Shown one piece after another: positions 1 through 64,000 of a stretch of 64,000 nucleotides of DNA. Numbering within the stretch: position 1 is the stretch's first letter; each line of letters opens with the position of its first letter. The notes beneath the pieces are model-generated. The model did not search any database. It worked only from the letters and a program-made list of their open reading frames with translations, and was not told the origin of the DNA. Location of the stretch: contig NZ_CP066362.1 of NCBI RefSeq assembly GCF_030323865.1, positions 1,674,001 to 1,738,000 on the forward strand, in the 5' to 3' direction. The DNA is from Pseudarthrobacter defluvii. Its GTDB lineage: Bacteria; Actinomycetota; Actinomycetes; Actinomycetales; Micrococcaceae. The translations under genes and the position numbers were made by a program.

Positions 1-1
1 G

Positions 2-331
2 CTCCAGCTCCAGCATGCCGGGAAACATCCGGAGCTCCGGACCACGTCCACGCTGGAGGCCCTGTTCGCTGCCGCGGAACTTGGCCTGCTTGATGCTGCG
101 GATGCCAAGCTGCTGGCGGAGGCCTGGCGGCTGGCGAGCCGCATCCGGTCCGCCAACGTCATCTGGAATGGCAAGGCCTCCGACCTTCTCCCTTCCTCCC
201 GCCGGGACCTGGAGGCCGTGGCGCGCTGGTGCGGCTACGAGCCCGGAAACGCTGCCGCCCTGGAGGAGGACTACCTGCGGGTGAGCCGGCGGGCACGTGC
301 TGTTTTCGAGCGTGTCTTTTATGGGCACTGA
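2..331 (+). CDS. glnE: Bifunctional glutamine synthetase adenylyltransferase/deadenylylase, C-terminal end (partial)
   Basis: An open frame enters from the left edge and ends with TGA at 329-331, leaving the last 109 residues. The end matches the GlnE C-terminus: a helical segment with RLASRIRSANVIWNGKASD followed by LEAVARWCGYEPG and a tail ending FERVFYGH. In the family this region belongs to the C-terminal adenylyltransferase domain, which modifies a tyrosine of glutamine synthetase and tunes its activity to nitrogen status. The target gene glnA lies 0.8 kb downstream on the opposite strand, as in other actinobacteria. The N-terminal domain and the catalytic metal residues lie outside the window. 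The stop overlaps the next gene, whose likely ATG is at 321, which suggests translational coupling. Confidence 0.88.
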   Translation, partial: LQLQHAGKHPELRTTSTLEALFAAAELGLLDAADAKLLAEAWRLASRIRSANVIWNGKASDLLPSSRRDLEAVARWCGYEPGNAAALEEDYLRVSRRARAVFERVFYGH

Positions 332-857
332 CTGGGTCTGGCTCATCCCGCTGCGGGACCTGGACAACGATGCCCGCGCCATACAGTTCGGAGCCATTGC
401 GGGGATGTCGCTGCTGCCGGGCCAGGACCGCTTCGTGGGCGACCCGCTGCGGATGGCCCTGGCAGGACTGGCCGAAGCATCACGCCGGCCGTACGTCGTG
501 GAGGCCGGCGGTGCCGCCGTTGGGCTGTTGACTTTGCAGGCAGGGGCGGCGGGGCTCGCCGGCTGGCCCGACGACCAGTCGGCCTGGCTGCTGCGCGGGT
601 TCCTCATCGACCGGCGGCACCAGGGCAAAGGGCTTGGGACCCTGGCAGCGGCCGCGGCCGTGGAGGCAGCCCGCAAACTTACCGACCGGCACCAAAGCTG
701 CGAGACCGGCGTCGTACTCTCCGTCAACGACGAGAACCCGGCGGGACTGTCCGCTTACCGCCGTGCCGGTTTTGTCGATGCAGGGCCCTACCTGGGCGGC
801 CCGGCGGGGCCGCAGCGGACCATGTTCCACAGCTTCGCCGAAAACCTGCATCCGTAA
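321..857 (+). CDS. GNAT family N-acetyltransferase
   Basis: A 178-residue protein with the GNAT fold. The acetyl-CoA-binding motif A is visible at about residues 98-107 (RRHQGKGLGT), and the following LSVNDENPAGLSAYRRAGF segment is the usual motif B region ending in the GF of the last strands. The substrate cannot be told from sequence. The start chosen is ATG 321, which overlaps the glnE stop by 11 bases; a GTG at 297 in the same frame would add eight residues. No strong ribosome-binding site precedes either start, so coupling to glnE translation is likely. A strong palindromic terminator at 1077-1113 follows. Confidence 0.8.
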   Translation: MGTDWVWLIPLRDLDNDARAIQFGAIAGMSLLPGQDRFVGDPLRMALAGLAEASRRPYVVEAGGAAVGLLTLQAGAAGLAGWPDDQSAWLLRGFLIDRRHQGKGLGTLAAAAAVEAARKLTDRHQSCETGVVLSVNDENPAGLSAYRRAGFVDAGPYLGGPAGPQRTMFHSFAENLHP

Positions 858-1076
858 GGCGTTTGACGTAACCCGCCGTGCCGGCATTGCGCTTAGCAAG
901 CGTTTGCCCGATTATGTGGATTGGCGGTGTTCTCCAACCTTGTTGGGGGGAAGGCTGGATAGTCTTCGTCTCGGGGGGCATTCGTCAGGGGGTCCGGCTC
1001 CCGGTCTCAGCACGTCTGGAGGCGGGCCCCCACCTTATGGTCTCCGTCCGCGGCCGCGACGCCCCCGGACACAACG

Positions 1077-1113
1077 AAAGGCGGCCACCGGTTGAACACC
1101 GGTGGCCGCCTTT
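1077..1113. terminator. Bidirectional terminator between the GNAT gene and glnA
   Basis: A perfect 16-bp stem (1077-1092 with 1098-1113) encloses a 5-base loop. The stem begins AAAG and ends CTTT, so either strand gives a GC-rich hairpin with a short U stretch. It separates the convergent glnE/GNAT and glnA transcripts. Confidence 0.8.
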
Positions 1114-1147
1114 GCTGTATCAGCTGTCCTGCAGGGCAGGCTGCTGA

Positions 1148-2572
1148 CTAGACGCCGTAGTAGAGCTCGAACTCGTAGGGGTTCGGGCGCAGGGACAGCG
1201 GGCGGATCTCGTTCTCGTACTTGTACTCGATCCAGGTGTCGATCAAGTCCTGGGTGAAGACGCCGCCGGCCTGCAGGAACTCGTTGTCCTCGCGCAGTGC
1301 CTCGAGGGCTTCCTCAAGCGAGCCCGGAGCCTTGGGGATGTCCTTGGCTTCCTCGGCGGGCAGCTCGTAGAGGTCCTTGTCGATCGGAGCCGGGGGCTCG
1401 ATGCGGTTGCGGATGCCGTCGATGCCGGCCATCAGCTGGGCAGCGAACGCCAGGTACGGGTTGGAGGAGGGGTCCGGAGCGCGGAACTCGATGCGCTTGG
1501 CCTTCGGGTTGGAACCGGTGATGGGGATGCGGATACCGGCGGAGCGGTTGCCCTGCGAGTAGACCATGTTGACCGGAGCCTCGAAGCCCTTGACCAGGCG
1601 GCGGTAGGAGTTCACCGTGGGGTTGGTGAAGGCCAGGACGGCGGAAGCGTGCTTCAGCAGGCCGCCGATGTACCAGCGGGCGGTGTCGGACAGGCCGGCG
1701 TAGCCCTTCTCGTCGTAGAACAGCGGCTCGCCACCGTTCCACAGCGACTGGTGGCAGTGCATGCCGGAGCCGTTGTCGCCGAAGACCGGCTTGGGCATGA
1801 AGGTGACGGACTTGCCCCAGGCGTCAGCGGTGTTCTTGATGACGTACTTGAACTTCTGGAGGTCATCGGCGGCGTGGGTCAGGGTGGTGAACTTGTAGTT
1901 GATCTCGGCCTGGCCGGCGGATCCAACTTCGTGGTGGCTGCGCTCGACCTCGAGGCCGGCTTCGTCCAGGGCAACACACATGGCGTCACGCAGGTCAGCC
2001 TGCTTGTCGGTGGGGGAGACCGGGAAGTAACCGCCCTTGACGGGGGTCTTGTAACCCAGGTTGCCGCCCTCTTCCTCGCGGCCGGTGTTCCAGTGGGCTT
2101 CCTCGGAGTCGATCTTGTAGAAGCTGCCCTGCGGCGAGGACTGGTACTGGACGTTGTCGAACACGAAGAACTCGGCTTCGGGAGCGAAAAATGCGGTGTC
2201 GGCGATGCCGGTGGAGGCCAGGTAGGCTTCAGCCTTCTCGGCCACGCCGCGGGGGTCGCGGTGGTAGGGATCGCCCGTGCGGGGGTTCACGATCGAGAAG
2301 TTCAGCGCGAGGGTCTTCTCCATGCGGAAGGTGTCCAGGAACGCGGTGGTGACGTCCGGGATCAGCTGCATGTCAGACTCGGCGATGCCCTGGAAGCCGC
2401 GGATGGAGGAACCGTCGAAGAGCTGGCCGTTGACGAAGAAGTCCGCGTCGACGCTCTTGGCGGGGACGTTGAAGTGCTGCTGGACGCCCGGAAGATCGGT
2501 GAAGCGGATATCGACGAACTTTACATCTTCGTCCTTGATGAACTTGAGGACTTCGTCCGCAGTTTTGAACAT
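1148..2572 (-). CDS. glnA: Glutamine synthetase type I
   Basis: A 474-residue GlnA that condenses ammonia and glutamate to glutamine using ATP, the main ammonium-assimilating enzyme; the family forms cytoplasmic dodecamers. The N-terminal beta-grasp region ([13 protein letters not shown]), the catalytic motif with the FAPEAEFF glutamates, the [12 protein letters not shown]-binding segment and the NRSAGIRIP region are intact. Tyr402 in [11 protein letters not shown] is the expected adenylylation site, so this is the GlnE-regulated class. The ATG start has AGGAG six bases upstream. Length is normal. A hairpin in the presumed leader (2636-2664) may matter for control. Upstream is a divergent RDD gene. 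Confidence 0.97.
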
Positions 2573-2635
2573 CTATGCTCCTAACGCATATGTAAATATC
2601 TGGCATGCAAGCCATACGACCCAGCGCAATCCAAA

Positions 2636-2664
2636 AGCAGGGAGAACGCGGGGTTTTCCCTGCT
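2636..2664 (-). promoter_or_regulatory. Hairpin in the presumed glnA leader
   Basis: On the minus strand an 8-bp perfect stem AGCAGGGA/TCCCTGCT (2664-2657 with 2643-2636) with a 13-base loop is followed by TTT. It ends 63 bases before the glnA ATG. If transcription starts upstream of 2664, it would form in the 5' UTR and could act as an attenuator or stabiliser. The transcription start is not known. Confidence 0.35.
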
Positions 2665-2787
2665 GCGCTTACCTGCCGGGGGATTGCTTGAAACTGCTAA
2701 CAGCCTATGGATACGGCATTTCCCGTCCGTGTCCGCATTGTTTCGGGCAGGTTACAGAATGCCCTGCTATGACCACGCTATCGTCCG

Positions 2788-2821
2788 TCCACACTGTGGT
2801 CGAGCCCCATCCACACTGTGG
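2788..2821. promoter_or_regulatory. Tandem 11-bp palindromes between glnA and the RDD gene
   Basis: Two identical 12-mers TCCACACTGTGG lie at 2788-2799 and 2810-2821. Each contains the dyad CCACA-C-TGTGG, and their starts are 22 bp apart, about two helical turns. This is the arrangement of a tandem operator for a dimeric repressor or activator. They lie just upstream of the RDD -10 hexamer (2846-2851). They also resemble, with mismatches, DnaA-box cores (TCCACA). Confidence 0.45.
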
Positions 2822-2845
2822 GCGTGGTGGACCTGCCATGCCCGG

Positions 2846-2851
2846 TAAACT
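2846..2851 (+). promoter_or_regulatory. -10 hexamer TAAACT of a leaderless start (RDD gene)
   Basis: TAAACT is followed by six bases and then GTG at 2858. This geometry places the transcription start on the start codon. No -35 consensus is clear. Confidence 0.5.
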
Positions 2852-2857
2852 TGGGTG

Positions 2858-3295
2858 GTGGTAGATCGCAAAGACATTGGCTCCTGGCTCAGCGGACCAG
2901 ACACCTCCGGCATCTCGAAGTATCCGGGGGAGCGCCTGGGCCTGCCGGAGTCCGGCCCCGGGTCCATCGCCCGGGCGGGCCGGCGCATCGCGGCCCTCTG
3001 CATCGACTGGGGCATCGCGCTGCTGATCAGCAACTTCGCTTTCGGCGGCGACTCCTGGGCCACCCTGGCGGTATTCGCCATTGAACAGATCCTGCTGGTG
3101 GGAACCCTCGGCTACAGCATCGGCCACCGCATCATGGGCATTGCCGTGATCAAACCGGGCGGCGGTACCCCCGGCCCGCTGGCCGCCCTGGTCAGGACAG
3201 TGCTGCTGTGCCTGGTGATCCCCGCCGTGATTTTCGACCCGGACCAGCGCGGCCTCCACGACAAGGCCATGAATACGCTCCTGATCCGGCGCTAG
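2858..3295 (+). CDS. RDD family membrane protein
   Basis: A 145-residue protein with an N-terminal cytoplasmic stretch and an RDD domain from about residue 35 (GSIARAGRRIAALCIDWGIALLI) to the end. Hydrophobic segments are visible near residues 42-60, 69-90 and 110-128, and the family's typical ending of helix, DPDQRGLHDKAMNTLLI is present. RDD proteins are small polytopic membrane proteins of mostly unknown role; some are transport or maturation factors. The start at GTG 2858 fits a -10 hexamer six bases upstream; GTG 2855 is an alternative. In M. tuberculosis a small membrane protein gene sits at the matching position beside glnA1, so linkage to glnA looks conserved (from memory). It converges with the EamA gene, with only 10 bp between stops. 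Confidence 0.85.
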   Translation: MVDRKDIGSWLSGPDTSGISKYPGERLGLPESGPGSIARAGRRIAALCIDWGIALLISNFAFGGDSWATLAVFAIEQILLVGTLGYSIGHRIMGIAVIKPGGGTPGPLAALVRTVLLCLVIPAVIFDPDQRGLHDKAMNTLLIRR

Positions 3296-3305
3296 CTGGT
3301 CCCGC

Positions 3306-4262
3306 TTATGCTCCCGGCAGTTCCCTGATCCGTTTCTGCCGCCGGAACGCCGGGGCGTTGGTCACCACCACGCCCGCAATGACGACGGCGCCGCCCACCA
3401 GTTGGGCGGTGGTGTGCACCTGTCCGGCAAGGACGGTCAGGATCGCGGTGAAGACGGTGATGAGGTTGAGGAACACTCCTGCACCGCCCGCAGGCAGGAC
3501 CGTCAGTGCGCGGTTCCACAGCAGGTAGGACAGCACTGACGGGAAGATGGCGATAAACAGCAGTGATGCCAGCACGGTGCCCGTTGAGGGAAGCGCCACG
3601 CCGCCCGTGGCGAAGCGGACCGGGCCCAGAATAGCCACGACCACCGCTGCCTGGACCGCCGTTGCGGTGATAGGCGGGATCTTCGGCGCCAACCGGCCGA
3701 TGATGGTGTACGCCGTCCAGACCACGATGGCGCCCACCATGATCACCTCACCGGGGCCGAAACCGGTGGACACCAGGCGCCCAATATTTCCTCCACTGAT
3801 GACGATCAGGACGCCGGCCAGGGCCATCAGGACGCCTGCCACCGCCAGCGGTGTGAGCCGCTCACGCAGGAAGACCGCAGCGGCAAGCGTGATCAGCGCA
3901 GGATTGAACGCGTTGATCAGCGATGCGTTGAACGCGTCCGTGTGCTTCAGGGCGAAGTACAGGAGGAGGTTGTAGCCGAGCAGGCCGCAGACGCTCAACG
4001 CGAGCAACCAGGGCCAGGCGGCCAGGACGGACCGCCAGGACGGCCGCTCAACCACTTGGGCAATCACCAGCAGCGGCACCAGCGCGATGGCCCACCGCAG
4101 GAACACCAGGCTCAGGGGGTCGATGCTTTGGACCGCGCCTGCGCCCACGACATAGTTGCCGGCCCAAAAGAGCGTTGCCCCGAGCAGGGAGAGGACTGCC
4201 ACCACCCGCCGCCGGCCCTGGGTGCCCTTCACCGGCGCAGTCCCTGCCTCAACTGACTTCAC
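3306..4262 (-). CDS. EamA/DMT-superfamily transporter
   Basis: A 318-residue integral membrane protein with ten predicted hydrophobic helices in two EamA repeats, the first from about residue 22 (VLSLLGATLFWAGNYVVG) and the second from about residue 170. The repeats carry the typical PLSLVFLRWAIA and SLINAFNPALITLAAAVFLRE signatures. Family members export amino acids or other metabolites, but the substrate is not predictable. The start is GTG 4262. It is followed 18 bp upstream by the stop of the DUF3817 gene on the same strand, so the two may be co-transcribed. Its C-terminal tail is basic. Confidence 0.88.
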   Translation of the reverse strand: MKSVEAGTAPVKGTQGRRRVVAVLSLLGATLFWAGNYVVGAGAVQSIDPLSLVFLRWAIALVPLLVIAQVVERPSWRSVLAAWPWLLALSVCGLLGYNLLLYFALKHTDAFNASLINAFNPALITLAAAVFLRERLTPLAVAGVLMALAGVLIVISGGNIGRLVSTGFGPGEVIMVGAIVVWTAYTIIGRLAPKIPPITATAVQAAVVVAILGPVRFATGGVALPSTGTVLASLLFIAIFPSVLSYLLWNRALTVLPAGGAGVFLNLITVFTAILTVLAGQVHTTAQLVGGAVVIAGVVVTNAPAFRRQKRIRELPGA

Positions 4263-4280
4263 GTCAGGGGTCCTGATCAG

Positions 4281-4634
4281 CTAAGCCCGGCTGGGTTCGA
4301 GGGTGGCGTCGGCCTGGTCTGCCCGGGAAGCAGTGAGGTAGCCGCGCCGCCCGGCCCAGCGCTCAAAGAGGATGGTGGCGAACGGGAAGACAGCGGAGAC
4401 ACCGGCCAGTACAGCCACCAGGAACGGCCAGCGCTGCAGGCGCCACAGCGTAAGCGCAGCCACCCCGTAGCCGATGAACAACGCACCGTGGACAGGCCCG
4501 GCAATCTCCACGCCAACCTCCGTGGTGCCGGCAATCCATTTGAAGTACATCCCGGCCAGGAGTGCAGCCCAACTGCAGGCCTCGGCCACTGCGAGAATAC
4601 GGAAGGCACGGATCACTGTTGTCCTGAGGGGCAT
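4281..4634 (-). CDS. DUF3817 family membrane protein
   Basis: A 117-residue protein with three hydrophobic helices: about residues 10-28 (FRILAVAEACSWAALLAGMY), 45-63 and 72-92. The family signature is the N-terminal AEA.SW segment and the GPVHGALFIGY loop, which is typical of DUF3817 in actinobacteria. Function is unknown. ATG 4634 was chosen because AAGGA lies seven bases upstream; a TTG at 4640 would add two residues. It lies just upstream of the EamA gene on the same strand and is separated from DUF4191 by a strong terminator. Confidence 0.82.
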   Translation of the reverse strand: MPLRTTVIRAFRILAVAEACSWAALLAGMYFKWIAGTTEVGVEIAGPVHGALFIGYGVAALTLWRLQRWPFLVAVLAGVSAVFPFATILFERWAGRRGYLTASRADQADATLEPSRA

Positions 4635-4682
4635 GGTCAAGTCCTTGTCATAGCTGGAAGCGCGGGCCGGTCCGGGCGCAAG

Positions 4683-4722
4683 AAAAAACGCCCCGGCGGC
4701 CGGCTGTGCCGGTACCGGGGCG
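4683..4722 (-). terminator. Rho-independent terminator of the DUF4191 gene
   Basis: Read on the minus strand, CGCCCCGG (4722-4715) pairs with CCGGGGCG (4696-4689), with extra pairing in the loop, and is followed by six T residues (4688-4683). It is a textbook intrinsic terminator ten bases past the DUF4191 stop. Confidence 0.9.
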
Positions 4723-4731
4723 TCCTCTTGG

Positions 4732-5484
4732 CTAGCGCCCGCGGTTGGGGCGGGCTTTGTAGGGATCGATGCCCTTGGGGATTGGAAGCCTGTTGCCCAT
4801 GGAGGCGATGCGCTTGGACACGGTGCTGACTTCCAGTTTGGTCAGTTCGTTCTTCATCTTGCCCATCTGCTTGGCCACCTGGCTCAGCGGCACCTGGCCC
4901 TCGCCGCGTCCCGTCTGGATGGTGTGCACGGGGACGTTGGGCAGGATGCGCGCCAGGCGCTTCCGCTCAGCATCGAGCAGCGGCTTCACCCGGTGGGTGG
5001 GGCCTTCGCTGACAAGGACGACGCCGGGACGTCCTACCGCGCGGAAGACGGCATCCTGCGTGCGGGGGTTGACAGCCACCGGCTGTTCTTCGGTAATCCA
5101 GCCACGGCGGAGGGTCCCCAGAGCGGCACCGGAGGCACCGGGCTGGTTTTCGATCTGCGCGAACGCCGCACGTTCGGCGCGGCGGGACAGGATGAAGGTG
5201 GCGGCCAGCAGGCCGAGCGGAATGCCGATGATCAGGCCGGTGATCCAGTTATCCAGCCAGAATCCCACCAGGAAGCTCACGGCCACAACACCCAGGAAGA
5301 CTGCGAGCATCAGCCACGGAACCATGGGGTCGTGGCGGCGGGTCATGGTGAAGACCTCGCCGATCTGCTTGAGCCTGCTGGGCTTCTTGGCCTTTGCTTC
5401 CTTCGGCTTGCGCGAGAAGATGCTGCGCTTCACCGCGCTTGAGCCCGCGGAGGTGGAGTTGCTGGAGTCAGGGGATTTCGCCAT
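4732..5484 (-). CDS. DUF4191 membrane protein
   Basis: A 250-residue protein with a basic N-terminal tail (about residues 1-50), two transmembrane helices (about 55-75 and 80-100: PWLMLAVFLGVVAVSFLVGFW and GLIIGIPLGLLAATFILS) and a cytoplasmic C-terminal domain. The hallmark region is GAALGTLRRGWITEEQPVAVNP with the downstream AVGRPGVVLVSEGP segment. Function is unknown, but the gene sits next to lipA in many actinobacteria, including M. tuberculosis (Rv2219, from memory). A TAGAAT hexamer at 5494-5499 lies nine bases upstream of the ATG, after the lipA hairpin, so it probably has its own promoter with an extremely short leader. Confidence 0.9.
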   Translation of the reverse strand: MAKSPDSSNSTSAGSSAVKRSIFSRKPKEAKAKKPSRLKQIGEVFTMTRRHDPMVPWLMLAVFLGVVAVSFLVGFWLDNWITGLIIGIPLGLLAATFILSRRAERAAFAQIENQPGASGAALGTLRRGWITEEQPVAVNPRTQDAVFRAVGRPGVVLVSEGPTHRVKPLLDAERKRLARILPNVPVHTIQTGRGEGQVPLSQVAKQMGKMKNELTKLEVSTVSKRIASMGNRLPIPKGIDPYKARPNRGR

Positions 5485-5514
5485 AGTGCCTCAATTCTAC
5501 GTGACTTAAACGCG

Positions 5515-5550
5515 AGGGCCGGACGCTGGGAACTTCCGGCGTCCGGCCCT
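5515..5550 (-). terminator. Hairpin terminator after lipA
   Basis: A perfect 12-bp stem (5515-5526 with 5539-5550) and a 12-base loop lie 23 bases past the lipA stop. There is no long U run, so it may act as a terminator only with help, or as a 3'-end stabiliser. Confidence 0.6.
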
Positions 5551-5572
5551 TGGCGGCTTCACGAATCCGAGG

Positions 5573-6592
5573 TCAGGAGTGCGCTGCCAGGAGGGTTGCG
5601 GCTTCCTGGCGGGTGGTGCCGGAGTCCTGGATGCCTTCGGCGATGTGGGCGAGTTCGGCGGGGATGTCGCGGCCTTTTTTGCGCATGGCGGTGGCCCAGA
5701 GGCGTCCGGCGCGGTAGGAGGATCGGACCAGGGGGCCGGACATGACGCCGAGGAAGCCGATTTCTTCGGCTTCGTGCTGCAGGTCGACGAATTCCTGGGG
5801 TTTGACCCAGCGGTCCACGGGCAGGTGCCGCTCACTGGGGCGCAGGTATTGGGTGATGGTGATCAGGTCGCACCCTGCCTGGTGGAGGTCTCGGAGGGCT
5901 TCGGAGATTTCCTCGCGGGTTTCGCCCATGCCAAGGATGAGGTTGGATTTGGTGACCATCCCGTGGTTGCGGCCCTGGGTGATGACGTCCAGGGAGCGGT
6001 CGTAGCGGAACGCGGGGCGGATGCGCTTGAAGATCCGGGGGACGGTTTCGACGTTGTGGGCGAAGACTTCGGGTTTGGAGTCGCAGATCGCTTTGATGTG
6101 GTCGGGGTTGCCGGAGAAGTCGGGGATGAGCAGTTCGACGCCGGTGCCGGGGTTCAGTTCGTGGATCTTGCGGACGGTTTCGGCGTAGAGCCAGACGCCT
6201 TCGTCCTCGAGGTCATCGCGGGCCACGCCGGTGACGGTGGCGTAGCGCAGCTGCATGGACTGGACGGAGCGGGCCACCTTGGTGGGTTCGAACCGGTCCA
6301 GGGGTGAGGGTTTGCCGGTGTCGATCTGGCAGAAGTCGCAGCGGCGGGTGCACTCGGACCCGCCAATCAGGAACGTGGCTTCCTTGTCTTCCCAGCATTC
6401 GAAGATGTTGGGGCAGCCGGCTTCCTCGCAGACGGTGTGCAGGCCTTCCTTTTTCACCAGGTTCTTCAGCCCGACGAACTCCGGGCCCATCTGGACCTTG
6501 GCCTTGATCCACTCCGGCTTGCGCTCCACCGGAACCGCAGCATTGCGCTGCTCGATCCGCAGCATCTTCCGGCCTTCAGGTGCCAATGTCAC
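5573..6592 (-). CDS. lipA: Lipoyl synthase
   Basis: A 339-residue radical-SAM enzyme that inserts two sulfur atoms into octanoyl groups on lipoyl domains. Both iron-sulfur sites are complete: the auxiliary cluster cysteines C55, C60 and C66 (C-x4-C-x5-C) and the radical-SAM cysteines C81, C85 and C88 (C-x3-C-x2-C). The conserved RSSYRAG motif near the C-terminus supplies the serine ligand of the auxiliary cluster. The ATG overlaps the lipB stop by four bases, so the pair is translationally coupled. Its product is needed by the E2 protein encoded 9 kb away at 14896-16668. Length and motifs are normal. Confidence 0.97.
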
Positions 6593-7257
6593 AGTAGAGC
6601 TCCTTCAGGGCTCGAAACCAATGCTTCTTCATGTTTGCGGAATTCCGCTACGAACCGGTCCGCAATATCGGCGGGAGTGATTTCCCGGCCCGTTTCCAGG
6701 GACATGGTGGTCACCCCGGCGTCGGTGATGCCGCAGGCAATGATCTGCCCGTATGGTGCCAGGTCATTGCTGCAGTTGATCGCCACGCCGTGCATGGTGA
6801 CTCCGTTGAGCACGCGGATGCCGATGGCCGCGATCTTGCGGTCCGGGCCCTTGGCGTCGGCCTTGATCCACACACCGGCCCGCCCCTTGATGCGCTCGGC
6901 CTTGATGCCGTAGTCCGCCATGACGGTGATCATGATCTCTTCAAGGCGCTCCACGTAATCCCGGATGCCGGAGCGGTTTTTCAGCTTCAGGATGGGGTAG
7001 GCGACCAGTTGTCCCGGCCCATGCCAGGTGAGCTTGCCGCCGCGGTCCACCGGAACCACCGGTGTGCCGTCAAACGGGCGCTCATGGTCCTCTGTCAGCT
7101 TGCCGGCCGTGTAGACGGCGGCGTGCTCCAAAAGCAGGACTGTGCTGGGGGCAACTCCGGCGACTACGTTGTCATGGAGTTCGCGCTGGGCATCCCAGCC
7201 TTCCATGTAATCAACGAAGTCGGGGGCAAGACCCAGCTGTGAAAACTCAAGAGTCAT
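6589..7257 (-). CDS. lipB: Octanoyl-[acyl carrier protein]:protein N-octanoyltransferase
   Basis: A 222-residue LipB that transfers octanoate from acyl carrier protein to lipoyl-domain lysines, the first step of lipoate synthesis. The catalytic dyad is visible as Cys175 in [14 protein letters not shown] and Lys141 in [10 protein letters not shown], with the [18 protein letters not shown] binding loop at about residues 72-89. It is the first gene of the lipB-lipA pair and overlaps lipA by four bases. A TAAGCT hexamer at 7265-7270 ends seven bases from the ATG, so this operon is probably leaderless. It is divergent from the kinase-like gene. Confidence 0.96.
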
Positions 7258-7264
7258 GGCATCC

Positions 7265-7270
7265 AGCTTA
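7265..7270 (-). promoter_or_regulatory. -10 hexamer TAAGCT of the lipBA operon
   Basis: TAAGCT on the minus strand lies seven bases before the lipB ATG, giving a leaderless or one-base-leader transcript. The same hexamer precedes the four-helix membrane protein gene at 14753-14758. Confidence 0.5.
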
Positions 7271-7344
7271 GACCCCGTAGCCGCGCGGGCCGGCTTTAGT
7301 GTCCAAGCTCACCGTCGTCCCCATTGTGACTGCGCTACCAGGGC

Positions 7345-7353
7345 TGTGGATAA
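7345..7353 (-). promoter_or_regulatory. Consensus DnaA box
   Basis: TTATCCACA occurs exactly on the minus strand in the divergent lipB/kinase region. It is a single box, so an origin is not implied. It could be a DnaA titration or regulatory site, or chance. Confidence 0.35.
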
Positions 7354-7379
7354 CTTCTGCAGCCGGCCGGGAACTCGGC

Positions 7380-7385
7380 TAGACA
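7380..7385 (+). promoter_or_regulatory. -10-like hexamer TAGACA of a leaderless start (kinase gene)
   Basis: TAGACA ends six bases before ATG 7392. The last base departs from the TANNNT pattern. Confidence 0.35.
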
Positions 7386-7391
7386 TGGACC

Positions 7392-9143
7392 ATGGATGAT
7401 GCACAGGCGCCTGAGGTCCCCGGTTACGACGTCGGCCGGCTGCTGGGGCGGGGGAGCAGCGCGGACGTGTGGCTGGCCAGGCAACAGCGGACCGGGAGGG
7501 ACGTCGCGCTCAAGTGCTTCCGCACTGCCGGCAGCAGGATGCGGGGCAGCGTGGCCAACACGGAGGAGGAGATGCGGCGGGAGATTCGCATCCTTTCGGT
7601 CCTGGACCACCAGCACCTGATCAGGGCCCGCGATGCCGTCCGCCTCGGGGAGCCCGGTGGAGGCACGGCGTTAACCATGGACTACGCTGCCGGCGGTTCC
7701 CTGGCACAGCTGGTCGCCGCCCGCGGCAGGCTCACTGTGGGGGAGACCGTCACCGTACTGACTCCCATCGCGCAGGCTTTGGGCTACCTTCACGGCAAAG
7801 GGTTTACCCACTCGGACGTATCTCCGGGGAACGTGCTGTTCACCGGGCAGGGAAAGCCCATGCTGTCAGACGTCGGCGTTGCCCGAATGCTGGGCGATCC
7901 TGGCTGTCCAGGAACGGCAGGAACGGCCGGTTTCCTTGACCCGTCCCCGGTCGATGCCGTGCGTGCCGGGCTGCAGCCTGAACGCGACGTTTACTCCGCT
8001 GCCGCACTTGGGTGGTACTGCCTGACAGGTGCTGCACCGGGACGCACCGCCGACCGCCCGCCGCTGTCACTCCTTGTTCCCGGCGTCCCAAGGGAACTGG
8101 CAGCAGCCCTGGAAGCAGGGCTGAACGAGGACCGGCGGCTGCGCCCCAACGCACTGGCATTGGCCACGGCTGTGTACCGCAGTGCAGACCCGCAGCCGGT
8201 GGACCTCTCCGACGCTGTCCACCCCACCGTCCTGCCCGAGCTGCTCACACGGCGCCGCGCCGCCCCTGAAACAAAGGGCGCCGGTCTCCGGACGAAACTC
8301 CGGGCTCTTCGCCGCCGCCTGGCGACGACCCGCTGGAGCGCCTTGTCCTTCACCCAGTCATCCGCCAAGCCGCCTGCTGGCCGGTCCAAACGGGGATCCA
8401 TGTGGCAACAGCTGCCGTTGGCCCAAAAGAAAGCCGCCCTTGTCGCGCACTCGAAACCTACTGCCGGGTCCGTCACCCCGCCCGGGAAGCGTGCTGTCGC
8501 ACCCGCCGTCCGGCAAGGCAAACATGCCGGCGGACCCGTAGCCGGCCGGAGGGCGGGGATACTGGCGCGTGCCCTCCTGCCCGCCATTGCCGCAGCGGCC
8601 GCCGCAATGTGGTGGCTGTCAGCCGCCGGACATCCGCCGTGGCCAGGAGCCGCCACAGCCGGTTCGCTGCCGGCAGCTGCACGTCCAGCCGAAGCTGCTG
8701 GGGACGGCGGAACACGAGCCCTTGCACCGGTTGATGGCGCCAGACAGGATGCCCTTGCGGCTGATCCCGCCGTTGCTGTGCAGGGCCTCGCCGCGCTGCG
8801 GGACCACGCATTCAGCAGCGGCCGGCTTGAGCTGCTTGCGGAGGTGAACGCGCCAGGTTCCGCAGCAGCTGCCGCCGATGAGCGCATCGCAGCGCAGCTC
8901 CGGCCAACGGGGGACCGCCTGGCCGGCTTCACCAGCACCCTCGCCGAGGTGGCGGCGGAAGTGGGTGCGACCCAGGACCATGCTGTCGTCAAGGTGGTAG
9001 CCGCCACCTCCGGCTACAGCACCGTCAATGAAGAGAACACGGTGCTTGCCACGGGGGCGCCCAGCCCGCCGCAGCCGCTTCGGTTGGTCCTTGTCTCCGT
9101 GGACGGCCAGTGGCGGGTCAGCGACATCCTTGCCGCAGAGTGA
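7392..9143 (+). CDS. Membrane-anchored Ser/Thr protein kinase-like protein
   Basis: A 583-residue protein. An N-terminal kinase domain (about 10-265) has a glycine-rich loop GRGSSADVW (19-27), the ATP-anchoring Lys41 in VALKCF and a helix-C glutamate in MRREIR (64). The catalytic loop is HSDVSPGN (140-147), so the Asp and Asn remain but the usual Arg and Lys of HRDxKxxN are missing; the DFG motif is DVG (160-162). A basic, low-complexity linker (about 285-385) precedes one membrane helix (about 390-412), then an outer Ala-rich domain to the C-terminus. This is the receptor-kinase layout of actinobacterial PknB-like proteins, but phosphotransfer ability is uncertain. It is divergent from lipB and convergent with the epimerase gene. 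Confidence 0.82.
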   Translation: MDDAQAPEVPGYDVGRLLGRGSSADVWLARQQRTGRDVALKCFRTAGSRMRGSVANTEEEMRREIRILSVLDHQHLIRARDAVRLGEPGGGTALTMDYAAGGSLAQLVAARGRLTVGETVTVLTPIAQALGYLHGKGFTHSDVSPGNVLFTGQGKPMLSDVGVARMLGDPGCPGTAGTAGFLDPSPVDAVRAGLQPERDVYSAAALGWYCLTGAAPGRTADRPPLSLLVPGVPRELAAALEAGLNEDRRLRPNALALATAVYRSADPQPVDLSDAVHPTVLPELLTRRRAAPETKGAGLRTKLRALRRRLATTRWSALSFTQSSAKPPAGRSKRGSMWQQLPLAQKKAALVAHSKPTAGSVTPPGKRAVAPAVRQGKHAGGPVAGRRAGILARALLPAIAAAAAAMWWLSAAGHPPWPGAATAGSLPAAARPAEAAGDGGTRALAPVDGARQDALAADPAVAVQGLAALRDHAFSSGRLELLAEVNAPGSAAAAADERIAAQLRPTGDRLAGFTSTLAEVAAEVGATQDHAVVKVVAATSGYSTVNEENTVLATGAPSPPQPLRLVLVSVDGQWRVSDILAAE

Positions 9144-9243
9144 AGCAGGAGCGGCGGACCTGCACCAGCAGCGGAACGCAGCCCGGATAAGACAATGTGT
9201 GGCGGAAGGAGTCCCGGCGATTTCCGGCCGCCGGTAGATGCAG

Positions 9244-10146
9244 CTAGGCGGAGCCGTCCTTGGCGACTACCCAGCGCGCAGCATCCTCGAGGCTCCCGTG
9301 CTGCCACCGGAAGCCTGCGGATGCCAGCACTGCCGGTTCCATCCGCTGGCTGTGCAGCAGGAGCTCCTCGCCCAGCCCCGGCATCACCGTGCGCAGCACA
9401 GGGGCGGGAACCCGCAGCATGGCCGGCCGGTGCAGGGCACGGGCCAGCGCCGCGACGATCGTGTTGACGTCGGCCTGCTCAGGGGCGGTCACATTGACCG
9501 GACCGGAGACCGGAGAGTCCAGGAGGAAGAGGAAGGCGGCGCAAACATCAGGAAGGGTGACCCAGGGCCAGAACTGGTGTCCGTTGCCGAAGGGACCGCC
9601 AAGGCCCAGCCGCAGCAACGGGAGCAGCTTTCCCAGCGCTCCGCCGGAACGGCTGAAGACCACTCCCGTGCGGGGCAGCACCACGCGCACGCCTGCAGGT
9701 GCCGCCAGTGCCGCCTGCTCCCACTCGACGCAGATTTGGGCCAAGGTGCTGGAACCTGCAGGCGCGTCCTCGCGCAGGACCGTGTTGCCGGCGTCGCCAT
9801 AGTAGCCGGACGCCGACTGGCTGATGAAGGTTGCCGGTGGCGTATCCATTTGCGCCATGGCCTGCACCAAAGTCCTCGTGGGGCCCAAACGGGAGCTGAA
9901 CAGCTCCTCCACCCGCTTCCGCGTCCAGGGCCTGTCGCCGATGCCGGCACCGGACAGGTTGACCACGGCGTCAGCACCGGCAAGCGCCGAGGGGTCCAGG
10001 ACACCGGCCGCCGGATCCCAGCGGACTTCGCCTGCACCGGCAGGTGGCCGCCGGACCAGGGCCACTACGGAGTGGCCGGCATCGCGGAAGGCTGCGGACA
10101 TGGAGGTGCCGATGAGCCCGGAGGCGCCGGCGATGACAATGTGCAT
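9244..10146 (-). CDS. TIGR01777 family NAD(P)-binding epimerase-like protein
   Basis: A 300-residue member of the extended short-chain dehydrogenase superfamily. The N-terminal Rossmann motif GASGLIG (about 7-13) is clear, followed by VVNLSGAGIGDRPWTRKRVEEL and the SASGYYG segment that carries the catalytic tyrosine. The C-terminal DUF1731-like part (RVPAPVLRTVMPGLGEELLLHSQRM) is typical. Its substrate is unknown. A homologue lies beside dlaT and lipB in M. tuberculosis (Rv2216, from memory), so linkage to lipoate and E2 genes is conserved. It is divergent from the tricorn protease gene across 73 bp. Confidence 0.9.
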   Translation of the reverse strand: MHIVIAGASGLIGTSMSAAFRDAGHSVVALVRRPPAGAGEVRWDPAAGVLDPSALAGADAVVNLSGAGIGDRPWTRKRVEELFSSRLGPTRTLVQAMAQMDTPPATFISQSASGYYGDAGNTVLREDAPAGSSTLAQICVEWEQAALAAPAGVRVVLPRTGVVFSRSGGALGKLLPLLRLGLGGPFGNGHQFWPWVTLPDVCAAFLFLLDSPVSGPVNVTAPEQADVNTIVAALARALHRPAMLRVPAPVLRTVMPGLGEELLLHSQRMEPAVLASAGFRWQHGSLEDAARWVVAKDGSA

Positions 10147-10207
10147 GGTCCATCACACCACGCCAGCGCGGGTTGTGTACCTCCCGCTCGGCAGGGGAGG
10201 GGTTGAC

Positions 10208-10213
10208 TATGAT
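10208..10213 (+). promoter_or_regulatory. -10 hexamer TATGAT of a leaderless start (tricorn gene)
   Basis: TATGAT is followed by exactly six bases and then ATG 10220, the clearest leaderless promoter in the window. Confidence 0.6.
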
Positions 10214-10219
10214 CAAACG

Positions 10220-13200
10220 ATGACCTCTTCGAGCTACTTCCGTTTCCCGCATTTGCACGGCGATCTGGTCACTTTCGTGGCCGAGGACGACGTGTGGATT
10301 GCGCCCCTGGACGGCGGCCGTGCCTGGCGCGTCTCATCGCTCCAGCTGCCTGCCCGCAACCCGCGCTTCACCCCCGACGGCAAGCGGCTGGTGTGGACCG
10401 TAGTGCAGGGAACGGCCCCGGAGGTGGTGTCGGCAGAGGTCGACGGCGGCGGGTACCGGCAGCTCACGTACTTTGGCCACAGCACCACAAAGGTCAAGGG
10501 ATTCACCACCGGCGGCGCCGTGGTGGTCACCAGCGCATTCCGCCAGGCTGAAAGCCGGCACACCCACGCCTACAGCGTTCCCCTCGAGGGCGGCTGGGCG
10601 CAGGAACTTCCCTACGGCCCCGTGGAGTCAGTGGCGTACGGACCTGAAGTAGGCGATGAACGCCCGGTGGTGCTGGCAAGTGTGCTGTCCCGGGAACCGG
10701 CATGGTGGAAGCGCTACCGCGGCGGCACGGCCGGGAAGCTGTGGATCGACCGCGACGGCAACGGTGAGTTCGAGCGCCTCCTGCCCGACCTCGACGGCAA
10801 CCTCACCGACCCGCTTTGGATCGACGGCCGGATCGCCTTCCTGTCCGACCACGAGGGCTACGGCAATCTGTATTCGGTGCTTCCCGACGGAAAAGACCTG
10901 CGCCGGCACACCGACCACCAGGACTTCTACGTCCGGCACGCCGCCACCGACGGCAAGCGGGTCATCTTCGAGTCCGCCGGTGAACTCTGGGTGCTCCGGG
11001 ACCTGGATTCGGAAGCGGAAAAGCTGGACATCACGCTCGGCTCCGCCTCCCAGACCAGGCGTCCTGCCCTCCTCGACGCAGTCAAGCACCTGGGCGCGGT
11101 AGCGCCGGATACCACGGGCGCCGCCAGCGCGGTGGAATCGCATGGGACGATTTCCTGGCTGCGGCACAAGGACGGGCCGTCCCGGATCATTGAGGCCACG
11201 CCGGGAGTCCGGGGCCGGCTGCCCAGGCCCCTCGGTGACGGCCGGATCGCCTACATCGCCGATCATGGCGGTGTTGAGGCCATCCACATCAAGGACATTG
11301 CCGCGCCCGTCCCGCACACCGCTGCGCAGGTGACGGCAGGGAGCGGCAACGGCGGAAGCGCTGCCGCCTCCGAAACCTCCGATTCCCCGGACACGGAACA
11401 GGCGGGCGCTGAGGGAGCGGAAGCTGTCAGCCTGCCCCAGCCCGTTCCGGCATCAGGGGCCGCGGTGCTGGCGGGGAGCTCTGCGCATGTTCCCGCGGAC
11501 GATGAGCAGCAGGCCGATGTTGCGCCCCAGGACACGGCCCCTGCCGCGGAGGCCGAGTCACCCGCGACGGAGGCGGGCATCACTGTTCCCACACCGTCGC
11601 GCGCCAGCTCCCTTGAGCCCAGCCCGGACGGCCGGTGGATCGCCCTCGGTACATCCTTCGGCGACGTGTACGTGGTGGACACCCGCAGCGGCGACCTCAG
11701 CCAGGTGGCGAGCATCGGGGAAGGCAGTATTTCCGAGCTGGCATGGTCGGCGGACTCCCGCTGGCTGGCGTGGTCCGAACCCGTCACGTCCTTTGGCTCG
11801 CGCAGCCGGCTGCGCCTGGCCACGGTGGAGCAGCTCGACGCCGACCCGGTGGACGTCACCGACGGGCGTTTCCGCGACGCCTCACCGGCCTTCACTCCGG
11901 ACGGCAAATTCCTTGCCTTCCTGTCCAACCGCAGCTTCGATCCGGTGTACGACGGGCATTCCTTTGACCTTTCCTTCCCCAGCCCCATCAAGCCGTACCT
12001 GGTGGCACTCGCCGCTGAGACGCCGTCGCCCTTTGGCCCTTCGGTTGATCCTGCGGGCGGGGAGCAGGAGGCGGACGCGCAGGGCACGGACAAGAACGAA
12101 GCGGGCGACAGCACGGTACCTGCCGTCCAGGTGGATGCGGAGGGCCTGGCGCACCGCGTGATTGGCGTTCCGGTTCCGCAGGGCAACTACAGCTCGCTGG
12201 ACGCTGTTGACGGCGCGCTCCTCTGGCTCGACTCCGTCCTGTCCGGTGTCACCGGTGATGGAAAGGCCAGCCAGGAGGACAAGGACGCCCGTCCCAGCCT
12301 GGTCCGCTACGACATTGCCAGGCGCAAGCAGACCACGCTGGTGGATGCCGTGGACAGCTACCGGCTGACCGGGGACCGCAGCAAGGTGGTGCTGGTTTCC
12401 GACAAGCAGGTGACAGTGGTCCCTTCGGACGCCAAGGCCGACGAAGAGTCGGGCAAGCTGGTCAAGGTCGACCTGGGCCGGATCCGCGTCCTGCTGAATC
12501 CGCTCAGCGTTTGGGGACAGGCATTTGATGAAGCCTGGCGGCTGCAGCGCGACTTCTTCTGGACCGAGGACATGGCCGGGCAGGACTGGGAATCCATCCA
12601 CGCCCGCTACCGCCCCATCGTGGAACGGCTGGGTTCGCATGACGACCTGGTTGACCTGCTGTGGGAACTGCACGGCGAGCTGGGGACATCCCACGCCTAC
12701 GTGCGCCCCGCTGCCGTGACCGAGCGCGGCAGCCGCGGACAGGGCCGGCTCGGCGCCGACCTCGCGCACACCGCCAACGGCTGGGAAATTACCCGGATCC
12801 TGGCGGGCGAGTCCTCCGATCCGCTGGCCACCTCACCGCTCACCAGGCCCGGCGTCGGCGCCAAAGCAGGGGACATCCTGCTGGCCATCGATGGTGTCCC
12901 GCTGTCCGAAAGCACCACCCCCGCCATGCAGCTGGTGGGAGCGGCGGGCCGCGCGGTGGAGTTGACCCTCCTCAACGGTCCGGGGCACGGTGGTGCTGAG
13001 GGCACCCAGCGCCGCGTCGCCGTCGTGCCCGTCAAGGATGAAGAGCGCCTGCGCTACCAGGAATGGGTTGCCGGCAACCGGCGGACCGTCCGCGAGGCCT
13101 CCAACGGAACCTTCGGCTACCTGCACATCCCGGACATGATGGCCAACGGCTGGGCGCAGCTGCACCGCGACCTCGACACCGAAACAGCGCTGGACGGCCT

Positions 13201-13747
13201 GATCGTCGACGTGCGCCGCAACCGTGGCGGCCACACGTCGCAGCTTGTCGCGGAACTGATCGGCCGCAAGGTAACCGGGTGGAGCATGCCGCGCGGGGAG
13301 AAGCCGCGCACGTACCCGCACCATGCGCCGAGGGGGCCGGTGATCATCCTTGCGGACGAGTTTGCCGGATCCGACGGCGACATCATCACCCAGGTGTCAA
13401 AGCTGAGGGGCATCGGGCCGGTCATTGGCACGCGCACCTGGGGCGGTGTGGTGGGCATCGACAACAGGTTTGCGCTGGCGGACGGCACCGGAGTCACCCA
13501 GCCGCGCTATGCCAACTGGTTCAGCGGCGGCGTTGGCTGGAGCGTGGAGAACTACGGCGTTGACCCGGACATCGAGGTGACCTACCCGCCTCACGCCTAC
13601 GCAGCCGGCCGCGATCCGCAGCTGGAATACGGCATTGGGGCGCTCAAGGAGATGATCCAGGAACTGCCCACGGACCGGCCGCCGGCCCGCTCGGGCTACC
13701 GCAAGCTGTTGCCTTCGCCGCTGCCGGCCCGCCCGCAGGGACGCTAG
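10220..13747 (+). CDS. Tricorn protease homologue (S41 family)
   Basis: A 1175-residue cytoplasmic tricorn-type protease, which in archaea trims peptides released by the proteasome. The N-terminal two-thirds are beta-propeller repeats (for example RFPHLHGDLVTFVAEDDVW and NPRFTPDGKRLVW). A PDZ-like domain (about 850-930) and the S41 catalytic domain follow. The catalytic set is visible: Ser824-His825 in GTSHAYV, nucleophile Ser1051 in FAGSDGDI and Glu1110 in SVENYGV. A low-complexity acidic Ala/Glu-rich insert (about 370-460) separates the propellers. The start was placed at ATG 10220, where the homologous sequence begins and a TATGAT box lies six bases upstream; the frame stays open further upstream without supporting homology. 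Confidence 0.93.
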   Translation: MTSSSYFRFPHLHGDLVTFVAEDDVWIAPLDGGRAWRVSSLQLPARNPRFTPDGKRLVWTVVQGTAPEVVSAEVDGGGYRQLTYFGHSTTKVKGFTTGGAVVVTSAFRQAESRHTHAYSVPLEGGWAQELPYGPVESVAYGPEVGDERPVVLASVLSREPAWWKRYRGGTAGKLWIDRDGNGEFERLLPDLDGNLTDPLWIDGRIAFLSDHEGYGNLYSVLPDGKDLRRHTDHQDFYVRHAATDGKRVIFESAGELWVLRDLDSEAEKLDITLGSASQTRRPALLDAVKHLGAVAPDTTGAASAVESHGTISWLRHKDGPSRIIEATPGVRGRLPRPLGDGRIAYIADHGGVEAIHIKDIAAPVPHTAAQVTAGSGNGGSAAASETSDSPDTEQAGAEGAEAVSLPQPVPASGAAVLAGSSAHVPADDEQQADVAPQDTAPAAEAESPATEAGITVPTPSRASSLEPSPDGRWIALGTSFGDVYVVDTRSGDLSQVASIGEGSISELAWSADSRWLAWSEPVTSFGSRSRLRLATVEQLDADPVDVTDGRFRDASPAFTPDGKFLAFLSNRSFDPVYDGHSFDLSFPSPIKPYLVALAAETPSPFGPSVDPAGGEQEADAQGTDKNEAGDSTVPAVQVDAEGLAHRVIGVPVPQGNYSSLDAVDGALLWLDSVLSGVTGDGKASQEDKDARPSLVRYDIARRKQTTLVDAVDSYRLTGDRSKVVLVSDKQVTVVPSDAKADEESGKLVKVDLGRIRVLLNPLSVWGQAFDEAWRLQRDFFWTEDMAGQDWESIHARYRPIVERLGSHDDLVDLLWELHGELGTSHAYVRPAAVTERGSRGQGRLGADLAHTANGWEITRILAGESSDPLATSPLTRPGVGAKAGDILLAIDGVPLSESTTPAMQLVGAAGRAVELTLLNGPGHGGAEGTQRRVAVVPVKDEERLRYQEWVAGNRRTVREASNGTFGYLHIPDMMANGWAQLHRDLDTETALDGLIVDVRRNRGGHTSQLVAELIGRKVTGWSMPRGEKPRTYPHHAPRGPVIILADEFAGSDGDIITQVSKLRGIGPVIGTRTWGGVVGIDNRFALADGTGVTQPRYANWFSGGVGWSVENYGVDPDIEVTYPPHAYAAGRDPQLEYGIGALKEMIQELPTDRPPARSGYRKLLPSPLPARPQGR

Positions 13748-13754
13748 GAACAAC

Positions 13755-13796
13755 AAAGGCCCTGTCCTTCCGGTTTCCGGAAGGACAGGGCCTTTT
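13755..13796. terminator. Bidirectional terminator between tricorn and OsmC genes
   Basis: A 19-bp perfect stem (13755-13773 with 13777-13795) has a 3-base TTT loop and A/T-rich ends (AAA before, TTTT after). It serves both convergent genes. Confidence 0.9.
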
Positions 13797-13828
13797 GCGT
13801 TGCTCTGGGCCGGGTGGGCCCGGGACTG

Positions 13829-14257
13829 CTAGGACTGCAGCGTGGCGTCGAGGGTGATCTCGATGCCGGCCAGGGCCTGTGACACCGGGCAGCCCTTCTT
13901 GGCGGCCTCGGCAATGCGCTGGAAGTCTTTCTCGGAGATGCCGGGGATGCGCGCGACGAGGGTCAGGTGGCTGCCCGTGATGCCGGTGCCGGGCTGGAAG
14001 CCAACCTCCGACTTGGTGTTGACCTCATCCGGCGTGAAGCCCGCCTGGCTCAGTTCGTGGCTGAAGGCCATGGAGAAACATGCCGAGTGGGCGGCTGCGA
14101 TCAGCTCTTCCGGGCTGGTCTTTCCGCCGGCGGCCTCGGTGCGCGCCTTCCAGGTGACATCGAAGGTGCCCAGGCCCGAGCTGTCCAGGGTGGTGTTGCC
14201 CGAGCCCTCGGTCAGGCTTCCGGTCCATACGGTGTGGGCGTTGCGTGTTGTAGCCAT
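13829..14257 (-). CDS. OsmC family peroxiredoxin-like protein
   Basis: A 142-residue OsmC/Ohr-fold protein, probably reducing organic peroxides in the cytoplasm. The two redox cysteines are present: Cys60 in AAHSACFSMAFSHEL and Cys123 in KKGCPVSQAL, with the family glutamate in SPEELIAAAH. The layout matches the OsmC rather than the Ohr branch. The start is ATG 14257, which has GAGGAGAG four bases upstream; the frame extends 17 codons further without support. In related genomes an OsmC gene close to the lipoyl and E2 genes is common, and lipoylated E2-Lpd can reduce OsmC-type proteins, so the context is suggestive. Confidence 0.92.
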   Translation of the reverse strand: MATTRNAHTVWTGSLTEGSGNTTLDSSGLGTFDVTWKARTEAAGGKTSPEELIAAAHSACFSMAFSHELSQAGFTPDEVNTKSEVGFQPGTGITGSHLTLVARIPGISEKDFQRIAEAAKKGCPVSQALAGIEITLDATLQS

Positions 14258-14392
14258 GTCTCTCCTCAACGTCGGTTCGATCCGGGTCCGGCAGCGTGGC
14301 CGGCCCACCGTTTCCCATCCTAGGGATCAGGTTCCCCCGGTGCACGGATTGTCCGCTCTCAGAGGATTATGACCGGCACCCCGGCGTCGGTG

Positions 14393-14746
14393 TTACTGCC
14401 AGATGGTGGCGATGGCGATGTTGAGCAGGGCCAGGCCGCCGACGCCGTGGGCGAGTCCGGTGGAAACGGGCTGCCCGTTCTTGACCTTGCGCGAGCCGAT
14501 GATGGCCAGGACGGCAACCACGATGGCGATGACGAACTTGATGCCCAGCTTGGCGTAGTTGGGGTCCTTGTCCGGCAGGAACGGAAGGATGCCCATCATG
14601 GCGATGCCGGTGAGCAGTTGCAGGAAGGCGCCGTCACGCTGGCGCGGGTGCACGGTGGGGGTCCGCATCGTGGCGATCCAGTAGCCCACGATCATGGCCG
14701 CGCCCACCACATGCAGGAAAACCAGGATGTTGAAGAGAATAGTCAT
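14393..14746 (-). CDS. Small four-helix membrane protein, possibly haem-binding
   Basis: A 117-residue protein with four transmembrane helices at about 4-25, 39-58, 66-84 and 96-115 and a short basic loop (29-38). Histidines lie in helix 1 (His12 in FLHVVGAAM) and at the start of helix 4 (His100 in LAHGVGG), an arrangement seen in small membrane b-type haem proteins. Haem binding is an inference, and I do not recognise a named family. Its promoter carries a near-perfect copy of the palindrome found at the cyd operon (14768-14784). A TAAGCT box six bases before the ATG suggests a leaderless mRNA. Confidence 0.72.
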   Translation of the reverse strand: MTILFNILVFLHVVGAAMIVGYWIATMRTPTVHPRQRDGAFLQLLTGIAMMGILPFLPDKDPNYAKLGIKFVIAIVVAVLAIIGSRKVKNGQPVSTGLAHGVGGLALLNIAIATIWQ

Positions 14747-14752
14747 GGCTCC

Positions 14753-14758
14753 AGCTTA
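14753..14758 (-). promoter_or_regulatory. -10 hexamer TAAGCT of a leaderless start (four-helix protein)
   Basis: TAAGCT on the minus strand is followed by six bases and then the ATG at 14746. The -35 position expected 17 bp upstream falls inside the BlaI-type palindrome at 14768-14784. Confidence 0.55.
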
Positions 14759-14767
14759 GCCAGTCAT

Positions 14768-14784
14768 TTCTACCGTCTGTAGCA
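14768..14784. promoter_or_regulatory. BlaI-type operator, remote copy
   Basis: TTCTAC-N5-GTAGCA matches 11 of the 12 arm bases of the three palindromes at the blaI-cydA divergent region, with a perfect CTAC-N5-GTAG core. It covers the presumed -35 of the four-helix membrane protein gene, so repression by the BlaI-like protein encoded at 29404-29787 is plausible. Confidence 0.55.
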
Positions 14785-14895
14785 AAGCCGCGCAGGCCGG
14801 CGCATAGCCGGCTGCCTGTTAAACTGCGACGGCGGCGCGCACCGCAGGTGGTCGTCCCACCGTTGGCGCCCGCCGCCGTCGTTCGTGGCTGGCTG

Positions 14896-16668
14896 CTAGA
14901 GTCCCAGGTCCGCTTCGAACGCGCCTTCTTCGAGGCGTGCCTTCAGGGTCTGGAGGAACCGGCCTGCGTCCGCGCCGTCCACCAGGCGGTGGTCGTACGT
15001 CAGGGACAGGTACATCATGGAGCGGATGGCGATCGAGTCGTCACCGTTTTCGTCAGCAACCACCACGGGGCGCTTGACGATGGCGCCGGTGCCCAGGATG
15101 CCAACCTGCGGCTGGTTGATGATCGGGGTGTCGAACAGCGCGCCCACCGAACCGATGTTGGTGATGCTGAACGTGCCGCCGGACAGTTCGTCCGGACCGA
15201 TCTTGCCGTCGCGGGTGCGGGAAGCAACGTCGGCGATCTTGCCGGCCAGGCCGGCAAGGTTCAGGTTGCCGGCGTCCGCGATGACCGGAACAAGGAGGCC
15301 CTTGTCCGTGTCGACAGCGATCGCCAGGTGCTCGGCGTTGTGGTAGGTGATCTCCTGCTTTTCCTCGTCGTAGGCAGCGTTGAGCTTGGGGTGCTGCTTG
15401 AGGGCCTCGGCAACGGCCTTGGCGATGAAGGGCAGGAAGGTCAGCTTGGTGCCATTCTGGGCCTGGAACGAGTTCTTGGCACGGGCACGCAGCTTGGCGA
15501 CCTTGGTCATGTCCACTTCGTGGACCTGGGTCAGCTGGGTGGAGATTTCCAGCGACTCGCGCATGCGCCGGGCGATGACCTGGCGGATGCGGGGAGCCTT
15601 TTGGGTGGTGCCGCGCAGCGACGAGGCTGCTGCGCCGGATGGAGCCGGGGCGGAGGCGGCAGGGGCTGCTGCCGGAGCCGCAGCGGGTGCGGCCTTGGCC
15701 TCGGCGGCGGCGATGACATCCTGCTTGCGGATGCGGCCACCAACACCGGTGCCGGAGAGGCTGGAGATGTCCACGCCGTGCTGGTTGGCCAGCTTGCGGA
15801 CCAGGGGAGTGACGTAGCCGGACTCGGATCCGCCGGCCGGTGCTGCTTCCTGGGCTGCCGGAGCAGCAGGAGCCTGGGCGGCGGGAGCCGGGGCAGCCTG
15901 GGGTGCAGCCTGCTCGGGGGCCTGCTGGGCAGGAACGGCCTGGGCGGGAGCGGTCTGCGCAGGAGCGGACTCTGCCGGAGCGGGCTTGGGGGCTTCCTGC
16001 TGGGGAGCGGCGGGTGCAGCCTGCGGAGCTGCGGCAGCGGGAGCGCCCGAGCCAATGACGGCGAGTACGGAGCCAACCTCGGCGGTCTCGTCCTCGTTGA
16101 CGCGGATTTCCTGCAGGGTGCCGGCGACGGGAGACGGGATCTCGGTGTCTACCTTGTCGGTGGAAACTTCCAGCAACGGCTCGTCCACCTCGACGGAGTC
16201 GCCGACGGCCTTGAGCCAGCGGGTGACGGTGCCTTCGGTGACGCTTTCACCAAGTGCGGGGAGGGTGACCTCGTGGCTTTCGCCGCCGCCGGCAGCGGGT
16301 GCTTCTGCGGCAGGTGCCTCCTGCGCGGGAGCTGCTTCAGCCGGTGCTTCCTGTGCGGGAGCGGCTGCAGGTGCCTCTTCGGCGGGAGCAGCAGCGGGGG
16401 CTTCTTCTGCGGGGGCAGAACCGCCGCCGGAGCCGTCACCGATGCGCACCAGCGGTGCACCTACCTCGGCGGTCTCATCTTCAGCGACCAGGATTTCTTC
16501 AATCACGCCAGCTACAGGAGAGGGGATTTCAGTGTCTACTTTGTCGGTGGAGACTTCGAGCAGCGGCTCGTCCACCTCTACCCGGTCACCTACCTGCTTG
16601 AGCCAGCGGGTGACGGTTCCTTCGGTGACACTCTCACCGAGGGCGGGCAAGTTAACGGATTCAGACAT
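14896..16668 (-). CDS. sucB: 2-oxoacid dehydrogenase E2, dihydrolipoamide succinyl/acetyltransferase (actinobacterial SucB type)
   Basis: A 590-residue E2 with domains in order: lipoyl 1 (1-76, Lys43 in [10 protein letters not shown]), an Ala/Pro/Glu linker, lipoyl 2 (133-208, Lys172 in the same motif), a second Ala/Pro/Gln linker, the E3/E1-binding domain (about 283-320) and the acyltransferase core (about 355-590) with the catalytic DHRLVDG (His560). It carries acyl groups in pyruvate and 2-oxoglutarate oxidation. In actinobacteria this protein (DlaT in M. tuberculosis) can serve the pyruvate dehydrogenase despite the sucB name. ATG 16668 is preceded by AGGAG; the frame stays open 30 codons upstream. 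lpdA is directly upstream, across 114 bp and a hairpin. Confidence 0.94.
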
Positions 16669-16729
16669 GTCGTCCCCGTTCTCCTTATTGATCTTTAGTG
16701 CGAATGGTTGCTGCCTTGTTGGAAGCCTA

Positions 16730-16758
16730 GTGCACCCGGTCTGCGCGACCGGGTGCAC
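16730..16758 (-). other. Intercistronic hairpin between lpdA and sucB
   Basis: A perfect 12-bp stem (16730-16741 with 16747-16758) encloses a 5-base loop, with no U run after it. It may set relative lpdA and sucB expression by processing, mRNA protection or partial termination. Confidence 0.5.
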
Positions 16759-16782
16759 CGGGCCTGGTAATGCCGGCGAAAA

Positions 16783-18168
16783 TCAGCCGTGGAGCGGCTT
16801 GCCGGCCAGTGCCAGGTGGGCTTCGCCGAGGGCTTCGTTCTGGGTGGGGTGCGCGTGCACCAGCTGTGCCACATCCTCCGGGTAGGCTTCCCAGTTCACG
16901 ATCAGCTGGGCCTCGCCCACCTGCTCGCCCATGCGGGCGCCGATCATGTGGACGCCCACCACGGGGCCGTCCTTCTGGCGGACCAGCTTGATCAGGCCCG
17001 AGGTGCCAAGGATGGAGCTCTTGCCGTTGCCGGCCAGGTTGTACTCCTGGGTCTGCACCTGGTCCTCGCCGAACTTTTCCTTGGCAGCCTTCTCGGTGTA
17101 GCCGACGGTGGCGATTTCGGGCTCGGAATAGGTGACCTTGGGGATGTTGATGTCCTCGACCACTACAGGCTTCAGGCCGGCAATTTCCTCGGCCACGAAG
17201 ATGCCCTGCTGGTAGCCGCGGTGGGCCAGCTGCACACCGGGGACGATGTCACCCACGGCGTAGATGTTGCCTACGCCGGTGTGCAGGCGCTCGTTGGTGA
17301 TGACGAAGCCGCGGTCGATGGTGACGCCAGCTTCCTCGTAGCCCAGGTTGGCCGTGACGGGGCCACGGCCGACGGCGACCAGCAGCAGGTCCGCTTCGAA
17401 CGTCTTGCCGTCCACCAGGGTGACCTTGACGCCGTCGTCATTCTGCTCGACGCCCTGGAAGAAAACGCCGGTGGAGAACTTGATGCCGCGCTTCTTGAAG
17501 GCACGCTCGAAGTTCTTGATGATCGTGGCGTCCTCGTTGGGAACGAGGGAGGGCAGTCCTTCGACGATGGTCACGTCCACGCCGAACGACTTCCAGACCG
17601 AGGCGAACTCGACGCCGATGACGCCGCCGCCCAGGATGATGGCGCTCTTGGGGATGGTGTCCATGGTGAGGGCCTGGTCGGAGGTGATGACCTTGCCGCC
17701 GATTTCCAGGCCGGGAAGGGTGCGCGAGTAGGAGCCGGTGGCCAGGACGATGTTCTTGCCCTTGTAGGCGGTGCCGTTCACCACGATTGTGTCGGTGCCC
17801 TGCAGCTTGCCTTCACCCTCGATGACGGTGATGCCCTTCTTGGACTTGATCAGACCCTGCAGGCCCTTGTACTTGCCGGCGATGATGCCGTCCTTGTACG
17901 CGTTGACGGCGTTGATGTCGATGCCGTCGAGGGTGACGTTCACGCCGTACTTGGCGGAGTCACGGGCGTGGTCGGCCAGCTCTGCGGAGTGCAGCAGGGC
18001 CTTGGTGGGGATGCAGCCGTTGTGGAGGCAGGTGCCGCCCAGCTTGGCCTTCTCCACGAGGCCGACGGTGAGGCCGAGCTGTACCGCACGCAGCGCTGCA
18101 GCGTACCCGCCGCTGCCGCCACCGAGTACCAGGATGTCGAATTCTTGCGCAGTTGCCTGATCGGCCAC
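16783..18168 (-). CDS. lpdA: Dihydrolipoyl dehydrogenase (E3)
   Basis: A 461-residue flavoprotein disulfide reductase that reoxidises dihydrolipoyl groups with NAD. The FAD dinucleotide motif GGGSGGYAAA is at about 16-25, the redox-active disulfide is Cys47-Cys52 in GGTCLHNGCIPTK, the NAD motif GGGVIGVEFAS lies mid-protein, and the C-terminal HAHPTQNEA holds the catalytic His/Glu pair. Length is standard. It is upstream of sucB in the same direction and probably co-transcribed; LipB and LipA encoded nearby supply the lipoyl cofactor. A 7-bp inverted repeat at 18281-18302 lies in its promoter region. Confidence 0.97.
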   Translation of the reverse strand: MADQATAQEFDILVLGGGSGGYAAALRAVQLGLTVGLVEKAKLGGTCLHNGCIPTKALLHSAELADHARDSAKYGVNVTLDGIDINAVNAYKDGIIAGKYKGLQGLIKSKKGITVIEGEGKLQGTDTIVVNGTAYKGKNIVLATGSYSRTLPGLEIGGKVITSDQALTMDTIPKSAIILGGGVIGVEFASVWKSFGVDVTIVEGLPSLVPNEDATIIKNFERAFKKRGIKFSTGVFFQGVEQNDDGVKVTLVDGKTFEADLLLVAVGRGPVTANLGYEEAGVTIDRGFVITNERLHTGVGNIYAVGDIVPGVQLAHRGYQQGIFVAEEIAGLKPVVVEDINIPKVTYSEPEIATVGYTEKAAKEKFGEDQVQTQEYNLAGNGKSSILGTSGLIKLVRQKDGPVVGVHMIGARMGEQVGEAQLIVNWEAYPEDVAQLVHAHPTQNEALGEAHLALAGKPLHG

Positions 18169-18280
18169 TAAAACGCTCCCTCGCGTGAACGATGACGCGA
18201 TCAGCGCGCATCATCTGGTCTTGGAACTTGCACTGCCGTGATTATGTCAGCAGGGCAACTCTCTTGCATTTGTGACTACC

Positions 18281-18302
18281 GTGGTTCACCTTAGCGAACC
18301 AC
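18281..18302. promoter_or_regulatory. Candidate operator upstream of lpdA
   Basis: GTGGTTC-N8-GAACCAC is a perfect inverted repeat 113-134 bases upstream of the lpdA start. It lies between the pepA hairpin and the presumed lpdA promoter, so a regulator binding site is possible. Confidence 0.35.
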
Positions 18303-18350
18303 CTATCCATGCTCCACCTTGGCGCTGCGTTTGTGGAGCGCTTGTGTCCA

Positions 18351-18405
18351 GTGTCACGCGGCCCTGTGGCACAGGAATCACCTGCGCCGCAGGGCCGCGT
18401 GACAC
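18351..18405 (-). terminator. Large hairpin after pepA
   Basis: A perfect 16-bp GC-rich stem (18351-18366 with 18390-18405) with a 23-base loop lies 18 bases past the pepA stop. It has no U tract, so it is terminator-like rather than classical. Confidence 0.6.
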
Positions 18406-18422
18406 CTGGCCGGCAGCCTTGC

Positions 18423-19946
18423 CTAAGCCGCGGCCAGGATGTCCTCCACGTACGCAATGAGGGTACGGACGGTGCATCCGGTGCCCTGCTTGTGCGTGTA
18501 GCCGTACGGGCTGCCGTTATTAAAGGACGGTCCTGCAATATCGATGTGCGCCCAGGGGATCTGTTCGCCCGCTTTGTCCTTACCCACGAACTCGCGCAGG
18601 AACACGGCAGCGGTCATCATTCCGCCGTGCCGTTCGCCGATGTTGGCTAGGTCGGCAACCTGGGAGTCCAGGGTGGGGCGCAGTTCCTCCGGCAGGGGCA
18701 TGGGCCACACCAGCTCGCCGGCGCGGTCCGCCGCGGCCTTGAGCGCGCCCGTGACGCTGTCCGAGCCCATGACGCCGGCGGTACGGTTGCCCAGTGCGAT
18801 CAGCTGCGCGCCGGTGAGGGTTGCGACGTCGATGATGGCATCCGGGTATTCGCGGCTGGCGGCGACGATGCCGTCCGCCATGACCAGGCGGCCCTCGGCG
18901 TCGGTATTGAGGACCTCCACCGTCTTGCCGCCGAACATGGTCAGGACGTCGGCAGGACGTGACGCTCCGCCACCGGGCATGTTCTCTGCGATGCAGAGCC
19001 AGGCGGTCGCCTTGACCGGCAGGCCCAGGCCGGCGAGGGCCAGGACAGTGTTAAGGACGACGGCGGCACCGGCCATGTCGCTCTTCATGTCGCCCATGTT
19101 GAGGGCCGGCTTGAGGGAGATTCCGCCGGTGTCGAAGGTGATCCCCTTGCCCACCAGGGCAACCTTGGCGGTGGCCTTCGCGGGGGAGTACTCAACCTTG
19201 ACCAGCCGCGGCTGCCGCGTGGAGCCCTTGCCCACGCCCATGATGCCGCCGAAGCCTTCCTTTTCAAGGCGCTTCTCGTCCCAGACCGTGACCTTGACGG
19301 GCAGGCCCTTGGCCAGGTCCTTGGCGGCCTCGGCGAACGATTCGGGGTAAAGGTGGCTCGGCGGGGTGTTGACCAGGGACCGGGTGGCATTAACGGCCTT
19401 GGCCACCAGGCCGGCCCGCTTCAGTGCCGCCTCCAGCTCCGGCGTGCCGGCCAGCTCGTTGAAGATGACGGCATTGCGCACCGGGTCCTTAAGTCCGTCG
19501 GAGGAGGACCGGAACTCGGTGAAGGAGTAGGCGCCCAGGGCGGCACCCTCGGCGACGGCCGTGACGTCCTGTACCGTCGCCGTCGGGAATGCCAGGGTGA
19601 CCGTGGCCAGGCCGGCCAGCTGCCGGACGGCCGATCCAGCTGCCCGGCGGAGCGACTCGCCCGTGAGCGGCCCGTTGGCGGGAACCTTGCCGACGCCGGC
19701 CAGGACCAGGATGCCGGCCCCGGTCTCGGGCAGGCCGGGCAGGCGGACCAGCTGGTCCGCGGCGCCGGTGACACCCAGTGCCTTGAGGGAGTCCGCGAGG
19801 GCCTCGGCGGACTTTGCGGTCAGGGGGTTATCCAACAGGACCGGCCCGTCAGTTCCCTGGCCCACCCCGATGACCACTGCATCACTGGGGTTCTTCTTCA
19901 GGTCCCGCGCGACGGTACTAAGGTTGACTTCAGTATTCTTGACCAC
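18423..19946 (-). CDS. pepA: Leucyl aminopeptidase (M17)
   Basis: A 507-residue cytosolic aminopeptidase that removes N-terminal residues, using two metal ions. The C-terminal catalytic domain has the metal and catalytic motifs VGKGITFDTGGISLKP, the DMAGAA aspartate and NTDAEGRLVMADG with its Asp/Glu pair and Arg. The N-terminal domain (1 to about 165) is the usual variable M17 domain. The start is GTG 19946 with GAGGA upstream. In M. tuberculosis the orthologue (pepB) is also next to the E2 gene. It could complete the breakdown of peptides produced by the tricorn protease encoded nearby, but that pairing is inference. Confidence 0.95.
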   Translation of the reverse strand: MVKNTEVNLSTVARDLKKNPSDAVVIGVGQGTDGPVLLDNPLTAKSAEALADSLKALGVTGAADQLVRLPGLPETGAGILVLAGVGKVPANGPLTGESLRRAAGSAVRQLAGLATVTLAFPTATVQDVTAVAEGAALGAYSFTEFRSSSDGLKDPVRNAVIFNELAGTPELEAALKRAGLVAKAVNATRSLVNTPPSHLYPESFAEAAKDLAKGLPVKVTVWDEKRLEKEGFGGIMGVGKGSTRQPRLVKVEYSPAKATAKVALVGKGITFDTGGISLKPALNMGDMKSDMAGAAVVLNTVLALAGLGLPVKATAWLCIAENMPGGGASRPADVLTMFGGKTVEVLNTDAEGRLVMADGIVAASREYPDAIIDVATLTGAQLIALGNRTAGVMGSDSVTGALKAAADRAGELVWPMPLPEELRPTLDSQVADLANIGERHGGMMTAAVFLREFVGKDKAGEQIPWAHIDIAGPSFNNGSPYGYTHKQGTGCTVRTLIAYVEDILAAA

Positions 19947-20203
19947 AGGGATGAGTCCTCAATTCTCGAAACGTTCGGGCAGGGATGCATGTTGGGCGCT
20001 CTGCCATGGTGGCCCGGATCCGGCCGTTCTGGACGGTCCCCGGGGTGCGTGCAAGCCCGCCTGGCAGGCCAGTTCCGATCGTAGCCCTTCCCCGGCGCCG
20101 CAGGAGAATTTCCTGAGAGGTGCGCCACACCGGCTGATGGAATGCCGGGTGGCCCCGCCGCGTTATGAATGATGTCCACCCGCACCCCTGAAAGGAACAT
20201 GCC

Positions 20204-21142
20204 GTGCTTGAACGGATTTCCGGCTCCCTGCTGGACCCCGACGCGCTTTATGCCAGCAACATCGAGCTGTTCCACAGCCCCGAACTCCAGGGGCTGAACC
20301 TGGTGATGGGTTTCACCGGATTCGCCGACGCAGGCCACGTGGTGAAGCAGATCAACGCAGAACTGCTGGACTCCCTCGATGCCCAGCCCGTTGCCGTCTT
20401 CGACGCCGACCAACTGATCGACTACAGGTCACGGCGCCCACACCTGAGCTTCGTCGAAGACCATATCCAGGACTACCAGGAGCCTCGGCTGGCCCTTTAC
20501 CGGCTGGTGGATGGACTGGGAAAGCCGTTCCTCCTCCTGGCCGGCTTCGAACCCGACCTGCAGTGGGAACGGTTCGCCCGCGCCGTGGTGAACATCGTGG
20601 AGAAGCTGGACGTCAACCTCGTCACCTGGATCCACTCCATTCCCATGCCCGTGCCGCACACCCGCCCCGTGGGGGTGACGGTGCACGGGAACCGGCCGGA
20701 ACTCATCGAGGGCATCTCGGTGTGGAAACCCACGGTCGAAGTTCCCGCCGCCGTCGGGCACATCCTGGAGCTGCGCCTCGTGGAAGCCGGACGGAATGTC
20801 GCCGGCTACGTCATCCACGCGCCGCACTACCTTGCCGAAGCCGAGTACCCCACCGCCGCCGTCGCCGGGCTGGAATACCTGGGCGCCGCCACGTCCCTGA
20901 TGCTGCCCACCGACCGGCTTCGCGAGTCAGGCCGCGAGGTCAGCCGCCAGATCGCCGAGCAGATCGAAGCGTCGGAGGAAGTCCAGCAGGTGGTGTCCCG
21001 CCTCGAAACCCGGTACGACGAAAAATCCGACGGCATCGTGCGCAGGTCGCTGCTGGCCAACGAGAATGATGAGCTTCCGGACGCCGATGACCTGGGCGCA
21101 GCCGTGGAGGCCTACCTGGCCAGGGAGAACCCGGGGCAGTAG
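20204..21142 (+). CDS. PAC2 family protein (proteasome-assembly-chaperone-like)
   Basis: A 312-residue PAC2-fold protein. The family region runs from about residue 15 (SNIELFHSPELQGLNLVMGFTGFADAGHVV) to about 240, with the motif LLLAGFEPDLQWERFA and a C-terminal helical extension containing an alternating charged stretch and an acidic end. Eukaryotic PAC2 chaperones assemble proteasomes, and actinobacterial members are linked to proteasome-containing genomes, but their role is unproven. The GTG start has AAAGGA seven bases upstream. It is divergent from pepA across 257 bp in which I see nothing beyond promoters. Confidence 0.88.
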   Translation: MLERISGSLLDPDALYASNIELFHSPELQGLNLVMGFTGFADAGHVVKQINAELLDSLDAQPVAVFDADQLIDYRSRRPHLSFVEDHIQDYQEPRLALYRLVDGLGKPFLLLAGFEPDLQWERFARAVVNIVEKLDVNLVTWIHSIPMPVPHTRPVGVTVHGNRPELIEGISVWKPTVEVPAAVGHILELRLVEAGRNVAGYVIHAPHYLAEAEYPTAAVAGLEYLGAATSLMLPTDRLRESGREVSRQIAEQIEASEEVQQVVSRLETRYDEKSDGIVRRSLLANENDELPDADDLGAAVEAYLARENPGQ

Positions 21143-21181
21143 CGCTGGTCACAACGCCCCGGAAAGCGGCGTCCCGCCGGG

Positions 21182-21187
21182 CATAAT
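21182..21187 (+). promoter_or_regulatory. -10 hexamer CATAAT of a leaderless start (MFS gene)
   Basis: CATAAT is followed by six bases and then GTG 21194. No -35 consensus is visible. Confidence 0.45.
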
Positions 21188-21193
21188 GAAGTG

Positions 21194-22540
21194 GTGACTG
21201 CACCCCGCGCCTGGCTTATCTGGACCATCGGAATTTTTGGGTACCTGGTGGCCGTGGCGCAGCGGACCTCGTTCGGCGTGGTGGGCCTTGAAGCTACCGA
21301 ACGCTTCCACGCCACGGCGTCGGCCATCTCCTTCTTCACTGTCCTGCAACTGCTGGTCTACGCGGGACTCCAGATTCCCGTGGGCCTGCTGGTGGACAGG
21401 CTTGGTTCGCGCGTCATGATCGCCGGCGGTGCGGTCCTGATGGGGCTGGGACAGCTGCAGTTGGCGTTTGCCGACAGCATCCCCGGGGGAGTCCTGGGCC
21501 GCGTCCTGGTGGGTGCCGGCGACGCGATGACCTTCATCTCGGTCATCCGGCTCATACCGCTCTGGTTCGCTCCCGCCCGCGTCCCGCTGGTAACCCAACT
21601 GACCGGCATGTCCGGCCAGTTGGGGCAATTGTTCAGCGTCCTGCCCTTCGCAACGGTCCTGCACCTGTCCGGCTGGACCCCCGCTTTCCTGATGCTGGCG
21701 GGAATGTCCGGAGTCGCCGTCGTACTGGTCGTCCTGCTGCTGCAGGACGCTCCCCCCGGCACCGAGCGGCCGCACGCCCGGCAGGGGCTTCGGGCAACCG
21801 GGGCCTCGCTGGCCCGCGCCTGGAGCCAGCCCGGCACGCGGCTGGGGATGTGGAGCCACTTCACCATCCAGTTCAGCGGAACCGTCTTTGCCATGACCTG
21901 GGGCTACCCGTTCCTGATTTCCGGGCAGGGCCTGGACGCAGGCACTGTTGCCGCACTGATGGCGCTCTATGTCGCCGCGGCCATGGCGGCGGGCCCCTTC
22001 ATTGGGCGTTTCGTTTCGCGCCACCCACTGCGCCGCTCCACCATGGTGCTGCTGATTGCCGGCGCCACGGCAGCAGCATGGGCGGCCGTACTGCTGCTGC
22101 CCGGGCGGGCTCCGCTGTGGTTGCTGGCCGGACTTGTGGTGGTGCTGGCCATCGGGGGTCCTGGTTCGATGATCGGCTTCGACTTCGCCCGGACCTTCAA
22201 CCCGGCGCATCGAATCGGCACTGCCACCGGGATCGTGAACGTCGGCGGCTTCATCGCTGCCCTGGTGTCCATCTTCCTGATCGGCCTGGTGCTCGATGTC
22301 CTCTACGCCACCGGGTTCTCGCAGGGGGTGCTGTACGGTTTGGAGCCCTTCCGCCTGGCCCTGAGCGTCCAGTTCCTGCTGCTGGCTCTCGGCGCCGCCG
22401 CCATTGTGGCCTCGCGGCGGAAAGTGCGCCGGCAGATGGCGGCCCAGGGGATTGTAGTGCCGCCGTTGCGCAGCGCCCTGGCCCGGCAGCGCCGGGAAAG
22501 CCTGGCGCGCCGCCGCCAGCCGGCGCGCACCGACGACTGA
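21194..22540 (+). CDS. MFS transporter
   Basis: A 448-residue major facilitator with about 12 hydrophobic helices and the MFS loop 2-3 motif GLLVDRLGSRVMI near residue 65. The first helix starts at once (AWLIWTIGIFGYLVAVAQR), and the C-terminus is basic and cytoplasmic (SRRKVRRQM and SLARRRQPARTDD). The substrate is unknown; the overall shape resembles nitrate/nitrite or sugar-phosphate type permeases, but this is weak. GTG 21194 fits a leaderless start; GTG 21191 is one codon upstream. It stands between PAC2 and DUF4192 genes in the same direction. Confidence 0.88.
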   Translation: MTAPRAWLIWTIGIFGYLVAVAQRTSFGVVGLEATERFHATASAISFFTVLQLLVYAGLQIPVGLLVDRLGSRVMIAGGAVLMGLGQLQLAFADSIPGGVLGRVLVGAGDAMTFISVIRLIPLWFAPARVPLVTQLTGMSGQLGQLFSVLPFATVLHLSGWTPAFLMLAGMSGVAVVLVVLLLQDAPPGTERPHARQGLRATGASLARAWSQPGTRLGMWSHFTIQFSGTVFAMTWGYPFLISGQGLDAGTVAALMALYVAAAMAAGPFIGRFVSRHPLRRSTMVLLIAGATAAAWAAVLLLPGRAPLWLLAGLVVVLAIGGPGSMIGFDFARTFNPAHRIGTATGIVNVGGFIAALVSIFLIGLVLDVLYATGFSQGVLYGLEPFRLALSVQFLLLALGAAAIVASRRKVRRQMAAQGIVVPPLRSALARQRRESLARRRQPARTDD

Positions 22541-22663
22541 GGCGTTTTCGTTCCTTCCTTTGCCGCAGATCCTCCTTCTGTCACTGTTCCTCCACCGGGC
22601 CGTTTGCCCACATAGCTGAACTTGCCCCTGCCCGCGGCAGCGCCGGCGGCGAAAGCTGGAGCC

Positions 22664-23977
22664 ATGACAGCTCCAGAACGATTAACAATCCGCGGGCCGG
22701 AAGACATTCTTGGCTTCATTCCACACAGCCTGGGGTACTGGCCCGCTTCCAGCCTGGTGGCCATGACGCTGCACGGCACCAGGCTTGGCGCCACGCTGCG
22801 GCTTGATCTTCCGTCACCCGACGGGCCAGGCGATCCTTTCGGGTTTGCCGGCGCCGTCCGGCGCTACCTTGAGTCAGACCAGGATGCCGACGGCGCGCTG
22901 CTGGCCGTCTTCACCACTGACGCCGGAATGGTCCCGCCGAGCGCCTACGACCTCCTTATCTCCACAGTGCAGTGTTCCCTTGACGAAGGCGGGATGCCGG
23001 TCCGTGCTGCCTGGTTTGTGGGCGATGACTATTGGCGGGACGCCCTGTGCAGCGATGGTTCATGTTGCCCGCTTCCGGGGCGTCCGGTGCAGGAGATCCG
23101 GGACAGCATGCTGAATACGGAAATGGTCTACCGGGGGAGCAGCGTCGGCCCGGCACCAAGGGCCGGCAGCGCACCTGAAGCGGCGGTGCCTGCCATGCAC
23201 CTGGCCGCGGTCCTTGAAGCCCAGGCCGGCTGGCAAGAGGAGTTGGGATGGCGGTCCCGAAGCCGTGCGCAGTTCAAGGCCGTGCTCGGCTTTTGGCAGA
23301 TGCTGCTGGACCGGGCCCCGGCGGATGCCGGGGTGCCTGATATCGAGCGGGATGCCTTTCTTCGTGCCACGCTCCTGGTCCCCACGTGGCGGGATGCCGT
23401 GATGGTGATGGCCGCCGCGGGCAGGAGCGCTGCCGAAGCCGGCGCCGAACAGTTCAACGTCTTTGCGGAAGGAGATGACGGGGGCGGCGCCGACGAGTCC
23501 GTGGTGTTGCTGCCGCTGCTGATGCCGGCCGATTTCCCCCTCCGGGCCTTGCCAGTGGGCAAACCGCGGACGGAAACGGCAGGAGGACGGGCAGCTGCCT
23601 TTCGCCCGCCGCGCCGGACTACGGAAGGCGTGGCCCGCTCCGGTTCCGTTCCAGCCGGCTACGGCGAGGTGCTCATGGGTGTTGCGCCCGACGTTCCCGA
23701 CTGGGCAGGCCTGGAAGCACTGGACCGGGTCCTCGGGCAATTGGCTGTGCTGGGAGGGCAGGCTGCTGCCGCGGCGCTGACCATGCGCGGCTGGGTGGCG
23801 TGGTGCCGGGGCCGCGGTTCCTACGCTGCCGCCCACCTGGAGCAGGCCCTCGAGCTGGAGCCGGAATACCGGCTCGCCGAACTTCTGCTGGATCTCGTGG
23901 GCAGGGGAACGCTTTGTGGCTGGGCGGCGCGCAAGGAGGCGGCCTGGCAGAAGTTCGGGGAAGACACTGCCGGGTGA
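22664..23977 (+). CDS. DUF4192 domain-containing protein
   Basis: A 437-residue actinobacterial protein of unknown function. The family hallmark at the N-terminus is LTIRGPEDILGFIPHSLGYWP, followed by LVAMTLHGTRLGATLRLDLP. The middle has DDYWRDALCSDGSCCPLPGRP, with clustered cysteines that might bind metal. The C-terminal half is helical and TPR-like (AALTMRGWVAWCRGRGSYAAAHLEQALELEPEYRLA). ATG 22664 was chosen since conserved sequence begins there and GGAG precedes it; the frame extends 14 codons upstream. Confidence 0.88.
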   Translation: MTAPERLTIRGPEDILGFIPHSLGYWPASSLVAMTLHGTRLGATLRLDLPSPDGPGDPFGFAGAVRRYLESDQDADGALLAVFTTDAGMVPPSAYDLLISTVQCSLDEGGMPVRAAWFVGDDYWRDALCSDGSCCPLPGRPVQEIRDSMLNTEMVYRGSSVGPAPRAGSAPEAAVPAMHLAAVLEAQAGWQEELGWRSRSRAQFKAVLGFWQMLLDRAPADAGVPDIERDAFLRATLLVPTWRDAVMVMAAAGRSAAEAGAEQFNVFAEGDDGGGADESVVLLPLLMPADFPLRALPVGKPRTETAGGRAAAFRPPRRTTEGVARSGSVPAGYGEVLMGVAPDVPDWAGLEALDRVLGQLAVLGGQAAAAALTMRGWVAWCRGRGSYAAAHLEQALELEPEYRLAELLLDLVGRGTLCGWAARKEAAWQKFGEDTAG

Positions 23978-24308
23978 AAGCCGGGCGCTGTGAGGGGCGG
24001 GCGGCCGGAGTCAGGAGCGGGATATACCGGCCGGCATGGGCAAGACCTTCAGCAAGTGGCGGGACCGGATGGAAGCAGGGGAAGCCGGATCCAGGCAAAT
24101 CATGAGACAATGGATGCCGAGACCCGGTTGGGTCCGTGTATCGAGTGCTTGTAGCGGTCCCCGCCAGGGAACAATACAGCTGCTCCGGGAGTTGTCTTAA
24201 GTGACTCTGCCGGCCGTGGTGGCGCTTGGTTTTCATCACGGACTTGACAGGGTCATAGTGGTGTTGCCCGTATGGTGATTCCACAGACCACCGCTAGAAA
24301 GGTTTTCT
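23978..24308 (+). promoter_or_regulatory. Upstream region of sigA
   Basis: This 331-bp stretch has no convincing gene. It holds a consensus -35 hexamer TTGACA (24244-24249), but the best -10 hexamer TATGGT (24271-24276) is 21 bp away, too far for a normal promoter. CATAGT at 24254-24259 is another -10 candidate. GAAAGG at 24297-24302 is the sigA ribosome-binding site. An open frame of 54 codons at 24036-24200 lacks support. Confidence 0.45.
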
Positions 24309-25616
24309 GTGACCCCGTCTTCCACGAAGAAGGATTCCGCCGCCCAGGATGTCTTGTCCCCTGAGGAGAAGCAGGCCGCGACCAATGCCAAGCGGGCAGC
24401 TACGCGGGCAGCCAACAAGGCTTCGGCCGGCGCGGCTCCAGCGGACGGCAAGCGCGAGCCCAAGAAGCGTGGGCCCAAGCCTGGCGCCAAGGCTGCAGCA
24501 GAGGCTGCAGGAAAGTCCGCCGTTGATGCGGACGAGGTCGAGGACGCTGAGGAAGACCTCGACGTCCTCGAAGGCCCGGACGCAGTAGAGGATGCTGATA
24601 CCGACGCCGATCCCGTCAAGGGTGCAGTGGGCAGCGGCAAGGGCTTTGTCTACTCCGACGCAGATGATGACGATGCCCCCGTGCAGCAGGTCATGTCTGC
24701 CGGCGCAACGGCCGACCCCGTCAAGGACTATTTGAAGCAGATCGGTAAGGTGGCACTGCTCAACGCCGAGCAGGAAGTTGACCTTGCGCTGCGGATCGAA
24801 GCCGGGCTGTTCGCCGAGGAAAAGATCGCCGCTGACGACGGCTCCATGGATCCGAAGTACAAGCGTGAACTCGAATTCATCATCCACGACGGCAAGCGCG
24901 CCAAGAACCACCTGCTGGAAGCCAACCTCCGCCTGGTGGTCTCACTGGCCAAGCGCTACACCGGCCGCGGCATGCTGTTCCTGGACCTGATCCAGGAAGG
25001 CAACCTGGGCCTGATCCGCGCCGTGGAGAAGTTCGACTACACCAAGGGCTTCAAGTTCTCCACGTACGCCACCTGGTGGATCCGCCAGGCCATCACCCGC
25101 GCCATGGCTGACCAGGCCCGCACCATTCGTATCCCGGTGCACATGGTTGAAGTCATCAACAAGCTGGCACGTGTTCAGCGCCAGATGCTGCAGGACCTGG
25201 GCCGTGAACCCACGCCTGAAGAACTGGCACTGGAACTGGACATGACCCCCGAGAAGGTGGTCGAGGTCCAGAAGTACGGCCGCGAACCCATTTCGCTGCA
25301 CACGCCCCTGGGCGAGGACGGCGATTCAGAGTTCGGTGACCTGATCGAGGACTCCGAGGCCGTTGTTCCGGCTGACGCCGTGAGCTTCACCCTCCTGCAG
25401 GAGCAGCTGCACTCCGTGCTGGACACCCTCTCCGAACGCGAGGCCGGCGTGGTTGCCATGCGGTTCGGCCTGACTGACGGACAGCCGAAGACTTTAGACG
25501 AAATCGGCAAGGTCTATGGCGTCACCCGCGAGCGGATCCGCCAGATCGAATCAAAGACCATGTCCAAGCTGCGCCACCCCTCCAGGTCGCAGGTCCTGCG
25601 GGACTACCTGGACTAG
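24309..25616 (+). CDS. sigA: Principal RNA polymerase sigma factor
   Basis: A 435-residue group 1 sigma-70 factor. The N-terminus (about 1-130) is a lysine/alanine-rich then acidic extension typical of actinobacterial SigA/HrdB. Region 1.2 starts with [21 protein letters not shown] (about 135), and region 2 includes [15 protein letters not shown], the core-binding [19 protein letters not shown] and the melting segment [16 protein letters not shown]. Region 4 has the helix-turn-helix [13 protein letters not shown] and ends [15 protein letters not shown]. It directs transcription of housekeeping genes. The GTG start has GAAAGG six bases upstream. Two terminator hairpins follow. Confidence 0.97.
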
Positions 25617-25647
25617 GTCCACCGGACGACTCAAACCGTACGAACCG

Positions 25648-25701
25648 GCAGGGGCCGGGCCGGACCCACCTTCTGGTGGCTCCCGCCCGGCCCCTGCTTT
25701 T
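25648..25701 (+). terminator. sigA terminator
   Basis: A 13-bp stem (25648-25660 with 25685-25697) with a smaller inner hairpin is followed by TTTT, 31 bases past the sigA stop. Confidence 0.85.
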
Positions 25702-25747
25702 CTGCTTGTACTTTCACAGGAAAATTCCGGTGGCGTGCCGTTAAACG

Positions 25748-25784
25748 CCTGCGGGGCCCTTCCGTTCTGGAAGGGCCCCGCAGG
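25748..25784. terminator. Second hairpin, between sigA and the DUF7455 gene
   Basis: A 16-bp perfect stem (25748-25763 with 25769-25784) has a 5-base loop. It probably terminates the convergent DUF7455 transcript and backs up the sigA terminator. Confidence 0.75.
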
Positions 25785-25807
25785 GTTCGTTGTTACCGAT
25801 GCCTCAT

Positions 25808-26029
25808 CTAGTCGATTTCCACGGCAGCTTTCTCATGAAGCTTTCCCGTCTCATCGTGCCAGTCGGAGCTCAAGGGCTTGAGCGTTGCCTCGACTGCACG
25901 GGCGTGGTGGCCGCAGAACAGCAGTTCACCGCCGGAGGACTCGAGTACAACCCGCACATATGCCTGGGCTCCGCAACGGTCGCACCGGTCGAGTGCGTTG
26001 AGTGTGCGATCTGCCACTGCTGTTGTCAT
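25808..26029 (-). CDS. Small zinc-binding protein, DUF7455 type
   Basis: A 73-residue protein with two paired metal-ligand groups: CDRCG (about residues 16-20) and FCGHHA (about 38-43), consistent with a zinc ribbon. The start MTTAVADRTLNALDRCDRCG is characteristic of a small conserved actinobacterial family usually placed beside parE and sigA. Function is unknown. The ATG has a perfect AAGGAGG Shine-Dalgarno sequence, and an AT-rich segment (TATATAG on the minus strand) lies upstream as a likely promoter. It is convergent with sigA and divergent from the topoisomerase gene. Confidence 0.85.
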   Translation of the reverse strand: MTTAVADRTLNALDRCDRCGAQAYVRVVLESSGGELLFCGHHARAVEATLKPLSSDWHDETGKLHEKAAVEID

Positions 26030-26285
26030 ATCGGCCTCCTTAGTAGATCAGTACATCTATATAACCAGCATTCGTATCCAAACCATCGCAAGGATGGGGC
26101 AAGTTCGCTGTGCGCGTATCCGCAAGGTTCGGTCAAGAAAGGCCAAGTTCCGCCCGTCACGGACACTGGTGGCACGGCGCACAGCCGCCGGCGGGTGTGG
26201 CAAACGGCTCCAGCCGCCGCTGCCGATTACCCTAGAAGGTGCGGTCCCAGTGCCGCGTCCACGTTCCTGAAGGAGTTCTTTACCA

Positions 26286-28394
26286 GTGGCACCTAGCTCT
26301 GAGTACACCGCCCGGCACCTCTCCGTCCTGGAGGGCCTCGAGGCCGTTCGCAAGCGCCCGGGCATGTACATCGGCTCAACCGACTCGCGCGGCCTTATGC
26401 ACTGCCTCTGGGAAATCATCGACAACTCCGTGGACGAGGCCCTGGCCGGATTTGGTCACGACATCCGCATCATCCTGCATGCGGACAACTCCGTGGAAAT
26501 CCACGACGACGGCCGCGGCATCCCGATCGACAAGGAGCCCAAGACGGGACTTACCGGCGTCGAGGTGGTCTTCACCAAGCTGCACGCGGGCGGAAAGTTC
26601 GGCGGCGGGTCCTACACCGCCTCGGGCGGCCTGCACGGCGTGGGCGCCTCGGTGGTTAACGCCCTGTCCTCGCGCCTGGACGTCGAGGTGGACCGCGGCG
26701 GCAAGACCTATCGGATGTCCTTCCGCCGTGGTGAACCCGGCCGCTTTAAGGACACCGGTTCCCGGCTGGACCCGGCCGCGCCATTCACGCCGTTCGTCAA
26801 CGACTCCGTCCTGGACGTGGTGGGCAAGGCCAAGCGCGGCGTCACCGGCACCAGGATCCGCTACTGGGCGGACCGGCAGATCTTCACGCCCGATGCCAAG
26901 TTCTCCTACGAGGATCTCGTGGCCCGGGCCCGCCAGACCTCCTTCCTGGTGCCCGGCCTCAAGCTCACGGTGCGGGACGAGCGCAGGCTGGCCGGGACTC
27001 CCGGTGAAGCGGGCCCCCACGAGGAGGTCTTCCACCACGACGGCGGCATCTCCGAGTTCGTCGAGTTCCTCGCCGCCGATCCCGCCGTCACCGATGTGTG
27101 GCGGCTGCATGGCTCAGGGAAGTTCAAGGAGACCGTCCCGGTCCTCGACGAACGTGGCCACAGCCAGTTGGCCGAAGTTGAGCGTGACTGCGAGGTGGAC
27201 GTGGCGCTCCGCTGGGGAATCGGCTACGACAGCACTGTGCGGAGCTTCGTGAACATCATCGCCACCCCCAAGGGCGGCACGCACCAATCGGGGTTTGAAC
27301 AGGCGCTGATCAAGACCTTCCGCAAGGCGGTGGAAGCCAACGCCCGCAAACTGAAGGCCGGCAACGACAAGATCGAAAAGGACGACATCTTCGCCGGCCT
27401 GACGGCAGTGCTGACCGTCCGGCTCGCTGAGCCGCAGTTCGAGGGCCAGACCAAGGAAATCCTGGGTACCAGCGCCGTCCGCGCCATCGTGGCCCGCGTG
27501 GTGGAAAAGGAGATCTCCGCCAAGCTGTCCGCCAGCAACCGGAATGACAAGGCCCAGTCCGCGCTGTTGCTGGAAAAGATCGTCAACGAGATGAAGTCCC
27601 GCATCTCGGCGCGTGTGCACAAGGAGACCCAACGGCGCAAGAATGCGCTGGAAACCTCCTCCATGCCCACCAAGCTCGCCGACTGCCGGACGGACGACGT
27701 CGAACGTTCCGAACTGTTCATCGTGGAAGGTGATTCCGCGCTGGGCACCGCCAAGCTGGCCCGCTCCTCCGACTTCCAGGCCCTGCTGCCCATCCGCGGC
27801 AAAATCCTCAACGTCCAGAAGGCATCGGTGGGGGACATGCTCTCCAACGCCGAATGCGCAGCCCTCATCCAGGTAGTGGGCGCAGGCTCCGGCCGCAGCT
27901 TCGACATCAGCGCCGCCCGCTACGGCAAGGTGATCCTGATGACGGACGCCGACGTTGACGGCGCCCACATCCGGACCCTGCTGCTGACCTTGTTCTTCCG
28001 CTACATGCGGCCCATGATCCTTGAAGGCAGGGTGTTCGCCGCGGTGCCCCCGCTGCACCGCGTGGAGGTGATCAACGCCGGCCAAAAGGCCAACGAGATG
28101 ATCTACACCTACTCCGAAGCCGAACTGCACGTGCTGCTGGCCCGCCTGGCCAAGGAAGGCAAGCGGTACAAGGAACCGATCCAGCGCTACAAGGGCCTGG
28201 GGGAGATGGACGCCGAGCAGCTGGCCGAAACCACCATGGATCCCCGGCACCGCACCCTGCGCAAGGTGGGGATCGAAAACGCGCAACAGGCTGAGGAGAT
28301 TTTCGACCTGCTGATGGGCTCGGACGTGTCGCCGCGCAAGGACTTTATCATCGCCGGCGCCTCAAGCCTGGACCGGGAGCGCATCGACGCCTGA
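26286..28394 (+). CDS. parE: DNA topoisomerase IV subunit B
   Basis: A 702-residue type IIA topoisomerase ATPase subunit. The GHKL ATPase domain shows RKRPGMYIGST, the catalytic Glu43 with Asn47 in EIIDNSVDEAL, and the DDGRGIPID and GGLHGVG loops. The transducer domain is mid-protein. The TOPRIM domain has VEGDSALG (Glu481) and TDADVDGAHI (about 553-557), and the C-terminus has the RYKGLGEMDAEQL motif. It pairs with the A subunit at 36795-39311 to decatenate chromosomes. The alternative, a gyrase B, is less likely because actinobacterial gyrB normally lies near dnaA with recF. The GTG start has AAGGAG upstream. Confidence 0.9.
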   Translation: MAPSSEYTARHLSVLEGLEAVRKRPGMYIGSTDSRGLMHCLWEIIDNSVDEALAGFGHDIRIILHADNSVEIHDDGRGIPIDKEPKTGLTGVEVVFTKLHAGGKFGGGSYTASGGLHGVGASVVNALSSRLDVEVDRGGKTYRMSFRRGEPGRFKDTGSRLDPAAPFTPFVNDSVLDVVGKAKRGVTGTRIRYWADRQIFTPDAKFSYEDLVARARQTSFLVPGLKLTVRDERRLAGTPGEAGPHEEVFHHDGGISEFVEFLAADPAVTDVWRLHGSGKFKETVPVLDERGHSQLAEVERDCEVDVALRWGIGYDSTVRSFVNIIATPKGGTHQSGFEQALIKTFRKAVEANARKLKAGNDKIEKDDIFAGLTAVLTVRLAEPQFEGQTKEILGTSAVRAIVARVVEKEISAKLSASNRNDKAQSALLLEKIVNEMKSRISARVHKETQRRKNALETSSMPTKLADCRTDDVERSELFIVEGDSALGTAKLARSSDFQALLPIRGKILNVQKASVGDMLSNAECAALIQVVGAGSGRSFDISAARYGKVILMTDADVDGAHIRTLLLTLFFRYMRPMILEGRVFAAVPPLHRVEVINAGQKANEMIYTYSEAELHVLLARLAKEGKRYKEPIQRYKGLGEMDAEQLAETTMDPRHRTLRKVGIENAQQAEEIFDLLMGSDVSPRKDFIIAGASSLDRERIDA

Positions 28395-28404
28395 CGGCGG
28401 CGGG

Positions 28405-29397
28405 TCAGCCGAGCAGTCCGGGAACCACCAGGAGCGCGGTGGGCAGCGCGAGCAGCAGGACGCTGCCTGCCATAACGGCGCTGCGGAGGGCGGAAGGAAG
28501 CGGAGGCTGGGGCGTCAGGAGCCGGCTGACACGGGAAGCTGCGGTGCGGACCGCATCCGAACCGGATCCGCCCGACGCCGCCTCAAGCCCGGACAGGGCC
28601 AGCGTGGGCGAGGATGGCCGGACGCTTCCGGCGCCGGCCTCCGTGGCGGAACCGCTGGCCACGATGGCGATGGCCTTGATGAGGGTGGCTTTGCTCTCGG
28701 TCCGCAGGGCGACATCATCGGCCAGCATCTCGATGAGGGAGTTCACGGATTCCTGGGCAAGCCGGGTGGTGGGCAGCCACGGAAGGGCCTGCCGCCACGC
28801 GGCGAAGGCCCAGAGCAGGAGGTGGTGCCGCTGGCTCAGGTGGGCGTTCTCGTGAATCAGCACGGCCCGAAGTTCTGCCGGTTCGAGCGCCGCCATCAGG
28901 CCGTCCGACAGGACTGTCACGGAACGCGCGCCGCCGGGAAGGCAGTACGCCACGGGGGAGTCGTGGCTGATGACCAGGGTCCCGGCGTCCTGGCCGGAGG
29001 GCGACGCCAGCAGGGCAAGCATTTCGCGGTGCCGCCGCCGCTGCCGCTGGATCTTGTAGTACGTCAGCAGCAGGGTGAACACCAGGTGGACGGTGAGCAG
29101 GGCGGCAGTGGACAGGGCAAAGATGTGCCAGAACCCCAGGGCTGTAGTGGGGGCGTTGAAAAGCACCATGCCGGCAAGGCCGCGGAGGCCTGCGATGAGG
29201 TTGTCGCCGATGGGCTCCAGGCCGTAGACCAACATGGCGCCGATCATGGACAGCCCGCCTGCTAGCGCGATCGCCTGCCACAGCAGCATGGCCGTGAACG
29301 GCGACCTGGCCGGCCATTGCGCCCGTGACAGGAGGATCGGCACCGGCCACGCCAGGACTATCGCAAGGACCGCCAGCAGGTATGAGGCCCAGAACAT
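28405..29397 (-). CDS. M56 family metallopeptidase (BlaR1-like, no sensor domain)
   Basis: A 330-residue membrane zinc protease. Three N-terminal helices (about 4-23, 36-57 and 92-113) lead to a cytoplasmic protease domain with HENAH (182-186) followed by LSQRHHLLLW, and the C-terminus has one last helix (about 305-328). This is the transmembrane-protease half of BlaR1/MecR1, but the protein ends where the extracellular penicillin-binding domain would begin, so beta-lactam sensing is not expected. It lies six bases after the BlaI-type gene, which it probably inactivates by cleavage on receiving a signal. The neighbouring divergent operon encodes cytochrome bd. Confidence in family is high, in the signal none. 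Confidence 0.86.
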   Translation of the reverse strand: MFWASYLLAVLAIVLAWPVPILLSRAQWPARSPFTAMLLWQAIALAGGLSMIGAMLVYGLEPIGDNLIAGLRGLAGMVLFNAPTTALGFWHIFALSTAALLTVHLVFTLLLTYYKIQRQRRRHREMLALLASPSGQDAGTLVISHDSPVAYCLPGGARSVTVLSDGLMAALEPAELRAVLIHENAHLSQRHHLLLWAFAAWRQALPWLPTTRLAQESVNSLIEMLADDVALRTESKATLIKAIAIVASGSATEAGAGSVRPSSPTLALSGLEAASGGSGSDAVRTAASRVSRLLTPQPPLPSALRSAVMAGSVLLLALPTALLVVPGLLG

Positions 29398-29403
29398 GGT
29401 GTG

Positions 29404-29787
29404 TTAGACGCGGCCCAGAAGTTTGCGCAGCGTCTCGGCTTCACCTTCGGACACCGACCCGATGAACCGGGCCAGGACGGCCTCGCGGTCCGGGGCGGAT
29501 CCAAGGACCTCGTGCATGAGTTCCGCGGTGTGGTCTGCACGGCTGGACACAGCCTGGTAGCGGTGGGGGCGGGTGCCGCGTTCGCGCTCAACCAGGCCCT
29601 TCTTCTCCAGGCGGGAAAGTACGGTGAGCACCGTGGTGACGGCCAGTTCCTTGCCTTCGTGGCCAGAGCCGCCCTGCGCCGCCGACGTGCGCGCCAACTG
29701 ATCCCTCAGGGTATTGGCCGTAGCCGCTTCCTGGCCCGCCCAGAGCAGGTCCATCACTGCCCGTTCCAGTTCACCAAGACTCGCCAT
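29404..29787 (-). CDS. BlaI/MecI/CopY family transcriptional repressor
   Basis: A 127-residue winged-helix repressor. The DNA-binding domain occupies residues 1-75 (LGELERAVMDLLWAGQEAATA, then TTVLTVLSRLEKKGLVERER), and the C-terminal helices (about 80-127) form the dimerisation domain. Family members bind TACA/TGTA-type palindromes and are released when cleaved by the partner protease, here the downstream M56 gene. Three perfect TTCTAC-N5-GTAGAA palindromes lie in the 261-bp region shared with cydA, one at its own promoter and two upstream of cydA. The likely targets are therefore itself, cydABDC and the membrane protein at 14393-14746. Confidence 0.9.
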   Translation of the reverse strand: MASLGELERAVMDLLWAGQEAATANTLRDQLARTSAAQGGSGHEGKELAVTTVLTVLSRLEKKGLVERERGTRPHRYQAVSSRADHTAELMHEVLGSAPDREAVLARFIGSVSEGEAETLRKLLGRV

Positions 29788-29866
29788 GTCACTTTTCCTT
29801 TATTTCCCCGCACCGTGCGCCGTAGGGCACCCGGTGACGTCACGCGGTTGTTCAACTACACAACTA

Positions 29867-29872
29867 AATTTA
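29867..29872 (-). promoter_or_regulatory. Candidate -10 hexamer TAAATT of the blaI-M56 operon
   Basis: TAAATT on the minus strand lies 80 bases before the blaI start. The matching -35 position (29890-29895) falls at the edge of the palindrome at 29891-29907, as expected for autorepression. Confidence 0.4.
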
Positions 29873-29890
29873 CCCCGAAAACTCCCAACC

Positions 29891-29907
29891 TTCTACATGG
29901 GGTAGAA
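29891..29907. promoter_or_regulatory. BlaI-type operator 1
   Basis: A perfect dyad TTCTAC-N5-GTAGAA in the divergent blaI-cydA region, next to the presumed blaI -35 element. Confidence 0.7.
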
Positions 29908-29978
29908 CATCTGGCGCGCCGCGCCCCGACGCGCGATCCTAGGGGAGGGCGGGAAGTTTCCGTCCGTCGTCGAGGATG

Positions 29979-29995
29979 TTCTACACTTTGTAGAA
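29979..29995. promoter_or_regulatory. BlaI-type operator 2
   Basis: A perfect dyad TTCTAC-N5-GTAGAA whose centre also contains TACA-N3-TGTA, the classical BlaI/MecI/CopY core. It lies 24 bp upstream of operator 3, in phase on the helix. Confidence 0.75.
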
Positions 29996-30002
29996 GTTGG
30001 AG

Positions 30003-30019
30003 TTCTACGAAGCGTAGAA
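30003..30019. promoter_or_regulatory. BlaI-type operator 3
   Basis: A perfect dyad TTCTAC-N5-GTAGAA ending 29 bases before the cydA ATG, over the expected cydA promoter. TAACAG at 30032-30037 is a possible -10. Confidence 0.75.
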
Positions 30020-30048
30020 AACTGCAGTTGCTAACAGTAGGGACCGCC

Positions 30049-31653
30049 ATGGACGCCTTGGAAATCGCACGCTGGCAATTCGGCATCACCACCGTCTACC
30101 ACTTCATGATGGTGCCGCTGACCATCGGCCTGGGGCTGGTGGTGGCCGTCATCCAGACAGCCTGGTACCGCACCGGGAAGCCCGAATACCTGCGCATGAC
30201 CAAGTTCTGGGGAAAGCTGTTCCTCATCAACTTCATCATGGGCGTGGCCACGGGCATCGTCCAGGAGTTCCAGTTCGGCATGGCCTGGAGCGAGTACAGC
30301 CGCTTCGTGGGGGACGTCTTCGGTGCGCCCCTGGCCCTTGAGGCGCTCCTGGCCTTCTTCGTCGAGTCCACCTTCCTGGGCCTGTGGATCTTCGGCTGGA
30401 AGCAGCTCAAGCCGGCCATCCACCTCGCCTGCCTCTGGGTGGCGGTCATCGGATCAGCGCTCTCCGCCTACTTCATCATCGTGGCCAACAGCTGGATGCA
30501 GCACCCGGTGGGGGTGGAGATGATTAACGGCCGGCCCGTCATGACCGACGCCTGGGCTGTCTTCACCAACAACACCGCGCTCGTGGCCGTCCCGCACACC
30601 CTGTTCGGCGCCCTCGCCGTTGCCGGCGGCTTCCTCCTGGGCATCGCCTGGTACCACCTGTGGCGGCGGCGGCAGGACGGCGTGGACACCGTGGGCGCCG
30701 ACGGCCGGGTGGTGCCGGGTGAAGACATCCGCATCCCCGGCCGTGACCGGGCCGACCACAACGTATGGATCCGGTCCCTGCGCATCGGCGCCGTGGTGGC
30801 CATGATCTCCTTTGCCGGCACCGCCGTCACAGGCGACCTCCAGGGCAAGCTGATGTTCCAGCAGCAGCCTATGAAGATGGCCGCCGCGGAGGCGGCGTGC
30901 CACGACGGCACCGGCTTCTCCGTCCTGAGCGTCGGCAACGTGGGCTCGAAGAACTGCGACGACGTCGTGGCCGTGATCGAGGTCCCCGGCATCCTCTCCT
31001 TCCTGGCCAAGGGCGATTTCACCACTGAGGTTAAGGGCGTGAACAGCCTGCTCCCCGAGTACAAGGAGAAGTACGGCACCAACCTCCCCGACAATCCGAT
31101 CTACGGGGACCGCGCCGGCCAGGAGATCCAGTACGTGCCCGTCATGGAGGTCACCTACTGGGGCTTTCGGATGATGATCGGCTTCGGCGGCCTTGCCGCC
31201 CTGGCTGCACTGGTGGCCCTCTGGCTCACCCGCAAGGGGACGGTGCCTGAGTCACGGTGGCTGATGCGGCTGGCAGTCTTCGGCATCCTGGCTCCCTTCG
31301 GCGCCAACGCAGCCGGCTGGATCTTTACCGAAATGGGTCGCCAGCCGTTCGTCGTGGCGCCTAACCCGGATCCCAGCGGCATCGACCAGGTCTTCATGTT
31401 TACCGCCGCCGCCGTATCCCCGGGTGTCTCCGCAGGGGAACTCATTGCCTCGCTGGTGGCGCTGACCGCCGTGTACGCCGTCCTGCTGGTGGTGGAAGTG
31501 AAACTCCTGGTCAAGTACATCCGCGGCGGCGTGGTTTCCGCGATGCCGGAACTCGCGCACGCACCTGCGGACGAGAACGAGGACCAGACGCCCAACCCCG
31601 GCGGCAACGGTGAATCCAAACCCGCCGACGACGTCCTGGCCTTCGCCTACTAG
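30049..31653 (+). CDS. cydA: Cytochrome bd ubiquinol/menaquinol oxidase subunit I
   Basis: A 534-residue haem-bearing subunit of the high-affinity terminal oxidase in the plasma membrane. It has the expected polytopic layout and ligand residues: His18 (YHFMMVP), Glu98 and Glu106 (APLALEALLAFFVES), His183 (VPHTLFGALA) and the GRQPF segment near residue 430. ATG 30049 starts the homologous sequence MDALEIARWQFG; the frame is open further upstream across the operators but without homology. It heads cydA-cydB-cydDC. It is probably repressed through the palindromes at 29979-30019. Confidence 0.96.
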   Translation: MDALEIARWQFGITTVYHFMMVPLTIGLGLVVAVIQTAWYRTGKPEYLRMTKFWGKLFLINFIMGVATGIVQEFQFGMAWSEYSRFVGDVFGAPLALEALLAFFVESTFLGLWIFGWKQLKPAIHLACLWVAVIGSALSAYFIIVANSWMQHPVGVEMINGRPVMTDAWAVFTNNTALVAVPHTLFGALAVAGGFLLGIAWYHLWRRRQDGVDTVGADGRVVPGEDIRIPGRDRADHNVWIRSLRIGAVVAMISFAGTAVTGDLQGKLMFQQQPMKMAAAEAACHDGTGFSVLSVGNVGSKNCDDVVAVIEVPGILSFLAKGDFTTEVKGVNSLLPEYKEKYGTNLPDNPIYGDRAGQEIQYVPVMEVTYWGFRMMIGFGGLAALAALVALWLTRKGTVPESRWLMRLAVFGILAPFGANAAGWIFTEMGRQPFVVAPNPDPSGIDQVFMFTAAAVSPGVSAGELIASLVALTAVYAVLLVVEVKLLVKYIRGGVVSAMPELAHAPADENEDQTPNPGGNGESKPADDVLAFAY

Positions 31654-31668
31654 CAGAGGAAACAAACA

Positions 31669-32718
31669 ATGGAACTGCTTCCCACCATATGGTTCATCGC
31701 CATCGCGGTGCTGTGGACCGGCTACCTCTTCCTGGAGGGCTTCGACCTGGGGGTCGGGATGCTGATGAAGCTCTTCGCCCGTAACAATACGGAGCGCCGC
31801 GTACTGCTGAACACCATCGGACCCGTCTGGGACGGCAACGAGGTTTGGCTGCTGACCGCCGGCGGCGCCACCTTCGCCGCCTTCCCCCTCTGGTACGCGT
31901 CGCTGTTCTCCGCGCTCTACCTGCCGCTGCTGGTGGTCCTGCTGGCGCTGATCTTCCGTGCGGTCGCGTTCGAGTACCGGGGCAAGGTGGACACTGACAG
32001 CTGGCGGAACCGGTGGGACTGGGCCATCGCGCTGGGATCCTTCTTCGCGGCTTTCGGCGTGGGCGCCGCCCTGGCCCTCACCACCACCGGCCTTCCGCTG
32101 AACGCCAACGGCGACCGGGAAGGCGGCCCCATGGCCTGGTTCAGCGGTTACGCACTGCTGGGCGGACTCGCCGTCGTGGGTTTCTCACTCCTCCACGCCC
32201 TGGCCTTCCTGGCCCTCAAGACCGACGGCGAGGTCCGGCACCGTGCCCGCCAGTGGGTCGTGCGGCTCCTGCCGGTCCTGCTCCTGCCCATCGCGGCATG
32301 GGCCCTTGCCATCCAGTTCCTGGACGGCAAGCCGTGGACCTGGGCCGCCGTCGTGCTGGCCGTTGGCGCTGCCGCCACCGCCTGGTGGCTGGCCCGGAAC
32401 GGTTCCGAAGGCAGGGCCTTCCTGGCCCTTGGTGCCTTCCTGGTCCTGGGCACCGCATCCATCTTCGGGGCCGTGTTCCCGGTGGTGCTGCCTTCCACGC
32501 TGGACGGCGCCTTTGACCTCACCATCTCCAACGCCTCATCCTCGGACTACACACTGGGCCTGATGAGCATCGTGGCGGCCTTTGGGCTTCCCCTGGTGAT
32601 TGCCTACCAGGCCTGGACCTACTGGGTGTTCCGCCGCCGCGTCAGTGCCGCCCACATTCCCGAAGCGCACAGCTTCCTCCCTGCCATCGCCGCCAAGGCC
32701 TTCACCACAAAGGGCTGA
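31669..32718 (+). CDS. cydB: Cytochrome bd oxidase subunit II
   Basis: A 349-residue membrane subunit that pairs with CydA. The N-terminal signature WFIAIAVLWTGYLFLEGFDLG, the GPVWDGNEVWLL loop and the FEYRGK segment are diagnostic. Roughly eight to nine hydrophobic helices are visible. AGAGGAA lies seven bases before the ATG, and only 15 bp separate it from cydA. The next gene starts one base after its stop, so cydB and cydDC are translated together. Confidence 0.96.
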   Translation: MELLPTIWFIAIAVLWTGYLFLEGFDLGVGMLMKLFARNNTERRVLLNTIGPVWDGNEVWLLTAGGATFAAFPLWYASLFSALYLPLLVVLLALIFRAVAFEYRGKVDTDSWRNRWDWAIALGSFFAAFGVGAALALTTTGLPLNANGDREGGPMAWFSGYALLGGLAVVGFSLLHALAFLALKTDGEVRHRARQWVVRLLPVLLLPIAAWALAIQFLDGKPWTWAAVVLAVGAAATAWWLARNGSEGRAFLALGAFLVLGTASIFGAVFPVVLPSTLDGAFDLTISNASSSDYTLGLMSIVAAFGLPLVIAYQAWTYWVFRRRVSAAHIPEAHSFLPAIAAKAFTTKG

Positions 32719-32719
32719 C

Positions 32720-35700
32720 GTGCGGCCGACCTTCCCCACGGGGCCGGCCACCCGGTCCGCAATTTACTGGCTGGGACTGCTGGCCGCGCTCAAGGCCCTG
32801 TCCCTGGTCCTCATCGGCCAGGCGGTGGCCTCCGTCCTTGCGGGGCTCGCCGCCGGGAACCCTGCCTGGTCGGAGCAGCTCACCGCCGGCCTGGCCGGCG
32901 TCGTCCTGCGCTCCCTGACCGTCTGGGGGCAGGCTGTCGCCGCCCGCCGCGCGGCCCTCGGGGTCAAGGAGGAGCTCCGCGCGGAGCTGCTGGAGCGGGC
33001 CCTGCGCGGCGGGGTGCGGGGGACCGGCCCCGGCGACGGTGGCCTGGCCGTCCTGGCCACCCGCGGCCTGGATGCGCTGGACAGCTACTACACGCAGTTC
33101 CTGCCTGCGCTGGTCAACTGCGCTGCCGTTCCGCTGCTGCTGGGGGCCCGGATCCTCTTTGCGGACTGGGTCAGCGCGCTGGTCATTGTGCTGACAGTCC
33201 CGTTGATCCCGGTGTTCATGGTGCTGATCGGCCGGTACACCGAGGACAGCGTGCGGCAGGCCCAGGCCTCGCTGGCACGGTTGTCTGGTCACATGCTGGA
33301 GCTCGCCAAGGGCCTGCCGGTCCTGGTGGGGCTGGGCAGGGCCACGGCCCAGCGCAAGGCTCTGGAGGAGATCTCCGAGGAATACCGCTCGCGCACCATG
33401 GGCACCCTCCGGACCGCGTTCCTGTCCGCCCTGGCCCTGGAACTCATCGCCACCATCTCGGTGGCCGTGGTGGCGGTCTTCATTGGCGTCCGGCTGGTCC
33501 ATGGCGGCATGCCGCTGGAGGCGGGCCTGCTGGCACTCCTCCTGGCCCCGGACTGCTACCTTCCGCTGCGGGAACTGGGCACCGCCCACCACGCCAGCGA
33601 CGACGGCCGGGTGGCGCTCGCGGAAACCGCAGCCGTGACCGGTGCGCCGGAGCCTACGCCCCTGCCGGCTGCCAAGGCCGGCAGGCCGGGCGCTCCACTG
33701 GAGGTCACCGCACTCACGGTGACCTATCCCGGACGGGCCGGAGCCGCCGTCGGCCCCCTCACCTTCACCGCACCACAGGACAGGATCACCGCCCTGGACG
33801 GTCCCAGCGGCGCCGGCAAGAGCACTGTCCTTGGCGTACTGGCAGGCACCATCGGCAACGCCGGCGGAACGGCCAGGACAGGAACCAGCGCAGGAACCAG
33901 CATCACCGGGTCCATCAGGGGGCTGGACCGCCGTGCCGTGGCCTGGGTACCCCAGCATCCCGTCATGGTGGCCAACACCGTCCTGGACGAGGTGCTGCTG
34001 TACCTCTCGCCGGATTCCACCCATGGCCCGGACCGCTTCGCCGCCGAAGACGCAGCCCGCCGTTGCCTGGAGCGCGCAGGAGCCGGGCACCTGGCCGGCA
34101 AGCACCCGGCGGAGCTGAGCCCGGGCGAGCTGCGGCGCGTGGCCCTGGCCCGCGGCCTGGCCAGGATCGACGCCGGTGCCACCCTCCTGCTCCTGGACGA
34201 GCCCACGGCGCACCTGGACGACGCCTCGGCCGTCATCGTCGAGAACGCCATCCGGCGGCTCCGCGGCCAGGCCACCGTAATCCTGGTGGCCCACAACCGG
34301 CGCACCCGGCAGTTGGCAGACCTCTTGGTGCCGGTGCGGCCCGCGGGCACGGCAACGCCGACGCCGGATGCGGGCGTTGCTGTGTTCCCGCCGGGCCGCG
34401 CCGACACCACGGCGAGCGCAAGGTCCATGGACACGCCCGTCACAGAGGCTGGTGTCGACGACGGAACGGAAGCCAGGCATCCCAGGGTCGTCGGCCCCGC
34501 TCCCAGTGCCGCTCCCGGCGCCGGCCGCCTCCTGGCCGCCCTCCTCGCACCGGTCCGTGGGAAGTTCGCGGCAGCGGCCTTTGTCGGCACGCTGGCGGCC
34601 GTCTTCGCCGTCGCGCTTTCCGGCCTGTCCGGCTGGCTCATTATCCGCGCCAGCGAGCAGCCGCCTATCCTCTACCTCCTGACGGCCATTGTCGGCGTCC
34701 GGTTCTTCGGCATCGGCCGCGCGGTGTTCCGCTATTGGGAGCGCCTGCTGCTGCATGATGCCGTATTCGCCGCCTTGACCCGGCTCCGCGGCAGGCTGTG
34801 GGAGTCCCTGAGCCGCCGGGCGCTGTCACTGCGCCGGCTCCTGCAGGGCGGCAATGTGCTGGGCACGGTCATCGACGACGTCGACACCGTCCGGGACCTC
34901 CTGCCGCGCGTGGTCCTGCCGCCTGTCACGGCGCTTGCGGTGTCCGTCCTGGCCGTGGCCGCCACCGGAGCCTTGGTGCCGGCCGCCCTTCCCGCAGTGC
35001 TTGGGGCAGCCGTCAGCGGCCTGCTGCTGGCGCCCGCGGCCGCCGTGTGGGGTGACCGGAAGTCCGCCGCTGCCGAGCAGGCCCTGCGCTCCGGCGTCCT
35101 GCGCCGCGTCACGGCCGCCCTGGATGCGCGGGCCGAACTGCATGCCAACGGTGTGGCGCCCCGCGTCCTTGACGCGCTGCTGGCTGAGGACCGGGATGCC
35201 ACCCGCGCCTCCCAGCGGTCCGCCTGGGCCGACGGGCTGGGGCACGCCGTCGCCACCGCCGCCTGCGGTGCCGCTGCCCTGGCTGCGGCCTTGCTGGCAG
35301 GGCCGGAGGTCCTCGCAGCCCGCGTTGCCCCGGCTACCGCGGCCGTGGTGGTCCTGCTGCTGCTGGCGCTGGTGGAGCCTTACGCTGCGATGACGACGGC
35401 GGTGCGCCAGTTCCCGGCGCTGCGTGCGGTTATGCGTCGCGTGGGGGAGTCGGGGGCCCTTGCCGGAGGCGGCGAGGCGACTGACGGGCTGCAGTCCGTT
35501 CCTGCCAGGGCCGGCGGTGCGCCAGGCGTCGAGTTGGTGGACCTGGCCGCGGCCTGGCCGGGAGGCTCACCGGTCTTCTCGGGCGTGGACGCGTCGGCAG
35601 CGCCGGGGCGCTGGCTGGCGGTCACCGGGCCGTCAGGGTCCGGAAAATCGACGCTGCTCTCGGTGCTGCTGGGCTTCCTGCCGCCCGCTGCAGGCCAGGT

Positions 35701-36178
35701 GCGGGTCACCGGCCGGGCGGCGTGGTGCCCGCAGGAAGCACACCTGTTCGATTCCACCATCCGCGGAAACCTGCTGCTGGGCAGGCCGTCCACCGACGGT
35801 GCCGCCGCGGCACGTGACGAAGAGCTGGAAGCCGTCCTGGCCGCCGTCGGACTTTCCGGGCTGGTACGCCGGCTGCCGGCGGGGCTGGACACCCGAATCG
35901 GGCCCGGCGGTGCGTTCCTCAGCGGCGGCGAGCGCCAGCGCCTGGCCGTGGCGCGGACCCTGCTGACCGGCGCGGAGGTGGTCCTGCTGGATGAGCCCAC
36001 CACCCACCTTGATGCCGAATCCGCGGCCGCCATGCTCGCGGACCTGCGTTCGGGCCTGCGGGACCGCACGGTGGTGCTGGTGACCCACAATGCGGCTGAT
36101 ATCCAGGCCGGGGATGGACGCCTTGACCTGTCAGCATTCTCCGGACAGGCGCGCGCATCCCTGGCGCGTTCCCGCTGA
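32720..36178 (+). CDS. cydDC: Fused thiol-reductant ABC exporter CydD-CydC
   Basis: An 1152-residue fusion of two ABC half-transporters. The CydD half has a membrane domain (about 10-300), Walker A GPSGAGKST (361-369), an odd signature LSPGELRR (from 466) and Walker B LLLLDEPTAHLD. A Pro/Thr/Ala linker (about 535-600) leads to the CydC half with its own helices, Walker A GPSGSGKST (from 970), a normal signature LSGGERQR (from 1067) and Walker B VVLLDEPTTHLD. The family exports glutathione or cysteine, or handles haem, needed for cytochrome bd assembly. GTG 32720 lies one base after the cydB stop; the frame is open into cydB. Fused CydDC is usual in actinobacteria. Confidence 0.93.
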   Translation: MRPTFPTGPATRSAIYWLGLLAALKALSLVLIGQAVASVLAGLAAGNPAWSEQLTAGLAGVVLRSLTVWGQAVAARRAALGVKEELRAELLERALRGGVRGTGPGDGGLAVLATRGLDALDSYYTQFLPALVNCAAVPLLLGARILFADWVSALVIVLTVPLIPVFMVLIGRYTEDSVRQAQASLARLSGHMLELAKGLPVLVGLGRATAQRKALEEISEEYRSRTMGTLRTAFLSALALELIATISVAVVAVFIGVRLVHGGMPLEAGLLALLLAPDCYLPLRELGTAHHASDDGRVALAETAAVTGAPEPTPLPAAKAGRPGAPLEVTALTVTYPGRAGAAVGPLTFTAPQDRITALDGPSGAGKSTVLGVLAGTIGNAGGTARTGTSAGTSITGSIRGLDRRAVAWVPQHPVMVANTVLDEVLLYLSPDSTHGPDRFAAEDAARRCLERAGAGHLAGKHPAELSPGELRRVALARGLARIDAGATLLLLDEPTAHLDDASAVIVENAIRRLRGQATVILVAHNRRTRQLADLLVPVRPAGTATPTPDAGVAVFPPGRADTTASARSMDTPVTEAGVDDGTEARHPRVVGPAPSAAPGAGRLLAALLAPVRGKFAAAAFVGTLAAVFAVALSGLSGWLIIRASEQPPILYLLTAIVGVRFFGIGRAVFRYWERLLLHDAVFAALTRLRGRLWESLSRRALSLRRLLQGGNVLGTVIDDVDTVRDLLPRVVLPPVTALAVSVLAVAATGALVPAALPAVLGAAVSGLLLAPAAAVWGDRKSAAAEQALRSGVLRRVTAALDARAELHANGVAPRVLDALLAEDRDATRASQRSAWADGLGHAVATAACGAAALAAALLAGPEVLAARVAPATAAVVVLLLLALVEPYAAMTTAVRQFPALRAVMRRVGESGALAGGGEATDGLQSVPARAGGAPGVELVDLAAAWPGGSPVFSGVDASAAPGRWLAVTGPSGSGKSTLLSVLLGFLPPAAGQVRVTGRAAWCPQEAHLFDSTIRGNLLLGRPSTDGAAAARDEELEAVLAAVGLSGLVRRLPAGLDTRIGPGGAFLSGGERQRLAVARTLLTGAEVVLLDEPTTHLDAESAAAMLADLRSGLRDRTVVLVTHNAADIQAGDGRLDLSAFSGQARASLARSR

Positions 36179-36221
36179 CCTCTACCGCTCAAGCCCGGAA
36201 GGCGCCGGGAAGGCCGTGCGC

Positions 36222-36740
36222 CTAGCCGTTGACGTCGTGCAGGTGATGGACGACGTCGTGCAGGAAGTATTGGGAGAGTGTCAGGACGGTGAACTCGGAG
36301 CCGTTGCTGCGCAGCCCCTTGCGTCCCCAGTCCTCTTCGGGGACACCGGCGAAGGACTCGGCCGCCTCATGTCCTTCTGCCGCCAGTTCTGGGCCCACTT
36401 CCGACGGGTCGGCGTTGGCGTAGTCTTTTTCGAGCGCTGTCAGGTCCTGGTCCCAGTCCGCGAAGCGGGCGTCATCCGCCGTGAGCATCAGGTTCAGCCG
36501 CTGGCCGAAAAGGGTGAAAACGTCCCGCACGTGGCAGGCGTACTCAACCGCCGACCAGGTGTCGTCGTTGGGGCGCTCCGCCGCATCCGGCCGGCGCAGG
36601 ACGGCCAGCCAACGCGGGATCATGCTTTCGATGCTGCCCGGGACCGTTGCCGGTGTGGCGGAGGAGGCGTCGAAGGAGCATTCCGGGCAGGGGCGGGACA
36701 GGACCCAGGTCCAGTCCTTGGCATCAGGAACGATAGGCAT
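36222..36740 (-). CDS. DinB family protein
   Basis: A 172-residue DinB-like four-helix-bundle protein, a superfamily that includes thiol-dependent transferases and hydrolases. Three histidines suited to metal binding are visible: one in YACHVRDVF and two in LHDVVHHLHDV. The N-terminus has a CPEC motif (about 18-21), a feature of this subgroup. In actinobacteria, relatives use mycothiol, but the substrate is unknown. TAGACT lies six bases before the ATG, so the mRNA is probably leaderless. It converges with cydDC and is followed by nothing notable before the topoisomerase gene. Confidence 0.82.
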   Translation of the reverse strand: MPIVPDAKDWTWVLSRPCPECSFDASSATPATVPGSIESMIPRWLAVLRRPDAAERPNDDTWSAVEYACHVRDVFTLFGQRLNLMLTADDARFADWDQDLTALEKDYANADPSEVGPELAAEGHEAAESFAGVPEEDWGRKGLRSNGSEFTVLTLSQYFLHDVVHHLHDVNG

Positions 36741-36746
36741 GGGAGC

Positions 36747-36752
36747 AGTCTA
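36747..36752 (-). promoter_or_regulatory. -10 hexamer TAGACT of a leaderless start (DinB gene)
   Basis: TAGACT on the minus strand is followed by six bases and then the ATG at 36740. Confidence 0.5.
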
Positions 36753-36794
36753 AGCGGTGCGGGCTGCGCCACTGTCCCAGCCTGGCGCCCCTTT

Positions 36795-39311
36795 CTAGGT
36801 CTCCGCGGATTCCCCATCAGGCCAAGCCATGGCCGGCCCCACCGCTTCCACGGCCTGGGAGAGCGGGACGCCCGATCCGTCACGCCGGCCATGCTCCTGG
36901 GGCAGTGATCTGGCCACGCCGGCGGCAGACGACGCCTTCGCGGGGCCGTGCCCTGCCCAGGCAAGCAGCAGCATGTCCTCGCCCTTCAGGAACCGGTGCG
37001 ACCGGACGCCCGCCGTGGCGCGTCCCTTGGCAGGGTATTCGGAGAAGGCGGTGACCTTGGCCGTGCCCGGAGCGGTGCCGGGAAGGGCGCCGTTGGTGCC
37101 GGCGATGGTCACCACCACGGCGGCCTCGTCCTTGGGCTGCACGGCACCGAAGAAGATCACCTGGTCACCCGCGGCAAGCTTGATTCCCGCCATGCCGCCG
37201 GCGGTACGCCCCTGGGGACGGACGGCGGATGCGGGGAACTTCAGCAGCTGGGCTTCCCGGGTGAGGAACACCAGGTCGGCGTCGTCTGCGCCGGCCGGAG
37301 CCACGCCAACCACAACGTCCTTGTCCTTGAGCGTGATGACTTCCCAGTCTTCGCGGTTGAGGGGGTAGTCCGGCTGGACGCGCTTGACCACGCCCTGGGC
37401 CGTGCCGATGGCCAGGACCTCGTCCAGGCGCACGAACGCCACCAGGGATTCACCCTTCACCAGCGTGAGGAACTCCTTGGCTGGAACGCCGCCGGCGAGG
37501 TTGGGCAGCCCTGCCATGGGCGCCAGCACCGGCATGTCCATGACCTGCAGCCGGAGCATGCGGCCCAGCGAGGTGACGGCCGCGATTTCACCGCGGGCCG
37601 ACGTCTTCACCACGGAGGTGTACACGTCGTGCTTGCTTCGGGGCCCTGCCTCGGCCAGCGGCTCCTGGGTGCTGGTCCGCGCCACCTGACCGGAGGCTGT
37701 GAGGATCGCCCAGCAGGGGTCATCTGCGATCTCCAGGGACAGCGGGGCGGCCTTGCCCTTCTTGCCGTTGGCCCCGGCAAGTTCGGCCGCCACGGTGGGG
37801 GAGACGGCCTCGGATTCCAGCAGGACGGTGCGGCGGGGCGTGCCGTGTTCTTCGGCGATGGCGCCGAGTTCGTCCGAGACCACCGTGCGCAGCAATTCCT
37901 CGGAGTCCAGGATGGCCTGCAGCTCGGCGATCTCGCGGCGCAGTTCGTCCTGCTCCTTTTCCAGCTCGATCCGGGAGTACTTGGTGAGCTGGCGCAGGCG
38001 CAGTTCCAGGATGTAGTTGGCCTGGACCTCGGTGAGGTCATAGATGGACATCAGCCGCTCGCGCGCTGCCGCAGCCTCATCCGAGGACCTGATGATCTGG
38101 ATGACCTCGTCGATGTCCACAATGGCGATGAGGAGGCCCTCCACCAGGTGCAGCCGGTCCTTCTTCTTTCCGAGCCTGAACACCGTGCGGCGGCGCACCA
38201 CGTCGATGCGGTGGTTGACGTAGACGGACAGCAGGTCCACCAGGCCCAGGGTCTGGGGCTGGCCGTCCACCAGGGTGACGTTGTTGATGCCGAAGGAGTC
38301 CTCCATCGGCGTGTACCGGTAAAGCTGCTGCAGCACGGCGTTGGGGTTGAAGCCGTTCTTGAGCTCGATGACCAGCCGCAGCCCATGCTTGCGGTCGGTC
38401 AGGTCAACGATGTCGCTGATGCCGGTCAGCTTCTTGGCGTTGACCGCGTCCTTGATCTTCTCGATCACCTTCTCCGGGCCCACCATGTACGGCAGTTCGG
38501 TGACCACCAGGCCAGTGCGGCGCGCGGAGAGCTGTTCGATTTCCACCTTGGCTCGGGTCTTGAAGGAACCGCGGCCGGTGGCGTACGCGTCCCGGATGCC
38601 GTCCAGCCCTACGATCCGGCCACCGCTGGGCAGGTCCGGGCCCGGGACGAACCGCATCAGGTCGTCCAGGGTGGCATCGGGGTTCGCGATCAGGTGCCGG
38701 GCGGCGGAGATGACCTCCACCAGGTTATGTGGGGCCATGTTAGTGGCCATGCCGACGGCGATGCCGGTGGCGCCGTTGACCAGCAGGTTGGGGAAGGCGG
38801 CAGGCAGGACGTCCGGCTGGGTGAGCTGGTTGTCGTAGTTGGGGATGAAGTCCACCACGTCTTCGTCGAGGTGGTTGGTGAGCGTGAGGGCGGCGGCCGC
38901 CAGCCTGGCCTCCGTGTACCGCGGTGCTGCAGGGCCGTCGTCGAGCGAGCCGAAGTTGCCGTGCCCGTCGATCAGCGGCAGGCGCAGGGAAAAGTCCTGC
39001 GCCATGCGCACCATGGCGTCGTAGATGGCGGCGTCGCCGTGCGGGTGCAGCTTGCCCATGACCTCGCCCACCACGCGGGCGCTCTTGACGTGGCCGCGGT
39101 CCGGCCGCAGGCCCATGTCGCTCATCATGTAGAGGATGCGGCGCTGCACCGGCTTGAGCCCGTCCCGGGCGTCGGGGAGCGCGCGCGAGTAGATCACCGA
39201 GTACGCGTACTCCAGGAACGAGCCCTGCATCTCGGAGGTGACATCGATGTCGACGATGTTTTCCGTGTAGTTCTCGTCTGCGATCGGGGCTGGACTTTGG
39301 CGGCGGGCCAT
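36795..39311 (-). CDS. parC: DNA topoisomerase IV subunit A
   Basis: An 838-residue type IIA topoisomerase breakage-rejoining subunit. The winged-helix and quinolone-pocket segment is [12 protein letters not shown] (89-100), the catalytic tyrosine is Tyr132 in PRYTEARL, and the tower, coiled-coil gate and C-terminal DNA-wrapping beta-pinwheel follow. The position equal to E. coli GyrA Ser83 is Ala94, a natural variant in the quinolone-binding site. The C-terminal tail after about residue 790 is Ala/Gly-rich and less conserved. Together with ParE (26286-28394) it forms the second type II topoisomerase; a GyrA assignment cannot be fully excluded by sequence alone. Confidence 0.9.
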
Positions 39312-39376
39312 GGGGTGTGGTGAATCCTTCTGGGGTTACTGCGCAGCCATTGGGGTGTGCTGCGGGAGTTTTTGGC

Positions 39377-39382
39377 TAGGCT
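39377..39382 (+). promoter_or_regulatory. -10 hexamer TAGGCT of a leaderless start (GNAT/ACS fusion)
   Basis: TAGGCT is followed by six bases and then ATG 39389. Confidence 0.5.
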
Positions 39383-39388
39383 AAGCCT

Positions 39389-42073
39389 ATGGTGGATCAG
39401 CCCGGGGACGGCGAATATCCGGAACATTGGGAAGCCGATGTCGTCCTGCGGGACGGCGGAACAGCGCATCTGCGGCCCATCCATCCGTCGGACGCGGAGG
39501 CTGTCCAGGCCTTCCATACCGGGCAGTCGCAGAATTCAATCTACATGCGCTTCTTCGCATTCAAGGCCAGGCTGTCCGCCAAGGAACTCAAGCGCTTCAC
39601 CGAGGTGGATTACAAGGACCGGGTGGCGTTCGTCATCACCATCCACGGGGAAATCATCGGCATCGGCCGCTACGACCGCCTCCCCAACCCCACCGAGGCC
39701 GAGGTCGCCTTCAACATCGCCGATTCCCATCAGGGGAGGGGCATCGGCTCCATCCTGCTGGAACACCTGGCGGCCGCCGCGCACGAGAACGGGATCCGGA
39801 AGTTCACCGCGGAGGTGCTGCCGGAAAACCGGAAGATGCTGATGGTCTTCTCCGACGCCGGCTACGACGTCAAGCGCCACTTCGACGACGGCGTCGTCAG
39901 CCTCGAGTTCAACATCGACCCCACCGAGAAATCCCGTGCCGTGATGGAATCCCGCGAGCACCGCGCCGAGGCGAGAAGCGTCCGGGAGCTGCTGGCGCCG
40001 TCGTCCGTTGCCGTGATCGGTGCCAGCCGCCGGTGGGGGACCGTGGGGTACCAGCTGCTGGAGCACATCATCGAGGGCGGCTTCCACGGCTCCGTCTACG
40101 CCATCAATCCGGAAGCACTGGAGCTCGCGGGCATGATGTCGTACGGCAAGCTCTCCGAGGTCCCCGAACCCGTCCAGCTGGCCATCATCGCTGTCCCCTA
40201 CGAGGAGGTGGCCGGGGTCGTGGCGGAGTGCGCTGCGGCGGGTGTCAAGGGCGTCGTGATCGCCTCGGCAGGCTTCGCGGACGACGGCGAACGCGGCCTG
40301 CTGCGGCAGCGCGCCCTAGTGCGCCAGGCCCGGGCGAACGGCATGCGGGTGATCGGCCCGGCGTCGCTGGGCATCGCCAACACGCACCCGGACGTGGCAC
40401 TGAACGCCTCCATGGCCCCCACCATGCCGCTGCGCGGCGGCCTGGGCCTGTTCAGCCAGTCCGCGGCAATCGGCGTCTCGCTCTATGCCGCCTCCAGCCG
40501 GCGCCGGGTGGGAGTGTCCAGTCTCCTCTCGGCGGGCAACAGGGCAGACGTTTCGGGCAATGACATGATGCAGTACTGGGAGGACGACACCGACACCTCC
40601 GCCGTGGGCCTGTACCTTGAGTCGATCGGCAACCCCCGCAAGTTCTCCCGCATCGCCCGCCGGCTGGCCCGCACCAAGCCCGTGATCGTGGCCAAGTCGG
40701 ACACCATGGGCCTGCGGCTGCCGCCCGGGCATGCGGTCCGCACCACCCAGGCGCCGGCCGGGGCGCTGGATGCCATGCTCCGGCAGTCGGGCGTGATCCG
40801 GGTGGAAACCGTGGAGCAGCTGGTCGACGTGGCCCAGGTGGTCTCCGGCAGGCCGCTTCCCGCCGGACCGGATGTTGCCATTTTCAGCAACTCGGAGGCG
40901 CTGGGCAACGTGGTGGCCGACAGTGCCGTGGCGCACGGGCTGGGGGTGGCGCAGGTGGTCTCCGGACTGGACCTCGATGCCGGCCAGTCGGTGGCACTCC
41001 CCGCGCTGCGGAACGCCCTCCTTGACGCCCTCGCTTCTGATGCCGTGCACGCCGCCGTCGCCGCCCTGCTGCCCGCACGCGGCCTCACGGTCGATGCCGT
41101 GGCGCAGGTCCTGGCCGAATGTTCAGCCAGCGCCGGCAAACCGGTGGTGGCCGCGTTCACCGGCATCCTGGACCCCGCCATCAATGTGGAGGGCCTGGTG
41201 GGGGCTGAGGGATGCACCGTTCCCTGCTATTCCAACCCCGGCGCCGCCGTCGCCGCGCTCGCCGCAGTGGTGCGGTACGCCGAGTGGGCCGCCCGCGACC
41301 AGGGGCAGTTTGTGGAACCCGCGGGCTGCGACCCGCGGCAGGCGGAAGCAGAGCTCGACGAACTGCTGCGGGACGTCACCGGTGACCAGCTCAAGCAGCT
41401 GGACCCGGCGGCAACTGCTTCGCTGCTGGGGCACTACGGCATCTCCGTCCTGCCGTCCCGGCCGTTCACTGCCCCTGATGAGGCCGTAGCGGCCGCTGAC
41501 GCCCTGGGCTGGCCCGTGGTGCTGAAGACCACCGCCCCGGCCCTTCGCCACCGGCTGGACCTTGGCGGGGTGCGCCTGGGCATCGAGGACGCGGAGTCGC
41601 TGCGGCTCAATGTGCAGCAAATGCGGCGGGCGCTCGCAGCCTATGGCGACCCTGCGCTCGAAGTGCAGGCGATGGCGCCGGTGGGGCAGGCCTGCACCTT
41701 CCGTGCCATCGAGGATCCGCTGCTGGGCCCGGTCATCTCGTTCGGCCTGGCCGGTGACGCCGTCAACCTGCTCGATGACTGGTCGCACCGGGTGCCGCCG
41801 CTCTCCGCCGCTGACGTGCACGATTTTATTCGGGCCCCGCGGGCGTCCCGAAAGCTCTTCGGCTACCAGGGCCTGCCGGCCGTTGATGTCGCTGCCCTTG
41901 AGGACCTTGCCGGGCGGCTGGCCTGGATGAAGGACAACCATCCGGAGATCGCGCTGGTGGAGTTCAACCCGGTTTTGTGCGGCACCACCGGGGTGACCAT
42001 CCTCGCCGCCGACGTGCGGATCGGCAACGCCGCGCAGCGCACGGACAGCGCGCGACGGGCCATGCTGGGCTGA
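39389..42073 (+). CDS. GNAT acetyltransferase fused to NDP-forming acyl-CoA synthetase-like domains (Pat-like)
   Basis: An 894-residue multidomain protein. Residues 1 to about 175 are a GNAT domain (motif A SHQGRGIGSILLEHL, then VLPENRKMLMVFSDAGY). A CoA-binding Rossmann domain begins near 205 (SVAVIGASRRWGTVGYQLLE), two ligase-CoA domains follow (to about 640), and an ATP-grasp domain ends the protein (about 675-894). This is the layout of actinobacterial protein lysine acetyltransferases such as Streptomyces PatA, which control acetyl-CoA synthetase. The phosphohistidine motif of active synthetases (SHTGS) is replaced by GHAVRTTQAP, so ligase activity may be lost. The start is leaderless-like. 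Confidence 0.85.
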   Translation: MVDQPGDGEYPEHWEADVVLRDGGTAHLRPIHPSDAEAVQAFHTGQSQNSIYMRFFAFKARLSAKELKRFTEVDYKDRVAFVITIHGEIIGIGRYDRLPNPTEAEVAFNIADSHQGRGIGSILLEHLAAAAHENGIRKFTAEVLPENRKMLMVFSDAGYDVKRHFDDGVVSLEFNIDPTEKSRAVMESREHRAEARSVRELLAPSSVAVIGASRRWGTVGYQLLEHIIEGGFHGSVYAINPEALELAGMMSYGKLSEVPEPVQLAIIAVPYEEVAGVVAECAAAGVKGVVIASAGFADDGERGLLRQRALVRQARANGMRVIGPASLGIANTHPDVALNASMAPTMPLRGGLGLFSQSAAIGVSLYAASSRRRVGVSSLLSAGNRADVSGNDMMQYWEDDTDTSAVGLYLESIGNPRKFSRIARRLARTKPVIVAKSDTMGLRLPPGHAVRTTQAPAGALDAMLRQSGVIRVETVEQLVDVAQVVSGRPLPAGPDVAIFSNSEALGNVVADSAVAHGLGVAQVVSGLDLDAGQSVALPALRNALLDALASDAVHAAVAALLPARGLTVDAVAQVLAECSASAGKPVVAAFTGILDPAINVEGLVGAEGCTVPCYSNPGAAVAALAAVVRYAEWAARDQGQFVEPAGCDPRQAEAELDELLRDVTGDQLKQLDPAATASLLGHYGISVLPSRPFTAPDEAVAAADALGWPVVLKTTAPALRHRLDLGGVRLGIEDAESLRLNVQQMRRALAAYGDPALEVQAMAPVGQACTFRAIEDPLLGPVISFGLAGDAVNLLDDWSHRVPPLSAADVHDFIRAPRASRKLFGYQGLPAVDVAALEDLAGRLAWMKDNHPEIALVEFNPVLCGTTGVTILAADVRIGNAAQRTDSARRAMLG

Positions 42074-42114
42074 CGCGGTTAGCAAGTGACCGGGCGATCT
42101 GTGAAAATGGGGGC

Positions 42115-42858
42115 ATGAGCTTCCAGCCTCCCGCGTCGGCGCCCGAAACGCCCGGCAATGAAAACCAGGCCGTCCGCCACCACAGCTCACACAACCACGG
42201 AGTGCAGGGCCAGAGCCTGGAAGACGCACTGCAGAAGGCGGGGTTCTACCCGCGCCTTGTCTCGGACGTCGTCGACGACGCACTGGACGGCCGGGACTGC
42301 GTGGCCCACCTGGTGCACCTGGAAACCCACTTCGACCGCGCCGAAGTCCGCCGCCACATTACCGTGCTGGTGCTGACTGCCGACATGCTGGTGATCACCC
42401 ACGTCGACGACCAGCAGCTGGACGAGGCGGGGGAGCAGATCGTCGCCCAGATCTCCACCGAGTCCGTTCCCGTGGCCCAGATCCGGTCTGTGGTCCTGAG
42501 CTACATGTACGCGCAGCCGCAGAACTACAAGCCGTCGGACCCGGTCCGGGAACTCACCCTGTCCATTGCCTGGTCCGGGGGGCAGCGGCTGGACATGGGC
42601 CCTGCCAGTTGCGGGGATCCTCAGTGCGAAGCCGACCACGGCTACACCGGAACCATCGCGCAGGAAGACATCGTGCTCCGCATCAGCGCCGAGGCTGACG
42701 GGCTGCAGGCCGTGCAGGACGCCAAACTGTTCGCCCGGGCCCTGCGCGCGGTCAACACCGGTTCCGCCGCACCGGTTTCCCACGCCCAGTCCATGGCGCC
42801 CCGGCCGCGTTCGGGAGTGTTCGGCAACCGGCTCAGCCGCGGGCACCAGCAGCGCTGA
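42115..42858 (+). CDS. DUF5998 family protein
   Basis: A 247-residue soluble protein of unknown function, present mainly in actinobacteria. The N-terminal part is a His/Gln-rich lead (about 1-30), then LEDALQKAGFYPRLVSDVVDDALDG, and a beta-rich core with VLTADMLVITHVDD and YMYAQPQNYKPSDPVRELTL. Paired cysteines in ASCGDPQCEADHG could bind metal. ATG 42115 is chosen because the match begins with MSFQPPAS and the gene clears the previous stop; the frame is open further upstream. GAAAAT lies six bases before the ATG as a weak leaderless promoter. It is followed one base later by the phosphodiesterase gene. Confidence 0.75.
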   Translation: MSFQPPASAPETPGNENQAVRHHSSHNHGVQGQSLEDALQKAGFYPRLVSDVVDDALDGRDCVAHLVHLETHFDRAEVRRHITVLVLTADMLVITHVDDQQLDEAGEQIVAQISTESVPVAQIRSVVLSYMYAQPQNYKPSDPVRELTLSIAWSGGQRLDMGPASCGDPQCEADHGYTGTIAQEDIVLRISAEADGLQAVQDAKLFARALRAVNTGSAAPVSHAQSMAPRPRSGVFGNRLSRGHQQR

Positions 42859-42859
42859 G

Positions 42860-44089
42860 ATGCCGGAAGACCGCCACCACGCAGGACAAGCTCCCGGACG
42901 CACCCCCGACCTTCCGCCCGCTCCCGCCTATGGGCACCGCTCCATCGCGGAAGTCCTGACCAGCGGTGCCGCCAGCCTTGGCGTGGAAGGCTTCACGAAT
43001 ACTCTGGGGCTTCCGGCCGCCCAAAAAATCTGTATCGTGCTCGCGGACGGCCTGGGCCGGAACCTCCTGAAGCAAAAGGCCGCCCACACGCCCTTCCTGC
43101 GCTCGGTGATGCAGGCAGGCCAGGCGGAGGTCCCGGTGTGGCTGGACTCAGCCTTTCCGTCCACCACCGCTGCAGCACTGTCCAGCTTCGGAACCGGACT
43201 TCCGGCCGGGCAGCACGGCATGGTGGGCTACGACGTCCTGGACCCGGACCAGGACAAAGTGGTCAACCTGCTTGGAAACTGGGATCCCGGCGTCGACCCC
43301 TCCACTTGGCAGCCGTTCCCCACGGTCTTTGAACGGATTGCCGGGGAGGTGGATGTCAGCACCGTCAGCCTCGCCCAGTTCGACAGCTCGCCCATGACCC
43401 GGGCAGCGCTGCGGGGTGGCAGGTTCATCTCCGGGACAACCTCCCACGCGCGAACTGCCGCCGCTGCCGAGGCCATGGCTGCCTCCGGCCGGTCCCTGAT
43501 GTATTTCTACGTCAATGAACTGGACAAGGCAGGGCACCGCTACGGCAGCAGGTCCGAACAGTGGGAACACCAGCTGGAAGAGCTCGACGCCACGGTCAAG
43601 CGGCTCAACTCCTCCCTTCCGTCCGGCACCACCATCCTGCTCACCGCCGACCACGGGATGCTGGACATCCCCGAGTCGCAGCGCCTTGATTTTTCCAAGG
43701 ACCCGGAGTTGGTGGACGGCGTCCGCCACACCGCCGGTGAACCGCGCATGGTGCACCTGTACCTGGATGAGGCGCACCTGGAGTCCGCTGCCGGCGCCCG
43801 CGACCGGCTGCTGGGCGCCTGGAAAGCCCGGTTCGGTGACCGAGTGTGGGCCTTCACCCGGGAGGAGGCCGTTGCCGGTGGGCTCTTTGGTGACGTACGT
43901 CCCGCTGTTGAAGGCAGGATCGGTGACGTGATGATCGCGGCGCGTGACGCCGTCGCGCTTTACGACGGCCGGCGCATGCGGCCCACGGCCATGGAAGTGG
44001 TGGGCCAGCACGGCTCACTGACCAAGGCTGAGCGGGAGGTCCCGCTGCTCTGCTTTGCCGCTGAAGGAAAGGGCCGCCGCCGTGGCTGA
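42860..44089 (+). CDS. Alkaline phosphatase superfamily nucleotide pyrophosphatase/phosphodiesterase
   Basis: A 409-residue metal-dependent hydrolase. The fold is shown by VLADGLGRNLL (Asp63, metal), the nucleophile region FPSTTAAALSSFGTG (Ser101 to Thr103), the ELDKAGHRYG segment and the C-terminal TADHGM, all typical of the nucleotide pyrophosphatase branch. The substrate is not known; no signal peptide is seen, so it is probably cytoplasmic. ATG 42860 lies one base after the DUF5998 stop, and the 3' end overlaps the thymidine kinase start by eight bases, giving a tight three-gene operon and a possible nucleotide-recycling role. Confidence 0.86.
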   Translation: MPEDRHHAGQAPGRTPDLPPAPAYGHRSIAEVLTSGAASLGVEGFTNTLGLPAAQKICIVLADGLGRNLLKQKAAHTPFLRSVMQAGQAEVPVWLDSAFPSTTAAALSSFGTGLPAGQHGMVGYDVLDPDQDKVVNLLGNWDPGVDPSTWQPFPTVFERIAGEVDVSTVSLAQFDSSPMTRAALRGGRFISGTTSHARTAAAAEAMAASGRSLMYFYVNELDKAGHRYGSRSEQWEHQLEELDATVKRLNSSLPSGTTILLTADHGMLDIPESQRLDFSKDPELVDGVRHTAGEPRMVHLYLDEAHLESAAGARDRLLGAWKARFGDRVWAFTREEAVAGGLFGDVRPAVEGRIGDVMIAARDAVALYDGRRMRPTAMEVVGQHGSLTKAEREVPLLCFAAEGKGRRRG

Positions 44090-44822
44090 GCTCATCTTCT
44101 TCTCCGGCACCATGGACTGCGGCAAATCAACGCTGGCCCTGCAGATGGACTATAACCACCGGGCCCGCGGGCGCGGCGGCGTACGGTTCAGCCGCAATGA
44201 CCGCGCCGGCGAGTCCCGGATCTCAAGCCGCCTGGGCCTGGAAACGGATGCGGTGGAGGTGCTGGACAGCACGGACTTCTGGGAGGAAGTGATGATCCGG
44301 CGTACCCAGGGCCGGCGGGTGGACTACCTGATCTGCGACGAAGCGCAGTTCTATACCCCTGAGCAGGTGGAGCAACTGGCCAAGGTGGTGGACGAAATTG
44401 ACGTGGACGTCTTCGCGTTCGGCATTACTGCCGACTTCCGCACCCGGTTGTTCCCCGGTTCGCAGCGCCTGATCGAGCTCGCCGACCGCGTGCAAGTACT
44501 CCAGGTGGAGGCGCTGTGCTGGTGCGGGCGCCGGGCCACGCACAACGCCAGGACGGTCGACGGCGTCATGGTCACCGAAGGGGCGCAGGTGGTGGTGGGC
44601 GACGTGGACATGGTGGTCGAGGCCGCCGCCCCGGAGGCCGGGCATGTTCCCGTGGTGGGATACGAGACGCTGTGCAGGCGCCACTTCATGCGGCGGGTCA
44701 CGGCGCACGGTGCTTCTTTAATGGCCCAGCAGGACCAGCTGCTGCCGTTCGACGTGGACGCGTGCCTGTGGCGCGGCTCCGGCGGCCTGGGGGAGAAGCA
44801 CGGGGGCGACGGGGAAGGCTGA
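44082..44822 (+). CDS. tdk: Thymidine kinase (TK1 type)
   Basis: A 246-residue salvage enzyme that phosphorylates thymidine with ATP. The Walker A is GTMDCGKST (9-17), the catalytic Asp86-Glu87 pair is in ICDEAQFYTPEQV, and the zinc site is formed by Cys146 and Cys148 (CWCGRRATHNAR) with Cys198 and His201 (LCRRHF). The lasso segment VEALCWCGRRA is normal. GTG 44082 begins the conserved MAELIFFSG and overlaps the preceding gene by eight bases; the frame extends nine codons upstream. A C-terminal tail of about 45 residues is less conserved. Confidence 0.92.
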   Translation: MAELIFFSGTMDCGKSTLALQMDYNHRARGRGGVRFSRNDRAGESRISSRLGLETDAVEVLDSTDFWEEVMIRRTQGRRVDYLICDEAQFYTPEQVEQLAKVVDEIDVDVFAFGITADFRTRLFPGSQRLIELADRVQVLQVEALCWCGRRATHNARTVDGVMVTEGAQVVVGDVDMVVEAAAPEAGHVPVVGYETLCRRHFMRRVTAHGASLMAQQDQLLPFDVDACLWRGSGGLGEKHGGDGEG

Positions 44823-44879
44823 TTCCGTGGGCCCGCGCCTGCCTTGACCGAAATGGCAGTCCAGGGTTCCGGGCTTGAG

Positions 44880-45836
44880 TTAGTCCGTTGGATCCAGTTG
44901 GTGCACGACGGAGGCTGGACCGCCGGCACCCAGTGGTGGCTCGGGTGGGACAGCGCCGTCCTTGCCAGTGCGCAGTTTGAGTTCGCTGACAAGCGCGCCA
45001 ACCACAATGAAGATGGCGCCGGCCACCGCGACCGGAGGAAGCCGGTCGCCCGCAATCCGGCCGATGATCGCAGCCCAAACGGGCTCGCCAGCGTAGATGA
45101 TCGTTGCTCTTGTCGGCGAAACCGATCGCTGGGCCCAGTTCATGGTGAGCTGGATGACGCAGCTAAAAGTCCCTAGGGCGACCGCCGCTCCCACCCACAC
45201 CCATGAGAACGCAGGCAATTCCTCTCCGACCATAGGCACGGCCACGAAGCCCAGTGATCCCGCAACGAGCAACTGCACCACGGTCACCCGGCCGAGGTGC
45301 ACTTTGCCTGCGAACCAACCGATGAGGATGATCTCCGCTGCGATCGGAAGGGTGCTGGCGACAGTCGCGATCTCCCCGGAGCTGAAGGTGAAGCCGACGC
45401 TCGCTGGGTCGGCGAGCAGCACGAGACCGACGAAGGCCAGCCCGACACCGATCCATGCTGAAAGCCCTGGCGGTTTCCTGAACACCATCCACTGCAGGAC
45501 CGGTACAAGCGGAACGTAGAGAGCCGTAATGAACGCGGAAGTGCTGCTGTCGATCGTTTGAAGACCAACGGTTTGAAGTCCGTAGCCCAGGAAGATCATG
45601 ACGCCGATGGCTGAGCCTGCCGCAATCTCCTTCAAGGTAATGCCACAAAGGACACGTGCGAAAATGACGGCGCTGATGAGGCCTGCGGTCAAAAACCGCA
45701 TGCCAACAAAAAACCACGGTCCGCTGTACTGTACGGCGACGTGAACGATCAGGAAGGTCGCCCCCCACACTGCAGTGATGAGGACGAGGGCAAGTTCCTG
45801 TCGGGAGAACTGGTTCCGAGGGGCAGTGTGCAACAT
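44880..45836 (-). CDS. EamA/DMT-superfamily transporter
   Basis: A 318-residue permease with ten hydrophobic helices in two EamA repeats, the first from ELALVLITAVWGATFLIVH and the second from IATVASTLPIAAEIILIGW. Signatures such as STSAFITALYVPLVPVLQW and PTRATIIYAGEPVWAAI fit the YdcZ/RhaT-type DMT group. The substrate is unknown. ATG 45836 has AAGGTGAG upstream. It is divergent from an XRE-cupin regulator across only 31 bp, which strongly suggests that the regulator controls it. The C-terminus is Pro/Gly-rich. Confidence 0.86.
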   Translation of the reverse strand: MLHTAPRNQFSRQELALVLITAVWGATFLIVHVAVQYSGPWFFVGMRFLTAGLISAVIFARVLCGITLKEIAAGSAIGVMIFLGYGLQTVGLQTIDSSTSAFITALYVPLVPVLQWMVFRKPPGLSAWIGVGLAFVGLVLLADPASVGFTFSSGEIATVASTLPIAAEIILIGWFAGKVHLGRVTVVQLLVAGSLGFVAVPMVGEELPAFSWVWVGAAVALGTFSCVIQLTMNWAQRSVSPTRATIIYAGEPVWAAIIGRIAGDRLPPVAVAGAIFIVVGALVSELKLRTGKDGAVPPEPPLGAGGPASVVHQLDPTD

Positions 45837-45867
45837 AATGCTCACCTTATGGTGCAGAATAGTGCAC
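45837..45867. promoter_or_regulatory. Compact divergent promoter of the EamA and XRE genes
   Basis: Only 31 bp separate the two ATGs. They hold TATTCT (minus, 45861-45856) for the transporter, TATGGT (plus, 45848-45853) for the regulator and a GTGCA repeat in tandem (45852-45856 and 45862-45866) as a likely binding site. Confidence 0.45.
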
Positions 45868-46422
45868 ATGCAAAATGAGGGAGCAGCCAGGGTCCTGGAC
45901 CACGTCAGTGCGAACGTACGGCGGTTTCGCGCGGCGGCACAACTCAGCCAAGTCGCCTTGGCTGATCGCGCCGGCGTCAGTCGACGCACGGTGGTCAAGC
46001 TCGAGGCTGGTGAGGCGAACATCAGCCTGACAGGTCTTGATCATCTCGCTGACGCGCTGGGTGTCACCTTCGTCGATCTCGTTGCCGCACCGGCCGCGCA
46101 CCATGCAAACATCAGCGAAGTTGCATGGCGAGGAAACCGGCAAGGCAGCATCGCGGTGCTGCTGGCATCGGTTCCCGCTACCAAGGATGCCCAGCTGTGG
46201 GCCTGGACCCTGGAACCGGGCGACCGCTACGACGCGGAGCCTGATCCGGTGGGTTGGTCTGAAATGATCTTCGTCTCCGAAGGATCAATTCGGGTTGAAC
46301 AAGAAGACGGTCCCACCGAACTCAATACAGGTGACCACCTCGCCTTCCCCACCTCGCAGCAGTACGCGTACGCAAACCTTGGTGACACCCGGGCACGCTT
46401 TGTGCGTGTCGTTGTCAGTTGA
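45868..46422 (+). CDS. XRE family transcriptional regulator with cupin domain
   Basis: A 184-residue regulator. The N-terminal helix-turn-helix (about 14-68) reads VSANVRRFRAAAQLSQVALAD, then RAGVSRRTVVKLEAGEANIS. The C-terminal cupin (about 105-184) has the usual GD.Y and EGSIRVEQEDG strands with a GDHLAFPTSQQYAYAN segment, which senses a small ligand in this family. ATG 45868 is preceded by the very short divergent region; the frame extends 31 codons into the transporter gene. It most likely controls the EamA gene, as in other XRE-cupin/permease pairs, with the exported metabolite as effector. Confidence 0.86.
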   Translation: MQNEGAARVLDHVSANVRRFRAAAQLSQVALADRAGVSRRTVVKLEAGEANISLTGLDHLADALGVTFVDLVAAPAAHHANISEVAWRGNRQGSIAVLLASVPATKDAQLWAWTLEPGDRYDAEPDPVGWSEMIFVSEGSIRVEQEDGPTELNTGDHLAFPTSQQYAYANLGDTRARFVRVVVS

Positions 46423-46516
46423 TTCGGCTGCCATACGTCTAATACGCTGCGGCAGGAGTTGAGCGCCCTTGATGGCAGCCAACTCCTCGTTCAACGTGAT
46501 TGTCAGACCCCCTTGC

Positions 46517-46522
46517 CATTAT
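46517..46522 (+). promoter_or_regulatory. -10-like hexamer CATTAT of a leaderless start (DUF222/HNH gene)
   Basis: CATTAT is followed by six bases and then ATG 46529. Confidence 0.35.
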
Positions 46523-46528
46523 TGGCTT

Positions 46529-48111
46529 ATGGGGAAGGCAGCGGTAAGCAGGGCTTATGCGGACATCCGGGCTGCCCTTGCTGTGTTGAATGCGGAGGTG
46601 GATGGGTTCGGGTTGGAGCCGTTTTCGGTGGCTGATCCGTTGGCGGGGCTGGCGGATGGGTGCCTGGATATTTTGGCCGGTGCCCGTGAGGTTGAAGCCG
46701 GGTTGGCGGGGCTGAAGGCGAAGACTGCCGTGGCTTACGGAGAGAGTGCCGGTGCTGTTGCCGGTCCGGGTGTGCCGGTGCAGGCGCAGGAGATGGCGGT
46801 CACGGCGGAGATCGGGTGTGTGCTGGCGTTGGGGCCGCGGGCGGCGTCCTCGTTCCTGGCGACTTCGCACGCCGTTGTTTCCTCGTTGCCGCGAACGTTG
46901 GCGGGGCTGCAGACCGGGACCCTGTCGTGGCAGCACGCGGTGGTGATGGCGGACGAGGCCGCGTGTCTGGATGCTGCGGGGGCGGCGGCGTTGGAAGCCC
47001 ATTTCCTTGACCCTGACGCCCAGGACCCTGCTCGGGGGTGTCCGTGGGGCAGATGCCGGCGCATCGGTTTCGGGTCAAGGCCAGGACGTGGCGGGAACGC
47101 CACCACGCCGAGAGCATCGAAGTACGCCATGCCAAGGGGATCGCGGATCGGCGGGTGGAGTTCCGTCCGGACCAGGACGGGATGGCCTGGCTGTCCGCGT
47201 GCCTGCCGGCGGCTGAGGCGTTGGCCGGGTGGAACCGGCTCACCGCGATTGCCCGCAGCATGCAGGGCCCGGACGAGTGCCGGACCATGCCGCAGCTGCG
47301 GGCGGACGAGTTCGCCGAGGCGATCCTCGGCAGCCCCGTCTTCACAGAAGGGAACGGTAACGGCGTCTTGAGTGTCTGCGCCGCTTTGAGTATCTCCGGT
47401 GCATCTGATGCTCCTGTAGCTGACGGGGACAGGGCGGCTGCCGGTTACGGAACCGCTACCCAGTCCACTGGACGTGCCAGCGGTAGTGCAGGCGCCGCTG
47501 CCGGACGGGAGTCGTGGTCATCACCGATCCGCGCGCAAGTCCTGGTCACGGTTCCGGTGTTCTCCCTGATGGGCGTGACTGACGAGCCGGCCGTGCTGGA
47601 CGGGTACGGGCCGATCCCGCCGTCGATGGCCCGGGACCTGGTCGCGAACGGGGCAACGTCGTTTTACCGGGTGTTGGTGGATCCGCGGGACGGGGCGCCG
47701 CTGGAGATCGGGCGGACGAGTTACCGGGTGACCGGGGCGATGCGGGCTTGGTTGCGGATGCGGGACGGTAAGTGCCCGTTCCCGGGCTGCAGCAACAACT
47801 CCCTGGACAACGACGCCGACCACATCCTCGCCTGGGCAAAAGGCGGCACCACCGGGATCAGCAACCTGGGGCAGCCCTGCCCGAAACACCACAAGCTCCG
47901 GCACGCCACCGGCTGGAAACCCAGTCCGGCCGCGAAGAACGAGCCGCCCGGCTGGATTTCACCCACCGGCCGGCATTACCCGAGCGAGCACCAGGACTGG
48001 GAACCACCCCACTGGCCAGGTGGATTGGGAACGGGCAGCGTCGACATCGTTCGGCAGACCGGGTCCCCTTGGGAAGATACCCTGGAGCAGTTCCTGCGCG
48101 CCCATGCCTGA
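46529..48111 (+). pseudogene. DUF222/HNH endonuclease-domain protein (13E12 type), frameshifted
   Basis: A two-frame copy of the DUF222-HNH family, a multi-copy family in actinobacteria (13E12 repeats of M. tuberculosis). The first frame encodes the DUF222 N-terminus from MGKAAVSRAYADIRAAL to about PARGCP near 47043; the second continues from VGQMPAHRFRVKARTWRERHH to the HNH motif (CPFPGCSNNSLDNDADHILAW and CPKHHKLRH) and the end at 48111. Restoring one G in the G-rich run near 47043-47047 would make the frames continuous, so a single-base deletion or a sequencing error explains the break. The HNH ligands are otherwise intact. It sits in the accessory segment of the window. Confidence 0.8.
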
Positions 48112-48142
48112 CCGGCTTCGAGTGCCGTTGTCCTGTGTGACG

Positions 48143-48748
48143 TCAGCTGATACGGCGGTAGCGGATGTGCGTAGCAAGCGGTGAGTGCAGTACCTCGACG
48201 GGTTCGAAGCCGAAGGACTCAATGCCATCGAACATTCGCTCGCCGGATCCCAGCAAGACCGGCGCGATGTCGAGGGTGAGTTCATCAATCACCCCTGCTT
48301 GCAACGCCTGCCTGACAGTGGAGGCTCCGCCTGCGATATCCACCCCTTTGCCGCCGGCGGCATCCAGTGCTGCCGCATAAGCAGCGTCGAAGCCGCTGGT
48401 AACAAAGTGGAAAGTCGTCCCGCCCTCCATCTGGATGGGGTCATGGGGATAATGCGTCAGCACGAAAACGGGAGCGTGGTACGGCGGTTCCGGCCCCCAC
48501 CAGCCGGACCAGTCAGCATCCCACTCGCCGCGGATAGGGCCGTACATATTTCGCCCCATCACGTATGCTCCCCGTGGGCGCATCAGCCATTCGGTCGCAG
48601 TCTTGTCGGCATCGTTGGCCCGGGGATCGCCGATGTGCCAGCCATGCAGTTCCAGCCCGCGCTTGCCCAACGGGTTCTCGCGGCTCTGGTCAGGCCCGGC
48701 GACGAAGCCGTCCAGCGACATGGACATGTGGCAGGTAGTGTCCGGCAC
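48143..48748 (-). CDS. Dihydrofolate reductase-like (RibD C-terminal) protein
   Basis: A 201-residue member of the DHFR/RibD reductase superfamily. It has the start CHMSMSLDGFVAGPDQS, the central GAYVMGRNMYGPIRGEW, the cofactor-binding GGKGVDIAGGASTVRQAL and the C-terminal DELTLDIAPVLLGSGERMF that define the family. Many such standalone proteins are not true DHFRs, and the substrate is unknown. GTG 48748 has a perfect GGAGG seven bases upstream. It converges with the HNH gene and lies downstream of sepH on the same strand. Confidence 0.88.
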   Translation of the reverse strand: MPDTTCHMSMSLDGFVAGPDQSRENPLGKRGLELHGWHIGDPRANDADKTATEWLMRPRGAYVMGRNMYGPIRGEWDADWSGWWGPEPPYHAPVFVLTHYPHDPIQMEGGTTFHFVTSGFDAAYAAALDAAGGKGVDIAGGASTVRQALQAGVIDELTLDIAPVLLGSGERMFDGIESFGFEPVEVLHSPLATHIRYRRIS

Positions 48749-48857
48749 GGGAAACCTCCGTAATTACAGCGTCTGACTGATGGCGTGCCGGGATCCTAGC
48801 ATGCAGCGCAGGCAGGAACGACCCCGTACGGAAGGAAGACGGAAGGAAGAAAAGCCC

Positions 48858-50177
48858 TTAGTCGCTCCGGGTGCCGAAGACGATTTCATCCCAGGACGGC
48901 ACGCTGGACCGCTTTGGGCGGGCAGGCCGTTCCGGCGCCTCGGTCTCCGGCAGCTGCCCGGTGGCAGGTGACGCGTCGTCCTGTTTGGCGGAACGACGGG
49001 GATTGCTGCCCAGGAGTTCATCCAGCCCGGCCCCACCGGAGCTTCCGGAGCCTGCTTCGGTCGTGGAACCGGAGGGTTTCTGCGGGGACGCCGCAATGGT
49101 GATTTCCCTGGTATCCGTGCTGACGCCGTCGTGAAGCCGCAGGCCGTCGTCCTGGCCGTCGCGGTGCGGCGGAAGAAGGCTAAGCCTCGAAAGCATCGAC
49201 GGCCTGGTGTCCCTGCGCCGGATGAAGGAATCGCCTTGGGCGGCAGGCGCGTCCCGTTGGTCGTCCTGGGGCTCGGGTTCCTCTGCCTCAGGGTCGGTGG
49301 CCACCTCTGAAGGGCGGGGATGCGCGGCCGGCACACCATGGGTGAGGAGCATTGCCAGTGCATCATCGGAATCTTCGTCCACACCCAGCCGCTGCCCACG
49401 CCGTGACCTGAGCATGTCCAGCAGGCCATCGGATTCCTTGCCGGCATCCTGGGCAGGGCCGGCCTGGCCCCCGGGAGAGGCTTTGGAAGAATCCGCGTCG
49501 GTCTCGAAATCGAAGGGGCGGTCGGAAACCGCAGTGAGGCGGCGGGCGGGAACAGGGCCATCCAGCGGCTCGAGCTCACTCAGCTGCTGCGCCCAGCGGT
49601 TGGTGTTTTGCAGCGACTTCCGGGCCGGGTTGAACGTCCAGAGCGCCGGAGGTTCCTCACCGATTCCGGATGTCCCGCCTGCCTTGGCCTCGAAGCTTGC
49701 CGAGACGGTCCACGTACCGTCCTGGCGCCGCCACGAATCCCATTCCACGGTGGCGGGGTCAATGCCATGCGCTGAGAGCCGGTGGGCCACCATGTCGTCG
49801 AGGGTTGCGGGGTTGTCGCCGAACGCGGACCGGTAAATGTCGTGGCCGGGGGAGGGCGCCGCGACTTCAACTTTCCGCGCCTGCTGGGCAACATATTCGC
49901 GCTCCGCCAGGACGGGGCCTTCATAGCGCTCCACCTTGGCCAGCGGCATCCCGGACAACTCCGCGACGTCCGCAGCAGTTGCACCGGCGCGGATGCGGGC
50001 CTGGATGTCCCTGGGGGACATGGGAACAGCGGGCCGTTCCACGCGCGGTTTGGCCGTAGACCGGCTGGCTGTCCTGAGTGCCTCATCGATCGGCAGCTGG
50101 AACATCTCGCCGCCGGCCCCGCTCAACAGGAGATGTGTCCCGTCGTCGTGCACGCCTACAAGCCGTAGATCCTGCAT
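48858..50177 (-). CDS. sepH: Septation protein SepH
   Basis: A 439-residue FtsZ-associated regulator of cell division in actinobacteria. The DUF3071-type N-terminal domain (about 1-220) begins MQDLRLVGVHDDGTHLLLSG and carries a helix-turn-helix-like segment (54-88: SPRDIQARIRAGATAADVAE). The C-terminal half is disordered, rich in Ser/Ala/Pro/Asp, with a conserved acidic/basic end motif (KRSSVPSWDEIVFGTRSD) typical of SepH. Streptomyces and mycobacterial SepH bind FtsZ and stimulate filament assembly. ATG 50177 has GGAGGA upstream; the frame extends 15 codons further. Confidence 0.9.
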   Translation of the reverse strand: MQDLRLVGVHDDGTHLLLSGAGGEMFQLPIDEALRTASRSTAKPRVERPAVPMSPRDIQARIRAGATAADVAELSGMPLAKVERYEGPVLAEREYVAQQARKVEVAAPSPGHDIYRSAFGDNPATLDDMVAHRLSAHGIDPATVEWDSWRRQDGTWTVSASFEAKAGGTSGIGEEPPALWTFNPARKSLQNTNRWAQQLSELEPLDGPVPARRLTAVSDRPFDFETDADSSKASPGGQAGPAQDAGKESDGLLDMLRSRRGQRLGVDEDSDDALAMLLTHGVPAAHPRPSEVATDPEAEEPEPQDDQRDAPAAQGDSFIRRRDTRPSMLSRLSLLPPHRDGQDDGLRLHDGVSTDTREITIAASPQKPSGSTTEAGSGSSGGAGLDELLGSNPRRSAKQDDASPATGQLPETEAPERPARPKRSSVPSWDEIVFGTRSD

Positions 50178-50339
50178 ACAAATCCTCCACCCTGGCATTA
50201 CTATCAACCGAAACTCTGCCACCCGGCGGCGTGGATTTGGCTCAAGGAGCAGGGCGCGCCGTGATTTTCCGCTGGATTCCCTGGGTTGAAGGGAAGGTTC
50301 ACAAGCGGGCGAAGCGCCTGGGGCGGAATCCTGCGAGCG

Positions 50340-50828
50340 TCAGCGCCGGGTCAGGGCCGCTGTCAGTTGATCCGGATGGCGGGTGGAAGCGAGCCAGTAC
50401 GGGGTCCGGTCGGCCGGATCAGTGATCTCGATCTTCACCACGGGATCAATCCAGCCGCGGATGCACAGGTAGGCGAGACCGTTCAGCCGGGTGCCGCGCT
50501 CCGCCGTCGCCTCACCGGCAGTGAATTGCTGCACGCTGCCCACAAACCGGCGCTCAATGGTGGCCCTACCGACGTTGAGTGCGTCCCCGGTCACCGTGAT
50601 GGCGGGGGTCGAGACAACCAGGAGGACTGTGATGATCGCGAAGAGCACCAGCGCCGCTGTGTAACCCGCCGCCATGCTGATGGGCGCGAAGACCAGGATG
50701 CCCGCCGCCGAGACGCCGGCTGCGATGATCCAGATCCAGGCGTTGGGCCACAGCTTTTCCCTGTAGACCACGGGTGCGCCGGCTGAGGGCGTGCTGGGAA
50801 CGGATGCGTGCGGGCTTGATTCGGGCAT
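50340..50828 (-). CDS. DUF3093 membrane protein
   Basis: A 162-residue protein with two membrane helices (about 27-45 and 48-68: WPNAWIWIIAAGVSAAGILVF and AAGYTAALVLFAIITVLLVVS) and a C-terminal beta-rich cytoplasmic domain. The family signature is VVYREKLWPN followed by VTGDALNVGRATI and LCIRGWIDPVVKIEI. Function is unknown. It is divergent from dut in many actinobacteria, including M. tuberculosis. ATG 50828 begins the conserved part; the frame is open 27 codons upstream. The 162 bp to sepH hold nothing I can name. Confidence 0.86.
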   Translation of the reverse strand: MPESSPHASVPSTPSAGAPVVYREKLWPNAWIWIIAAGVSAAGILVFAPISMAAGYTAALVLFAIITVLLVVSTPAITVTGDALNVGRATIERRFVGSVQQFTAGEATAERGTRLNGLAYLCIRGWIDPVVKIEITDPADRTPYWLASTRHPDQLTAALTRR

Positions 50829-50949
50829 AGCCCAAGCTTTCCACCTTTGGCTGGGTATTTCACCTTGGGCCACCCCTGGTCCGGCCGCTCCGGCCAGCCG
50901 CGGGGCCACGGGCTGCCTAGGCTCGATTTGGGGGCGCGGGTTAGAGTGA

Positions 50950-51474
50950 GTGACTGTGACTGATCATCCCGCAACGGTAGACCTTGTCCCGGACGCAGCA
51001 TCGCCCGCTGCTGCTGCCCCCACCCTGCAGGTGCAGTTGAAGATGCTGGATCCGGAGCTGGAAGCGCCCTCCTACGCGCATCCCGGCGACGCCGGTGCCG
51101 ACCTTCGTGCCCGGGAGGACGTGGTCCTGTTGCCGGGGGAGCGCAAGCTGGTTCCCACCGGCGTGGCCATTGCACTGCCTGACGGGTTCGTGGCGCTGAT
51201 CCACCCCCGGTCCGGCCTGGCCACCAAGCACGGCCTTACGATCGTCAATGCTCCCGGCACCGTGGACGCAGGCTACCGTGGCGAGATTTCGGTAACCCTG
51301 CTCAACACCGATTCGGCCCGGCCGATAGAGCTTCGGCGCGGCGATAGAATTGCCCAAATGGTCATTCAGCGGGTGGAGCATGCCCAGTTCATTCCTGTCA
51401 GTGAATTGAGCGGATCCGTGCGCGGCACCGGAGGCTTTGGCTCCACCGGCGGGTTCAACGCCCCCGGAGCCTGA
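50950..51474 (+). CDS. dut: Deoxyuridine 5'-triphosphate nucleotidohydrolase
   Basis: A 174-residue trimeric dUTPase that hydrolyses dUTP to dUMP, preventing uracil in DNA and feeding dTMP synthesis. All five motifs are present: [48 protein letters not shown] and the C-terminal arm [10 protein letters not shown]. The first about 20 residues are a variable extension. GTG 50950 is used; GTG 50956 is also possible and sits eight bases after TAGAGT (50942-50947). It is divergent from DUF3093 and upstream of DUF3710, the usual actinobacterial order. Confidence 0.96.
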
Positions 51475-51579
51475 CCGCGGCTGCGCCCGCTGCCACGCCA
51501 GCATGCACGACGGCGGAACCTCCAGGGATCCGGCCGGCAGGTTTCATAACTGGCACATTGAAGAATTAAGGAGTCACCC

Positions 51580-52293
51580 ATGGTCTTTGGGTTCGGCAGG
51601 AAAGCAAAGAAGGACGAACCGGCGGAGCCGGTGGAAGAGCTTACGCTCGCGGAGGCCGGCGAAGATGCCCCCTCTCCGGACGCCCGTCGCCAGCACGGGC
51701 CGTTTGATGAGTCCGAAATCACCAGCACCGACGGCTTTGTGGACCTGGGCGCCCTGCTCATCACGCCGAGCGAGGGCCTCCAGCTCCGGCTCGAAGTGGA
51801 AGAGGCCACACAGCGGGTGGTGGCAGTGACCCTTGACCTGAACGGCTCCAGCCTTCAGCTGCAGGCTTTCGCCGCTCCCAAGACAGAGACGCTCTGGGAC
51901 GAGATCCGCGAACAGATCGGCCAGTCCGTAGGCGCCCAGGGCGGCCAGGTTGAAGAGGTGGAAGGCGCCTTCGGTACGGAACTGGTGGCCAAGCTGCCCG
52001 CCGGGCTCCCGGACGGCAGCCAGGGCTACCGCGTGGCCCGCTTCATCGGCGTCGACGGCCCCCGCTGGTTCCTGCGCGGCGTCCTGGGCGGACCCGCGGC
52101 ACTGGAGCGCCCCGCCGCGGAAGCGCTTGAGGCCCTGTTCCGGCAGGTCGTGGTGGTCCGTGGTGACAGCCCCATGCCGCCGCGTGATCTTTTGCAGCTG
52201 CGGCTGCCCAAGGACGCCTCCGCCACTCCTCCGCCCGCCGCGCCCACCCTGGAGGAGCCCGAACGTGGTCCGGAAATCACCCAGATCGGCTGA
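51580..52293 (+). CDS. DUF3710 family protein
   Basis: A 237-residue soluble protein of unknown function found next to dut across actinobacteria. The N-terminus is a short hydrophobic and charged lead (MVFGFGRKAKKDEP), followed by an acidic stretch. The core has DGFVDLGALLITPSEGLQLRLE, LQLQAFAAPKTETLWDEIREQI and DGPRWFLRGVLGGPAAL, which define the family. The ATG has AAGGAG six bases upstream. Its 3' end overlaps the OB-fold gene by 29 bases, so the two are co-translated. Confidence 0.9.
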   Translation: MVFGFGRKAKKDEPAEPVEELTLAEAGEDAPSPDARRQHGPFDESEITSTDGFVDLGALLITPSEGLQLRLEVEEATQRVVAVTLDLNGSSLQLQAFAAPKTETLWDEIREQIGQSVGAQGGQVEEVEGAFGTELVAKLPAGLPDGSQGYRVARFIGVDGPRWFLRGVLGGPAALERPAAEALEALFRQVVVVRGDSPMPPRDLLQLRLPKDASATPPPAAPTLEEPERGPEITQIG

Positions 52294-52648
52294 GCCCCAC
52301 AGTGACGAGGCGGCGACGGGCCTTGGCGGCATTACGCCGTTGGGGCAGCTTCCGGACCGGGGACGTGTCCTGTGCCAGGGGCACATCGAATCGGTGACGT
52401 TCGTTCCGGCCGACCGCACCCCTGAGTACAGCGCCATCGTTACTGAGGACGACGCCGACCGTCCCGCAACAGGGTCGGGCCGGGGCAGGCCCGCAAGGCT
52501 CCGCGTTGTCTGGCTGGGCCGGCGGCGCGTGCCGGGCATCCAAGCGGGTGCCGAGATCCGGGTGGAGGGAATGCTGGCCCGCGGCAAGGATATGCCCACC
52601 ATCTTCAATCCGCGTTACGAGATACTGTCCCGCCAGGAGAACGAATGA
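52265..52648 (+). CDS. OB-fold nucleic-acid-binding protein
   Basis: A 127-residue protein with one OB-fold: strands around GRVLCQGHIESVTFVPADR, RLRVVWLGRRRVPGIQAGAEI and the closing GMLARGKDMPTIFNPRYEIL. Relatives resemble RecG/RPA-like single-strand nucleic-acid-binding modules. GTG 52265 was chosen because it has a good GGAGGAG eight bases upstream, inside the end of the DUF3710 gene; the frame is open far upstream but without homology. It overlaps DUF3159 by four bases. M. tuberculosis Rv2694c occupies the same place (from memory). Confidence 0.84.
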   Translation: MVRKSPRSAEPHSDEAATGLGGITPLGQLPDRGRVLCQGHIESVTFVPADRTPEYSAIVTEDDADRPATGSGRGRPARLRVVWLGRRRVPGIQAGAEIRVEGMLARGKDMPTIFNPRYEILSRQENE

Positions 52649-53409
52649 CTGAGCACCAGCCCGATCAGCCATCCGGCGCTGCACACCGCGCCGGGGGGCC
52701 GCAGGAGGGCAGGCCGCAGGCCGCAGGACAGTCCCCGGTTGCCGGCCTCGCCGCAGAATATGCCGCCAAGGCAGGCCTCCACCGCACCCACGACGGCCGC
52801 GTGGACGTCCTGCGCAGCGCCGGGGGAGTGCAGGGCATTGCCGAAAGCATCGTTCCCGGCCTGGTGTTCCTGGTGGCCTTCACCGTCACCCGCGAACTTC
52901 CGCTGTCCCTGGTGGCGGCCCTGGCGTCGTCGGCCGTGTTCACTGTTGTCCGCCTGGTGCAGCGCCGGCCCCTCACCCAGGCCTTGGCGGGCGTGGCAGG
53001 CGTCGGCATTTCGGCCTGGCTGGCCAACACCACCGGCAAGGCCGAAGACTTCTACCTCCCCGGATTCTTTACCAATGCCGCCTACATCCTGGCGCTGGTC
53101 ATCTCGATCGCCGTCAAGTGGCCTGTGGCAGGGCTCCTCTTCGGCTTCATCCGGAATGAAGGCGTGGATTGGCGCAAGGAGCCGGACCGGGTCAAGGCCT
53201 ACCGCCTGGGCACCTGGATCATCGTCGCGGTCCTGGCCCTCCGGCTCATCGTGCAGGTGCCCCTGTACCTCATGGGCACTGACGGCCTGGCCGCCCTCGC
53301 CACCACCCGCTTGATCATGGGCGCACCCCTGTACATCCTCGGAATCTGGGTGGCCTGGCTTGTGACCCGGCCGGCTCCAGCCGAAACCGAAGCCGGCCAG
53401 GCGGGCTGA
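52645..53409 (+). CDS. DUF3159 membrane protein
   Basis: A 254-residue integral membrane protein. After a hydrophilic N-terminus (about 1-60), about five to six helices are visible, for example IVPGLVFLVAFTVTR, LVAALASSAVFTVVRLV, NAAYILALVISIAVKWP and LIMGAPLYILGIWVAWLV. The family signature includes QRRPLTQALAGVAGVGISAW and FTNAAYIL. Function is unknown. It ends the dut-DUF3710-OB-DUF3159 operon, starting in the ATGA overlap with the OB-fold gene. Confidence 0.9.
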   Translation: MTEHQPDQPSGAAHRAGGPQEGRPQAAGQSPVAGLAAEYAAKAGLHRTHDGRVDVLRSAGGVQGIAESIVPGLVFLVAFTVTRELPLSLVAALASSAVFTVVRLVQRRPLTQALAGVAGVGISAWLANTTGKAEDFYLPGFFTNAAYILALVISIAVKWPVAGLLFGFIRNEGVDWRKEPDRVKAYRLGTWIIVAVLALRLIVQVPLYLMGTDGLAALATTRLIMGAPLYILGIWVAWLVTRPAPAETEAGQAG

Positions 53410-53505
53410 CGCCGCCAACAAACCGGCACCTCTGGACGTACGGGATACCCGGCGCCCAAGCTGCCTGATGCCCGGCTGCCATGCATCAACGGTGCGCCGG
53501 CGAAC

Positions 53506-54261
53506 CTAGCCGTCGAAGCCGTCGTCGTCCGTGGCATGCCCGTGGCCGGCGCCGGCGGGCGTGCTGCTGCCCGCCGTCCCGTGGCCGGCGTCGATGCTGC
53601 CGGGCGCGGAGGAGAGCAGTTCCCGGAGCCCGTCCTCAGCGGCGATGGTTGTGACGAAGAAGAGCTCATCGCCGCCGTCGATCACGTCGTCCCTGCTGGG
53701 GGTGATGGGTGCCTGGTCCCGCAGGATGGCCACCAGGGTGGCGTCCTCGGGCCAATGAATGTCTCCCACGGTCATGCCGATGACGTGCGAGTCATGCGGG
53801 ACGGTGAATTCCACCAGCGACGCCACCCCCGTCTGCAGGGTCAGGAGCCGGACCAGGTCACCGATCTCCACCGCTTCCTCCACCAGGGCGGTCATGAGCT
53901 GCGGGGTGTTGACGGCGACGTCGACGCCCCAGGAGTCGTTGAACATCCAGTCGTTCTTCGGATTGTTCACCCGGCCCACGGTGCGGCCAACACCGAACTC
54001 CGTTTTCGCCAGCAGGGACACCACCAGGTTGACCTTGTCATCGCCTGTGGCGGAAACCACCACATCGGCGTCCTCCACCTTGGCGCCCTGCAGGGTGGAA
54101 AGCTCGCAGGCGTCGCCCACCAGCCAGTGGGCGCCCCGCAGGCCGCTGCGGCCGATCACCTCGGGCTTGAGGTCGATCAGCAGGATCTCGTGCTTGTGCG
54201 CCAGTAGTTCCCGGGCGATGGATGACCCGACGCTGCCTGCGCCGACGATAACGACTTTCAC
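53506..54261 (-). CDS. ceoC: TrkA-family potassium-uptake regulatory protein (RCK), CeoC-like
   Basis: A 251-residue protein with an RCK-N Rossmann domain (GAGSVGSSIARELL, 7-20, with the acidic ribose-binding LLIDLKPE) and an RCK-C domain (about 135-220). Such proteins bind NAD(H) or nucleotides and gate potassium transporters. The C-terminal tail (about 225-251) is Gly/His/Asp-rich. It overlaps the upstream ceoB gene by four bases. The GTG start has AAGGAG upstream. The KimA-like permease lies divergent to the pair, as in M. tuberculosis ceoB/ceoC. Confidence 0.88.
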   Translation of the reverse strand: MKVVIVGAGSVGSSIARELLAHKHEILLIDLKPEVIGRSGLRGAHWLVGDACELSTLQGAKVEDADVVVSATGDDKVNLVVSLLAKTEFGVGRTVGRVNNPKNDWMFNDSWGVDVAVNTPQLMTALVEEAVEIGDLVRLLTLQTGVASLVEFTVPHDSHVIGMTVGDIHWPEDATLVAILRDQAPITPSRDDVIDGGDELFFVTTIAAEDGLRELLSSAPGSIDAGHGTAGSSTPAGAGHGHATDDDGFDG

Positions 54262-54932
54262 TGGTACTCCTTGGCGGGGGCTTTGGCGAGGACCTGGGCG
54301 ATCTGGGCGCTGCGGTCCACCTGCAGCATGGCGTGCACGGTGTCGCCGTCCTGGTATGCGGTACCGGCATCGGGAAGGATGCCCTCGCCAAAGCGGGTGA
54401 GATAGGCCACGCGGACATCCGCGGCCTTTTCGATGCTGCTGATCCGGTGCCCGATCCAGCCGGCGTCGAGGTCCAGCTCGGCCAGGACCAGGCGTCCGGA
54501 CGGTTCGCGGAAGTCGCCCGCGAGGTGCTGTTCGGGGAGGATGCGCCGCAGCACCTGGTCCGCGCTCCAGCGGACGGCGGCCACCGTGGGGATGCCCAGG
54601 CGCTGGTAGATCTCCGCGCGTCCGGGATCGTAGATGCGCGCGACGACATGCGGCACGTGGAAGGTTTCGCGGGCAACCCGCGTCGCCAGGATATTGGAGT
54701 TGTCACCGCTGGAAACGGCAGCGAAGGCGTAGGCCTCGCCCACTCCTGCCTGTTTGAGGGTTTCACGGTCAAAGCCCACCCCGGTGACCTTCCGGCCGGT
54801 GAAGCCCTGGCGGAGCCGGCGGAAAGCGCGGTCGTCCTGGTCGATGATGGCCACGGAATGCCCGGCATCCTCCAGCGTGTGCGCCAGCGTTGCCCCCACC
54901 CGGCCACATCCCATGATCACGAAATGCGCCAC
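54258..54932 (-). CDS. ceoB: TrkA-family potassium-uptake regulatory protein (RCK), CeoB-like
   Basis: A 224-residue RCK protein with the NAD-binding motif GCGRVGATLA (8-17), the acidic end of strand 2 in IDQDD, and RCK-C from about residue 140. It forms a pair with ceoC, overlapping it by four bases. The GTG start has AGAGGAG upstream. The divergent gene 119 bp away encodes a KimA-like potassium permease, so these two RCK proteins are likely gating subunits for it or for a Trk channel encoded elsewhere; no TrkH-like gene is in the window. Confidence 0.9.
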   Translation of the reverse strand: MAHFVIMGCGRVGATLAHTLEDAGHSVAIIDQDDRAFRRLRQGFTGRKVTGVGFDRETLKQAGVGEAYAFAAVSSGDNSNILATRVARETFHVPHVVARIYDPGRAEIYQRLGIPTVAAVRWSADQVLRRILPEQHLAGDFREPSGRLVLAELDLDAGWIGHRISSIEKAADVRVAYLTRFGEGILPDAGTAYQDGDTVHAMLQVDRSAQIAQVLAKAPAKEYQ

Positions 54933-55038
54933 CGTATCTCCTCTTTATGTATGTCAGGATCGTGCAGCTAGAACTCTACCGGCATGGTCCTGGTTCGGCC
55001 CGGCCGGGGCCCGTCATGACATCGCTCCCGAATCAGAC

Positions 55039-55044
55039 TAGCTT
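55039..55044 (+). promoter_or_regulatory. -10 hexamer TAGCTT of a leaderless start (KimA-like gene)
   Basis: TAGCTT is followed by six bases and then GTG 55051. A leaderless mRNA leaves no room for a riboswitch. Confidence 0.5.
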
Positions 55045-55050
55045 TGTGGG

Positions 55051-57027
55051 GTGTTGACAATACTGAACGCCGTCAAACGCGTGCTGGTGGGCCGTCCCTT
55101 CAGGAATGACCGCCTGTCCCATACCCTGCTCCCGAAGAAGATCGCACTCCCGATCTTCGCATCCGACGCATTGTCCTCCGTGGCCTACGCTCCGGACGAG
55201 ATCCTGCTGACCCTGGCCCTGGCCGGTGTCAGCGCCGTGGCCATCTCGCCGCTGGTGGGCCTGGCCGTCATGGTGGTGCTGCTTACGGTGGTGGCGTCCT
55301 ACCGGCAGAATGTGCACGCGTACCCCTCGGGCGGCGGCGATTACGAGATCGCCAACGAGAACCTGGGCAAGTACGCGGGCCTGACGGTGGCGTCGGCCCT
55401 CCTGGTGGACTACGTGCTGACGGTGGCCGTGTCCATGTCCTCGGCCGCCGCCTACCTCACCACGGCTGTGCCGTCGCTGCACGGTGAGCAGGCCGTCATC
55501 GCCACCATCGGCGTCGTCATCCTTGCCTTGGTGAACCTGCGCGGCATCAAGGAAGCCGGCAGTGTCTTCGCCGTCCCTACCTATATCTTTATGGCGTCCA
55601 TCCTCGGCATGACCGCCGTGGGCATGTTCCAGGCCGCCACGGGGCAGCTGGGGCAGGCGCCGTCGGCCGCGTTCACGATTGTCCCGTCGGAGGGCTTCGA
55701 CCAGGGCCTGGTGGGCCTGGCCGGTGCGTTCCTGCTGCTGCGGGCTTTCTCCTCAGGTGCTGCGGCGCTCACGGGCGTGGAGGCGATCAGCAACGGCGTT
55801 CCCAACTTCAGGCACCCCAAGAGCAAGAACGCGGCCACCACGCTGCTGCTCCTCGGCGTGATCGGCGCCGCCATGCTGGCCGGCATCATCTACCTGGCCA
55901 ACGTCACCAAGGTCCACATCGTGCTGGACCCCGCCAAGGAGTTCCTGCTGGACGGGAAGCCGCTGCCGGAGGGCTACGTCCAGAACCCGGCCATCTCCCA
56001 GATCGCGCAGACCATTTTCGGCGCGGGCAGCATCCCCTTCTACATCGTGGTTGCCGCCACCGGCGTCATCCTGGTGTTCGCGTCCAACACCGCCTTTAAC
56101 GGCTTCCCGGTGCTGGGCTCCATCCTGGCCCAGGACGGCTACCTGCCCCGCCAGCTCCGCACCCGAGGTGACCGGCTCGCGTTCAGCAACGGCGTTCTGG
56201 CCCTCGCCGCCGGCGCCCTGGTGCTCATCATTTCGTTCGACGCCGACGTGACCAAGCTCATCCAGCTGTACATCGTGGGCGTCTTCATCTCCTTCACCCT
56301 CAGCCAGCTGGGCATGATCCGGCACTGGGGGCGGGAACTGAAACTCGCCAAGGACAAGGCCGTGCGGCGCCGGATGATGAAGTCGCGCACCATCAACACC
56401 ATCGGTTTCGGCATGACCGGCCTGGTGCTGGTGATCGTCCTCATCACCAAGTTCGAGCAGGGCGCATGGATCGCCCTGCTGGCCATGTTCATCCTGTTCC
56501 TGATCATGTGGAGCATCCGGGCGCACTACGACAACGTGGCGAAGGAACTGGCGGTGGACGAGGATTCCTCCCCCCGGGCGCTCCCCACCCGGGTGCACGC
56601 GGTGCTGCTGGTCTCGCACGTGCGCAAGCCGGTCCTGCGGGCCCTCGCCTACGCCCGCGCCTCCCGGCCCTCGCGGCTTGACGCCATCACCGTGGACATC
56701 GACCCGGAGGAAACGGCGCACACCATTGCCGACTGGGACAAGCTCGAAATTCCGGTCCCGCTGACCGTCCTCGCCAGCCCCTACCGGGAAACAGTCACGC
56801 CCATCATGGACTACGTCAAGCAGATGCGCATGGACTCCCCGCGGGACCTCATCGTGGTGTACATCCCCGAATACGTGGTGGGCAAGTGGTGGGAGCAGTT
56901 GGTGCACAACCAGACGGCCCTGCGCATCAAGACCCGCCTCCACTTCGAGCCCGGGGTCATGGTGGCCAGCGTGCCTTGGCAGCTCAAATCATCCGAAGAA
57001 GCAAAGAACCTCCAGGACGTGCAGTGA
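55051..57027 (+). CDS. KimA-like APC-superfamily potassium permease with C-terminal USP-like domain
   Basis: A 658-residue transporter. About twelve helices occupy residues 30-500, with sequence close to Bacillus KimA by eye: SDALSSVAYAPDEILLTLAL, ASYRQNVHAYPSGGGDYEIA, LRAFSSGAAALTGVEAISNG and the inter-helix GDRLAFSNG. The C-terminal cytoplasmic domain (about 505-658, LPTRVHAVLLVSHVRKPVLRA to MVASVPWQLK) resembles the USP-like domain that binds c-di-AMP in KimA. It probably imports potassium with protons. It is divergent from two RCK regulators. The 3' end overlaps the RNA methyltransferase start by four bases. Confidence 0.84.
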   Translation: MLTILNAVKRVLVGRPFRNDRLSHTLLPKKIALPIFASDALSSVAYAPDEILLTLALAGVSAVAISPLVGLAVMVVLLTVVASYRQNVHAYPSGGGDYEIANENLGKYAGLTVASALLVDYVLTVAVSMSSAAAYLTTAVPSLHGEQAVIATIGVVILALVNLRGIKEAGSVFAVPTYIFMASILGMTAVGMFQAATGQLGQAPSAAFTIVPSEGFDQGLVGLAGAFLLLRAFSSGAAALTGVEAISNGVPNFRHPKSKNAATTLLLLGVIGAAMLAGIIYLANVTKVHIVLDPAKEFLLDGKPLPEGYVQNPAISQIAQTIFGAGSIPFYIVVAATGVILVFASNTAFNGFPVLGSILAQDGYLPRQLRTRGDRLAFSNGVLALAAGALVLIISFDADVTKLIQLYIVGVFISFTLSQLGMIRHWGRELKLAKDKAVRRRMMKSRTINTIGFGMTGLVLVIVLITKFEQGAWIALLAMFILFLIMWSIRAHYDNVAKELAVDEDSSPRALPTRVHAVLLVSHVRKPVLRALAYARASRPSRLDAITVDIDPEETAHTIADWDKLEIPVPLTVLASPYRETVTPIMDYVKQMRMDSPRDLIVVYIPEYVVGKWWEQLVHNQTALRIKTRLHFEPGVMVASVPWQLKSSEEAKNLQDVQ

Positions 57028-58412
57028 CCAGCAGGACCCCCACCGCCACCCAGCCCCAAACCGGAGAAGCCGGCCACACCGGCGAAGAGGCGGTGCTGGA
57101 CGTCGGGCCCGTCGCCCACGGCGGGCACTGCGTGGCGCGGCATGAAGGCCGCGTGGTCTTTGTCCGCCATGCCATCCCGGGCGAGAAGGTGCGTGCCCGG
57201 CTGACCGATGCGGGTGACGGCGCCAAGTTCTGGCGGGCGGATGTCGTTGAAGTGCTGGAGGCTTCCCCGGACCGGGTGGAGCACTTCTGGCGCCCGGCCG
57301 ATTCCCTGCGCGCCTGGAGCCACGGCCACCCGCCGGTTGGCGGCGCCGAGTTTGGCCACATCACCCTGGCCCGGCAGCGCAGCCTGAAGGCGGACGTGCT
57401 GGCCGAGCAGCTCACCCGGCTGGCCGGCTTCGAACAGGTGCCCTCCGTGTGGACCGGCGGCGTGGAAGCAGTAGGGGAGACGGGCGACGGCGGCACCGGC
57501 CTTGGGTGGCGCACACGCGCCAGCTTCTCGGTCACCCCCGCCGGCAGGCTGGGAATGCACGCCCACCGCTCCGACCACATCATCCCGGTGCGGGAAATGC
57601 CCCTGGCCAGCGAAGCGATCAACGCCCTGCGCCTGTGGGACCTGGACCTGCAGGGGGTGGAGCGCGTTGAGGTGGCCGCGCCCGCCAACGGATCGCGCCC
57701 CCTGGTGCTGCTGGCCCCGGCTCCCGGAACGAAGGAAAAACGGTTGCGCGCCATCGCCGCCGACGTGCCGGCGGAGGCGTCCGTCGCCGCCTTTGATCCG
57801 CTGACCGGGCAGGTAACCCAGCTCCGGGGACGCACCTGGGTGCAGGAATCCGCCGTCGGCCACGAATACCGCGTGACCGGCGAGGGCTTCTGGCAGATTC
57901 ACCGCGACGCGCCCGGGACCCTTGTGGGGGCTGTCACGGAATTCCTGGAGCAAGGGGACTTCCTGCATCCCGGCGCGGTGGTTGCAGACCTCTACGCCGG
58001 TGCCGGGCTCTTCACCGCGGTCCTGGCCGATGCAGTAGGGGAGACGGGCTCCGTGCTCTCCGTGGAAGGGGCGCCCGGAACCAGCCGCGACGCCCGGAAG
58101 AACCTTCACTCCGCTGCCCAGGTGGAGGTGGCCCAGGGCCGGGTGGAGCGGGTCCTGCGCCAAAAGCCGCGGAATTTCGATGCCCTGCTCCTGGACCCGC
58201 CCCGGGCAGGTGCCGGGAAAGCCGTTGTCGGCCAACTGGTCGAATCGCAGCCCCGGGCCATCGCCTACGTATCCTGCGACCCGGCGTCGTTCGCCCGTGA
58301 CCTCGGTTACTTCCGCCGCTCAGGATGGCAACTCACAGGCCTCCGCGCCTTCGATCTCTACCCCCATACCCACCACCTTGAGACGGTGGCATTGCTGACT
58401 CCGGGTCCGTGA
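57024..58412 (+). CDS. TrmA/RumA-type class I SAM-dependent RNA methyltransferase
   Basis: A 462-residue enzyme that methylates C5 of uridine in rRNA or tRNA. An N-terminal TRAM-like module (about 20-75: EAVLDVGPVAHGGHCVARHEG) is followed by a central part and the C-terminal Rossmann methyltransferase with VADLYAGAGLFTAVLADAVG (motif I), LLLDPPRAGAGK and the catalytic cysteine in VSCDPASFARDLGYF. The four-cysteine iron-sulfur site of RlmD is not evident. GTG 57024 sits in a GTGA overlap with the KimA-like gene; the frame extends far upstream without homology. Substrate assignment is not possible. Confidence 0.88.
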   Translation: MTSRTPTATQPQTGEAGHTGEEAVLDVGPVAHGGHCVARHEGRVVFVRHAIPGEKVRARLTDAGDGAKFWRADVVEVLEASPDRVEHFWRPADSLRAWSHGHPPVGGAEFGHITLARQRSLKADVLAEQLTRLAGFEQVPSVWTGGVEAVGETGDGGTGLGWRTRASFSVTPAGRLGMHAHRSDHIIPVREMPLASEAINALRLWDLDLQGVERVEVAAPANGSRPLVLLAPAPGTKEKRLRAIAADVPAEASVAAFDPLTGQVTQLRGRTWVQESAVGHEYRVTGEGFWQIHRDAPGTLVGAVTEFLEQGDFLHPGAVVADLYAGAGLFTAVLADAVGETGSVLSVEGAPGTSRDARKNLHSAAQVEVAQGRVERVLRQKPRNFDALLLDPPRAGAGKAVVGQLVESQPRAIAYVSCDPASFARDLGYFRRSGWQLTGLRAFDLYPHTHHLETVALLTPGP

Positions 58413-58427
58413 TGCGTCCGGGGTTTT

Positions 58428-58451
58428 GGACTACGATGGCGGTAGTAGTCC
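58428..58451. promoter_or_regulatory. Inverted repeat upstream of acnA
   Basis: GGACTAC-N10-GTAGTCC is a perfect 7-bp inverted repeat 127-150 bases upstream of the acnA start and 15 bases past the methyltransferase stop. It may be an operator for acnA or the stem of a short terminator; no U run follows. Confidence 0.35.
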
Positions 58452-58577
58452 CACGTCGCGCCCGAATTCTCGGCCGGCCGTGTGCAATTTTCGGGCCCTG
58501 GAGCTACTTAGGGCGTCCTAACTAGCAGGCGGTCAACCGCGCGACAAAGATGAAACTGTTGCGAGAGGAGTCCTGCG

Positions 58578-61391
58578 ATGAGCACTGTGGACAGTTTCGG
58601 TTCAAAAGGCAAACTTAATGTAGCCGGAACCGAATACGAGATTTTCCGGCTGAACTCCGTTGAAGGTGCAGAAAACCTTCCGTTCAGCCTCAAGGTATTG
58701 CTTGAAAACCTGTTGAGGACCGAGGACGGCGCGAACATCACTGCCGATCACGTTCGCGCTTTGGCAGGCTGGGATCCCAATGCGGAGCCCGATACAGAAA
58801 TCCAGTTCACGCCGGCGCGCGTGATCATGCAGGACTTCACCGGCGTTCCCTGCGTGGTCGACCTCGCCACCATGCGTGAGGCCGTCAAGGACCTGGGCGG
58901 TGACCCCAAGAGGGTGAACCCCCTTGCACCGGCCGAAATGGTCATTGACCACTCCGTGCAGATCGATGCCTTCGGCAACTCCGGCGCGCTGGAGCGCAAC
59001 ATGGAGATCGAGTACCAGCGCAACGGTGAGCGTTACCAGTTCCTGCGCTGGGGCCAGACCGCGTTCGACGACTTCAAGGTGGTTCCTCCGGGAACCGGCA
59101 TCGTGCACCAGGTCAACATCGAATACCTGGCCCGCACCGTCATGACCCGCGAAGTGGACGGTGCGCTCCGCGCCTACCCTGACACCTGCGTGGGCACCGA
59201 CTCGCACACCACCATGGTCAACGGCCTGGGCGTCCTGGGCTGGGGCGTTGGCGGCATCGAAGCCGAGGCAGCCATGCTGGGACAGCCTGTCTCCATGCTG
59301 ATCCCGCGGGTTGTCGGCTTCAAGCTCAGCGGCAGCATCCCCGCCGGCGCCACCGCCACCGACGTGGTGCTGACCATCACCGAGATGCTCCGCCAGCACG
59401 GTGTCGTGGGCAAGTTCGTTGAGTTCTACGGCGAAGGCGTGGCCGCGGTGCCGCTGGCAAACCGCGCCACCATCGGCAACATGAGTCCCGAATTCGGTTC
59501 CACCGCCGCGATGTTCCCCATCGACGACGTCACCCTGGACTACCTGCGCCTCACCGGCCGCGCAGACCAGAACGTGGCCCTCGTCGAGGCATACGCCAAG
59601 GAACAGGGCCTCTGGCACGATCCTTCCCGCGACATCAAGTTCTCCGAGTACCTGGAACTGGATCTGTCCACGGTTGTCCCGTCGATTTCCGGCCCCAAGC
59701 GCCCGCAGGACCGCATCATCCTCTCCGAGTCCAAGGCCCAGTTCCGCGAGGACCTCCGCAACTACGTCAAGCTTGACCTCGCCGACGGCAGCCTGGACGA
59801 AGCAATCGATGAGAGCTTCCCGGCGTCCGACTCGCCGTCGTTCACGGCAACGGCAACGCACCTCTCCGAGGAAGCTCCGCACGCCCATGGACCGAAGTCC
59901 AACGGCCGCCCGTCCAAGAAGGTTGCGGTCAAGACCGCCGATGGCCGCGAATTCGAACTGGACCACGGCGCGGTGTCGATCGCCTCGATCACGTCCTGCA
60001 CCAACACGTCCAACCCGTCCGTGATGCTGGCCGCCGCACTGCTGGCCCGCAACGCGGTGGAAAAGGGCCTCGCCGCCAAGCCGTGGGTCAAGACCTCCGT
60101 GGCTCCCGGTTCCAAGGTTGTCACCGACTACTACAACAAGTCGGGCCTGACCCCCTACCTGGAGAAGCTTGGCTTCTACATCGTGGGCTATGGCTGCGCC
60201 ACCTGCATCGGCAACTCCGGCCCGCTGGACGCTGAGATCTCCGAGGCCATCCAGGCCAACGACCTCTCCGTCACCGCAGTCCTCTCCGGCAACCGCAACT
60301 TCGAAGGCCGCATCAACCCGGACGTCAAGATGAACTACCTGGCCTCCCCGCCGCTGGTCATCGCCTACGCCTTGGCCGGAACCATGGACTTCGACTTCGA
60401 GAACGACGCGCTGGGCCAGGACGAAGCTGGCAACGACGTCTTCCTGAAGGACATCTGGCCCAACCCGGTCGAGGTGCAGCAGGTCATCGATTCCTCGATC
60501 GACAAGGACATGTTCGCCAAGGGCTACGAGGGAGTCTTCGAGGGCGACGACCGCTGGAAGGCGCTCGACACCCCCGCCGGCGACACCTTCGCCTGGGACG
60601 AGAAGTCCACCTACGTCCGGAAGCCCCCGTACTTCGAAGGCATGCAGGCGCAGCCGGAGCCCGTCAAGGACATCTCCGGCGCCCGCGTGCTCCTGAAGCT
60701 CGGCGACTCCGTCACCACCGACCACATCTCCCCGGCCGGTTCCTTCAAGTCCGACACCCCTGCCGGCCAGTACCTGCTGGCCAACGGTGTGGAGCGCAAG
60801 GACTTCAACTCCTACGGCTCGCGCCGTGGCAACCACGAAGTGATGATCCGCGGAACATTCGCGAACATCCGCATCAAGAACCAGCTCCTTGACGGCGTTG
60901 AGGGTGGCTTCACCCGCGACTTCACCCAGGCAGACGGCCCGCAGGCCTACGTCTACGACGCCGCCCAGAACTACCAGGCAGCCGGCACCCCGCTGGTTGT
61001 CCTGGCAGGCAAGGAGTACGGTTCCGGTTCGTCCCGCGACTGGGCCGCCAAGGGCACCGCGCTGCTGGGCGTCAAGGCCGTCATCGCCGAGAGCTACGAG
61101 CGCATCCACCGCTCCAACCTCATCGGGATGGGCGTCCTGCCGCTGCAGTACCCGGCCGGCGAGAACGCTGCCAGCCTGGGCTTGACCGGCACGGAAACCT
61201 TCTCGGTTGAGGGCGTCACCGCCCTGAACGAGGGCACCACGCCCAAGACCCTGAAGGTCACCGCCACGGCAGAGGACGGCTCCTCCAAGTCCTTCGACGC
61301 CGTCCTGCGCATCGATACCCCGGGTGAAGCGGACTACTACCGCAACGGCGGCATCCTGCAGTACGTGCTGCGCCAGATCTCCGCCAACTAG
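58578..61391 (+). CDS. acnA: Aconitate hydratase A
   Basis: A 937-residue monomeric aconitase of the IRP/AcnA type that interconverts citrate and isocitrate in the TCA cycle. The three iron-sulfur cysteines are Cys474 ([11 protein letters not shown]) and Cys540 and Cys543 ([14 protein letters not shown]). Other conserved sites include [14 protein letters not shown] and the C-terminal swivel domain with [18 protein letters not shown] slightly longer hydrophilic linker (about residues 410-465) is common in actinobacteria. GAGAGGAG lies upstream of the ATG. No acnR-like TetR gene follows here; dxs does. Confidence 0.97.
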
Positions 61392-61419
61392 CGGGCTCTG
61401 CCAGCAGGCACCATCCTCC

Positions 61420-61463
61420 CCGAAGCCCCGGCCGGTCACCGACCAGCCGGGGCTTCGGCTTTT
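61420..61463 (+). terminator. acnA terminator
   Basis: A 13-bp stem (61420-61432 with 61446-61458), with additional CGGT/ACCG pairing in the loop, is followed by CTTTT, 28 bases past the acnA stop. Confidence 0.88.
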
Positions 61464-61534
61464 CAACCACGTCCGGCCCTGCGAACCGAGGCGTTAGAGT
61501 TAAACGGCACGTCTACCATCCAAAGGAGGGGTCA

Positions 61535-63508
61535 TTGGGAATCTTGGACACCATCCGGAATCCGCAGGACCTGAACGAGTTGACCGAGGAACAGCTGGAA
61601 CAGCTGGCTTCGGAGATCAGGGAATTCCTGATCACGAACGTCTCCCAGACGGGCGGCCACCTCGGGCCCAACCTCGGCGTCGTGGAACTGACGCTGGCCG
61701 TGCACCGCATTTTCGAATCTCCCCGTGACAGCATCGTCTTCGACACGGGCCACCAGTCCTACGTCCACAAGCTCCTCACCGGGCGCCAGGACTTCAGCAC
61801 GCTCCGCCAGGAAGGCGGCCTCTCCGGCTACCCGGCCCGCGCTGAATCCGAACACGACATCGTGGAAAGCTCCCACGCGTCGTCGTCCCTGTCCTGGGCC
61901 GACGGAATCTCCCGTGCCCGTCAGCTCACCGGCGAAGGCGACCGGCATGTGGTGGCCATCGTGGGTGACGGCGCACTCACCGGCGGCATGGCCTGGGAGG
62001 CCATCAACAACATCGCGGCTGACAAGAAGCGCCGCGTGGTGATCGTGGTCAACGACAATGGCCGCTCCTATGCCCCCACCGTGGGCGGATTTGCCGACTA
62101 CCTTGCCTCACTGCGCCCTACCATCGACTCCTTCCGAGCCGCCCCTGCCTACGAGGGCGCCCTGGACTGGTGGAAGAAGAGGCTGCAAAACGGCGGCCCC
62201 GTGGGCCAGTTCACCTACAAGAGCCTGCACGCCATGAAAAAGGGCATTAAGGACTGGTGGGCACCGCAGGGCATGTTCGAGGACCTCGGCATGAAATACA
62301 TCGGCCCGGTGGACGGCCACAACCTCCAGGCAATGGAGAACGCACTTTCCACCGCCAAGAATTACGGTGGCCCCGTCATCGTCCATGCCATGACCGAAAA
62401 AGGCCACGGCTACGCTCCGGCCCGCGCCCACGAAGCCGACCAATTCCACGCCGTTGGCATCATCGATCCGGAGACGGGCGAGCCCACCGGCAGCGGCGGC
62501 GCGCAGTCCTGGACCTCCGTATTTGCGGACGAGATCGCCGCCATCGCCGACGAACGCGACGACATTGTCGGTGTCACCGGCGCCATGCTGATCCCGGTGG
62601 GCCTGCACAAGTTTGCGGCCAAACACCCCAAACGGGTCATCGACGTCGGGATCGCCGAACAGCATGCGCTGACCGCCGCCGCGGGCATGGCCTTCGGTGG
62701 GCTGCACCCTGTGGTGGCCGTCTACGCCACGTTCCTGAACCGGGCCTTCGACCAGCTGCTGATGGACGTCGCCCTCCACAAAGCCGGCGTCACCATCGTC
62801 CTGGACCGCGCAGGGGTCACCGGCCCCGACGGTGCCAGCCACCACGGCATGTGGGACATGGCCATGGTGCAGATCGTTCCCGGCCTTCACCTGGCGGCGC
62901 CCCGTGACGCCACCCGGCTTCGGGAGGAGCTTCGCGAGGCCGTGGCCATCAGCGACGCCCCCAGCGTGGTGCGTTTCTCCAAGGGATCTGTTGGCCCGGC
63001 AGTTGAGGCATTGGAACGGCTGAGCGACGGCGTGGACGTCCTTGCCCGCCGCCCCTCCGGCTCCACTGAAAACGACGTACTCATCGTCAGCGTCGGCGCC
63101 ATGTCCGAGCTGGCCCTTGACGTTTCCAACCGGCTCGGTGCGCAGGGCATCAGCACCACAGTGGTCGATCCGCGCTGGGTTCTTCCGGTCCGCAAGTCCA
63201 TCATTGCGCTGGCATCGCACCACCGGCTGGTGATCTGCATCGAGGACGGCGTCCGCGCCGGCGGCGTGGGCTCGCGCATCCGGCAGGAAATGCGGGCGGC
63301 AGGCGTGGACACCGCACTGAACGAGGTGGGCCTGCCCGTTGAGTTCCTGGAGCATGGCACCCGCAACCAGGTGCTGGAGCGCGTCGGGCTTACCGCCCAG
63401 CAGATCACGCACGACGTCGTGGCCCAGGTCCTCGGCACGAAGGTTCCGTTTGCGCGGCCCCTGCCCGGGCAGCAGCACCCCACCACCGGCAGCCTTCCGA
63501 TCCTGTGA
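61535..63508 (+). CDS. dxs: 1-deoxy-D-xylulose-5-phosphate synthase
   Basis: A 657-residue thiamine-diphosphate enzyme, the first step of the MEP pathway to isoprenoids (carotenoids, menaquinone side chain). The ThDP motif [16 protein letters not shown] begins near 144-146, the [11 protein letters not shown] histidine lies in the N-terminal domain, and Glu375 in [12 protein letters not shown] is the cofactor-activating residue. The C-terminal domain ends with [16 protein letters not shown]. The start is TTG 61535, set by a perfect AAAGGAGG six bases upstream. It overlaps the DUF402 start by four bases. Confidence 0.96.
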
Positions 63509-64000
63509 GGGACGAGGATGAACTGAAGTACCCCGGGCCTGCCGGGGAGTCCGGACCGGTTCTGCACACCACAACCACACGCGTCCCCAACGGGCTGGAG
63601 CCGGGCCAACTGGTGGTTTCCCGCAACCGCAAGTGGAATGGCAAGGCCCACTGGGTTGTGCCCGGCCGGTACGTCGGCGAAGACCAGCACGGCTGGTGGA
63701 TTTTCCAGGGCACCAACGAGTTCTGCTCCCGCCCCGGCGCCGCCTTCTACACGCGCTCCGACGCGGTGCTGCTGGTGCCGCGCGAGGGTGACTGGGTGGC
63801 CACGTTCTACGACTCCGCCCACCCCGGCGGCGTGCGCGTGTACATCGACCTGGCGGTCGGCCACGAGTGGACACACATCCGGCCCGAGGTGACCGAGTTC
63901 CATGTGATCGACATGGACCTGGACGTCATCCGGACCGAGGCGCGCGGCGTCTTCATCGACGACCAGGACGAGTTCGCGGAGCACAGCGTCTCCATGCATT
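63505..64000 (+). CDS. DUF402 domain-containing protein (partial, runs off the window)
   Basis: An open frame from GTG 63505 with 165 codons before the window edge and no stop. The DUF402 fold is seen from about residue 38 ([34 protein letters not shown]) to [31 protein letters not shown], with the Asp/Glu-rich end [12 protein letters not shown]. Family members include nucleoside di- and triphosphate phosphatases, so a nucleotide-hydrolase role is possible. The GTG overlaps the dxs stop by four bases, giving tight coupling. The C-terminus is missing, so completeness is unknown. Confidence 0.78.

Follow-up and report, generated by a model that had tools for sequence, protein, structure and literature searches.

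Likely BlaI sites before cytochrome bd and respiratory-chain genes of Pseudarthrobacter defluvii suggest one proteolysis-linked switch of respiration

The control by which actinobacteria change from the efficient bcc-aa3 branch to cytochrome bd and back is, to our knowledge, an open question, and one of medical weight. The window, by which we mean the whole 64-kb stretch of Pseudarthrobacter defluvii DNA that was analysed, holds a cytochrome bd operon divergent from a gene for a BlaI-type repressor, which is followed in turn by the gene of a membrane peptidase. This arrangement raises the question of whether the repressor and its neighbour govern the cytochrome bd genes, through which sites they would do so, and whether such control reaches further genes. 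The features of the locus are as follows.

28405..29397, minus strand: membrane metallopeptidase (M48/M56-like), 330 aa, proposed BlaI antirepressor (from Pfam, HExxH and hydrophobicity)
29404..29787, minus strand: blaI, BlaI-type winged-helix repressor, 127 aa, no cysteine (Pfam PF03965, Penicillinase_R)
29867..29872, minus strand: putative blaI -10 hexamer TAAATT, 18 nt from the operator 1 half GTAGAA
29891..29907, no strand assigned: operator 1, TTCTAC-N5-GTAGAA, TTCTACATGGGGTAGAA, exact match; its blaI-proximal half takes the -35 position of the putative blaI promoter
29979..29995, no strand assigned: operator 2, TTCTACACTTTGTAGAA, exact match, conserved in the alignment
29982..29987, plus strand: putative cydA -10 hexamer TACACT, inside operator 2
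30003..30019, no strand assigned: operator 3, TTCTACGAAGCGTAGAA, exact match, its start 24 bp from that of operator 2
30049..31653, plus strand: cydA, cytochrome bd subunit I (PF01654, E 8e-154)
31669..32718, plus strand: cydB, cytochrome bd subunit II (PF02322 and TIGR00203)
32720..36178, plus strand: cydD-cydC fused in a single 1152-aa frame, thiol reductant exporter (TIGR02857 and TIGR02868 above their cut-offs)

Dyads between blaI and cydA

The three perfect TTCTAC-N5-GTAGAA dyads that the preliminary description had placed between blaI and cydA are all exact, and the spacing that it gave for operators 2 and 3 is correct. The 261-bp intergenic region holds these three copies compared with none in 2000 dinucleotide shuffles, and the 64-kb window likewise three compared with none in 100 shuffles; counting any perfect 6-5-6 dyad, no shuffle of the 261-bp region contained more than one copy. 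The three dyads at the cyd locus are far beyond chance.

Searched with a BlaI alignment, named genomes gave 507 matches, of which the best 80 were kept, so that the sample consists of close relatives, all of them Micrococcaceae by title (Pseudarthrobacter, Arthrobacter, Paenarthrobacter and one further member). Among these best 80 of 507 matches, cydA diverges from blaI and the peptidase gene, located by tblastn, lies downstream in 80/80 loci, while three perfect dyads are present in 79 and two in the remaining one; the comparison of neighbourhoods that had been suggested as a check thus found the dyads kept. Elsewhere in those 80 loci, most of them about 12 kb long, no perfect dyad occurs. 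An alignment of 81 intergenic regions (the 80 and that of the window) showed the 36 operator-arm columns to be 99.97% identical to the window, compared with 66% for the 15 central dyad columns and 53% for the other 210 columns.

The same 81 sequences revealed two conserved hexamers, TAAATT before blaI with five of six bases at 99% or above and TACACT before cydA with all six at that level. Both have the form TANNNT, which we take to be that of an actinobacterial -10 element. A scan for the sigma-70 consensus found no promoter, so the putative blaI and cydA promoters are placed by conservation. The geometry of operators and putative promoters is, as read from the sequence, that expected of a steric repressor that is also an autorepressor. 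The conserved hexamers agree with the earlier placement of operator 1 at the presumed blaI promoter and of operators 2 and 3 at cydA, and operator 1 with its -10-like hexamer would constitute the dyad at the repressor's own promoter that marks BlaI/MecI systems.

Repressor, peptidase and cytochrome bd genes

Pfam and TIGR matches bear out the assignment of the BlaI-like gene and of the cytochrome bd operon. BlaI scores 74.9 bits against PF03965 (cut-off 22.6), which places it in the BlaI/MecI domain family, and its nearest solved structure by sequence is 2g9w (E 3.4e-15), which we take to be Rv1846c, the BlaI of M. tuberculosis. The protein contains no cysteine, and neither do its counterparts in 80/80 named loci; the CxC motif of CopY copper sensors is missing from its carboxy-terminus, and the NCBIfam CopY model yields 25 bits with a cut-off of 121.95. 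CopY-type metal sensing by this BlaI was rejected for want of any cysteine. BlaI Phe108 is invariant in 17/17 aligned actinobacterial BlaI sequences and aligns with the scissile Phe102 of S. aureus BlaI (N101-F102), so that the Phe at the P1' position of the family's cleavage site is retained. PADLOC gave no match.

The peptidase carries its HExxH motif as HENAH at residues 182–186 and has hydrophobic stretches near residues 5–23, 42–60, 92–110 and 307–325. H182, E183, H186, E223 and D227 are invariant in 30 aligned rows, comprising the HExxH residues together with the downstream acidic ligand, and quick sequence patterns over the 80 named loci recovered the Phe motif of BlaI in 78/80 and the HExxH frame in 78/80. 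The preliminary description had called this gene an M56 protease. The metalloprotease residues are indeed kept, but PF05569 (M56) scores 21.6 bits, below its cut-off of 31, whereas PF01435 (M48) reaches 38.4 bits with a cut-off of 20.3, and the protein is therefore best named an M48/M56-like membrane metallopeptidase. At E 1e-3, 25/30 homologues match M56 and 30/30 match M48. Compared as a profile with solved structures, the peptidase matches HtpX, Ste24p and an M48 peptidase, not BlaR1; among 120 listed relatives, those that are named are mostly called 'M56 family metallopeptidase' or 'Zn-dependent protease with chaperone function'. Pfam found neither a penicillin-binding nor a carboxy-terminal beta-lactam sensor domain in its 330 residues.

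Sites at other genes and in other genomes

In the whole genome, the perfect TTCTAC-N5-GTAGAA pattern occurs eight times compared with two for the pattern read backwards. The dyads had been tied to the blaI–cydA locus, which holds for three copies, but five more perfect copies stand before other genes. A further seven sites have one mismatch. Gene names are from Pfam where cited and otherwise from our own reading of the sequences.

Perfect site before hmp (flavohemoglobin); an Rrf2-type regulator gene adjoins
Perfect site before the gene of a PNPOx-like flavoprotein (flavin-oxidase-like)
Perfect site before hemQ (chlorite dismutase family)
Perfect site before a histidine-phosphatase gene heading ResA/ResB/CcsA-like cytochrome c maturation genes; a YceI gene is divergent
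Perfect site before the gene of a two-helix membrane protein, function not recognised from sequence
One-mismatch site before qcrC, heading qcrCAB
One-mismatch site before the gene preceding atpB, heading the atp operon
One-mismatch site before an ABC transporter-permease-ctaA (heme A synthase) operon; a SufR-like gene is divergent
One-mismatch site before a second resA, near ctaG, contig C2
One-mismatch site before a small membrane protein gene adjoining an mshB-like gene
One-mismatch site before sucC, about 200 bp away
14768..14784 of the window, no strand assigned: one-mismatch operator TTCTACCGTCTGTAGCA, upstream of the gene at 14393-14746
14393..14746 of the window, minus strand: 117-aa hydrophobic protein, candidate regulon member; no Pfam match, operator upstream

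Sites with zero or one mismatch number 15 in the genome, as do those of the backward pattern, so that number alone is uninformative about the one-mismatch sites, and a claim of enrichment by number was rejected. These sites were retained because their position and conservation separate them from the control. None of the 12 sites outside the cyd locus (5 perfect, 7 one-mismatch) lies inside a gene compared with 12/15 of the control sites (Fisher 4e-5, with genic and intergenic calls made by our own GC-frame heuristic rather than a trained gene finder), and each of the 12 is at most 205 bp before a gene start. The atp site shows the same single mismatch in 25/25 genus genomes, where the backward pattern at these promoters always has at least three mismatches. 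At qcrC, 24/29 genomes have a site with zero or one mismatch, always 70 bp ahead of the gene, and in 5/29 the site is degraded or absent, a count that leaves out G029 (match broken into frames) and G026 (no match). Homologues of the 117-aa protein in G078, G117 and G139 have a perfect operator at the same place. In the window, the gene of this protein and its operator neighbour a sucB-like gene (14896-16758, minus strand). Pfam gave no match for the gene before atpB, the 117-aa protein or the small protein of locus L350.

A survey of the genus covered ten genomes with all sites listed, from which 55 sites were fetched with the triple cyd cluster omitted for seven genomes; all 55 lie at the same few targets. 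Sites precede hemQ, the histidine phosphatase/YceI pair and the small membrane protein in 10/10 genomes each, hmp in 9/10 and the PNPOx gene in 6/10, with one additional ResA/ResB site, and the cyd/blaI sites are present in all three genomes for which they were fetched. For another eight genomes, of which six are from the same family and two from family f6, homology to a reference set gave a target for 45 of 60 sites and none for 15; part of that reference set had been drawn from the same loci. The assigned targets include COX2, SURF1, a UbiA-family gene read as ctaB, SDH cytochrome, CtaG, CopC and CopD, and universal stress protein genes account for two of the 45. At least seven targets have a genus-conserved site as judged from sequence, namely cyd, hmp, hemQ, the histidine phosphatase/Res operon, the small membrane protein, atp and qcr. 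Control confined to cyd, as originally proposed, is thus too narrow, although cyd itself stays among the targets.

Several neighbourhoods deserve separate mention. The two-helix membrane protein (L077:5324-5686, minus strand, 120 aa), with a site upstream in 10/10 genus genomes examined, has 540 homologues; the 120 listed among them carry no Pfam domain and are named 'hypothetical' or 'uncharacterized', save for one SecY label. That it is an oxidase accessory protein is our guess. At L349, a long cluster of heme genes (names by reading of the sequences) is divided by the hemQ operator: uroporphyrinogen decarboxylase- and hemY-like genes lie to one side of it, hemQ and later heme genes to the other. 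At L111 and L112, from two large genomes of another family (G291 and G304), paired TTCTAC dyads stand before a PepSY membrane protein gene, identified by Pfam for L111 and by reading for L112, and a metal-ATPase-like gene adjoins in G291.

Each of the genus genomes counted (61/61) contains 3–9 perfect sites, and at least one is found in 108/120 genomes of the family and 37/198 of the order. From the family we took 48 genomes, 20 of them chosen for having 0–1 sites, and defined a BlaI orthologue by at least 50% identity, whereby 4 of the 16 genomes counted as lacking one have a weaker match (36–37%). On this basis at least two sites occur in 28/32 genomes with the orthologue compared with 0/16 without it (Fisher 2e-9, shared ancestry ignored); the other four BlaI-bearing genomes have only 0–1 perfect sites. 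BlaI lies within 450 bp of cydA in 29/32 BlaI-bearing family genomes, and in G064, where blaI and cydA are on different contigs, the dyads are kept at both. Across the class, a BlaI match was found in 50/98 genomes. Among the 30 class-level loci fetched, two of them from this genus, the peptidase gene lies within about 1.5 kb of blaI in 29 and cydA in 17; one of these 17 has cydA downstream instead of divergent, and four have a cydA match of just 28–32% identity. A dyad of the form T[AT]C[TG]AC-N5-GT[AC]G[AT]A lies upstream of blaI at 20/30 loci compared with 0.0 expected from shuffles and was not seen at 10/30, and since this pattern was written after viewing the loci, its fit is partly by construction. 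At 5/5 loci of family f22, read as mycobacterial because their BlaI closely resembles 2g9w, TACGAC-N5-GTAGTA precedes blaI.

These distributions bear on what binds the dyads. They could be the sites of another regulator, with blaI only one of its targets; among genomes that bear cydA, however, at least two sites occur in 26/30 with BlaI and in 0/11 without (G092, with only a 28-residue cydA match, counted as lacking cydA). The recurrence of operator variants upstream of blaI across the class and the agreement of the 6-N5-6 geometry with that reported for the C. thermocellum BlaI in the portion of PMC8457756 consulted likewise oppose such a regulator, which we regard as very improbable. The sequence comparisons support a reading of the dyads as operators of this BlaI: they lie where autoregulation would place them, are conserved almost perfectly and are missing where BlaI is missing. 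BlaI might also act as a rheostat on both terminal-oxidase branches and ATP synthase, with cyd just its tightest target, which extends a repressor–protease switch rather than excluding it. G071 and G084 have no cydA match yet keep BlaI with 15 and 5 perfect sites, respectively, and the operators of G071 (L080, L083, L086, L089, L092, L137-L146) include those at COX2, SURF1, SDH cytochrome, a UbiA-family gene read as ctaB and the copper genes copC/copD; the G071 regulon may have grown after the loss of cytochrome bd. The position of BlaI beside cydA in most BlaI-bearing family genomes and the fact that cyd has the most operators in this genome pull the other way, leaving the chances of this extension slightly short of even.

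A proposed switch and its known relatives

Taken together, the likely BlaI sites before the backup oxygen-using enzyme and before respiratory-chain genes suggest one proteolysis-linked switch of respiration. In the reading that we prefer, to which we assign a probability of roughly 70%, BlaI keeps a respiratory regulon repressed until the M48/M56-like protease encoded beside it removes the repressor. BlaI dimers would bind TTCTAC-N5-GTAGAA, one of them on the blaI promoter, giving autorepression, and two over the promoter and start region of cydA, which would silence cytochrome bd. The repressor would also sit at the promoters of hemQ (heme synthesis), ResA/ResB (cytochrome c maturation) and hmp (flavohemoglobin), and through weaker sites at qcrCAB, the atp operon and the ABC-ctaA operon. 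Upon disturbed respiration or cytochrome assembly, the membrane metalloprotease would cleave BlaI at the conserved Phe108 and so release the regulon. The operators and the regulon are, at the level of sequence, well supported, whereas we infer DNA binding by BlaI, its cleavage and the signal. As no beta-lactam sensor domain was found, the signal of the peptidase is probably a different one; impaired electron transport or cytochrome assembly is a guess suggested by the targets. It would be physiologically awkward for one regulator to repress both the atp operon and cyd through operators of equal strength; cyd has more numerous and stricter operators, whereas atp and qcr have single imperfect ones, a difference that suggests graded control.

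The preferred switch must be weighed against other ways in which BlaI could leave its operators. BlaI could bind the dyads and repress as above but be released by a ligand or by a redox or heme signal acting on itself, with the peptidase serving elsewhere. The peptidase has no recognisable sensor domain and its profile matches favour general M48 proteases, and related CopY repressors are freed by bound metal, according to the part of PMC5772342 seen; however, a cysteine-free BlaI speaks against a CopY- or thiol-type sensor, the scissile Phe is conserved, and the peptidase adjoins blaI throughout the named and in nearly all class-level loci, even without a nearby cydA, so that we consider direct release unlikely. 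Less probable still appears a beta-lactam or envelope stress system as in staphylococci with the respiratory targets secondary. The family names point that way, as do partial accounts of M. tuberculosis, where BlaI is described as a blaC repressor and blaR–blaI expression rose under amoxicillin-clavulanate (PMC12565901, PMC5473688), but none of the 15 sites with zero or one mismatch lies at a recognisable beta-lactamase or penicillin-binding protein gene (site neighbours judged by Pfam or eye), and the small peptidase lacks a detectable penicillin-binding domain. Going beyond the preferred switch, we tentatively entertain, at less than even odds, that the BlaI–BlaR-like pair of Actinomycetes ancestrally controlled the respiratory chain through a protease-cut repressor and graded operators, and that mycobacterial beta-lactamase control came late. 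If so, the protease would monitor electron transport or cytochrome assembly and, through one repressor, set many pathways together: the bd oxidase, the bcc complex, heme A and heme b synthesis, cytochrome c maturation, NO detoxification and ATP synthase.

In M. tuberculosis, BlaI reportedly binds the cytochrome bd and ATP synthase promoters and has a BlaR partner without a beta-lactam sensor domain (PMC5473688, citing Sala 2009; seen in part). The view of the preliminary description that such a control logic was not described for cyd operons is therefore too strong, and BlaI on cyd is not new. The excerpted text of PMC12565901 adds that BlaI binds the promoter of Rv1303, which shares an operon with ATP synthase genes, and that over-expression in M. 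smegmatis lowered the transcript of the Rv1303 homologue. The M. tuberculosis pair (Rv1846c/Rv1845c) thus resembles ours as the nearest solved relative and in placing BlaI beside a BlaR homologue without the beta-lactam sensor, and the mycobacterial regulon is mirrored here by the perfect cyd sites and the genus-wide atp site. In contrast, the beta-lactamase blaC is a further target of repression by BlaI there, no cydA was found within about 1.5 kb of blaI at the five f22 loci fetched, and the parts consulted of PMC5473688 and PMC12565901 do not name hmp, hemQ, cytochrome c maturation or qcr as targets. In the open-licence literature, which covers few subscription journals, we found no description of the BlaI–peptidase–cydA locus or the TTCTAC-N5-GTAGAA operator, nor of BlaI at hmp, hemQ, qcr, ctaA or cytochrome c maturation, and the portions seen of PMC8765290 and PMC10581053 hold nothing on this BlaI; within that literature the breadth of the regulon and the conserved locus appear undescribed. 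With one repressor, a readable operator, a linked protease and a conserved regulon, the system would offer a direct soil-bacterium model of respiratory switching, and it predicts regulon membership for two membrane proteins without recognised function.

CopY belongs to the same repressor superfamily, and copper genes are among the targets in other genera; it is defined by the CxC motif (PMC5772342, in the part seen), whereas our BlaI has neither this motif nor any cysteine and falls far below the CopY cut-off. For C. thermocellum BlaI_0696, the part of PMC8457756 consulted gives a DAP-seq motif whose 6-bp inverted repeats are separated by five nucleotides and whose sites are paired, with single repeats used in EMSA. 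This geometry, the paired operators and the autoregulation resemble those of the present locus; the regulon there is small and consists mainly of sensory genes, not respiratory ones. The Staphylococcus systems BlaI–BlaR1 and MecI–MecR1 share with it the winged-helix repressor, the membrane metalloprotease partner and the position of the scissile Phe, and likewise have dyad operators and divergent targets. In S. aureus, BlaR1 cuts BlaI between Asn101 and Phe102, as stated in the section of PMC9834060 seen. The peptidase here differs in its length of 330 aa and in having no penicillin-binding domain that we could find, and the candidate targets are respiratory, which would recast a family named after penicillin resistance as one of respiratory regulators.
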